Shown here: piece by piece, positions 1 through 44,936 of the stretch
Position numbering within the stretch: the stretch's first letter is position 1
How the letters are laid out: the number at the start of each line of letters is the position of its first letter
From: Actinobacteria bacterium Ga0077541
GTDB taxonomy: Bacteria; Actinomycetota; Thermoleophilia; Miltoncostaeales; Miltoncostaeaceae
DNA length: 44,936 nt
Assembly: GCA_001464995.1 (NCBI GenBank)
Contig: LNEQ01000236.1
Coordinates: 1-44,936 of the forward strand
Direction: 5' to 3'
Notes under the pieces: generated by a model
Told to the model about the DNA's origin: nothing
The model's input: the letters and a program-made list of their open reading frames with translations, nothing else
Database searches by the model: none
Program-made: the position numbers and the translations under genes

Positions 1-612
1 CACGCCGTCACGATCGACCGCACGCGGCCGCGGGTCGCCATCCGGTGGTCGCTCTCCGGCACGAAGGCGACGTTCCGCGCGTCGGTGGGCGACGCCCTCA
101 GCGGGCCGCGGAAGGACTCGATCCGCTGGAGCTTCGGGGAGGGCCAGACGGCCCGCGGCGCGCGCGTCGTGCGCCGCTTCGCCGAGTCGCGCCGTCGCTG
201 GGTGGTGCTGAGCGCCCGCGACGCCGCCGGCAACGAGGCCTTCGCGGTCCGCGCACTGCGCCCGCGCGCCGCCAGCGCCGTGCGGGGCCTGAGCGTCCCG
301 GCGGTCGCCTCGCGCGCCGGCGGGCCGCTGCGCATCGCGGGGCGGCTGGTGCGCCCGGCGCGACTGCACGCCACCCTGCGGCCGGTGCGCACGACGGCCC
401 AGACCGCAGGCGCCGGCCTGGCCGCGTCGTTCATCGCCGAGAAGGTCGGCGCCCCCGTGGCGCGCGCGGGCGCCACGACGCGCGGTCCGGCGGCCTTCCG
501 CCTGCGCGTGCGGCTGCGCGGCCTGGCGCCGGGCGTCTACCGCCTCGAGCTCCGCGCCGCCGAGTCGGCGGCCAGCCCCCCGGTCATCACCCGCCGGGTC
601 CGCATCCGGTAG
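1..612 (+). CDS. C-terminal part of an Ig-like/FlgD-like repeat secreted protein (truncated by window edge)
   Basis: Open frame 1 from base 1 to the TAG at 610-612; beta-rich 'LRVRLRGLAPGVYRLELRAAES' ending. Confidence 0.5.
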   Translation, partial: HAVTIDRTRPRVAIRWSLSGTKATFRASVGDALSGPRKDSIRWSFGEGQTARGARVVRRFAESRRRWVVLSARDAAGNEAFAVRALRPRAASAVRGLSVPAVASRAGGPLRIAGRLVRPARLHATLRPVRTTAQTAGAGLAASFIAEKVGAPVARAGATTRGPAAFRLRVRLRGLAPGVYRLELRAAESAASPPVITRRVRIR

Positions 613-677
613 AGGTGACGGGGACCCCCCGACCGGTCAGGTACGACACCCGGTCGGTCCCCTAGTCTTCGCGCTTC

Positions 678-1496
678 GTGTCCTGGTTCGAGGCCATCAT
701 CCTTGGGATCGCCCAGGGGCTCACCGAGTTCCTGCCGGTCTCGAGCACGGGCCACCTGCGGATCGTCCCGGCCTTCCTCGGGTGGGAGGATCCGGGTGCG
801 TACTTCACCGCCGTGATCCAGCTCGGGACGATGCTGGCGGTGGTCATCTACTTCTGGCGCGATCTGGTGCGGATCACCGGAACCTGGCTCGCCAGCCTGC
901 GGCGCCCGGAGCTGCGCGGCGAGCTCGACGCCCGCATGGGCTGGTACGTGATCATCGCGACCATCCCGATCGGCGTCGCCGGGCTCGCGTTCCGCGACCA
1001 GATCGAGACCGGCGCGCGCAACCTCTACCTGATCGGCGCCACGCTGATCGTGCTCGGGCTGATCCTCCTCGCGGCCGAGAAGGTGGGCACGCGCACCCGG
1101 CCGCTCACCGACGTCGGGCGCCGGGACGCGATCTGGGTCGGCATCGCCCAGGCCCTCGCGCTGGTGCCCGGCACATCGCGCTCGGGCGCGACGATCACGG
1201 CCGGCCTCTTCCTCGGCATGGAGCGGGCGGCCGCGGCGCGGTTCTCGTTCCTGCTGTCGATCCCCGCGGTGGTGCTGAGCGGCCTCTTCGGGCTGACCGA
1301 ACTGGTCAACAGCGACGACGACGTGAGCTTCGTCGCGCTGAGCATCTCGACGGCCGCCGCGTTCGTCGTCGGCTACGCCTCGATCGCGTTCCTGCTGCGG
1401 TACCTCGTGTCGCACTCGACCATGATCTTCGTGGTCTACCGGGTCGCGCTCGGCGCCCTGGTGCTCGCCCTGACGGCGAGCGGCACGATCAGCTGA
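678..1496 (+). CDS. uppP: Undecaprenyl-diphosphatase (UppP/BacA family)
   Basis: GTG start; 'AIILGIAQGLTEFLPVSSTGHLRI' and 'PGTSRSGATITAGLFLGMERAAAARFSFLLSIPAV' signatures. Confidence 0.95.
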   Translation: MSWFEAIILGIAQGLTEFLPVSSTGHLRIVPAFLGWEDPGAYFTAVIQLGTMLAVVIYFWRDLVRITGTWLASLRRPELRGELDARMGWYVIIATIPIGVAGLAFRDQIETGARNLYLIGATLIVLGLILLAAEKVGTRTRPLTDVGRRDAIWVGIAQALALVPGTSRSGATITAGLFLGMERAAAARFSFLLSIPAVVLSGLFGLTELVNSDDDVSFVALSISTAAAFVVGYASIAFLLRYLVSHSTMIFVVYRVALGALVLALTASGTIS

Positions 1497-1824
1497 GGGC
1501 CGGCACCTCGACCACCTCGAACTCGCGGGTGAGATCCACGAGCTCGAGGACGCGCTGGACGGCGTCGGAGGGCCGGGCGATCGCGAAGGTGCGCCCGGCG
1601 TCCAGGCAGGCCTGACGGGCCTCGAGCAGCGAGCGTAGGCCCGAGGAGTCCATGAACCCGACGGCGTCGAGGTCGAGGATCACCGGGCTCGTGCCGGCGG
1701 GCGGCAGCGCGTCGATCAGGCGCGGGGCGCCGACCAGGTCGAGCTCGCCCTCGGCGACGATCAGCACGGCGCCCGGGCGGTCCTCGGCGCGCACGCGGAA
1801 GGTGGTGGCGTTCTCGTTGCTCAT
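1489..1824 (-). CDS. STAS-domain anti-sigma factor antagonist (RsbV/SpoIIAA-like)
   Basis: 'VILDLDAVGFMDSSGLRSLLEARQ' STAS signature with the conserved Ser region. Confidence 0.9.
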   Translation of the reverse strand: MSNENATTFRVRAEDRPGAVLIVAEGELDLVGAPRLIDALPPAGTSPVILDLDAVGFMDSSGLRSLLEARQACLDAGRTFAIARPSDAVQRVLELVDLTREFEVVEVPALS

Positions 1825-1931
1825 CTGGGCGAGGGTAGCAGGGCGCGCTCCGGGTCCGGTTTACTCGCTACGGGCATCGGGCAGGATGCTCTGCGGCGCG
1901 GGTGGAGCGCCGCCACAGACAAGGTCCGTCG

Positions 1932-2654
1932 ATGCCCGCTGGCAGAACAATCGACGCCGCCGAGCGCGAGCGTCTCATCATGCAGCACCTGCCGCTGGTC
2001 CGCGGCCTCGCACGGCGCTACGCCGATCGCGGCGAGCCGCTCGACGACCTGGTGCAGGTGGGGACGATCGGGCTGATCAAGGCCATCGACCGCTTCGAGC
2101 CCGAGCGAGGGTTCAAGCTCGCGAGCTTCGCCACGCCGACGATCCTCGGTGAGATCCGCCGTCACTTCCGCGACCGCTCGTGGACGATCCGGGTGCCCCG
2201 GGGCATGCAGGAGGCGCGGGCGCAGATCTCGCACGCGGTGACCGTGCTGTCGGCCGAGAACGGCCGCAGCCCCACGATCCGCGAGATCTCCGAGTCGACC
2301 GGGCTCTCCATGGACGACGTCCTCGACGCCCTCGCCGCGGGAAGCGCCCAGCGCCCGGGGCCGCTGGCCGCCCCCGGATCCGAGGGCGAGGAGGACGCCG
2401 GCGCGGTCGTCGGAGTCGATGAGCGCGGGTACGAGCAGGCCGAGGCGCGCGCGACGCTCGACGCGGGGCTCTCCGCCCTGCCGGCGCGCGAGCGCGTCAT
2501 CCTGCACCTGCGCTTCGAGGAGGGCCTCACGCAATCGCAGATCGCTGAACGCGTCGGCGTCTCGCAGATGCACGTCTCGCGCCTCATCCGGCGCGCCCTG
2601 GACGCCCTGCGCGAGAGCGCGGGCAGTCTCGAACCCGAGGACGGTTCCCTGTGA
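1932..2654 (+). CDS. SigB/SigF/SigG-family RNA polymerase sigma factor
   Basis: Sigma region 2 'DLVQVGTIGLIKAIDRFEPERGFKLASFATPTILGEIRRHFRDRSW' and region 4 'LTQSQIAERVGVSQMHVSRLIRRAL'; the ORF track extends it to 1902. Confidence 0.93.
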   Translation: MPAGRTIDAAERERLIMQHLPLVRGLARRYADRGEPLDDLVQVGTIGLIKAIDRFEPERGFKLASFATPTILGEIRRHFRDRSWTIRVPRGMQEARAQISHAVTVLSAENGRSPTIREISESTGLSMDDVLDALAAGSAQRPGPLAAPGSEGEEDAGAVVGVDERGYEQAEARATLDAGLSALPARERVILHLRFEEGLTQSQIAERVGVSQMHVSRLIRRALDALRESAGSLEPEDGSL

Positions 2655-2697
2655 ACGGAAGGGTTTGCTGCCGCCGGGCCGCGGGAACCGCCGGAAC

Positions 2698-3141
2698 ATG
2701 CCCGGATCCGCCATGCTGCACCCCGTGACCACCGCGCGTCCCGACGTGGAGCTGATCCTCCCGGCCGAGCCGGAGAGCGTCGCCCTCGCGCGTCAGATGG
2801 TGCGCGGCATCGTCGACGCCCTCGGATGGGGCGAGGAGAGCCGCACCGACATCTCGATCGCCGTCACCGAGGCCTGCACCAACGCGGTGCTGCACGCGTA
2901 TCCCGCTGACGCCGACGGTGAGTACGAGGTGTTCGCCTGGGCCGAGCCGGAGACGCTGGTGGTGGCCGTCCGCGACCGCGGCCGGGGGATCGTGCCGACG
3001 GTCACCTCGCCGGCCGCCGGGCTCGGGCTCGGTCTGCCGCTGATGCTGGCCATCGGCGACGAGGTCAACTTCTCCCACGAGCACGGCGTGACGGAGGTCC
3101 GCATGACGTTCTCGCCCGGTTCCCGGCAGGCGGACACGTGA
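2698..3141 (+). CDS. RsbW-like anti-sigma factor (HATPase_c serine kinase)
   Basis: 'DISIAVTEACTNAVLHAYP' N-box and 'VRDRGRGIVP' G-box. Confidence 0.88.
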   Translation: MPGSAMLHPVTTARPDVELILPAEPESVALARQMVRGIVDALGWGEESRTDISIAVTEACTNAVLHAYPADADGEYEVFAWAEPETLVVAVRDRGRGIVPTVTSPAAGLGLGLPLMLAIGDEVNFSHEHGVTEVRMTFSPGSRQADT

Positions 3142-3542
3142 GCGGCCGGCCGGCCGGACGGCTGCGCCTGCGCCGGGACGACCTCGGGGAGCCCGTGCTC
3201 GAGCGGGTCGTCGGTGCGATGGCCGCGCGCGTCGACCTGCCGGTCGACCGGCTCGCCGACGCCCAGATCGTGGGCGCGGCCCTCGTCTCCGCCGCGTTCC
3301 GCCTCAGCCCCGACGGCGTGTTGTGCGTGGAGTTCGGGTCGGGGCCCGAGGGCCTCGGCCTCGGCGTGGGACCGCTCCCCGCCGGCGCGGCCGCGCAGGT
3401 GATCGCCGAGACGACGCTTCCCGGCATCGGCTCGGTGCTGGAGCGGCTGGTCGACGCCTGGAGCATCGACACCCTCGACTCCGGCGAGGAGATGCTGCGG
3501 CTCAGGATCGGAGCGGGTGCGCCGGCTGCGGGCTCAGCCTGA
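3138..3542 (+). CDS. Small protein coupled to RsbW; possible degenerate RsbW-like paralogue
   Basis: GTGA overlap with upstream CDS; 'RLADAQIVGAALVSAAF' aligns loosely to an N-box helix without the catalytic residues. Confidence 0.6.
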   Translation: MSGRPAGRLRLRRDDLGEPVLERVVGAMAARVDLPVDRLADAQIVGAALVSAAFRLSPDGVLCVEFGSGPEGLGLGVGPLPAGAAAQVIAETTLPGIGSVLERLVDAWSIDTLDSGEEMLRLRIGAGAPAAGSA

Positions 3543-3587
3543 ATCGGTCGTAGATCGCGGATGCGGATGACGGATCCAGGCTGAGCC

Positions 3588-4607
3588 GTGCGTCGCCGCA
3601 GCCGCCTCCTGCTCGCCCTCGGGGCGGCCGCACTGCTTCTGCGGGGTGAGCGCCGCTCCGCCCCGCCGCCGCGCCCCGGCGCGGCCGGGCCGCTCCCGCC
3701 CGGTCCGGCCCCGGCCCCTCCGACACCGCCCACAGAGCCCGCGCGGGCCCCGGCCCCGCGCGGATGGCGCGGGGTGGTGGACGTGCTGCGTGCCTCCGTG
3801 CGCGCGGCGCTCGCGGGCAACCTGACCGACGTCGCGGCCTCGCTCGCCTACTACGCCTTCCTGGCGATACCGGCGGCCCTGCTCGTCGCGGTGGGCGTGT
3901 TCGGCGTGGCCGCAGGTCCCGGGACGGTCGAGGACCTCCTCCGGCGCCTCGACGGCGTGGTGCCCGACGACGCCCTCTCGCTGATCGACGACTCGCTGAC
4001 GCGCGTCACCGAGAGCTCGGGCAGCGGCGCCGGGCTGGCGGTGGTCGGCCTGGTGCTGGCGCTGTGGACCGCGAGCGGCGCCATGTCGGCCCTGATGCGC
4101 GGGCTCAACCGCGTGCACGGGTGCGAGGAGACCCGGTCGTTCGCGCGCCAGCGCCTGACCGCGCTCGCCCTCCTCGCCTGGTCGCTGCTGGCGGTCGTGG
4201 TCTCCTTCACGCTCCTCGTGCTCGGGGCGCCGTTGTCGCGGGCGCTCGGCGACGCGCTGGAGGCACCGACGCTCGTCGGTTGGCTCTGGTGGGGGGCCCA
4301 GTGGCCGATCCTGGGCGGCGCCCTCCTGGTGGCGGTGATCGGCATCCTCCGGGCCGGGCCCGCCGGCCCCCGGCGCGATGGGCGCGCCGAGCTGGCCGGC
4401 GCGGCGGTGGCCGTCGTCATCTGGGTCGTGGCCTCGGCGGGGTTCGGCTTCTACGTCTCGCGGCTCGGCGACTACGGGGCGGCGTGGGGCTCTCTGTCGG
4501 CGGTGATCGTGATGCTGACGTGGCTCTGGCTCACCGCCACCGCACTGCTCCTCGGCGCTCAGGTGGCGACCGAGGTGGAGCGGCGGCGGCTAGGGTCCGC
4601 ATCGTGA
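3588..4607 (+). CDS. YihY/BrkB-family inner membrane protein
   Basis: 'AASLAYYAFLAIPAALLVAVGVFG', multiple TM segments, 'YVSRLGDYGAAWGSLSAVIVMLTWLWLTATALLLGAQVATEVERRR' typical C-terminus. Confidence 0.9.
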   Translation: MRRRSRLLLALGAAALLLRGERRSAPPPRPGAAGPLPPGPAPAPPTPPTEPARAPAPRGWRGVVDVLRASVRAALAGNLTDVAASLAYYAFLAIPAALLVAVGVFGVAAGPGTVEDLLRRLDGVVPDDALSLIDDSLTRVTESSGSGAGLAVVGLVLALWTASGAMSALMRGLNRVHGCEETRSFARQRLTALALLAWSLLAVVVSFTLLVLGAPLSRALGDALEAPTLVGWLWWGAQWPILGGALLVAVIGILRAGPAGPRRDGRAELAGAAVAVVIWVVASAGFGFYVSRLGDYGAAWGSLSAVIVMLTWLWLTATALLLGAQVATEVERRRLGSAS

Positions 4608-4614
4608 TCGACCG

Positions 4615-6000
4615 GTGACAACGCCTCCGGGCGACCGTCCGACTCCGCGCCCGCCCTGGTCGCGGACCCAGCGACCCGTGCCCCGGCGCGTGCTGCGCCC
4701 TCTCCAGGAGTTCCTCCACCTCGAGGCGTCCGGCGGCCTGGTACTGCTGCTGGCGACCGCCCTGGCCCTCGTCTGGGCGAACGTCGCGGGCGCGTCGTAT
4801 CTGGACTTCTGGAGCACCGAGCTGACCGTCCAGCTCGGCGACTTCGTCGTGGTCGAGGATCTCCAGCACGTCGTCAACGACGGCCTGATGGCGATCTTCT
4901 TCCTGGTGGTCGGCCTCGAGGTCAAGCGCGAGCTCACCGTGGGCGAGCTGTCGACGCGCCAGGCGGCGCTGCTGCCGTTGTTCGCGGCGGTCGGCGGGAT
5001 GCTGCTGCCGGTGCTGATCTTCCTCCTGGTGATGGGCGGCGGCGACGGATCCCACGGATGGGGCATCCCGATGGCCACCGACGTCGCCTTCGCTCTCGGC
5101 GCGCTGGCCGCGGTCGGGTCGCGCGCGCCCGCCTCGCTGGTCGCGTTCCTCCTGGGCGTCGCCGTGATCGACGACATCGGCGCCATCCTGGTCGTGGCGG
5201 TCTACTACACCGACACGATCGCCCTGGCGTGGCTCGCCACCGCCCTGATCGGGCTGATCGCGATCGTCGCGCTGCAGAAGATCCAGGTGCGCTACATCGG
5301 GGTCTACGTCGTCCTCGGGCTCGTGGTCTGGTTCGCCACCTTCGAGTCGGGGGTCCACGCCACGATCGCGGGGGTGGCCCTGGGCCTCCTCACCCCGGTC
5401 CGGCCCTTCCAGGATCCGGCCACGGTCAGCGCCGAGGCGATCCGGATCGCCGAGGCCACCGACGACGAGCCCGACTCACCCGACGCCGACGCGGGCCACT
5501 GGCGGCGGCTGGCGTGGCTCTCGCGCGAGGCGGTCTCGCCGCTCGAGCGCGTCCAGCACAGCCTGCACCAGTGGTCGAGCTTCGTGGTGCTGCCGATCTT
5601 CGCCCTGGCCAACGCCGGCATCGCCCTCGACCGGGCCTCGTTCGAGGCGGCGGCCGACACCCCGGTCGCCCTGGCCGTCGCGCTCGGCCTGCTGATCGGC
5701 AAGACCGTCGGGCTCACGCTCGGCGCGGCGCTGGCGGTGGGGCTCGGGCTCAGCGTGCTGCCGGCGGGGGTGAGGTGGGCTCACGTGGTGGGCGTCGGCG
5801 CGCTCGCCGGCATCGGGTTCACGGTCTCGCTGTTCATCACCGGGCTCGCCTACGACGACCCCGACGTGGTCGCGGCGTCGAAGATCGGCGTCCTGGGAGG
5901 CTCGACGCTGGCCGCGATCCTCGGCATCGCCCTGCTGGTGATGATCGGCCGCCGCTCCGGACCCGCCGCTACTCCAGACGAGCTCCCTCCTGGTCCCTGA
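4615..6000 (+). CDS. nhaA: Na+/H+ antiporter NhaA
   Basis: 'DGLMAIFFLVVGLEVKREL', 'ATDVAFALGALAAVGSRAPASLVAFLLGVAVIDDIGAI' signatures. Confidence 0.95.
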   Translation: MTTPPGDRPTPRPPWSRTQRPVPRRVLRPLQEFLHLEASGGLVLLLATALALVWANVAGASYLDFWSTELTVQLGDFVVVEDLQHVVNDGLMAIFFLVVGLEVKRELTVGELSTRQAALLPLFAAVGGMLLPVLIFLLVMGGGDGSHGWGIPMATDVAFALGALAAVGSRAPASLVAFLLGVAVIDDIGAILVVAVYYTDTIALAWLATALIGLIAIVALQKIQVRYIGVYVVLGLVVWFATFESGVHATIAGVALGLLTPVRPFQDPATVSAEAIRIAEATDDEPDSPDADAGHWRRLAWLSREAVSPLERVQHSLHQWSSFVVLPIFALANAGIALDRASFEAAADTPVALAVALGLLIGKTVGLTLGAALAVGLGLSVLPAGVRWAHVVGVGALAGIGFTVSLFITGLAYDDPDVVAASKIGVLGGSTLAAILGIALLVMIGRRSGPAATPDELPPGP

Positions 6001-7135
6001 CCACCTGGAGGAAGCGCTCGTAGCTCGGCTTGGGCTCGAGCGTGATGTCGCGCAGCAGGCCGGCGGGCCAGTCGGCGTTGTCCTGGAGGTTGAACCACAC
6101 CACCGTCCGGATGCGGTCGGTGCGCAGCTGGGGCAGTGAGAAGATCTGGGTCAGGTACTCGGCCTGCTGGGCCTCGGTGACCTTCGTGTCGCGGAACCGC
6201 GTCGCCGCGGTCGTGTACCCGGCCTCGGTGATGTAGAGCGGGATCGCCGGCTCGGCGCGCCAGGCATCGAGCTCGTCGAGGACGCGCCCGATGCTGCTCC
6301 ACGACGGGACGACCTCGGTCTGGACGGTCGGGGCCGCGGCCGGGTAGACGTGCTGGGAGTAGGCGTCGAGCGGTATGTCGCGCTCACGCAGGCCCCGCAG
6401 CCACTCGATGGCACCGACGCCGGTCGGCGTGGTGCTGCTGCGCGGACCGCCGACGCCCACGATCACCTGCGCCTGCGCGTTGGCCCCCTTGATGGCCGGG
6501 TGGGCGGCGCGCACCAGGTCGGCGTAGACGTCGAGCCGTGCCTCGGCGCCCTCCTCGGCCGGCTGCAGGAAGCCCGACAGGTTCGGCTCGTTCCAGATCT
6601 CGTAGTGCCGGATCTCCGGCAGGGTGTCCCCTCCGGGGCTCACGAACGACCCGTTGTAGCGGGTGGCGACCGCGGCCATGAAGCGGCCGTAGTCGGCCGG
6701 CTCGGGGGCGAGGCGGTTGATCGGGCCCCCGATCGCGTCGACCGCCCCGCCGGACGACCACGGCGGGGTGCTGTACACGGAGAGGATCGGCGTGATGCCC
6801 CGGTCGGCCAGGCCGCGCATGATGGTGTCGGCGCGCGAGAAGTCGTAGGCCGGGTCGGCGGGGTCCTCCGGCGACTGCGGCGGCACGGGCCCCGGGGCCA
6901 CCGAGTTCCAGAACAGGTCGACGCGCGTGGTGGTGACGCCGGTCGCCTCGATCAGGTCGAGCCGGGCCGGGATCGTCTCGATCGCTTCGGTGGAGAGGTG
7001 GTCGTCCTGCACCGCTGCGACGGCACCGATCGGCGCGGTCGCGTCGCTGCCCGAGAGCATCACCGCGCCGACGACGGCCGCGACCACCGCCGCCACGGCC
7101 ACCAGACCGGCCACCACACGTCCTGTCGACCTCAC
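5969..7135 (-). CDS. Membrane-anchored glycoside-hydrolase-like (TIM-barrel, GH39/GH5-like) protein
   Basis: N-terminal hydrophobic signal/anchor; 'YEIWNEPNLSGFLQP' acid/base-type motif and 'LYITEAGYTT' nucleophile-type motif. Confidence 0.8.
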   Translation of the reverse strand: MRSTGRVVAGLVAVAAVVAAVVGAVMLSGSDATAPIGAVAAVQDDHLSTEAIETIPARLDLIEATGVTTTRVDLFWNSVAPGPVPPQSPEDPADPAYDFSRADTIMRGLADRGITPILSVYSTPPWSSGGAVDAIGGPINRLAPEPADYGRFMAAVATRYNGSFVSPGGDTLPEIRHYEIWNEPNLSGFLQPAEEGAEARLDVYADLVRAAHPAIKGANAQAQVIVGVGGPRSSTTPTGVGAIEWLRGLRERDIPLDAYSQHVYPAAAPTVQTEVVPSWSSIGRVLDELDAWRAEPAIPLYITEAGYTTAATRFRDTKVTEAQQAEYLTQIFSLPQLRTDRIRTVVWFNLQDNADWPAGLLRDITLEPKPSYERFLQVVRDQEGARLE

Positions 7136-7163
7136 CGCTGCTCCACTCCTCGGTTACGTGACA

Positions 7164-9137
7164 TCACTGGCCCGCCCGGGCGGCCGCCGGGGGCACGGAG
7201 CCCTCCCACGGCAGGCGCGCGGGATCGGGGTCGCCCGGCAGGCGGTACTCCCACGCGGGATCGCCCAGGGTGCCACCCGCCCAGCGATGGACGTCGGCGG
7301 TGAACCGCGCCAGATCGAGCGGCTCGTCGAGCACGCTCGGCGCCATCGGGTCGGCCGAGAACGCCAGCACCCGCCCCGCGCCGACCGGGCGCACGAACGC
7401 GGCCGGGGCGCCGTCGAGGAAGCGCGCCACGACGCTCGCGCCGGCCGGCACCCCGGCGAAGGCGCGCGGCCGCGCCGTATCGATCGGCAGGGTGAGGAGA
7501 TCGCCGGGGGCGCCGGCGCCGAGCGCGCCCGGCTGCACCTCGAGGACCGAGCCGCGGCGCGGCGGGCCGAGAGGCGCGCCGATGAGGGCCTCGCGGACCG
7601 TGGCGAGCGATGCACCCGACGGCGCGCGCGTGAAGGCGGCGGGGTCGGTGACGATCAGCGTCCCTCCGGCGCGGACCCAGTCGGCCACCTGCGCGGCGAA
7701 GGCCGCGTCGAGCGTGTCGCCCCGGGGCATCCAGAGGGTGCGGGCGGCGGCCAGGCGGGCGGGGGCGGCGCTGAGGCGAGTGTCTGCGTCGAAGCTGAAC
7801 GACGCACCCCCGAGCTCGCCGAGCAACGAGTAGGTCGTGTAGATCGCGTCGCCGCTCGTGCGGTAGCGCAGTCCCCCGGTGCGGTCCGGCTGGGCCTGGC
7901 CCTCACTCGCCGTGGCGTAGAGCACGAGCTGGGCGGGGTCGACCGGAGCAGCGGGGAGACGGGCCCCCCGCATGGAGGACGCGACGGCGAGCATCGCGTC
8001 GTAGAGGCGCCGGTTCGTGAAGCGGGGGTTGTCGGAGGCGAAGAAGCTGATGTCCGTGGCCCCGGCGCGGAGCGCCTGCGCGGTCCAGGTCCAGATGTCG
8101 CCGGGCACCGGCTGGTAGCGCGAGTAGTCGAACGCCTGCACCACGATCCTGACGCGCTTCCCGGTCAGGTCGGAGAGCAGCTTCGCGCCGAACCCGGGGT
8201 TGTAGCGCCCGCGGCCCGCGCGGGCGCGCTCGGGGTAGCTGACATAGGGATCGGCCTCGACGACGTCGGCGAAGCCCGCCAGGCGGGTGTAGTCCCACGG
8301 GATGAAGCCGTCGATGAAGCCGTAGTCGTTCGGGTTGACCACCGCGGCGGGGTCGAGCTTCCGGATCAGGCGGGCCTGCTCGGCCTTCATCGCGAAGAAG
8401 CGCTGACCCGAGTAGCGGCTCCAGGCGAGCCAGCGCAGGCGCTCGGCGACGCTGCCGGAGGGGCGCGCCGCGGGGTTCGGCAGAGTGCGCCCGGTCGCGC
8501 GGCGGAAGTCGGCGGCCAGGCGCCGCCCGAAGGGGGTCGTGCGCGCCGCGCCGCGCGGCAGGATCGTCACCGGCTCGTCGCTTCCGGTGTACGTGTTCAC
8601 GAAGGCGCGCCCGCGGACGGTCGGCACGATACGGCGGATCTCCCGCAGGGCCTCACGGCGGTAGCCGGGGTCGAGCAGCGAGAGGCGCCGCGTGTAGGCG
8701 CGCGGGTCGACCGTGGGGTCCGCCACCACCGCCGTGCCGCGTTGCAGGGCCCGGCGGGCGGCCCACACCTCGACGGCGACGTCCCAGCGCAGGCCGGTGG
8801 CGTCGAAGGCCGCCTGCAGCCGCTTGGGGGTCCTCCAGCCGACGGGCTCCTTCGGGCTGAGCGGCAGCGGCGGGAAGGGCAGGGCGCTCGGTCCGCTGAA
8901 CCAGAGCCCGTTCTCCCCCGCCTCGCGCAGGATGCCGTCGATCGTGCGGTACCAGCGCGCCGGCGGGATCAGCGGGCGGCGGCTGTCGGGATTCCAGCCG
9001 GGGAGCTCGTTCTGGTTGAGCTCGTGGCCCCAGGTGCTGACCGTCCCCGCCGGGCGGTCGGCGGCGAGGGCCGGCGACGCCGCGGCGGCGGCGGCGAGCG
9101 CGAGCGCCAGGGCGGCGATGGGAGAGCGGTAGGGCAC
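7164..9137 (-). CDS. Secreted beta-galactosidase/GH42-like protein with a C-terminal glutamine-amidotransferase-like domain
   Basis: Signal peptide 'MPYRSPIAALALALAAAAAASPALAA'; TIM-barrel-like 'WNPDSRRPLIPPARWYRTIDGILREAGENGLWFSGP'; 'WVRAGGTLIVTDPAAF' as in the GH42 trimerisation domain. Confidence 0.6.
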   Translation of the reverse strand: MPYRSPIAALALALAAAAAASPALAADRPAGTVSTWGHELNQNELPGWNPDSRRPLIPPARWYRTIDGILREAGENGLWFSGPSALPFPPLPLSPKEPVGWRTPKRLQAAFDATGLRWDVAVEVWAARRALQRGTAVVADPTVDPRAYTRRLSLLDPGYRREALREIRRIVPTVRGRAFVNTYTGSDEPVTILPRGAARTTPFGRRLAADFRRATGRTLPNPAARPSGSVAERLRWLAWSRYSGQRFFAMKAEQARLIRKLDPAAVVNPNDYGFIDGFIPWDYTRLAGFADVVEADPYVSYPERARAGRGRYNPGFGAKLLSDLTGKRVRIVVQAFDYSRYQPVPGDIWTWTAQALRAGATDISFFASDNPRFTNRRLYDAMLAVASSMRGARLPAAPVDPAQLVLYATASEGQAQPDRTGGLRYRTSGDAIYTTYSLLGELGGASFSFDADTRLSAAPARLAAARTLWMPRGDTLDAAFAAQVADWVRAGGTLIVTDPAAFTRAPSGASLATVREALIGAPLGPPRRGSVLEVQPGALGAGAPGDLLTLPIDTARPRAFAGVPAGASVVARFLDGAPAAFVRPVGAGRVLAFSADPMAPSVLDEPLDLARFTADVHRWAGGTLGDPAWEYRLPGDPDPARLPWEGSVPPAAARAGQ

Positions 9138-9290
9138 TTGGCGGGCCCATCATGCCCACCCGTCGCGGGTCGCTCAAACCGCCGGGGTCGGCGACGCCTG
9201 TGCGATGCGGCCCGGAGGGGCCCGGCCGGCGCATGACGGGACGGCGAGGACGGGCTGGACGGCCCCGCCCCGACAGGCGAGTATCCGCCC

Positions 9291-9887
9291 ATGCGCGGCG
9301 CACGTCTCATCGCGGCGGGACTCGTGTCCTGCGCACTCGCCGTCGCCGGCTGCGGCGGCGACGACCCGGTCGCCGGGACCGCCACCTCCGAGGCGCCGGG
9401 CACGATCGCCTCCACGCCCGCCCCTCCGCCCACGGCCGCCGCGCCCGAGCCCGCCCCGCCGCCGCCGCCCGAGCCGCTTGCGGGCCTGCCCGGTGACACC
9501 GCCGGTTACGAGGCGTGGGACCGCATCAACGCCGACCCGATCCCCGACGGCTCGCCCGCGGCGCAGCGTGTCGGCTTCGACGCGCACGGGGGCACGAAGA
9601 ACGTCTACGTGACCCCCGGCGCGGAACGCGGGCCGGACGGCTGGCCGGACGGCACGATCGTGGTGAAGGCGGCGGGCGACGACCCCGGCGCCCCGACGCT
9701 CATCGCGATCATGCGCAAGATCGCGGGCTCCGACGCCGAGCACGGCGACTGGGAGTTCGTGGAGTACAAGCGCGACAGCCCCGGCGAGACCTTCGCCACC
9801 TCAGCGGCGCTGCGCGACGCCACCTGCTGGAGCTGTCACGCGACGGCCCTCGACACCGACTGGGTGTTCACCGCCGACGATCGGTGA
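9291..9887 (+). CDS. Cytochrome P460-like c-type heme lipoprotein
   Basis: Lipobox 'CALAVAGCGGDD'; 'KNVYVTPGAERGPDGWPDGTIVVK'; C-terminal CWSCH heme-binding CXXCH. Confidence 0.8.
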   Translation: MRGARLIAAGLVSCALAVAGCGGDDPVAGTATSEAPGTIASTPAPPPTAAAPEPAPPPPPEPLAGLPGDTAGYEAWDRINADPIPDGSPAAQRVGFDAHGGTKNVYVTPGAERGPDGWPDGTIVVKAAGDDPGAPTLIAIMRKIAGSDAEHGDWEFVEYKRDSPGETFATSAALRDATCWSCHATALDTDWVFTADDR

Positions 9888-9945
9888 CGGGCGGGGGTCT
9901 CCGGGCCGGGGTCCCCGTGGGGCTGGCGCCGCCGGCGGTGGCGCC

Positions 9946-11453
9946 CTACCCGGTGCGGAAGCGCCCGACCAGCTCGCTCAGCGCCTGCGAGCGCATCGAC
10001 AGATCGGTGGCGGCGGCGGCGTTCTGGTCGGTTCCCGCAGCGGTCGAGCGCGTGGCCCCGCTGATCAGCTCGCTCGACTCGAGGGCGGCCGTCGAGTCGT
10101 CCGCCGCCTGCTGCATCACCCTCTCCAGGAGCTCCGCGTCGTGCCCGAGGCTCTCGGCGGCCGTCTTCACATCGACCGCGACCCCGACCGCGTCGCCGAG
10201 GTGGTGGTGGACCTGCTCGACCGCCTCGCGGACGCCGCCGACCGATGCGACAGCGGTGGCGACCCGCCCCGCTCCGGCGTCCATCGCCTCGACGGCGCGG
10301 GCGGTCTCCGCCTGCACCTCGGCGACCAGATCACCGATCGACTGGGCGGCGACATCGGCCTGGGCGGCGAGGTTCCCCACCTCGGTGGCCACCACCATGA
10401 ACCCCCGGCCGTGCTCGCCGGCACGCGCCCCCTCGACCGCCGCGTTCAGGGCCAGCAGGTTCGTCTGGGCGGCGATGGAGGAGATGGTCGTGACGATGCC
10501 TCGATCGCCTGGCCGCGCTCACGGAGGGCCTGCACGCGGGCGGTGCCCTCGCGCACGACCTCGGCGGCCGAGGCCATCGCCCCGGCCGCCTCGTCGAGGC
10601 TCTGACTGCCCGCCACGGCGGCGTCGCGGGCGGAGCCGAGCACCGACTGCGTCCGGTCCGCGCTGCGACCGACGCAGTCGAGACCGGTCGTGACGCGCCC
10701 GGCGGCCTCGACGGCCTTGGCCACGCGCTCGAGCCTGCGCTCGGCCTTCTCGTGCGTCGTGCGGCAGCTGGCGGCGATCTCGGCCATCGCGCCGGCGGTC
10801 TCGCCGGTGCGCGCGGCCATGTTGTCGGCGAGGTCGCTCACGGCCGCCGTGCTTGCGGCGCCCGCCTGGATCACCCTCTTCAGGCCCGGCACGACCTTGT
10901 TCAGCTCGAAGCCCATCTGGGCCAGCTCGTCCCGGCCGACACCGCTCACCGTCGCCGTGAGATCACCCTCGCTGACGGCCCGGGTGGTGGCGTTGAACTC
11001 GGCGATCGGTCGGCTGATGCGCCGGTCGTTCCACACGGCGAGCAGCCCGGCGGTGACGGCGCCCGCAGCCACGACGGCGGCGCCGACGGCCGGCGAGTCG
11101 GCGACCGCGGCCACGGCCGCCGAGGGGACCAGGGCGGCGGCGGCGAGGTTCGCCGCGTCGTCGTGGACGCGGCCCTCGCGCATCGCGTTCGTGTGGACGT
11201 GGGTGAAGCCGGTGGGCCCCATCAGCGCGATGTACTCGAGGCCCGGGGTCAGCTCCCGCCGGAAGATCCCGCCGAGCGTCACGAGTGCGGCCTCGGGGGG
11301 GCGGGTCGCGAGCTCCTTCTCACAGAGCGCGGCGAGGCGCGTGGCGAGGAGCATCGGGTCCGGCTGGCGACGGAAGGGCACGGGACGGGTCTCCGGGACG
11401 GTGCCGCCATACGGCGGAGGTCTCCCTGGGTTTCGTCCCGCGCCCATCCGCAC
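9946..11453 (-). pseudogene. Methyl-accepting chemotaxis-type receptor (HAMP plus signalling domain), split by a frameshift near 10500
   Basis: Two minus-strand ORFs (10446..11453 and 9946..10398) join into one MCP: HAMP-like 'RRISRPIAEFNATTRAVSEGDLTA', then after restoring one base '[51 protein letters not shown]'. Confidence 0.85.
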
Positions 11454-11477
11454 TTGAGCCGGGTCACGTCATTTAAT

Positions 11478-12617
11478 TCAGGCGGTGGCTCGATATGCCT
11501 CGATCAGGATCTCGGCGACCTCGGGGCGGGTGAACTCGACCGGCGGGATCTCGCCACGATCGAGCATCTCGCGCACCTTGGTGCCCGACAGGAAGACGCG
11601 CTGCTCCGGGGTCGAGGGCGAGGTCTTCGTCGTCGCCATCCCACCGGTCAGGTTGCACCAGAAGGAGTGCTCGAAGAACGTCGGCGTGATCGCCAGCTCC
11701 TCGCGCGTGATGTCGTAGGTGCCGTAGTAGTTGCCCACCCCGGCGTGGTCGCGGCCCACGATGAAGTGGGTGCAGCCGTAGTTCTGACGCAGGATCGCGT
11801 GCAGCACCGCCTCGCGCGGACCGGCGTAGCGCATCGCCGCCGGCAGCACGCCCAGCACGACCCGCTCCTTGGGGTAGTAGCCCTCGATCAGCACCTCGTA
11901 GCAGCGCATCCGCACGTCGGCGGGGATGTCGTCGCTCTTGGTCTCGCCCACGAGGGGGTGCAGGAAGAGCCCGTCGACCGTCTCGAGCGCGACCTTGGTG
12001 ATGTACTCGTGCGCCCGGTGGATCGGGTTGCGGGTCTGGAAGCCGACCACGGTCTTCCAGCCGCGGGCGTCGAACTCGGCGCGCGAGGCGCGGGGGTCGA
12101 GCAGGAAGGGCTGCGCGCCCGGGTCGATCGGCAGGCGGGAGGCGACGCGCACGGGGCCCGCGAGGCAGGTGGTGCCGTGCGAGTACAACGACGCGACGCC
12201 CGGGTGGGCGTCCTCCTCGGTGCCGTAGACCAGCTTCGCCTCACGGCGCTGGTCGGTCTCGTAGCGGTCGGTGATGCCGAGCACGCCGAGGAAGCGGCCG
12301 GAGCCGTCCACCAGCTCGACCTCGTCGGCCGAGCCGATCGCCGCCAGCTCGTCGGGCTGCACGGCGAGCGTCACCGGCACCGACCAGGCGAGGCCGTTCG
12401 GAAGGCGCATGCCGGTGATCACCGACTCGTAGGTCGCCTTGTCCATGAAGCCGTCGAGCGGCGACATGGCGCCGACGGCGATCAGGTCGAGGTCGGCCTG
12501 CTGGCGGGCCGACAGGGTCACGCGGGGGCGGTTGCCCCCCTCGTCCAGCGAGGGGTCGAGACGGTCGACCAGGACGCCGCCGTGAGGGGTGATGGGACCA
12601 GGGGTGGTGGGGGTCAA
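11478..12617 (-). CDS. sat: Sulfate adenylyltransferase
   Basis: '[23 protein letters not shown]', '[18 protein letters not shown]', '[11 protein letters not shown]'; TTG start at 12617 overlaps the upstream stop (TTGA). Confidence 0.95.
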
Positions 12618-13429
12618 ATGCCCGCTCCGTCCACGTTGCCGAGCGCTGTCGAGTTCAGGAGTGTGTCGGCGCGGAGGCCGAGGCGGAGGGTTTCCAGCGG
12701 TATCACCTCGTCGTGTGGGATGTTCCCAAGGTTCACATTGGGACCGAACTTGCGGATGAACCAGACCTGCTGGGCCTTCTGGGGGGCCTCGAAGAGCAGG
12801 CGGTTCGGGTCGATGGCGTGCACGATCTCGTCGATCAGGCCCATCCGGACCTCGCCGTCGCCGCGGAAGATGCCGGCGGTGCCGGTCTCGCGGGCCTCGG
12901 TGATGACCTTCCAGGCGCCCGCCCGCAGCTCGGCCTCGATCAGCTCGACCCAGCGGTAGGGGGCGATGACGGTCTGCAGGTCCTTCGAGCCCACCTCGCT
13001 GAGCACCGTGAACTCCTGCGCGAGGGCGGCGATGTGCTCGAGCTTGACCTCGTGGGGGACGGTGATCGTCCCGTCCGAGACCTCGACGTGGCGCAGGCCG
13101 AGCTCGTGCACCCAGCGGCGCCAGTCGTCGAGCTTCTGCTGGGCGAAGCAGGTCTCCCAGAAGGTCCCGCCCAGCACCACCGGGATGCCGGCGCTCTCGT
13201 AGAGCGCGAGCTTGTCGCGGAGGTTGCGGCTGACGTAGGACGTGCCCCAGCCGAGCTTGACGATGTCGATGAAGTCGCCGCACGACTCGAGCATGCCCTC
13301 GACCTGGGACAGGGACAGGCCCTTGTCCATGACGTGGCTGATGCCCACCTGGCGCGGCTTGGGCGGGCGGCCGGGCAGCGAGAGGAACGCCGCGCCGGCG
13401 GCCTGGGGGATGGTGGTGTCGGTGCTCAT
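12614..13429 (-). CDS. comA: Phosphosulfolactate synthase family protein (ComA-like)
   Basis: '[38 protein letters not shown]', '[12 protein letters not shown]', '[14 protein letters not shown]', '[27 protein letters not shown]' characteristic of the ComA family. Confidence 0.9.
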
Positions 13430-14652
13430 CGGGCCGCCTCCGCGGCGCTCGCGCCCGCGATGCGCCCGTAGACGACGGTGTCGAGCAACGAGTTCCCCAT
13501 CAGGCGGTTCGCGCCGTGGACGCCGCCGGAGATCTCGCCGGCGGCGAAGACGCCCGGCAGCGTGGTGGCGGCGTTCTCGTCGATCGCGAGGCCTCCGTTG
13601 CGGTAGTGGAGCACGGGGTAGACGAGCACGCGCTCGGTGGTGATGTCCATGCCGGCCTTCAGGTAGCGGTTGTGGACGTAGGCGAGGCGCTCGGCCGTGA
13701 AGCCGGAGCCGTTCTCGCGGTCGATCGCGGTGGTGTCGAGCCAGACGCCGGCGCTGCCGTCGGGCGCCTCGGCGCCCCGGCCCGCCTGGACGGTGTCGAT
13801 GATCGCCTGGGCGACCACGTCGCGCGGGGCGAGCTCGTCGACGAAGCGCTCGCCGTCGGCGTCGTGCAGCGTCGCGCCGTAGGCGCGGGTGGTCTCGGGC
13901 AGGGCATAGCCGGCAAGGCTCTCGGGCCAGACCGAACCGGTCGGGTGCCGCTGCCACGAGTCGAGCTCGCGGCCCTCGGCGCCGAGATCGAGAGCCAGGC
14001 GCAGCACCTCGGGCGTGGCGTCGGGATGGTTGGTGCTGCCGATCCCGAGCGCGTCGGCCTCGCCGCGCAGCCCGCCTCCGGCCGCCAGGACCACGGCGCG
14101 GGCGTGCACGGTGCGCCGGGTGCCGTTGCCGCCCGGCGCCAGCGTCGCCCGCCAGCCGTCGCCCTCGGGCGCGAGGTCGACGAGCGTCGTCGACTCCCAC
14201 ACCTCGGCTCCCGAGGCCCGGACCGCACCGCGCAGCGCCTTGACCATCTCGGCCCCGGTGCGCTCCCCGGCCTGCAGCAGGCGCTTGCGGCTGGCGCCCC
14301 CGCAGCGCAGGAGGCGCAGGCGGCCCTCGTCGCGGGTGAAGGAGACGCCGAGCGCCGAGAGCCAGGCGATCGCCTCGGGCCCGCCGTCGGCGAGCCGGCG
14401 CACCAGCTCCGGGCGCGCCGTGCGGTGCCCGGCGGCGAAGGTGTCCTCGAAGTGGGACTCGGTCGAATCGTCGTCCCCCACGGCGGCCTGGATGCCGCCC
14501 TGCGCGCGCCCGGTGTTGCCCGCACCGAGGGCGGACTTCGTCGTGACGAGCACACGGGCCCCGGCGCCGGCGGCGCTGACGGCGGCCGACATGCCCGCCC
14601 CGCCCGATCCGACGACGAGCACGTCGGCACGCGCATCCGAAGGGCTCGACAC
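13426..14652 (-). CDS. FAD-dependent oxidoreductase of the fumarate reductase/succinate dehydrogenase flavoprotein/L-aspartate oxidase family, short form lacking the C-terminal helical domain
   Basis: '[27 protein letters not shown]', '[13 protein letters not shown]', '[17 protein letters not shown]', '[34 protein letters not shown]'; ATGA overlap with comA. Confidence 0.9.
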
Positions 14653-14698
14653 GCGACGATGCTACCCGACCGGCACCGATGCTTCCAATAAGGACCCG

Positions 14699-15619
14699 TT
14701 ATGACGGGGAGGGGGCTGCGCCCATGTCGCCGAGCTCGGCGCCGGCGAACTCCATGAAGGCCGTGGTCACCCTCTTGGGCGTGCGCCCGGCGTGGCGTAC
14801 GGCGAAGAAGTGCCGCTCCAGGCCGGGGCCCTCCAGCTTCAGGGCGACCAGGCTGCCCTCGGCGACCTCCCGCTCCACGGCGAGGCTCGAGATCACCGTG
14901 ATGCCGTACCCGTCGAGCACCGCCGCCTTCACGGACTGCTGCAGGCCGAGCTCCATCGCGACGTGCAGGTCGCGGTCGCGCAGCCCCTCCTCGCGCATGG
15001 CGGCCTCCACGACCGAACGCACGCCCGAGCCCTCCTGCTGCAGCAGCATCGGCTCGGCCACGAGCTCCTCGAGCGTCACCGACTGCCGCGAGGCGAGGGA
15101 GTGCCCGGGCGGCACGATCGCCACCAGCTCGTCCCGCACGAAGGGCTCGAAGACGAGCCCCCGCTGCGGCCGGGCCGCGCCCACGACGCCGAGCTCCAGT
15201 TCGTCGTCGAGCACGCGCTCGCAGACCGTCTGGGTGTCGCTGACCATCAGGCTCACACGGACGTCGGGGTGGGCGGCGTGGAACGAGCCGAGGAGCCGCG
15301 GCAGCAGCAGCTCGCCGGGGCCGGTGGACGAGCCGAGCACGAGCGGCCCGGCGATCCTGGTGCCGATCTCCCCCATCTCGCGCTCGAGCTCGGCCTCCAG
15401 GCCGATCATGCGCTTGGCGTACCGGTACACCACCTCGCCCGCCTCGGTGACCGTGACCCTGCGGCCGCTGCGATCGAGCAGCCGGTGCCCGAGCCGCTCC
15501 TCGAGGGCGCGTATCTGGAACGAGACCGCCGGCTGCGAGACCTCGAGCTCCTCCGCCGCCTGGGAGAAGGAGCCCTTGTCCACGACCGTACGGAGGGTGA
15601 GCAGCTGACGCAGATCCAC
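14699..15619 (-). CDS. LysR-family transcriptional regulator
   Basis: N-terminal wHTH 'LLTLRTVVDKGSFSQAAEELEVSQPAVSFQIRALEERLGHRLLDRSGRRVTVTEAGE'. Confidence 0.95.
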   Translation of the reverse strand: MDLRQLLTLRTVVDKGSFSQAAEELEVSQPAVSFQIRALEERLGHRLLDRSGRRVTVTEAGEVVYRYAKRMIGLEAELEREMGEIGTRIAGPLVLGSSTGPGELLLPRLLGSFHAAHPDVRVSLMVSDTQTVCERVLDDELELGVVGAARPQRGLVFEPFVRDELVAIVPPGHSLASRQSVTLEELVAEPMLLQQEGSGVRSVVEAAMREEGLRDRDLHVAMELGLQQSVKAAVLDGYGITVISSLAVEREVAEGSLVALKLEGPGLERHFFAVRHAGRTPKRVTTAFMEFAGAELGDMGAAPSPS

Positions 15620-15649
15620 GAGGGGATCCTAGTGCCCCGGCCCCGGCGG

Positions 15650-15939
15650 CTACGGAGCGCGGATCTCGATCTGCTCGAGCGGGGTCGTGACGATGCCCCG
15701 CTCACCCCACGACACGCAGCCCGCGCCGCTGAGGCACAGGCCGCCGCGGACCGCCCCGATCGCAACGGTGGCACCGAGCACCATGAAGACGTAGTGGGGC
15801 TTGTACCAGAGGTCGCTGATCCACCAGACGCTCGTCGATCGGCGCGGCGCGCCCGCACCTGGGCATCCCTGCTCCAGGCGCGGGAGAGGAAGTCGAACGG
15901 GCCCCTGACGGGTTCGCGGTAGCGGCGTGGCCGTCCCAC
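15650..15939 (-). pseudogene. Small hydrophobic protein, frame-disrupted (hypothetical)
   Basis: Manual reading: '(V)GRPRRYREPVRGPFDFLSRAWSRDAQVRARRADRR' in one frame continues as 'VWWISDLWYKPHYVFMVLGATVAIGAVRGGLCLSGAGCVSWGERGIVTTPLEQIEIRAP*' in another; one missing base near 15828-15840 would join them. Confidence 0.45.
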
Positions 15940-16039
15940 GAATCTCTTTTCGTCATCCGTACGTTTCAGTCCTTTCGGAAGGCGGGTGGACGCCGAGCCT
16001 CTAACCTCTCCCGGGCACGTCCGATCCGAGGAGACACCG

Positions 16040-16600
16040 GTGCGCATCTGCGTCTATGCGGGATCCAACCCGGGGGAGCTCCCGACGGCGCTCGGGGCGA
16101 CGCTCGCCGGGCGCGGCATCGGCCTGGTGTACGGCGGCGGGCGCACGGGCCTGATGGGCGCCGTGGCCGACGGCTGCCGCGCCGCCGGCGGGCGCGTCAC
16201 CGGCATCATCCCCGGCTTCCTGGAGCGGAAGGAGGTCGCCCACCACGACATCGACGACCTCCGCGTCGTCGGCTCGATGCACGAGCGCAAGACGCTGATG
16301 GCCGAGCTCTCGGACGGCTTCATCGCCCTGCCCGGCGGCATCGGCACCTTCGAGGAGCTCTTCGAGATCTGGACCTGGAGCCAACTCGGCCAGCACCGCA
16401 AGCCCTGCGGGCTCCTCAACGTCGCCGGCTTCTACGACCGGCTGGTGGAGTTCCTCGACGGCGTCGTCGCCGACGGCTTCCTCAAGGAGGACCACCGCCG
16501 CACCCTGATCACCGAGGACGACGCCGGCCGCCTCCTCGACGCCTTCGCCGCCTACGAGCCCCCCACAGGGGGCAAGTGGCTGGAGCTCGAGACCACCTAG
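16040..16600 (+). CDS. LOG family protein (TIGR00730-type Rossmann fold)
   Basis: 'CVYAGSNPG', 'GLVYGGGRTGLMGAVADG', 'LPGGIGTFEELFEIWTWSQLG' signatures; GTG start after GAGGAGA. Confidence 0.93.
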   Translation: MRICVYAGSNPGELPTALGATLAGRGIGLVYGGGRTGLMGAVADGCRAAGGRVTGIIPGFLERKEVAHHDIDDLRVVGSMHERKTLMAELSDGFIALPGGIGTFEELFEIWTWSQLGQHRKPCGLLNVAGFYDRLVEFLDGVVADGFLKEDHRRTLITEDDAGRLLDAFAAYEPPTGGKWLELETT

Positions 16601-16651
16601 GACCCCGCAGGACCGCCTCCGGGCGGGGATCGGCGCCCCGCGCGGGGACGG

Positions 16652-16707
16652 GGTTCAATTGGACGCCGGGCGTTCGTCCAATTGAACCGATCCCACGAAA
16701 CGCCTGC
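16652..16707 (+). repeat. Intergenic element copy 1: GGTTCAATTGGACG-N9-CGTCCAATTGAACC followed by CGAAACGCCTGC
   Basis: Perfect 14-bp inverted repeat (16652-16665 / 16675-16688), 9-nt spacer, CGAAACGCCTGC at 16696-16707; matches the copy at 32007-32063. Confidence 0.85.
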
Positions 16708-16766
16708 GTGGAGGCGGGTCTCGCCGCGCCCCTCGAGCGGTCGGCGGGGGATGGTTGCGCGCTCAG

Positions 16767-16810
16767 GTTATGAAGGGTAACTTCCTGTCCAGCGGTTACG
16801 CGAGGTAACC
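16767..16810. promoter_or_regulatory. Paired GTTAY-N5-GTAAC inverted repeats upstream of lon
   Basis: GTTAT-GAAGG-GTAAC (16767-16781) and GGTTAC-GCGAG-GTAACC (16794-16810), about 28 bp centre to centre, ending 20 bp before the lon start. Confidence 0.5.
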
Positions 16811-16830
16811 AGCGTGAGTCAGGAGCGTCG

Positions 16831-19167
16831 ATGAACCAGGACGAGCGTCCGACAACGATCCTTCCGGTCCTCCCCCTCGACGATGCCGTGGTCCTTCCCG
16901 GCACCAGCGTCACCTTCCCCGTCACCACCGACGAGCAGGCCGAGGCCCTCTCGGGCGCTGTCGATGGCCGCATCCTGATCGTGCCCCGCATCGAGGGGCG
17001 GTTCGGCGGCTACGGCGTCGTCGCCGAGGTCGTCGGCGAGGTCGGCCTGCCGGGCGGCATGCGCGGCATCGCCGTCGAGGCCCTACACCGCGCCGAGCTC
17101 GGCCCGGCCGCCATCGGATCCGAGGCCGGGCTCCGGGTGAGCGCGGTGGAGCTGCCCGATCCGGACGACCCCGGCCCGGAGGCGGCCCTGCTGGCGCGCG
17201 AGTACCGCGCCGTCGTGGAGGAGGTCGCCGAGCTGCGGGGCGAGCGCACCCGCGTGGCCCACTTCCTGGCCGGGATCACCCACCCGGGCCGCCTCGCCGA
17301 CACGGTCGGCTACGCGCCCGAGATCCCGGTGGAGCGCAAGCTGCGGATCCTGGAGACCCCCGACGTGGTCGCCCGCCTGCGGTCGGCCATCGAGGCCCAG
17401 CGCGAGCGCCTGGCCGACGCCGGCCTGCGGCAGCGCATCCGCGAGGACGTCACCGAGGGCCTCGACAGGACCCAGCGCGAGATGCTGCTGCGGCGCCAGC
17501 TCGCGGCGATCCGCAAGGAGCTCGGCGACGACGACGATACGGGCGACGACTGGGCCGCCCGTATCGAGGAGGCCGGGCTGCCGGAGGCCGCCCGCAAGGA
17601 GGCCGAGCGCGAGCTCGCCCGGCTGGAACGGCAGCCCGACGGGGCCGAGGCCGGGATGATCCGGACCTACCTGGAGTGGATGGTGTCGCTGCCGTGGAAC
17701 TCCCGCTCGGAGGAGCGGCTCGACGTGGCCGCGGCGCGCGAGGTGCTCGACGCCGACCACGCGGGGCTGCAGGAGGTCAAGGAGCGGATCCTCGAGTACC
17801 TGGCCGTGCGCCGCCTGCGCCGGGAGCGCGGCATGGACGAGGGACGCAGCGGCGTCATCCTGACGCTGGCCGGCCCTCCCGGCACCGGCAAGACCTCGCT
17901 CGGCCAGTCGGTCGCGAAGGCCCTCGGCCGCGAGTTCGCCCGGATCAGCCTCGGGGGCATCCGCGACGAGGCGGAGATCCGGGGTCACCGGCGGACGTAC
18001 ATCGGCGCGCTGCCGGGACGGCTGGTGCGCGCCCTGCGCGAGGCCGGCACGCTGAACCCGGTGATCATGCTCGACGAGATCGACAAGGTCGGCTCCGACT
18101 GGCGCGGCGACCCGTCCTCCGCCCTGCTCGAGGTGCTCGATCCCGCCCAGAACCACAGCTTCCGCGACCACTACCTGGACGTCGAGCTCGACCTGTCCGA
18201 GGTCCTGTTCATCGCCACCGCGAACATGGTCGACACCATCCCGGGGCCCCTGCTCGACCGCATGGAGGTGATCTCCCTCGACGGCTACACCGAGGAGGAG
18301 AAGCTGGCCATCGCCCGCGGCTACCTGCTGCCCCGCCAGATCGAGCGCAACGGACTGCGCGAGGACGAGGTGGAGTTCAGCGACGACGCCATCCGCGCCG
18401 TGATCGGCGACTACACCCGCGAGGCCGGCGTCCGCGGCCTGGAGCGCGAGCTCGGCAAGGTGCTCCGCAAGAGCGCCCGGCGGGTCGCCGAGGGCTCGGA
18501 GGGCGCCGTCGTCATCGGTCCCGACGAGCTGGCCGACGCCCTCGGACGCCCGCGGTTCCACCACGAGGCGGCCGAGCGCACGGCGATCCCGGGCGTGGCC
18601 ACCGGCCTCGCGGTGACCGGCACCGGCGGCGACGTCCTCTTCGTCGAGGCGAGCGCGATGCCGGCCGACGGACCCGGCGAGCGGCTGGTGCTGACCGGCC
18701 AGCTCGGCGACGTGATGCGCGAGTCGGCGCGGATCGCCCTCTCGTGGACGCGCGCCCACGGCGCCGAGGTGGGCATCCACCCGGCCGATCTGGCCGGACG
18801 GGAGATCCACGTCCACGTGCCGGCCGGCGCGATCCCCAAGGACGGGCCCTCGGCGGGGGTCACGATGATCACCGCGATCGCGTCGCTCGCCTCCGGGCGG
18901 CCGGTGAGGCCGACGGTCGGGATGACCGGCGAGGTCACGCTGCAGGGACGCGTGCTGCCGATCGGCGGGCTGAAGCAGAAGGTGCTCGCCGCCCACCGCG
19001 CGGGGCTGACCGACGTGATCATCCCCGAGCGCAACCGGCGCGACCTCGACGACGTGCCCGCCCAGATCCTGGAGAAGGTGCGCGTCCACCCCGTGCTGAC
19101 CGTGCGGGAGGTTCTGGACATCGCCCTGGAGCCCGCGCGCGACCGCCACGAGGCGCTCGCGGCGTAG
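16831..19167 (+). CDS. lon: ATP-dependent protease Lon
   Basis: Walker A '[22 protein letters not shown]', '[12 protein letters not shown]', catalytic '[15 protein letters not shown]' region. Confidence 0.97.
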
Positions 19168-19184
19168 GCGTAGTTTTCACGGTG

Positions 19185-19616
19185 ATGGACGACTGTCGCC
19201 ACCTCCCCCCGGTATGCCACCGCTACCAGCGCGCGGCCGAGCTCCTCGGCCGCCGCTGGAGCGCGGCGGTGATCCGCGCGGCCATGGAGGGCCCCGCCCG
19301 CTTCACCGAGATCCGCGGGTCGGTGGACGGCCTGTCGGCCCGCCTGCTGGCCGAGCGCCTGCGCGAGCTGGAGGCGGCCGGCCTGATGGAGCGCCGCGTA
19401 CTCGGGGGCGGCGCCGTCGAGTACCGGCTCACCGAGAAGGGTCAGGCGCTGACCCGGGTCGTCCGCGAGATCGAGGCGTGGGTGGCCGCCTGGGACCAAC
19501 CCCCGGCGGGGGACCAACCCCCGGCGGGGGACGACGCGACAGGGGCGCCGTCCCCGCCCGGGCAGCAGGCCGACGTCGATCCGCCCGCCACCGCACCGAC
19601 CAGGAGGCCGCGATGA
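19185..19616 (+). CDS. HxlR-family transcriptional regulator
   Basis: 'CHRYQRAAELLGRRWSAAVIRAAMEGPARFTEIRGSVDGLSARLLAERLRELEAAGLMERRV'. Confidence 0.92.
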   Translation: MDDCRHLPPVCHRYQRAAELLGRRWSAAVIRAAMEGPARFTEIRGSVDGLSARLLAERLRELEAAGLMERRVLGGGAVEYRLTEKGQALTRVVREIEAWVAAWDQPPAGDQPPAGDDATGAPSPPGQQADVDPPATAPTRRPR

Positions 19617-20020
19617 GCATGTCCGACGAGGTCCGCGCGTTGCTGGCGGGCCGTGCGTTCGCCCACCTCGCCACCATCCTGCCCGACGGCGCGCCCCACT
19701 CGGTGCCCGTGTGGATCGACGTCGACGAGAACGACCGACTGGTCATGTTCACGCAGACCGGCAGCCGCAAGGCGAGGAACATCGAGCGCGACGGCCGGGT
19801 GGCGATCTCGGCGGTGGACATCGACGATCCCTATCGCCAGTGCGACCTGCGCGGGCGTGTCGTCGGGCGGATCGACGGCGAGCGCGCGCTCGCCATCGCC
19901 GACGCCCTCTCGGTGAAGTACACCGGGACGGCCTTCCCCTGGCGCAGCCCGCACACGGTCGTCTACGCGATCGCGGTCGATCGAAGCCACCACACCGAGC
20001 TGCCCTTCACCCATTCCTGA
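19613..20020 (+). CDS. PPOX-class (F420/FMN) pyridoxamine 5'-phosphate oxidase-like protein
   Basis: 'FAHLATILPDGAPHSVPVWIDVDENDRLVMFTQTGSRKARNIERDGRVAIS'; ATGA overlap with the HxlR gene. Confidence 0.9.
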   Translation: MSMSDEVRALLAGRAFAHLATILPDGAPHSVPVWIDVDENDRLVMFTQTGSRKARNIERDGRVAISAVDIDDPYRQCDLRGRVVGRIDGERALAIADALSVKYTGTAFPWRSPHTVVYAIAVDRSHHTELPFTHS

Positions 20021-20045
20021 CGGCGGCTGGGCCGCCGTGCCGGGA

Positions 20046-20810
20046 TCAGACGGCCCAGATCAGGACGATGATCAGGATCACGATCGCGAGGATCACCGCG
20101 ACGACCGCGAAGGGCCAGCGCGTGAACGGCGGCGTGGCGTCGACGTCGCCCTCGACCCCGGCCGGGGCGTGGAGCAGCCGTTCGCGCAGCACGTCGGCCG
20201 AGAGGATCCGGCCCGCCCGGGCGTCGGCGATGACCTCCTCGAGCGCCGGCGGCGCCGGCCCTCCCGCAAGCAACTCCGAGAGAGTCTCCGCCACCGCGAT
20301 CACGGCCGGATCGGCCCCCTGCGGCCCCGGGCCCGGCGCCCGGGCGAAGCGCGTCACCCGGATGTGGCCGTCGCTCGTCACCAGCGACGAGGCCACGAGC
20401 ACGTCCCCCCGATCCCGGGCGCTGCGGCGGACCGCCAGGCCGGCGTCGACGAGGCCGAGCGCCAGGGCGCGCGCCCGCGCCGCCGGCAGTGGCGCCCGCC
20501 TGCGGATGACCTCCTCGAGGCGGATCCCCTCGACGAACTCGCTGGCGACGTAGGCGCCCCCGCCGGGCAGATCCCCGTCCACCAGCACCGGTATCGCCTG
20601 CAGGCAGTCGAACTGCACCGCCGCCATCATGCGGCCCTCCTCGCGAAGGGCCGCCGCGCGATCCGGGTGACCCGGCTCCACCACGCGCAGTACCACCCGC
20701 CGCGCAAGGTGGCGGTCGTCGGCGACGAAGACCTGGTCCTGGTCGCCACCGCCGAGCGAGCGGATCAGCTCGTACCGGCCGGCGACCACGTCTGATGGCC
20801 CGAGGCTCAC
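20046..20810 (-). CDS. Protein kinase-fold protein with C-terminal TM helix, predicted pseudokinase
   Basis: 'GRYELIRSLGGGDQDQVFVADDRHLARRVVLRVV', 'DVLVASSLVTSDGHIRVTRFA' (position of DFG), C-terminal 'FAVVAVILAIVILIIVLIWAV'. Confidence 0.75.
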   Translation of the reverse strand: MSLGPSDVVAGRYELIRSLGGGDQDQVFVADDRHLARRVVLRVVEPGHPDRAAALREEGRMMAAVQFDCLQAIPVLVDGDLPGGGAYVASEFVEGIRLEEVIRRRAPLPAARARALALGLVDAGLAVRRSARDRGDVLVASSLVTSDGHIRVTRFARAPGPGPQGADPAVIAVAETLSELLAGGPAPPALEEVIADARAGRILSADVLRERLLHAPAGVEGDVDATPPFTRWPFAVVAVILAIVILIIVLIWAV

Positions 20811-20858
20811 GCGACGCTCCCATGACCCCGTGCGGCGGCGGGTGCCGGCACGAGAGAC

Positions 20859-21059
20859 CTAGCGGTTGCTGAAGTGGTGCTCCCCGCTGTCGCACCAGAA
20901 CACGAGGCAGCCGCCCTCGACGTCGCGGGCGACGCACGGACACTCGCCGCCGTGGTCCGGGCAGGGGCGCGCGACGCGCGACAGCAGGCCCCACTCGGCG
21001 ACGGGCAGGGTTCCGACGGGTGGCCGGGGCGCGATCTCGGTGCGGGTGATGACGGTCAT
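20859..21059 (-). CDS. Small Cys/His-rich protein (66 aa), possible metal binder
   Basis: 'PCPDHGGECPCVARDVEGGCLVFWCDSGEHHF'; 4-nt overlap with the upstream dehydratase gene. Confidence 0.6.
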   Translation of the reverse strand: MTVITRTEIAPRPPVGTLPVAEWGLLSRVARPCPDHGGECPCVARDVEGGCLVFWCDSGEHHFSNR

Positions 21060-22975
21060 TGCAGCTCCCCGTGGCGTGTGGAGGGTCGAGCCCCCTGGCT
21101 TTCGCCACCGTCGCCCATGACCCTTCCGACTCGGAGGATCTCCCAGAGGGCGGCCGCCACGGGCTCAGGGCGACCGTCGGCGACGAGGCGGTTGAGCTCG
21201 ACCATGCTGTGACGCAGCCGGTCGGGATCGATGGCGGGCCTGGTGGCGCGCATGATCTTGCCATACCTCGTCGGCTTCACCTCCTCATCCACGTTGAAGA
21301 GTTCCTCATGGAGCTTCTCGCCCGGGCGGATGCCGACCACCTCGATCGCGATGTCCACGCCGGGCTCGTGGCCGGAGAGCTCGATCATGCGGCGGGCGAG
21401 ATCGAGGATCCGGACCGGCTCCCCCATGTTGAGCACGAAGATGTCGCCGCCCTCGGCGATGCCGGTCGCCTCGATCACGAGCTGCACGGCCTCGGGGATC
21501 GTCATGAAGAAGCGGGTCATGTCGGCGTGCGTCACGGTCACCGGGCCGCCGCGCTCGATCTGCTGCTGGAAGATGGGCAGCACCGAACCGGAGCTGCCGA
21601 GGACGTTCCCGAAGCGGACGGCGGCGAACCGGGTGGCCGAGGTGGTGCCGTGCGACTCCACCACCCGCTCGGCGAGGGCCTTGGAGCCGCCCATGACCGT
21701 CTTGGGCTCGACGGCCTTGTCGGTGGAGACCAGGCAGAAGCGGTCCACGCCGTGGCGCTCGGCGAGGTCGGCGAGCACCTGGGTGCCGAGCGCGTTGTTG
21801 GCGACGGCCTGGAGCGGGTTGAGCTCCATCATCGGAACGTGCTTGTAGGCCGCCGCGTGGAAGACGATCTCCGGGCGCTCGGCCTCGAACACGCGCTCCA
21901 TCGAGCCCACGTCCTTGCAGTCGGCGATCACCGGCACGAGCAGGCCGGCGTGGCCGCGCTCGCGCAGCTCCATGTCGATCTCGAAGAGGTTGTTCTCGGC
22001 GTGGTCCACCATCACCAGCCGCCGCGCGCCGATGGCGGCCACCTGGCGGCAGAGCTCCCGCCCGATCGACCCGCCCGCCCCGGTCACCATCACGGCGCGG
22101 CCGTTCAGATAGCGCGCGACCCGCGCGAAGTCGCTCTCCACCGGCGCGCGCCCGAGGACGTCCTCGACCCGCACCTCGCGCAGGAGGCTCACCGTGACGT
22201 CGCCGGTGATCAGCTCCGGCAGGCCCGGCAGCGTGGTGCAGGGGACGCCCGCCCTGCGGCACGCCTCGACGATCTCCTGGCGCACCAGGCCCGGCGCCGA
22301 CGGCATCGCGATGATCACCTCGTCGACGTGGACCTCGCGCAGCACGCGCGGCAGGTCGGCGCGGGTGCCGCGCACGCGCGTCCCCTGCACGCGCAGGCGG
22401 CGCTTGCGCGGGTCGTCGTCGATCAGCCCGACCGGCGTGTAGCCGAGCTCGCGGTTGCGCTTCATCTCGCGCAGCAGCGTGTTGCCCGCGTCGCCGGCGC
22501 CGCAGATCAGCACCTCGCGGCCGCTCGACACCAGCTCGGAGCGCGGCGGGCGCTCGATGACGCTGCGCACCGCGAAGCGGGCGCCGCCGATGAACGTGAG
22601 GGTGAGGACCAGGTCGAACACGAGCACACCGCGCGGCACCGCGACGAGGTCGCCGGGCCGCCAGTTGGAGAGGATCGCGGCGACCAGCAGGCTCGAGACG
22701 GCTGCCGCCAGGACGATCGCCTGCAGGTCGCGGAGGCTCGTGAAGCGCCACCACTTGGTGTAGAAGCGCATCGCGACGAAGGTCGCGACCTTGATGGCGA
22801 CCACGATCAGGACCGTCCCGGCGAAGAGTCGCTCGTACCGCCCGGGGACGTTTCCGTCGAACCGGAAGTAGAAGGCCAGCCAGTAGGCGGCCGCGACGAG
22901 CCCCGTGTCGACCGCGATCTGAGCACCGCGGTGGGCGAACGCCCGGGGGCTCCAGTTGAGCGGAGCGCTCCTCAC
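21056..22975 (-). CDS. Membrane UDP-sugar 4,6-dehydratase (CapD/PglF/WbpM/FlaA1 family)
   Basis: Four N-terminal TMs; 'VMVTGAGGSIGRELCRQVA', 'FHAAAYKHVPMMELNPLQAVANN', 'STDKAVEPKTVMGGSKALAE'. Confidence 0.95.
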   Translation of the reverse strand: MRSAPLNWSPRAFAHRGAQIAVDTGLVAAAYWLAFYFRFDGNVPGRYERLFAGTVLIVVAIKVATFVAMRFYTKWWRFTSLRDLQAIVLAAAVSSLLVAAILSNWRPGDLVAVPRGVLVFDLVLTLTFIGGARFAVRSVIERPPRSELVSSGREVLICGAGDAGNTLLREMKRNRELGYTPVGLIDDDPRKRRLRVQGTRVRGTRADLPRVLREVHVDEVIIAMPSAPGLVRQEIVEACRRAGVPCTTLPGLPELITGDVTVSLLREVRVEDVLGRAPVESDFARVARYLNGRAVMVTGAGGSIGRELCRQVAAIGARRLVMVDHAENNLFEIDMELRERGHAGLLVPVIADCKDVGSMERVFEAERPEIVFHAAAYKHVPMMELNPLQAVANNALGTQVLADLAERHGVDRFCLVSTDKAVEPKTVMGGSKALAERVVESHGTTSATRFAAVRFGNVLGSSGSVLPIFQQQIERGGPVTVTHADMTRFFMTIPEAVQLVIEATGIAEGGDIFVLNMGEPVRILDLARRMIELSGHEPGVDIAIEVVGIRPGEKLHEELFNVDEEVKPTRYGKIMRATRPAIDPDRLRHSMVELNRLVADGRPEPVAAALWEILRVGRVMGDGGESQGARPSTRHGELQ

Positions 22976-23991
22976 AGGTGGGGCAGTGTAGACCGTGCGG
23001 CGCCGAGAATCAGGTCGAGGAGCACCTCGGGGTCGCGCAACGGGGGCGGGGCGTCGCGCCGGCGGCGCTCCAGGACGACGTCCGCGGGGTCCTCGAGGCG
23101 CCGGAGACGGCCCTCCGCGATCAGGCTGCGATCCACCGCCCCGAGGCGCGCGGCGAAGGGCGTGTAGGCGGGGACGCCCAGCGCGGCGGCCTCGCGGTTC
23201 ATCGTGCCGCCGGCGCTCACCACGAGGTCGGAGGCGGCCACGAGCGACGGCCCGTCGATGGGGCGCCCGGGCACGATCGCGGCGCCGCCGACGAGCGCGG
23301 CGCGCTGCTCGTCGGTGCGCGGCAGCACCACGGTCTGCACCTCCGGAGCCGCCAGCAGGCGCTCGAGCGTGGCCGCGAACAGGTCGGTCGAGGCCCCCCG
23401 GTGGTAGAGCGTCACCTCCGGCGGGGGGCGCATCACGGCGATCAGCCGCGTGGGGTCGAGCCCGAGCTCGCCGAGCACGCCGTCGTCCAGGGCGTGGTCG
23501 GCCAGGTAGTACTCCTCCTTCAGCCCCGGGTAGCGCACGAGCTTCGGAGGGCGCATCCCGTAGGGGGCGAGCGCCTCCTCGGGGATCGCCGACGGCACCA
23601 GGACCCGGGTGGCGAGGCGCCCGTTCCAGTGGTGCATGACCGTCGCGTACTCGTAGTCGAACATCGTCACCTGGGGCGTGCCCGCGGCGCGCGCGGCGAG
23701 CGGCTGGTCGGTGCTGCCGTGGGCCACGGCGAGGTCGAACCGCTCACGGCGGGCGAACCGCACCAGCGCGGCCGAGCGGTCGGCCATCGCCCGCGCCTTG
23801 CCCGCGCGCGATCCGCCCCCGTGGGCCCCGACGCTGACGTGCTCGATGCCGAAGCGCTCCAGGAGCCCGATCGTCTGGGCGAACTCGCGCGCGGTCACGG
23901 TCACCTCGCAGCCGCGCGCCCGCAGGCGCGCGATCAGGGGCCGGAAGATCACCACGTGTGGTGAGTTGGTGATGTCGATCCAGACGCGCAC
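22972..23991 (-). CDS. DUF354-family glycosyltransferase/epimerase-like protein
   Basis: 'VWIDITNSPHVVIFRPLIARLRARGCEVTVTAREFAQTIGLLERFGI'; GTG start at 23991; 4-nt overlap with the downstream CDS. Confidence 0.85.
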   Translation of the reverse strand: MRVWIDITNSPHVVIFRPLIARLRARGCEVTVTAREFAQTIGLLERFGIEHVSVGAHGGGSRAGKARAMADRSAALVRFARRERFDLAVAHGSTDQPLAARAAGTPQVTMFDYEYATVMHHWNGRLATRVLVPSAIPEEALAPYGMRPPKLVRYPGLKEEYYLADHALDDGVLGELGLDPTRLIAVMRPPPEVTLYHRGASTDLFAATLERLLAAPEVQTVVLPRTDEQRAALVGGAAIVPGRPIDGPSLVAASDLVVSAGGTMNREAAALGVPAYTPFAARLGAVDRSLIAEGRLRRLEDPADVVLERRRRDAPPPLRDPEVLLDLILGAARSTLPHL

Positions 23992-24044
23992 GGGGACCAG
24001 TGTAGGGCGGGCCGTGGGCGACCCCCTCGCGGGCGAGCCCGCGC

Positions 24045-25151
24045 CTAGGTGCGGTCGAGCACCGCGGTCGCGGCCCGGACCACCGTCGCGACGTCCCCGC
24101 GCGTGAGGCCCGGGTGCATCGGCAGCGCCAGCGCCGTGCGGGCGCACTCCTCGGCCACGGGCAGGTCGCCCTCCGTGTACCCGAGGTGGGCGAAGACCGG
24201 CTGGAGGTGCATCGGGATGCCGTAGTACACGGCGCTCGCGACATCCGCCTGCTTCAGCGCCGCCTGGATGTCGGCGCGACGCGGGTGGCGGGCCATGTAG
24301 AGGTGGTAGATGTGCGTGGCCCCCGGCGCGACGCCCGGCAGCGTCATCAGCTCGCCGAGCCCCTCCTCCGCGTACCACCCGGCGGCCTCGGCGCGGCGGG
24401 CGTTCCAGCCGTCGAGGTGGGGGTAGAAGACCCGGATGATGGCGGCCTGGAGGTCGTCGAGGCGCGAGTTGTAGCCCACCTCCTCGAACACGACCTTGTC
24501 CTTCGATCCGTGGAAGCGCAGCCGGCGGACGCGCTCGGCCAGCTCCTCGTCCCGGCAGACCACCATGCCGCCGTCGCCCATGCCCGGGAAGTTCTTGGTC
24601 GGGAAGAAGCTGAAGGTCGCAGCGTCGCCGAAGGTGGCGATCTCCCCCTCGGGGGCGCGGGCGCCGAAGGCCTGGGCCGAGTCCTCGACCACCACGAGGC
24701 CGTGCTCGCGGGCGATCGCCATCAACTCGGCCATCGGGGCGGGGTGCCCGAAGATGTGCACCGGCAGGATCGCCCGGGTGGCGGGCCCGATGCGTCCGCG
24801 CACCGCATCGGGATCGAGGCAGTAGGTGACGGGATCGATGTCGCAGAAGACCGGCGTCGCGCCGACACGCGCGATGGCCTCAGCCGTGGCGTAGAAGGTG
24901 TACGGGGTCGTGATGACCTCGTCGCCCGGCCCGATGTCGAGTGCGTGGAGCGCGATCACGAGGGCGTCGGTGCCGTTGGCGACGCCCACGCAGGGCCGGC
25001 CGTCGAGCCGCTCGGAGACCGACGCCTCGAGCGCCCTGCCCTCCGGGCCCAGGATGAACCGCCCGCCGTCGAGCACGCCTGCGATGGCGGCGTCGATCTC
25101 GGCGCGAAGGGGCCCGTACTGGGCCTGGATGTCCATGAGAGGCACGGCCAT
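24045..25151 (-). CDS. DegT/DnrJ/EryC1/StrS family PLP aminotransferase
   Basis: 'DGGRFILGPEGRALEA', 'GVANGTDALVIALHALDIGPGDEVITTPYTFYATAEAI', 'FFPTKNFPGMGDGG'. Confidence 0.95.
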   Translation of the reverse strand: MAVPLMDIQAQYGPLRAEIDAAIAGVLDGGRFILGPEGRALEASVSERLDGRPCVGVANGTDALVIALHALDIGPGDEVITTPYTFYATAEAIARVGATPVFCDIDPVTYCLDPDAVRGRIGPATRAILPVHIFGHPAPMAELMAIAREHGLVVVEDSAQAFGARAPEGEIATFGDAATFSFFPTKNFPGMGDGGMVVCRDEELAERVRRLRFHGSKDKVVFEEVGYNSRLDDLQAAIIRVFYPHLDGWNARRAEAAGWYAEEGLGELMTLPGVAPGATHIYHLYMARHPRRADIQAALKQADVASAVYYGIPMHLQPVFAHLGYTEGDLPVAEECARTALALPMHPGLTRGDVATVVRAATAVLDRT

Positions 25152-25171
25152 GTCAGCGGCGCGGGACGCTA

Positions 25172-26359
25172 TCACGGACCCGCGGGGGCGTCCGGGACGA
25201 CGCCTTCGGGCCCGGGCGAGGCGGGGATGCGCACCGTGACCGTGGTTCCGAAGCCCTCGCGCGAGGCGGCGGTCGCCTCGCCTCCGAACCGCTCGGCGAT
25301 GTGCTTGACGATCGAGAGGCCGAGCCCCGTCCCCCCGAGGCGCTTCGAGCGCGACGGGTCGGCGCGGTAGAAGCGCTCGAAGACGTGCGGCAGGTCGCGC
25401 TCGGGGATGCCCGTCCCGTCGTCGGCCACGGTGAGCACCACCGTCTCGTCCTCACGGCTCACCGACGTCCGCGTGGTCGACCCCGGGCCGGCGTACTTGA
25501 TCGCGTTCTCGACGAGGTTGCGCACCACCATCCGCGCCATGCGCTCGGTCAGCTGCACGTGGGCGCCGTCGCCGAGCTCCACCGACAGCACGGCCCCGTG
25601 CTCGGCGGCCACCGCCGACAGCTCGCGCACGGTCTCCGCGGCGGCGGCCGCGAGGTCGGTGCGCGAGGATGCCGGCAGGCCGCTCGTGGACTCGAGCTCC
25701 GAGAGGAAGAGGATGTCGGTGACCAGGGCCTCCAGCCGCAGCGTCTCGCTGGTCGCGCGACGCACGAAGTCGCCATGGGTCTCGGGGTCCATCTGTGGGT
25801 CCCCGAGGGCCTCGAGGAGGCCCCGGAGGCCGGTCAGCGGGGTCCTCAGCTCATGGGAGACGTTGGCGACGAACTGGGAGCGCAGCTCCCGGTAGTCGGC
25901 GGCCTCGCTGGCGTCGGTCAGGAAGGCGAGCGCCTCCGGCTGCCCGCCGACCTCGTAGGGGGAGATCGCGACCCGGTAGGTGCGACGGCCGGCGGCGAAG
26001 AGACGCAGCTCGAAGGTCTCGCGCTCGAGCGTCGTCAGGGCCGCCTCGACCTTCTCGGCGAAGCGGTGCTCGCTGAAGGCCTCGAGCACCGTCATGCCCG
26101 GCACCAGGAAGGGGAAGCGCTCGAGGGCGTGCAGGTTCGCCTCCGCGAGCCGCCCGCCGGCGTCGATGCGGAGCGCAGTGAACGGCAGGTCCTGCAGGGT
26201 CTCGCGACGACGGCGCTCGGCGTCCTCCGCGTCGCGTTCGGCGATCGCTGCCCGTGCGGCGGCGGCGCCCGACGCGGCCCTGGACCGCCGGAGCGCGACC
26301 GCGAGCAGGGCGGCGGCCACGAGGGCGGCGAGGGCCAGCACCAGGAGGGTGATCTGCAC
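25172..26359 (-). CDS. Sensor histidine kinase (PhoR-like, PAS plus HisKA plus HATPase_c)
   Basis: 'FVANVSHELRTPLTGLRGLLEAL', 'VRNLVENAIKYAGPG', 'GGTGLGLSIVKHIAERFGG'; GTG start 26359. Confidence 0.93.
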   Translation of the reverse strand: MQITLLVLALAALVAAALLAVALRRSRAASGAAAARAAIAERDAEDAERRRRETLQDLPFTALRIDAGGRLAEANLHALERFPFLVPGMTVLEAFSEHRFAEKVEAALTTLERETFELRLFAAGRRTYRVAISPYEVGGQPEALAFLTDASEAADYRELRSQFVANVSHELRTPLTGLRGLLEALGDPQMDPETHGDFVRRATSETLRLEALVTDILFLSELESTSGLPASSRTDLAAAAAETVRELSAVAAEHGAVLSVELGDGAHVQLTERMARMVVRNLVENAIKYAGPGSTTRTSVSREDETVVLTVADDGTGIPERDLPHVFERFYRADPSRSKRLGGTGLGLSIVKHIAERFGGEATAASREGFGTTVTVRIPASPGPEGVVPDAPAGP

Positions 26360-26437
26360 GGCCCGAGTCTCGCAGACCCGGCGGCCGCGACCGGCCGCAT
26401 TTCGGGGGCGCGCCGCCGCGTGATTGGCTTCCGCCCG

Positions 26438-28240
26438 ATGAGCAGACCCCTGGCGATCGCGATGCTGGCCGCGGCGGCCCTCGCCGCGCCGGGCGTGGCC
26501 GCCGGCGCCCCCGTGACCGCACTCCCCCCCGAGAGCCCGCCGCGGATCACCGAGGTCGCCCCGGGCGTCGGCTATCAGCGGGTGGCCGGCGCCGACGGCT
26601 CCGTGGTGCACGTGATCCGCGCCGCGGCGTCGCCCCGGGTGGCGCTGGCGCCGGTGCTCGCGGGTGGGTCGCCCGTCTCGCGCGGCTCGCTCACCGGCGC
26701 CGTCGCGGCGCGCCTCGACACCGGGGCCGTGGCGGGGATCAACGGCGACTTCTTCAACACCATCACCAACGATCCGAGCGGCGTCCTGCTGATCGGCGGT
26801 GAGCTGATCCACGAGCCGGAGGCCAGCCGATCCGCCCTCGTCCTGCTGCCGGGGGGCGATCTCGCCGCCGTGACGCTGGCCCTGCAGGGCCGCTTCCAGG
26901 CCCTCGACCCGACGGGCGCGGTGACCTACCCCGAGCGGACGCTCAGCGGCCTCAACCGGCCCGCCAAGCGCGGCAGCGAGACGATCCTCTACACGACCGC
27001 GTACGGGCGGCTCGAGACGCCGGTGGCCGGCTCGCGGTACGAGGTCCGGGTGCGGCTCGACCAGGCAGGGCCCCTCGCCCCCAACCAGCCGCGCACGGGC
27101 ACCGTGATCGGCACCGGCTCGGGCGGCGGCACCACGATCGGCGCCGGGCACGTGGTGCTGACCGGCGTCGGCTCGGCGGGCACGGCCCTCGTGTCCGACC
27201 TCCCGCTCGGCCGGGCGGTCGGGATCACCCCCGGCCTGCCCTCGCTGCCGCCGGCGGCCCTCGATGCGATCGGCGGCGGCCCGGTGCTCGTGCGCGACGG
27301 CCTGACCATCACGAGCGCGGGCGAGGGCTTCACCAGCGCGCAGATCGGGTCGCGCACGTCGCGGTCGGCGGTGGGCCGGACCGCCGACGGCACGCTGCTC
27401 CTGGTCACGGCCGAGGGCCCGTCGCAGGGCCGCCGCGGGCTGACGGTGGCGGAGCAGGCCGTGCTGATGCGCTCCCTGGGAGCCGTCACGGCGATCGCCA
27501 TGGACGCCGGGGGCAGTGCGCAGCTCGCGGTCCGCGACCGCCTCGTCATCCCCATCGACGGCCCGCGGAGCCTGTCGGACGTGATCGTGCTCTCCTACCA
27601 GGGCGTCACCGTCGAGCCGCTCCCGTTCCGGCTGTCTCCCAACGCCGACCGGGTGGACGATGCGACCACCATGGTCGTGCGCGCCACCTCGCCCGGGGCG
27701 ACGCGCGTCAGCGTGGCCCGGCGCACGGGACGCCCGTCGAAGCTGCTGTGGAGCGGCCGCCTCGGCCCCGGCGCGGCCCGCGTCAACCTCGACCCGCGGC
27801 GGCTGCGCCTGGCCGACGGCGTCTACATCGTGGTGGCCCGGCACACGGCCGACGACGGCAGCGGGGTCACCGAGCAGCGCCGCCGCGTGATCGTCGACCG
27901 GACGCTCTCGTCGCTGAACGCCCGCACGACCACGGCCCGCGTGAGGACGAGGGTGGTGCGCCGCCTGGACGTCCGCTTCCGTCTGCTGCGGCCCGCCCGG
28001 GTCACCGTGCGGGTCGAGACGCCGGGCGGCACGCCCATCGCGACGATCGCCAGCGGCCGGCCCCTGCGCGCCGGCGCACAGGTCGTCTCATGGAACCGCA
28101 CCGTGCGGGGGACGCTGGTGTCGGGTCCGGTGCAGGTGACCGTGAGCGCCCGTAGCCCTCTGGGAACCACCGGGCTCGCCCGGTCGGTCACGCTGAAGGC
28201 GCCGCCTCGCCCCGGCGGCCCGGCGACGCCCTCCCCCTAG
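26438..28240 (+). CDS. Secreted phosphodiester glycosidase/NAGPA (DUF2233) family protein with C-terminal Ig-like repeats
   Basis: Signal peptide; 'AGINGDFFNTITNDPSGVLLIGGELI', 'AIAMDAGGSAQLAVRDRLVIPIDGPRSLSDVIVL'. Confidence 0.85.
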   Translation: MSRPLAIAMLAAAALAAPGVAAGAPVTALPPESPPRITEVAPGVGYQRVAGADGSVVHVIRAAASPRVALAPVLAGGSPVSRGSLTGAVAARLDTGAVAGINGDFFNTITNDPSGVLLIGGELIHEPEASRSALVLLPGGDLAAVTLALQGRFQALDPTGAVTYPERTLSGLNRPAKRGSETILYTTAYGRLETPVAGSRYEVRVRLDQAGPLAPNQPRTGTVIGTGSGGGTTIGAGHVVLTGVGSAGTALVSDLPLGRAVGITPGLPSLPPAALDAIGGGPVLVRDGLTITSAGEGFTSAQIGSRTSRSAVGRTADGTLLLVTAEGPSQGRRGLTVAEQAVLMRSLGAVTAIAMDAGGSAQLAVRDRLVIPIDGPRSLSDVIVLSYQGVTVEPLPFRLSPNADRVDDATTMVVRATSPGATRVSVARRTGRPSKLLWSGRLGPGAARVNLDPRRLRLADGVYIVVARHTADDGSGVTEQRRRVIVDRTLSSLNARTTTARVRTRVVRRLDVRFRLLRPARVTVRVETPGGTPIATIASGRPLRAGAQVVSWNRTVRGTLVSGPVQVTVSARSPLGTTGLARSVTLKAPPRPGGPATPSP

Positions 28241-28378
28241 TGCACCGATCCAGGGGGGGCGAGCAGGCGCCGATCCGGTCGGCTCGGGGGGCCGGACCCG
28301 CCGTCGTGACGGCGCGCCCGGCCCCCTCGGCCGGCCCCCATGGCGATGCCCCTCCCGGCCGGAGCGCGCGGCCCCGGG

Positions 28379-28771
28379 CTACTTCTCCTCGTCGCGCCAG
28401 TGCATGACCGACAGCACGACGGCCGCCAGCGAGAAGATGATGGCGAGGAAGATGCCGAACTTCCGGCTGTCGCCCTCGAGGAAGATCATCAGGGTCACGA
28501 TGAACGTGACGCTCGTGAGGTAGGCCGCCCAGGCGGCCGGCTGGATGATGGCGGGAAGCTCGAAGTTCAGGGCCTCGGCCACGAGGATCGCCGCCGCGCC
28601 GGCGGCGAAGATCAGGATGATCCACCATGACGGGATCGCGTCGGAACCACTGATCTCGACGGAGATCTCGCCGAAGTCCTGGCCGAACCAGGTGAAGAAA
28701 AGGCTGATGATGTAGAGGATCGACGCGCCTGCGGCGCCGTAGATCCTCTGCTCGCGGGTGAGCGAGTTCAC
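28379..28771 (-). CDS. Small multi-TM membrane protein
   Basis: GTG start; four hydrophobic stretches, e.g. 'SILYIISLFFTWFG', 'WWIILIFAAGAAAILVAEAL'. Confidence 0.75.
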   Translation of the reverse strand: MNSLTREQRIYGAAGASILYIISLFFTWFGQDFGEISVEISGSDAIPSWWIILIFAAGAAAILVAEALNFELPAIIQPAAWAAYLTSVTFIVTLMIFLEGDSRKFGIFLAIIFSLAAVVLSVMHWRDEEK

Positions 28772-29014
28772 GTGTTCACTCCTCGGTTGACGCGATGGGC
28801 ATGGGGCGCTGGACGGATTCGACGGGCCGCGCTCCCTCCCCTGCCGTGTCAGGCCGGGCGCAGGTCCATCGGCGGGTTGTGCCCCGGGATCATGACGACC
28901 GGGCGCTCGGCCCGTATCGCGCGGAAGGCGACGAGGTGCTCGTCGCGCCGCGGAAAGCCCTCCCGGAGGGACATCTCGGCGAACCAACGGGGGCCCGGCC
29001 GACCGACCAGGTCG

Positions 29015-29236
29015 CTACCGCGCGGCCTCCGAGCGGGTCGCCTCGTCGGCGAGGGCGCGGTCGTGCTCGTAGCAGGGCGCCTCGCGGAACGGCGCCTCCG
29101 GGTCGCCGGCGGCGCGTCCGAGGCGCGTCGCGCGCGCCCTCATTCCCATGCCGATCCGGCGCGCCCCCGGCGAGAGCGCCAGACCGACGATGCCGCCTGC
29201 CAGGATCCAGCGCCCGCGGCGACGGCCCTCGTTCAC
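29015..29236 (-). CDS. Small hypothetical protein
   Basis: 73 codons, overlaps the GYD gene stop by 4 nt. Confidence 0.5.
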   Translation of the reverse strand: MNEGRRRGRWILAGGIVGLALSPGARRIGMGMRARATRLGRAAGDPEAPFREAPCYEHDRALADEATRSEAAR

Positions 29237-29517
29237 TTCAGGAGCGACAGGAACTCGTCGACGGGGATCGCGGTGAGCGTCTGGAAGTGCGCGGTGCCGC
29301 GCGCGGCGAGCTCCACCGACACCCGGGCGATCACCTTCTCGTCAGGGGCCTCCACGATGTTCACGAAGTCGTACGGCCCGAGCACGGCCCACTGCTGGAT
29401 GACCTTCGCGCCCATCTGCTCGACCTCGGCGTTCACCTCGAGCAACCGCTGGGGGTTCGCCTTGAGCGTTCCCACCCCGTGGGGGCTGAGCGTGCTGAGC
29501 AGGATGTAGGTCGGCAC
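29233..29517 (-). CDS. GYD-domain protein
   Basis: 'MPTYILLSTLSPHGVGTLKANPQRLLEVNAEVEQMGAKVIQQWAVLGPYDFVNIVEAPDE'. Confidence 0.88.
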   Translation of the reverse strand: MPTYILLSTLSPHGVGTLKANPQRLLEVNAEVEQMGAKVIQQWAVLGPYDFVNIVEAPDEKVIARVSVELAARGTAHFQTLTAIPVDEFLSLLK

Positions 29518-29577
29518 GTTGTTCCAACTCCTTCGGAGCCTCTGACCGGGTGCTCCGAGCGTACCACCTGACCCGCG

Positions 29578-30033
29578 TCATCCGGCCGCGAGCGCCTCCT
29601 CCCAGGGCCGCGTGTCGCGACCGACGTGGAACCCGACGACGTCGGGCTCGCCGGCCTCGTCGCGGAAGGCGATGCGCAGGAGGGGGCGGCGCTTCCTCCC
29701 GCCGAGATGGCTCGGGGTGGTCTCCACCGAATCGATGCGCGCACGGGCGATCCGCAGCATCGAGCGGGGTGAGAGGCGCACGAAGACGACCTCGTGCGGC
29801 CCGATCGCGAGGTGCCCGGTGCCACGCGCCCGGCCGCGGCTCGCAGTGCCGGCGAAGCTCGCCCTGCCGGAGCGGATGACCTCGCCGCCGAGGGCGGCCT
29901 CGGCCTCGCGTGCGGCGTCGGCCATGCGCGCGCGCAGCCGGGGGATGATCAGCAGGCGCCAGATGGCGATCTCCACCGCGAGGATCGCGCCGACCAGCAC
30001 CAGCACCCCGGCCCACACCGGCAGGCCGAACAC
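29578..30033 (-). CDS. Membrane-anchored hypothetical protein (PH-like)
   Basis: One N-terminal TM helix followed by a beta-rich domain. Confidence 0.6.
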   Translation of the reverse strand: MFGLPVWAGVLVLVGAILAVEIAIWRLLIIPRLRARMADAAREAEAALGGEVIRSGRASFAGTASRGRARGTGHLAIGPHEVVFVRLSPRSMLRIARARIDSVETTPSHLGGRKRRPLLRIAFRDEAGEPDVVGFHVGRDTRPWEEALAAG

Positions 30034-30036
30034 CGC

Positions 30037-30960
30037 TCAGCGGGTCCAGGCGGTGAGGTCGCGGTCGATCAGGTCGCTGAGCTCCGCGACGTCGTCGCGG
30101 AAGTGCTCCTTCAGGACGCCGGCGAACTCGGGGCTGATCTCCTCGCGGCGCGTCACCTCCCGGTTCCGCCGCCGGACCCGGTCGAGCACGCCGAGGCGCT
30201 CGACGCGCGCGACCCGCTTCACGCCCCGCGCGACGCTCACCAGGGCCGACGGCGGGCGCTGGGTGAAGCGCGCGATCGCGGCGGCCCTGTGGACCTTGTT
30301 CTCGTTGACCCGCGGGAACTCGGTGCGGCCGTCGTCGGGCACGCCGAGGAAGTCCAGCGTCTCGCGGTAGACCGCCCCGGTGTCGGCCCGCAGATCGTCG
30401 AACACGAGCACCTTCACCTGCTCGCGGGGCACCGTGTCGAGCACCCTCCGCACCTGCGCGCCCAGGCGGGCGGCCTCGCCGTACTGGAGGAACCCCGGCA
30501 CGCGCACGGTGGCCGGCAGGCCCTCGCCGCGGGCGCGGGCGGCCTGCAGCTCCCAGGCGCGGGCGGGGTCGGGCTCGACCTCATCGAGCATGTAGCGCAG
30601 CTGCGAATGGAGCGAGGGGACCAGCTCGACAGGGTTGCGCACCATCACGATCACGCGCGCAGCGGGGTCGAACTCCATGATCCGGCGTGCCGCGGTCTGC
30701 GAGTAGAGGTACCAGACCGACGCCTCACCCACGGCGAGGTGCGCGTCGCCGGCCTCGTCGAAGAGGCGCAGGTAGTGCTCCTCGGTGCGCTGCCCCGGCG
30801 CGTAGTAGTAGTCGAAGTCGTCGCAGAAGTAGTGCGGCTCCTTCGGCGTCGACACGAAGACGCGCTCGTGCTGGCGCAGGTACTCGCTGAGGGCGGTGGT
30901 GCCGCACTTCGGAGCGCCGAGGATGAAGAAGTCAGGCCGTCGTGACACGGCGCGCGACAC
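30037..30960 (-). CDS. Sulfotransferase family protein
   Basis: 5'-PSB loop 'PDFFILGAPKCGTTALSEYLRQH', 'ARVIVMVRNPVELVPSLHSQ' 3'-PB motif. Confidence 0.93.
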   Translation of the reverse strand: MSRAVSRRPDFFILGAPKCGTTALSEYLRQHERVFVSTPKEPHYFCDDFDYYYAPGQRTEEHYLRLFDEAGDAHLAVGEASVWYLYSQTAARRIMEFDPAARVIVMVRNPVELVPSLHSQLRYMLDEVEPDPARAWELQAARARGEGLPATVRVPGFLQYGEAARLGAQVRRVLDTVPREQVKVLVFDDLRADTGAVYRETLDFLGVPDDGRTEFPRVNENKVHRAAAIARFTQRPPSALVSVARGVKRVARVERLGVLDRVRRRNREVTRREEISPEFAGVLKEHFRDDVAELSDLIDRDLTAWTR

Positions 30961-31004
30961 TACCACCGGGACGCGGGCGCTCCCGGGCGGTACCGTTCGG
31001 CGCG

Positions 31005-31481
31005 GTGTCCACCTCGCGCCCATCGCCCCGTCGCGGCGCCGCCCGCCGCCTGCCCGACCCCGGCCGGGTCGGCGCCCCCGCCGTGGGCGTCCTGGCCGGC
31101 CTGCTGTTGATGCTGGCCGTCTTCCTGCCCTGGTACGCCACCAACCTCGGACCCCCCTTCGCGGCCACCAGCGCCAACGGCTGGGAATCGACCGCGCTCG
31201 CGAAGGTCACCCTGCTCATGGGCCTCCTGGTGACCGCGGCGGCGGCGGCCGTGGTCCTCGACGAGCGGCGGGTCATCTCCCTCCAGCGCCGCCACGGCGA
31301 CGCGCTCGCCTGGGTGGTGGTGGGTGCGGCGACCATCGGCCTCGTGGCCGTCGGCTACCGGCTGCTGGTGATGCCCGAGCCGGCCGAGTTCCTCTCGCGC
31401 CAGTTCGGCCTCTACCTGGCCGCCGCGGCCTGCGTCGGGGGCATCCTGAGCGGCCTCGGCCAGGTCGCGATCCGCGACTGA
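31005..31481 (+). CDS. Membrane protein of unknown function
   Basis: GTG start; several TM segments. Confidence 0.65.
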   Translation: MSTSRPSPRRGAARRLPDPGRVGAPAVGVLAGLLLMLAVFLPWYATNLGPPFAATSANGWESTALAKVTLLMGLLVTAAAAAVVLDERRVISLQRRHGDALAWVVVGAATIGLVAVGYRLLVMPEPAEFLSRQFGLYLAAAACVGGILSGLGQVAIRD

Positions 31482-31517
31482 CTCGCGTGGAGGCCCCCGC
31501 GGGTCGATAGTGATGGC

Positions 31518-31955
31518 ATGCGGTACCACCTACCGCCACCGGAGGAGCCCGTCCCGCGCGTCATCGGCGGGGTGGCGCGGATCGGCGCCAGTCCACGACT
31601 GGACGCGCATCCCGAGCAGGATCCGGGAGGCGGCGCCGACGGGCGGCTGATCCGCACGATCGAGATGGACGCCGCGGCCGCGCACGAGCACCTGCGGCAG
31701 TGGGAGGCCGAGGCCGTCGCGCACGACATCCCCGCGCCCCCGGGCATCACCGCCCGCGAGCGCTCACGGCCCGACCGGGTCCACCCGGGCTCTCTCCGGC
31801 GCCAGCGCCTCGCCGTCGCGTGGCACGGTGAGGAGGCGACGGCGGCGCACTGGTCGGTGCTCGAGCCCCCGGCGGCCGCCGACGAACGGGCATGGGAGCG
31901 GGCGCTGGCCCGGATCGCCGCAGGCGCCGGGCGCGAGGGCGGCTGGAGGGCCTGA
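31518..31955 (+). CDS. Hypothetical protein
   Basis: Intact 145-codon ORF in the gap; no recognised domain. Confidence 0.5.
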   Translation: MRYHLPPPEEPVPRVIGGVARIGASPRLDAHPEQDPGGGADGRLIRTIEMDAAAAHEHLRQWEAEAVAHDIPAPPGITARERSRPDRVHPGSLRRQRLAVAWHGEEATAAHWSVLEPPAAADERAWERALARIAAGAGREGGWRA

Positions 31956-32006
31956 CCGGGGCGAACGGCGGAGGGCGCGTCCCCGGCCGCTCCGCCGTTC
32001 GCGGGG

Positions 32007-32063
32007 GCGTCCAATTGGACGGCGACGCGTCGTCCAATTGGACGCTCGCCCCGAAACGCCTGC
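32007..32063 (+). repeat. Intergenic element copy 2: GCGTCCAATTGGACG-N9-CGTCCAATTGGACGC followed by CGAAACGCCTGC
   Basis: Perfect 15-bp inverted repeat (32007-32021 / 32031-32045), 9-nt spacer, CGAAACGCCTGC at 32052-32063; a further 12-bp GC hairpin lies just upstream (31961-31972 / 31991-32002). Confidence 0.85.
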
Positions 32064-32135
32064 AAAAGCGCGTCTTCGGTCGGAGCAGACGAGGGCCGGC
32101 GGGGCGTCCGCGCCCCACCGGCCCCGCCACGGGGC

Positions 32136-34729
<2,594 letters not shown>

Positions 34730-34730
<1 letters not shown>

Positions 34731-35143
34731 CAGTGGGTCCTCCTCATGGTCCGCGCCACGACGGGCGAGTAGCGGGGGATCAGGGAGGTCCCCCGGCGCC
34801 CGGCGAGCACGATCTGCCCGCGCGCGGCGCGGGCCTCCGCCACCGCGGTGCGGTGGTCCTCGATCATCTGGTCCATCTCGGCCCGCAGGGCCCGGGCGAG
34901 CCGCTGCTCGAGCCGCAGCACCCGCTCGATGCCGGCGAGGTTCAGGCCCTCCTCCGAGAGCTCCTGGATGCGCCGCAGCAGGGCCACGTCGGCCTCCGAG
35001 TAGACGCGCGTGTTGCGCGCCGTCCGCTGCGGCGTGATCAGCCCGCGCCGCTCGTACACCCGCAGCGTCTGCGGGTGCATCCCGGCGAGCTCGGCCGCGA
35101 TGCCGATCAGGAAGACGCGCGGGGGTGTGCGGCCGGTGCTCAC
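34730..35143 (-). CDS. hspR: MerR-family heat-shock repressor HspR
   Basis: 'VFLIGIAAELAGMHPQTLRVYERRGLITPQRTARNTRVYSEADVALLRRIQELSEEGLNLAGIERVLRLE'; GTGA/ATGA overlaps with neighbours. Confidence 0.95.
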
Positions 35144-36231
35144 GAGAACAGGGTCTCCCGCGGATCGCGGGCGTCGATCTTGGCGAACTTCTCGAGCGCG
35201 TCCCGCTGCTTGGCCGACAGCTCGCGCGGCACGTCGAGGCGCAGCGTCGCGATCAGGTCGCCGCGTCCGCCGCCCTTGAGGCGCGGCGCGCCCTGCCCGC
35301 CGATGCGCAGCGAACGGCCGTCGGGGCTGCCCGGCGGCACGGTCAGCTTCACGCGGCCGTCGAGCGTCGGGACCTCGACCTGCGCCCCGAGCGCCGCCTC
35401 GGCGAAGGTGACCGGCACGTTGATCGCCAGATCGTCGCCCTTGCGCGTGAACAGACGGCTGGGAGAGACCCGGGTCAGCACGAAGAGGTCTCCGGCCGGG
35501 CCGCCGCGGGTGCCGGCCTGGCCCCGGCCCTTGACGCGGATCCGCGTCCCGTCCTTGACGCCCGGCGGGATCTTGACCTTGATCTGGGACCGCGTGGAGG
35601 TGGCGCCCGAGCCCGAGCAGGTCGGGCAGGGGTCGTCGATCACGGTGCCGTTGCCGCCGCAGCGCGGGCACGGCTCGCTGAACGCGAACGACCCCACGTC
35701 GCGGCCGCGCACGCCGCGCCCCTTGCACTCCGGGCAGAGACGCGGGTTCGTCCCGGGCTTGGCCCCGCTGCCGCCGCAGTCGGCGCAGGCGACCGGCGTC
35801 TCCACCGACACCGGCACCTGGGCGCCGGCCATCGCCTGGTCGAACGACAGGTTGACCTCCACCTCGACATCGGCGCCCTTCTGGGCCGCCGATCCGCCCG
35901 ATGCGCCCGTGGCACCTCCGCGGGCGCCGCGGAAGATCGTCGAGAACATGTCGGCGAAGTCGCCGAAGCCGGCGCCCGCCCCGCCGCCGGCCGGACCGGC
36001 CCCGTTGGGGCGACGGCCGCCGAACGCCGCGCGCGCGTCGTACTCGCGCCGCTTCTCGGGGTCCGAGAGCACGTCGTGGGCGTGGGAGATCTCCTTGAAG
36101 CGCTCCTCGGCCTTCGGGTCGTCCGGGTTGGCATCGGGGTGGTGCACCCGCGCCAGCGTGCGGTACGCCTTCTTGATCTCGTCGGCGTTCGCGGTCTTCG
36201 CGACGCCGAGGGTGGCGTAGAGGTCGTCCAC
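35140..36231 (-). CDS. dnaJ: Chaperone DnaJ
   Basis: J-domain with '[19 protein letters not shown]', four CxxCxGxG-type zinc repeats. Confidence 0.97.
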
Positions 36232-36250
36232 TCGGTCTCGGTCCCCCTCC

Positions 36251-36840
36251 CTACTCGCCCGCCGGCGACGCGGCCGGTGGCCGCGCGGCGGCGATCACGA
36301 CCCGCGTGGGCCGCAGGACGTGCTCGGAGTGGCGGTAGCCCTTCTCCACCACCTCGATGATCGCCCCCTCGTCGTGGTGCGGAGAGGGCACCGAGGCGAT
36401 CGCCTCGTGCACGGTCGGGTCGAACGACCCGCCGCTCGCGGGGATCTCCTCCACCCCGTGCCCGGTCAGGAGCGCGGCGAGCTGCCCGCGCACCATCTCG
36501 AGGCCGGCGACGATCCCCTCGCCCTGGTCTCCCAGCGCGGCCACGGCGCGCTCGAGGTTGTCCATCACCGGCAGCAGGTCGCGCACCACCTCGCGCGTCG
36601 CCCCGACCGAGATCATCTGACGGTCGCGGTCGTTGCGCTTGCGGAAGTTGTCGAACTCGGCCTTGAGGCGCTGGAGCGCGTCGAGGTACTCATCGCGCTC
36701 GGTGGTGACCCGCTCGATCTCCTGAGAGGCCCCGTCGGCCGGCCCGGCGTCGTGCGTGGCGGAGCCGTCCGCGACGGAGCCCTCGACCACCGGCCCGGCG
36801 GTGTCGCCCGGGTCGGTGGTCGGGTCGGTGGGCTCGTGAC

Positions 36841-36844
<4 letters not shown>
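36251..36844 (-). CDS. grpE: Nucleotide exchange factor GrpE
   Basis: '[17 protein letters not shown]', '[15 protein letters not shown]', '[21 protein letters not shown]'. Confidence 0.95.
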
Positions 36845-38739
<1,895 letters not shown>

Positions 38740-38787
38740 GTGTGAACCGCCTCCTCGTGCCGGGCGAGCCCGGATTTCGCTGAGGAG

Positions 38788-38815
38788 ATAGTAGATCTAA
38801 GTCGGTTCATGTCAA
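38788..38815 (-). promoter_or_regulatory. Predicted housekeeping-sigma promoter of dnaK operon (TTGACA-N16-TACTAT on minus strand)
   Basis: -35 TTGACA (complement of 38810-38815), -10 TACTAT (complement of 38788-38793), about 50 bp upstream of the dnaK ATG. Confidence 0.75.
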
Positions 38816-38842
38816 GTCTGATCTAAGTCAGATCGACTCAGA
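38796..38842. promoter_or_regulatory. Predicted HAIR-like HspR operators (two sites)
   Basis: TCTAAGT-N7-ACTCAGA (38822-38842) and TCTAAGT-N7-TGTCAAG (38796-38816); geometry matches HAIR CTTGAGT-N7-ACTCAAG. Confidence 0.65.
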
Positions 38843-39526
38843 TCCTCGCGTGCTTCCGCGCATGCGTCTCCGGCCCTCCGGGCAGACCTCCAGGAGCGCG
38901 CACCCCTCACACCGGGGCACCCGCGCCAGGCACACCGTCCGCCCGTGCGCGATGAGGCGCATGTGCGTCGCGAAGGCCTGCCCCACGGGCGTCCAGCGCG
39001 TCAGCCGGGCCGGGGCCCCCTTCGGCACGATGCCCGTCCGGAGCGCGATGCGGTGGACGTGGGTGTCGGCCGGGACGATGTGGGCGTCGAAGGAGAAGCA
39101 CATGACGCAGGCGGCCGTCTTGGGCCCGACGCCGGTGAACGAGGTGAGGAACGCCATCGCCTCGTCCAGCGGCACCGCGCCGAGCCACTCGAGGTCGCTC
39201 CCGCGCGGATCGTCGGCGATGCGGTCGAGCGTCTCCTGGATGCGCGGAGCCTTCTGGTTGGCGAGCCCGGCCACGCGAACGGCGTCCTCCACGTCGGCGA
39301 CGGGCGCCCGCCGCACCTCGTCCCAGGTCGGGAAGCGGGCCCGCAACTCGCCGAACGCCCGCTCCTGGTTCAGGTCGGTCGTGCTGTGGCTGAGCAACGT
39401 CGTCACCAGCTCGCTGACCGGCGGGTGCCGCCGCGCGTAGGGGAGGGGCCCGTAGGCCTCGGCGAGCCGTCGCACGATCTCCACCGTGTGCGCCCGGGTG
39501 CCCGGGCGGGGAGCGCGCGCGCTCAC
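38828..39526 (-). CDS. Endonuclease III-like HhH-GPD DNA glycosylase with 4Fe-4S cluster
   Basis: 'LTSFTGVGPKTAACVMCFSFDAHIVPADTHVHRIALRTG' (HhH Lys and catalytic Asp), C-x6-C-x2-C-x5-C at the C-terminus. Confidence 0.92.
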   Translation of the reverse strand: MSARAPRPGTRAHTVEIVRRLAEAYGPLPYARRHPPVSELVTTLLSHSTTDLNQERAFGELRARFPTWDEVRRAPVADVEDAVRVAGLANQKAPRIQETLDRIADDPRGSDLEWLGAVPLDEAMAFLTSFTGVGPKTAACVMCFSFDAHIVPADTHVHRIALRTGIVPKGAPARLTRWTPVGQAFATHMRLIAHGRTVCLARVPRCEGCALLEVCPEGRRRMRGSTRGSESI

Positions 39527-40299
39527 TCCTCGCCGGTCGGGGGCTCCGCGGCCGACGCCTCGTCGACCAGCGCGCGCTCGATCGCCTCCTCGGTCAGCGC
39601 GAGGATCGTCGGCACCCACACCAGGTCCTCGGCGGGGTCCTCGGGGACCGGGCCCGATGAGAGGACCGCGATCGCATCCGACGCCTCCGGGGCGTCGGGC
39701 GACTCGGTGGCGGCGACGGCGGTGCGCGCCCACTCGCGGATCTCGGGGTCGCCGGTGGAGCGCGCGAGCTCGGCGATGTCCTCCGTGCGGCTGCCGCCGG
39801 TGACGTACGCGGCGATCTCCGGGGCGAAGTCCTCGGGGTCGAGGTCGAGCATGTCGGCGGCGATCGCCCCCGCCGTGGTCGCCGCCGCCACGGCGGCGCC
39901 GGGACCACCCTCGGCGACGGCCGGCTCTGCGGCGCGCAGGCGCTCGCGCGAGCGGTCGCCCGCCGCGGCGAGCTCGGTGGCCGCGCGGACGGCGAGGGCC
40001 CGCGCCAGGGGCGAGTCGGGGTCGTCGTCGGCCGCCCACGCGAGAACCGTCTCGAAGGCCTCGACGTCCTCGTCGTCGGCCCTCCCGCGCGCCCGCAACA
40101 GGGCCGCCTCCATCGGCCCCCGCATGGCGGGCCAGTGCGCGGCCGAGGCCGCGCCGGCGAGCTCGGCCGCGTCGGCGCCCGGCTCGGCGTCGCCGCCGAG
40201 CGCGCGCGCCAGCGTCCACGTCTCCGGCCCGAGCACTCCGCGGGGGAGGCTGAGCCCCGTGAGGGAGAGGACGCGCACGAGAGCCTCCTCGGGCGTCAT
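39523..40299 (-). CDS. Hypothetical acidic Ala-rich protein
   Basis: ATG start overlapping the FAH-family gene stop (ATGA), GTGA overlap with the downstream glycosylase. Confidence 0.6.
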   Translation of the reverse strand: MTPEEALVRVLSLTGLSLPRGVLGPETWTLARALGGDAEPGADAAELAGAASAAHWPAMRGPMEAALLRARGRADDEDVEAFETVLAWAADDDPDSPLARALAVRAATELAAAGDRSRERLRAAEPAVAEGGPGAAVAAATTAGAIAADMLDLDPEDFAPEIAAYVTGGSRTEDIAELARSTGDPEIREWARTAVAATESPDAPEASDAIAVLSSGPVPEDPAEDLVWVPTILALTEEAIERALVDEASAAEPPTGEE

Positions 40300-41093
40300 C
40301 GGATCGTGTTCTCGATCGCGCCGAGCCCCTCGATCTCGACGCGCACGACGTCGCCGGGCTGGAGGAAGACCTGCGGGTCGCGGGCCTCGCCGACGCCGGC
40401 CGGCGTTCCGGTCGTGATGACGTCCCCCGGCTCGAGGGTGAAGCTCGCCGCGCACCAGGCGATCAGCTCGGCGACGCCGAACATCATGTCGGAGGTCGAG
40501 GCGTCCTGGCGCGGCTCGCCGCCCACCCACGTGCGCACGCGGAGCGCCTGCGGGTCGGGCACCTCGTCAGCGGTCGTGATCCACGGCCCGAAGGGGCCGA
40601 ACGTGTCGCCGCCCTTCGCGCGGGTCCACTGGGGCTCGGTCCGCTGGCGGTCGCGCGCGGTGACGTCGTTCATGACGGCGTAGCCGAACACGTGCGACAG
40701 CGCGTCGGACGCGGACACGCCGCGCGCCCGCGTCCCGATCACCACGGCGAGCTCCCCTTCGTAGTCGAGGGCATCGGTGTACGGCGGGCGCACGACGTCG
40801 CCCGCCGGCCCGGTGACCGAGGTGACCAGCTTGGAGAAGATGAGGGGCTCCACCGGGATCGGGACGCCCCGCTCGATGGCGTGCGCGAGGTAGTTGTGCC
40901 CCACTCCGAGCAGCTTGCCCGGCACGAGCGGCGGGGCCAGGGTGAGCCCCTCCAGGGGCACCGGCGGGCCGCTCTCGGCGGGGAGGCCGTCGAGCGCGTC
41001 ACGGACGTCGTGGCCGTCGAGCGGTTGCACGAGTCCTCCCCGGACCGATCCGAGGCGGGTCCGGCCGGGCTCGAAGAACGTGCACAGGCGCAT
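40296..41093 (-). CDS. Fumarylacetoacetate hydrolase (FAH) family protein
   Basis: 'LLGVGHNYLAHAIERG', 'LDYEGELAVVIGTRARGVSASDALSHVFGYAVMNDVTARDRQ', 'LEPGDVITTGTPAGVG'. Confidence 0.95.
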   Translation of the reverse strand: MRLCTFFEPGRTRLGSVRGGLVQPLDGHDVRDALDGLPAESGPPVPLEGLTLAPPLVPGKLLGVGHNYLAHAIERGVPIPVEPLIFSKLVTSVTGPAGDVVRPPYTDALDYEGELAVVIGTRARGVSASDALSHVFGYAVMNDVTARDRQRTEPQWTRAKGGDTFGPFGPWITTADEVPDPQALRVRTWVGGEPRQDASTSDMMFGVAELIAWCAASFTLEPGDVITTGTPAGVGEARDPQVFLQPGDVVRVEIEGLGAIENTIR

Positions 41094-41167
41094 GCGCCGC
41101 TATCCTAGACCCACCCGGGAAGGCCGGTCCGCCCGGCGCTCCCACACGTCATCGAGGAGCGATCACC

Positions 41168-41779
41168 ATCAGCACCGAGGCCCAGGAGTACGACCCCGCC
41201 CCGTCGGGCGGAGCGGCCGCCGTCGTCTGGCGGATCGTCGACGCGAGCCGGATCACGCCGAACGGCGTGACGATTCTCGGCTTCCTCGGCATCTGCGCCG
41301 CGGCCATCCTCGTCCTGGAGCGGCTCTGGGTGATCGCGGCGTTCGTGTTCATCGCCTCCGGCCTGGTCGACTCGCTCGACGGCCTGCTGGCGCGCCATCA
41401 GGGGCGCGTCACGAACTTCGGCGCCTTCCTCGACTCGACGCTCGACCGCCTCGCCGAGGGCGTCATCCTCGGCGCGATCGGCATCACGTTCGCACAGGAC
41501 GGGATCGACTGGGCGGTGGGGGCGTGCTTCGTGGCCCTGACGGCCTCCTTCCTGGTCTCCTACGCCCGGGCGCGCGCCGAGGGGCTCGGCATCCCGGGAT
41601 CGAGCGGCGGGCTGATGGGCCGCCCGGAGCGCCTCGTCATCGTGGGGGCGTGCATGTTCATGGGGAGCGTCGGCGACGTCACGCCGGTGCTCATGGGCGT
41701 GCTCGCGGGCCTCAGCCTGATCACCGCGGGCCACCGCGTCGCGCTCGTCTGGAGCGCATCCGACGGCCGCGGTGAGTAA
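41168..41779 (+). CDS. CDP-alcohol phosphatidyltransferase family protein
   Basis: D-G-x2-A-R-x8-G-x3-D-x3-D motif 'DGLLARHQGRVTNFGAFLDSTLD'; N-terminal 'SRITPNGVTILGFLG' only included with a non-canonical ATC start at 41168 (ORF track start is GTG 41267). Confidence 0.88.
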   Translation: MSTEAQEYDPAPSGGAAAVVWRIVDASRITPNGVTILGFLGICAAAILVLERLWVIAAFVFIASGLVDSLDGLLARHQGRVTNFGAFLDSTLDRLAEGVILGAIGITFAQDGIDWAVGACFVALTASFLVSYARARAEGLGIPGSSGGLMGRPERLVIVGACMFMGSVGDVTPVLMGVLAGLSLITAGHRVALVWSASDGRGE

Positions 41780-43586
41780 CCGCCCCACATTGCGGATCGC
41801 CCTGATCTCGCCCCACGCCTGGCCGCCGCGGGACGACGTCTCGCATCGCCTGGCGGCCGAGGCGGCGGCGCTCGCGCGACGGGGGCACCGGGTGACGATC
41901 CTCGCTCCGGCCACCCGGAGGGATCTCATCGCGGCGGGGCGCCAGCTGCTGCTGGCCGCCCAGGCGGGCGACGCCGACGCCCTCTCCCCGCCCCCGGGCG
42001 GGGTGCTCGAGGTGGCCGTCGGCCGCGCGCTGCCGGCCGGCGCGGGGCGCCGGGTGGGAGAGCCCTTCGACCTCTCCGCCACCCTCGAGACCGTGCTCTC
42101 GCGCGTGCCCTTCGACGTCGTCCACCTGCACGAGCCCCTCGCGCCGAGCCCGGCGCTCGCCGCGCTGCGCCACGCCCCAGGGGTGACGGCGGCGACCTTC
42201 CACCGGGCCGAGCCACTGGCCGGTGTCGCGTTCCTGCGGCCGCTGATCGACCGCGCGCTGGCCCGCGCCGATCTGCGCATCGCGACCACCGAGGCGGCCC
42301 GGGAGGCGCTCTCCGAGATCCTCCCCGGCGAGTACTCGGTCGTCGCCCCGGGCGTCGACGTCCGGGCCTTCCCATCCGCCGCGACCCCGGCCGACGGCCC
42401 CCCGGGCCTGGTCCTGATCGCCCGAGGGCGCGACCGGGTCGGCGTGCGATTCGCGCTCGGCGTGCTTCGCGGCCTCGATCTCGACCCCGTCGGGCCGGTG
42501 ACGCTGCTCGGCCCGGCCGATGCGCCCTGGCGCACGCGGGCGGCGGTGCCGAAGGCGCTGCGCGAGCGCGTGGAGGTCGTGCCCGACGGCGGCCCGGCCG
42601 CGCGCGCGGCGGTGCTCGGCGCGGCGGGCATCGCCCTCCTCGCCGCCCCCGAGGACGCCGCCGGGCCGGTGCTGCGCGAGGCGATGGCCGCGGGCTGCGC
42701 CGTTCTCGTGCCGCGCTGCGCGGCGGTCGAGGGGGCCGTGGTGCACGGGGTCGACGCCCTCGTGCTCCCGCAGTTCACCCGCGAGCCTTTCCGCGAGGCG
42801 ATCGCCGATCTCGCCGGCGACGCCGGCAGGCGCGCGCTGTTGGAGGAGGGCGCGCGTGCCCGGGGGCGCGGGCGCTCGTGGGACGACGTCGCCGCCGAGC
42901 TGGAGGGTCTCTACCGCGACGCGCTCGACGCGGCGCGGGTGCGGCCGGCCGACCAGCCCGCGCGGGTGGTGGCCGATCTGCACGTGCGCGCCGGCCGCGA
43001 CCTCTCGCCCGACCAGATCGTGGTCGCATGCGCGGAGCGCGGGATCGGCGTGGTCTGCGTGACCTCGCCGGACGGAATCGGCCCCGCGCGGGCGGCGGCG
43101 GCCGCGGCGCCCCCGTCGCTGACGGTGATCGTGGGCCAGGAGATCGCGACTGCCGAGGGGACCCTCGTCGGCCTCTTCCTGACCCACCCGGTCGCGACGG
43201 GACTGGTACCCGAGGACGCGGCGGCCGCCGTGCACGCGCAGGGCGGACTGGTGATGGTCCCCCACCCCGACGCCGGCGCGCCCCCGGCGGCCGTCCTGCG
43301 GCGCCTGGCCGGGTCGGTCGACCTGCACCAGATCATGAGCGGCGCGGACGATGTCGCCGACCCCGCCGCGCCGGCGCTCCGCCGGCTCGGCCTGAGGGTC
43401 TGCGCCGGCAGCGGGGCGACCCGCCCGCAGGAGGTCGGCACCGCCGTGACCGAGATGCCCTCCTGCGACGGTGCGACCGCGCTGCTCGAGGCGCTGGACG
43501 ACGGGGAGCTGCGCCGCAACACGCGCCGAGGGGCCACCAACGAGCCGCGGACACGGGGACGACGCCACCGATCGCCGAAGTCCTGA
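41772..43586 (+). CDS. GT4-like glycosyltransferase fused to a C-terminal PHP-like domain
   Basis: 'LRIALISPHAWPPRDDVSHRLAAEAAALARRGHRVTILAP', 'VDVVHLHEPL'-type region; C-terminal 'ADLHVRAGRDLSPDQIVVACAERGIGVVCVTSPDG...VGQEIATAEGTLVGLFL...VPHPD'. Confidence 0.8.
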   Translation: MSNRPTLRIALISPHAWPPRDDVSHRLAAEAAALARRGHRVTILAPATRRDLIAAGRQLLLAAQAGDADALSPPPGGVLEVAVGRALPAGAGRRVGEPFDLSATLETVLSRVPFDVVHLHEPLAPSPALAALRHAPGVTAATFHRAEPLAGVAFLRPLIDRALARADLRIATTEAAREALSEILPGEYSVVAPGVDVRAFPSAATPADGPPGLVLIARGRDRVGVRFALGVLRGLDLDPVGPVTLLGPADAPWRTRAAVPKALRERVEVVPDGGPAARAAVLGAAGIALLAAPEDAAGPVLREAMAAGCAVLVPRCAAVEGAVVHGVDALVLPQFTREPFREAIADLAGDAGRRALLEEGARARGRGRSWDDVAAELEGLYRDALDAARVRPADQPARVVADLHVRAGRDLSPDQIVVACAERGIGVVCVTSPDGIGPARAAAAAAPPSLTVIVGQEIATAEGTLVGLFLTHPVATGLVPEDAAAAVHAQGGLVMVPHPDAGAPPAAVLRRLAGSVDLHQIMSGADDVADPAAPALRRLGLRVCAGSGATRPQEVGTAVTEMPSCDGATALLEALDDGELRRNTRRGATNEPRTRGRRHRSPKS

Positions 43587-43637
43587 AACGCAGTCGTGCA
43601 GGAGTACCGGGGACCCCGGTAAATATCGTCGTCGCCG

Positions 43638-44318
43638 ATGACCCCAGACCCTCCCACGCCGCGCTCGAGCCGGCCCTCCCGCCCGCGCCGCGCCGCGACC
43701 CCTCCTCCGATGGCCGGCTCGTCGCCTGAGGACATCCAGGACGCGTACCAGCGCAGGGCGATCGCCGAGATCGCGGCGCTGAACGACGAGATCATCGCGT
43801 GCGAGCGCTGCAACTCGGACGCCGAGCTCCCCGTCATGAGCTCCGGATCGCCGCAGGCCGAGATCATGATGATCAAGTGGAGCCCGAGTCTCTCGGAGCG
43901 GCAGGAGGGCGTCGCCTTCTTCGGCCGCGCCGGGACGGCCATCCTCAAGAGCGTGCAACGCCTGGGCATCGACCCGCTGCAGCTCTACGGCACCCTCTGC
44001 GTGAAGTGCAGCAACCTCGAGGAGGCCGAGGTGCTGGAGCTGTGCATGCCGTGGCTCGACCGCGAGGTGCACATCGTCCAGCCGAAGCTGATCGTCCCGA
44101 TGGGCGAGCGCGTCGTCGAGGCGCTGGCGGCCCTCGGCCACCCGCTCAGCGAGCCCCTGAAGCCCGAGCCGGGCGTGGTGCAGCGCTGGACGCCGACGAT
44201 CGACGCGCTCTACGTCCCCGACATCGACGCCTCGCTCGACGAGCAGAGCGCGAAGAGGGCCTTCTGGGACGCCTTCCGCGCCATCGGCGACTGGCACCAG
44301 GCGCAGCCTCCCTACTGA
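43638..44318 (+). CDS. Divergent uracil-DNA glycosylase superfamily protein (family 4-like)
   Basis: 'ACERC', 'GVAFFGRAGTAILKSVQRLG', 'CVKCSN', 'CMPWLDREVHIVQPKLIVPMGERVVEAL' resemble family-4 UDG layout. Confidence 0.7.
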   Translation: MTPDPPTPRSSRPSRPRRAATPPPMAGSSPEDIQDAYQRRAIAEIAALNDEIIACERCNSDAELPVMSSGSPQAEIMMIKWSPSLSERQEGVAFFGRAGTAILKSVQRLGIDPLQLYGTLCVKCSNLEEAEVLELCMPWLDREVHIVQPKLIVPMGERVVEALAALGHPLSEPLKPEPGVVQRWTPTIDALYVPDIDASLDEQSAKRAFWDAFRAIGDWHQAQPPY

Positions 44319-44385
44319 CGCAGGTGGCGCCACGTGATCGTGCGTGCGGTCGGACGGGGCCGTGCGCGGGACGTGCGTCGACGCA

Positions 44386-44444
44386 CTGATCTCCCTCTTG
44401 CGGGGAGATCAGGGCGGCAAATCGCCCTTAGCAGGGCGATTTGC
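44386..44444. other. Two consecutive strong hairpins downstream of the UDG-like gene
   Basis: CTGATCTCCC-N7-GGGAGATCAG (44386-44412) and GCAAATCGCCC-TTAGCA-GGGCGATTTGC (44417-44444). Confidence 0.8.
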
Positions 44445-44731
44445 ATCTTGTGAGTCTGCAGGTGGCGGTTTCGCGTCTGGGGCCGTCGATCGCCAGGCTG
44501 GTGGCGAGCGGCCGGGTGTGACCCGTTTGCATCTTGACCCGGTGTGAGCCGGTGTCTTTGCCTTGATGTGTCCGCCCGTGTCGCTCGGCGCCGGCCTGGT
44601 GCCCGCCGCAGTGGCCTGATCAGGAGCCTGTCCGCCCCGCACGGGGCGTGACCCATCACAGGAATGCCGTGCGGTTCTCCCAAGCCCCAGGCCGGTCGCC
44701 GTCCCCCCAAGCGAGCCTGGAGGTGGATCCG

Positions 44732-44936
44732 ATGGTGGCACAGAGCGCCGATCTGGTGATCGGCATCGACACCCACCGCGACACGCACGCCTGTGCGCTG
44801 GTGGGCGCGCTCACCGGTGAGGTGATCTGCGAGTTCTCGATCAGCGCCGATCCGGCCGGGTATCGCGCGGCCCTGCATCGGGCCCGAGGCCACGAGTGCG
44901 CTCGGCGCACCTGGGCCATCGAGGGCTGCGGGTCCT
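44732..44936 (+). mobile_element. IS110-family (DEDD) transposase/recombinase, N-terminal part, truncated by window edge
   Basis: Manual translation 'MVAQSADLVIGIDTHRDTHACALVGALTGEVICEFSISADPAGYRAALHRARGHECARRTWAIEGCGS' with the IGIDTHKDTH and WAIEG(T)GS signatures. Confidence 0.88.

Follow-up and report, generated by a model that had tools for sequence, protein, structure and literature searches.

A biosynthetic module for C3 sulfonates, in which a fumarate-reductase-like flavoprotein would reduce sulfoacrylate to 3-sulfopropionate, is the reading that we favor for an operon of the class Thermoleophilia, and we give this reading as a whole a probability of roughly 45%. There is good support for the operon being a sulfonate-biosynthesis module; beyond that, we infer which way the flux runs, what is produced and that sulfoacrylate is reduced by the flavoprotein. 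The operon lies within the window, by which we mean the whole 44,936-nt stretch of DNA that was analyzed, and has the following features:

14699..15619, minus strand: LysR-family regulator, 306 aa (PF00126/PF03466), presumed regulator of the operon
13426..14652, minus strand: flavoprotein (FAD_binding_2), 408 aa, GTG start, fumarate-reductase-like
13426..13429, minus strand: ATGA overlap of the flavoprotein stop and the ComA start, read from the sequence
12614..13429, minus strand: ComA, predicted (2R)-phospho-3-sulfolactate synthase, 271 aa (PF02679)
12614..12617, minus strand: TTGA overlap of the ComA stop and the Sat start, read from the sequence
11478..12617, minus strand: Sat, ATP sulfurylase, 379 aa, TTG start (PF01747/PF14306)

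This layout, with four genes on one strand, the two overlaps and a 46-nt gap between the LysR and flavoprotein genes, had been described in a sequence-only reading of the region and was confirmed throughout. ComA matched PF02679 over its full length (E=8.4e-88; 294 bits against a cut-off of 25.2) and aligned end to end with the solved synthases of B. subtilis (1u83) and M. jannaschii (1qwg). Its score for TIGR03849, a model of the archaeal subtype, was below the equivalog cut-off (249.5 vs 280 bits). By these matches, ComA of the operon is a predicted phosphosulfolactate synthase. Sat matched PF01747 (E=4.7e-88), scored above the cut-offs of both NF003166 (489 against 387 bits) and TIGR00339 (378 against 323 bits), and was the only ATP sulfurylase found in the window's genome, where it is present in a single copy and no true CysN was found. 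The LysR protein cleared the NCBIfam cut-off for "selenium metabolism-associated LysR" (260 vs 250 bits). The flavoprotein matched PF00890 over residues 10-389 (E=1.6e-63), with no match to the Succ_DH_flav_C domain (PF02910).

The flavoprotein and ComA are paired beyond chance. Of the genomes of the Miltoncostaeaceae, the window's family, and of their sister Gaiellales relatives, 41 encode both proteins and 12 lack both; no genome encodes one without the other. In nine of the 80 genome loci, the contig ends on the side of the flavoprotein where ComA would lie; in all 71 assessable loci that are left, ComA is the neighbor. Three gene orders are found across the loci: FAD-ComA, FAD-FumA-FumB-ComA and ComA-FAD. 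A LysR gene lies upstream of the flavoprotein in nearly all of them. Sat lies within the operon in only 7 of the 33 ComA-positive genomes of the window's family, and the universal core there is therefore LysR-FAD-ComA. The linkage of the flavoprotein and ComA is hence kept across relatives.

The reactions of ComA, Sat, CysC and CysH are established knowledge. The sequence-only reading had noted that no CysH is present, which is true of the operon but not of the genome, since CysH and CysC are adjacent on another contig (G000:C47, L056 7298-8621). Its suggestion that the flavoprotein takes the place of CysH and ComB was not supported: besides that pair in the window's genome, the Gaiellales operons carry the flavoprotein together with CysH and CysC. 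The absence of ComB, which it had also noted, extends to the whole family, as a search with PF04029 found none in any of the searched genomes of the window's family; likewise, no phosphosulfolactate phosphatase was identified in this family. PF04029 is present in the f3 family, including genomes without ComA. Sat was found in 20 loci and CysDN in 11, never both in one locus, and the Sat-containing genomes of the window's family are without CysN. The occurrence of CysH and CysC in the operons and the mutual exclusion of Sat and CysDN indicate that sulfite supply is part of the pathway.

In our tree, the flavoprotein falls in a clade of its own with 100/100 support and a long stem, apart from NadB and SdhA/FrdA and outside the genuine L-aspartate oxidases. 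We regard the window's protein as the founding member of this ComA-linked clade. Its structure model (pLDDT 86.8) had a TM score of 0.89 to E. coli FrdA (1kf6). The residues H236, E253, R256, R277, H349 and R383 are invariant in 26/26 clade proteins, and the FrdA catalytic residues H232, E245, R248, R287, H355 and R390 are all retained in 26/26. Four of these FrdA residues, H232, H355, R390 and R287, which correspond to H236, H349, R383 and R277 of the flavoprotein, serve fumarate binding and proton delivery (PMC5773532). The specificity positions of the window's protein are C117 and P252. The FrdA F116/E121 position is mostly Cys in the clade, and Cys, Ala or Thr overall, while the substrate-twisting T244 of FrdA is replaced by Pro (P252) in 26/26. 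At the position of the covalent-FAD His (H44) the window's protein has Asn46; no histidyl ligand is present, and its FAD is expected to be non-covalent. The score for TIGR01812 (fumarate reductase/succinate dehydrogenase) was below the cut-off (215 vs 567 bits), and no electron donor subunit is encoded near the operon. Separately, flavoprotein-like proteins of ~590 aa occur in family f19 away from ComA; the one example inspected (L271) shares the histidyl GKAHT motif with SdhA-type proteins. A match at 378 bits was seen in G352.

The earlier reading had placed a fumarate-reductase-like enzyme in a candidate sulfonate pathway and suggested that it may act on a malate, fumarate or succinate analogue of sulfonate type. 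Our results support this, with such an analogue as the most likely substrate. The two outcomes that the earlier reading had named as refuting it, a neighborhood not conserved in relatives and a flavoprotein clustering with L-aspartate oxidases, were both contradicted by the data. In the pathway that we favor, sulfate would be converted to sulfite by Sat, CysC and CysH, the last two of which are encoded elsewhere in the window's genome. ComA would then join sulfite and phosphoenolpyruvate to form (2R)-phospho-3-sulfolactate, from which the loss of phosphate and water would give (E)-3-sulfoacrylate. In Gaiellales, the class I fumarase-like pair of the operon may carry out this step, and in the window's family some other enzyme may do so. 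As a soluble enzyme of the fumarate-reductase type that binds its FAD non-covalently, the flavoprotein would reduce sulfoacrylate to 3-sulfopropionate, the counterpart of the reduction of fumarate to succinate, and a TauE/SafE permease would be the probable exporter of the product in Gaiellales. Since (2R)-sulfolactate spatially matches L-malate (by CIP priorities), a fumarase followed by a fumarate reductase fits this chemistry. We more tentatively suggest that Thermoleophilia may possess a complete sulfonate counterpart of the reductive malate-fumarate-succinate branch of the TCA cycle, leading from sulfate and PEP through sulfolactate and sulfoacrylate to exported 3-sulfopropionate. Such a pathway would supply 3-sulfopropionate by biosynthesis, might also serve the cells as an internal electron sink, and would define a new fumarate-reductase-like subfamily.

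The Gaiellales operon is extended, comprising the flavoprotein, class I fumarase alpha and beta, ComA, CysH, CysC, Sat or CysDN, and TauE. The ComA-linked fumarases are separate, as a clade, from the housekeeping fumarases that accompany them in three family-f2 genomes. The ComA-linked FumA resembles the solved archaeal fumarate hydratase 7xky, so a true fumarate/malate activity is possible. The flavoprotein also occurs without FumA, in the ComA-FAD lineage and in L177 and L180, and FumAB-ComA is present without the flavoprotein in family f2. As each occurs alone, their sequential action is not obligatory. No class I fumarase was found in the window's family. A dedicated lyase of the aspartase/fumarase superfamily was also sought there; however, Lyase_1 counts were similar in ComA-positive and ComA-negative genomes, and thus no lyase candidate emerged.

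The independent distribution of FumAB and the flavoprotein is also what would be seen if the flavoprotein of the same module oxidized a compound derived from the ComA product, turning sulfolactate into sulfopyruvate or cysteate into an imine, with the fumarase-like pair as a parallel branch. The related NadB oxidizes the carboxylate analogue of cysteate, which adds to this possibility. We nevertheless consider it doubtful, because the Glu at position 121, found in 8/8 NadB proteins compared and which we take to be a substrate residue of NadB, is Cys, Ala or Thr here, because a cysteate-forming enzyme was not seen near the operon, and because the known members of the FrdA/SdhA group, to our knowledge, act on C-C bonds. 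Our literature search returned no paper on the role of NadB Glu121. That the flavoprotein is itself an L-aspartate oxidase, or an AprA-like APS reductase as the sequence-only reading had raised as an alternative, is improbable in the extreme. All share the FAD_binding_2 superfamily and Sat is adjacent, but NadB was rejected by the flavoprotein's TIGR00551 score (258 vs 453 bits), its separate clade (100/100) and the replaced Glu121. The AprA alternative found no support either: AprA did not appear among the PDB matches with E<=1e-20 or in the top 25 NCBIfam models, the operon has no AprB-like partner, and the genome contains CysH.

An unlikely option is that the sulfonate, tailored by the flavoprotein, is built into an extracellular polysaccharide or decorates it instead of being exported as an end product. 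DegT, DUF354, CapD, FlgD-like and O-antigen-ligase-like genes flank the operons in several lineages, in the window's family a GH42-like gene comes next in most genomes, and an ATP-grasp ligase adjoins some family-f7 ComA genes. These glycan genes, however, lie outside the overlapping operon and may reflect old synteny, and the Gaiellales TauE suggests that a free small anion is exported. We find it quite improbable that the flavoprotein and fumarase act on ordinary C4-dicarboxylates and lie with sulfur genes in one operon by chance, even though the catalytic residues of fumarate reductase are present and a solved fumarate hydratase closely resembles the ComA-linked FumA. The flavoprotein and ComA are kept or lost jointly with no exception in 53 genomes, separate SdhA and Lyase_1 (FumC-type) genes are present in these genomes, and the pocket positions F116 and T244 are altered clade-wide. 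A variant of bacterial coenzyme M (CoM) biosynthesis is very improbable. ComA is the first step of the CoM pathway, and sulfoacrylate-type chemistry occurs there, with phosphate elimination by an aspartase/fumarase-superfamily enzyme according to the title of JBC 2018 293:5236 (in PMC11507031). Yet the two Lyase_1 enzymes of this superfamily that stand beside ComA in the CoM clusters of L264, L266 and L267 are absent here, and ComA of the CoM clusters is phylogenetically separate.

C3 sulfonates are important links of the sulfur cycle, and recent work has mostly concerned their breakdown. Our literature search found no earlier description of the operon, and no paper tying ComA to fumarase or fumarate reductase, or sulfolactate to Thermoleophilia. 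Because the flavoprotein adjoins a sulfonate-forming enzyme in every checkable genome, our results suggest that little-known actinobacteria of soil and freshwater have a branch of sulfonate biosynthesis that has not been described before. If true, the reduction of sulfoacrylate would establish a biosynthetic C3-sulfonate route in these largely uncultured organisms, tell what an unnamed clade of flavoproteins and a clade of fumarases do, and supply marker genes for predicting 3-sulfopropionate makers. Since Bilophila uses 3-sulfopropionate as a respiratory electron acceptor (PMC11489063), such producers would matter to sulfonate-respiring communities.

Among known systems, yitCD / yitBA-yisZ of B. 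subtilis, in which sulfolactate makes up ~5% of spore dry weight (PMC517825), likewise group a ComA-type synthase with Sat, CysC and CysH, and the Gaiellales form comes closest to them. In contrast to B. subtilis, no ComB adjoins ComA here, the window's family having none at all, and a fumarate-reductase-like flavoprotein is added, in Gaiellales together with a class I fumarase pair and TauE. The Xanthobacter xcb CoM pathway likewise starts with ComA and includes an elimination from phosphosulfolactate, according to passages in PMC11507031 and PMC12068725; the aspartase/fumarase-superfamily lyases and D-cysteine-desulfhydrase-like enzymes given there have no counterpart near this operon. With FrdA and soluble fumarate reductases, the flavoprotein shares the fold and the catalytic His, Arg and Glu, but it lacks the C-terminal helical domain, the covalent-FAD His and FeS or membrane partners in the operon, and F116 and T244 are changed. 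It is like NadB in its catalytic Arg and His and its expected non-covalent FAD, and unlike it in length (408 aa; E. coli NadB, 540 aa), in the replaced E121, in its separate clade and in having no nearby nadA/nadC. The homotaurine/3-sulfopropionate catabolism of Roseovarius nubinhibens has the same proposed intermediates, a homotaurine degrader converting 3-sulfopropionate to sulfoacrylate and then sulfolactate, as cited in a passage of PMC11489063, which also names TauE as a probable 3-sulfopropionate exporter. That route is catabolic, whereas here sulfate activation and ComA imply biosynthesis.

We found the four genes of the operon on the minus strand of the window, laid out as the sequence-only reading had described, with 4-nt overlaps (ATGA and TTGA) and a gap of 46 nt between the LysR and flavoprotein genes:

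14699-15619, minus strand: LysR regulator (Pfam and NCBIfam agree)
13426-14652, minus strand: flavoprotein (FAD_binding_2 match, residues 10-389)
12614-13429, minus strand: ComA, phosphosulfolactate synthase (Pfam and NCBIfam agree)
11478-12617, minus strand: Sat, ATP sulfurylase (Pfam and NCBIfam agree)

Glycan genes flank the operon (5969-9137 and 21056-25151), an arrangement seen again in several families; they encode a GH42-like protein of 657 aa, a second glycosidase-like protein, a CapD-type dehydratase, DUF354 and a DegT aminotransferase. At 9946-11453, two ORFs of 335 and 150 aa appear to correspond to one HAMP-containing chemoreceptor-like protein, possibly the result of a frameshift or assembly error; a genome of the same genus (G002, locus L034) has a single 526-aa protein at this site.

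ComA was present in 54 of 101 related genomes. A profile built from 15 flavoproteins (A1) gave at least 630 bits for intact clade members and at most 246 bits for all other flavoproteins, while the 340-363-bit scores came from a single gene of genome G016, whose two halves lie on different contigs. In the window's family (f1), 33 genomes had both flavoprotein and ComA, nine had neither and none had only one; in the sister family (f3) the counts were eight, three and zero, some of the negative genomes in both families being incomplete. The 80 best flavoprotein loci from a search of some 85,000 species genomes had record titles that, where named, pointed to Miltoncostaeales, Gaiellales and other Thermoleophilia. 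The linkage was conserved: ComA adjoined the flavoprotein in 71 of these 80 loci, and in the other nine the contig ended less than 1 kb downstream of the flavoprotein, except in L188, where it ended 65 bases upstream in a lineage with ComA upstream. Since the pair is kept through three gene orders, shared ancestry of one block alone is insufficient as an explanation. Four Thermoleophilia operons (L124, L125, L129, L194) lie in public MAG records titled 'Bifidobacterium breve', names that look wrong.

The flavoprotein scored far under every NadB, SdhA and FrdA cut-off (NCBIfam/Pfam). In a maximum-likelihood tree of 40 proteins, for which the program flagged long branches in some outgroup rows, it fell into a clade of 26 (support 100/100, stem 1.29 changes per site), separate from SdhA/FrdA and from NadB and thus not among the L-aspartate oxidases. 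The residues that hold fumarate or supply the proton in E. coli FrdA (H232, H355, R390, R287; PMC5773532) are kept as H236, H349, R383 and R277, as are FrdA E245 and R248. The position of FrdA F116 (NadB E121) is mostly Cys across the clade, and Pro takes the place of the substrate-twisting T244 in all 26 members. In the window's protein, Asn46 occupies the covalent-FAD histidine position, so non-covalent FAD is expected. The flavoprotein lacks the C-terminal domain, and the operon contains no iron-sulfur or membrane subunit genes. The predicted structure (mean pLDDT 86.8) aligned to FrdA 1kf6 with a TM of 0.89. The clade has a fumarate-reductase-like architecture, yet lies outside every tested family by cut-offs.

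A typical Gaiellales operon comprises the flavoprotein, class I fumarase subunits FumA (PF05681) and FumB (PF05683), ComA, CysH, CysC, Sat and TauE, often with an iron-containing alcohol dehydrogenase between LysR and the flavoprotein. There the flavoprotein thus shares an operon with CysH instead of standing in for it, as had been proposed, and the suggested AprA-like role was not borne out either. Gaiellales loci without Sat carry neighbouring genes of CysD/CysN-type sequence (~300 and ~425 aa); Sat occurred in 20 loci, CysD with CysN in 11, and all three in none. Genome-wide in the window's family, all seven ComA-positive genomes with Sat lacked true CysN, and nearly all the remaining ones had CysN without Sat; by this exclusion, the window's Sat is the sole ATP sulfurylase found in its genome. 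It may serve cysteine synthesis too; a sulfite-reductase-family gene lies elsewhere in that genome.

ComA-linked FumA forms its own clade (100/100), apart from housekeeping class I fumarases of the same bacterial class, and three genomes of family f2 have both types. Across the alignment, its three cluster cysteines (CQDTG, CPP, QCxA) are all retained. No class I fumarase was found in any f1 genome searched. FumA does not accompany the flavoprotein in the ComA-FAD lineage, nor in two Gaiellales-type loci: L177 (FumB only) and L180 (neither subunit). In L046 (4685-7297) and L177, FumB sits between flavoprotein and ComA and FumA is missing from the locus and, for G098, also from the genome as searched. 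Conversely, the flavoprotein is missing from family f2, where CysH, TauE, FumA, FumB and ComA are grouped with a histidine phosphatase. The phosphatase downstream of ComA in f2 and f7 (L058 7252-7881; L043 8767-9366; L050 7438-7983) is a candidate non-ComB phosphosulfolactate phosphatase, which may replace ComB. In f7, the gene immediately after a divergent ComA encodes an ATP-grasp protein (L054 6947-8732, PylC-like; L270 6990-8745) that might join a sulfonate to an amine.

Sat, CysC and CysH convert sulfate to sulfite, which ComA adds to PEP, giving (2R)-phospho-3-sulfolactate. (2R)-sulfolactate should share the spatial arrangement of L-malate despite its descriptor, because sulfur reverses the naming priority; therefore, fumarase-type dehydration would yield the sulfonate counterpart of fumarate, (E)-3-sulfoacrylate. 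A fumarate-reductase-type enzyme would then convert this to 3-sulfopropionate, of which TauE is a probable exporter (PMC11489063). A passage of the same paper, citing a thesis, gives the Roseovarius catabolic sequence 3-sulfopropionate, sulfoacrylate, sulfolactate, the opposite direction. The scheme is weakest at the dehydratase and phosphatase, both missing in the window's family, at the independent occurrence of flavoprotein and FumAB, and at the electron donor. We put at about 0.85 the probability that this is a dedicated C3-sulfonate biosynthesis module whose flavoprotein acts on a sulfonate derived from ComA. That its step is sulfoacrylate reduction is tentative, at slightly under even odds; the proposal gives a specific prediction for the enzyme that can be put to the test.

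The central idea of the sequence-only reading, a sulfonate pathway with a fumarate-reductase-like enzyme, is supported. No ComA-flavoprotein or ComA-fumarase operon was described in the literature searched, which covers few subscription papers. In three other actinobacterial families, clusters (L264 2826-7339; L266 8134-13562; L267 8094-13513), probably for bacterial coenzyme M biosynthesis, differ in having two Lyase_1 enzymes beside ComA, whose own sequences branch apart in these clusters. Among described systems, B. subtilis yitCD / yitBA-yisZ comes closest; its inferred product, sulfolactate, is a major constituent of the spore (PMC517825). ComA, Sat, CysH and CysC are common to it and the Gaiellales operon, whereas the latter has no ComB beside ComA (ComB is missing throughout the window's family) and adds the flavoprotein and fumarase. 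In conclusion, the operon represents a genuine variant of sulfonate biosynthesis, one that is strongly conserved and apparently not described before.
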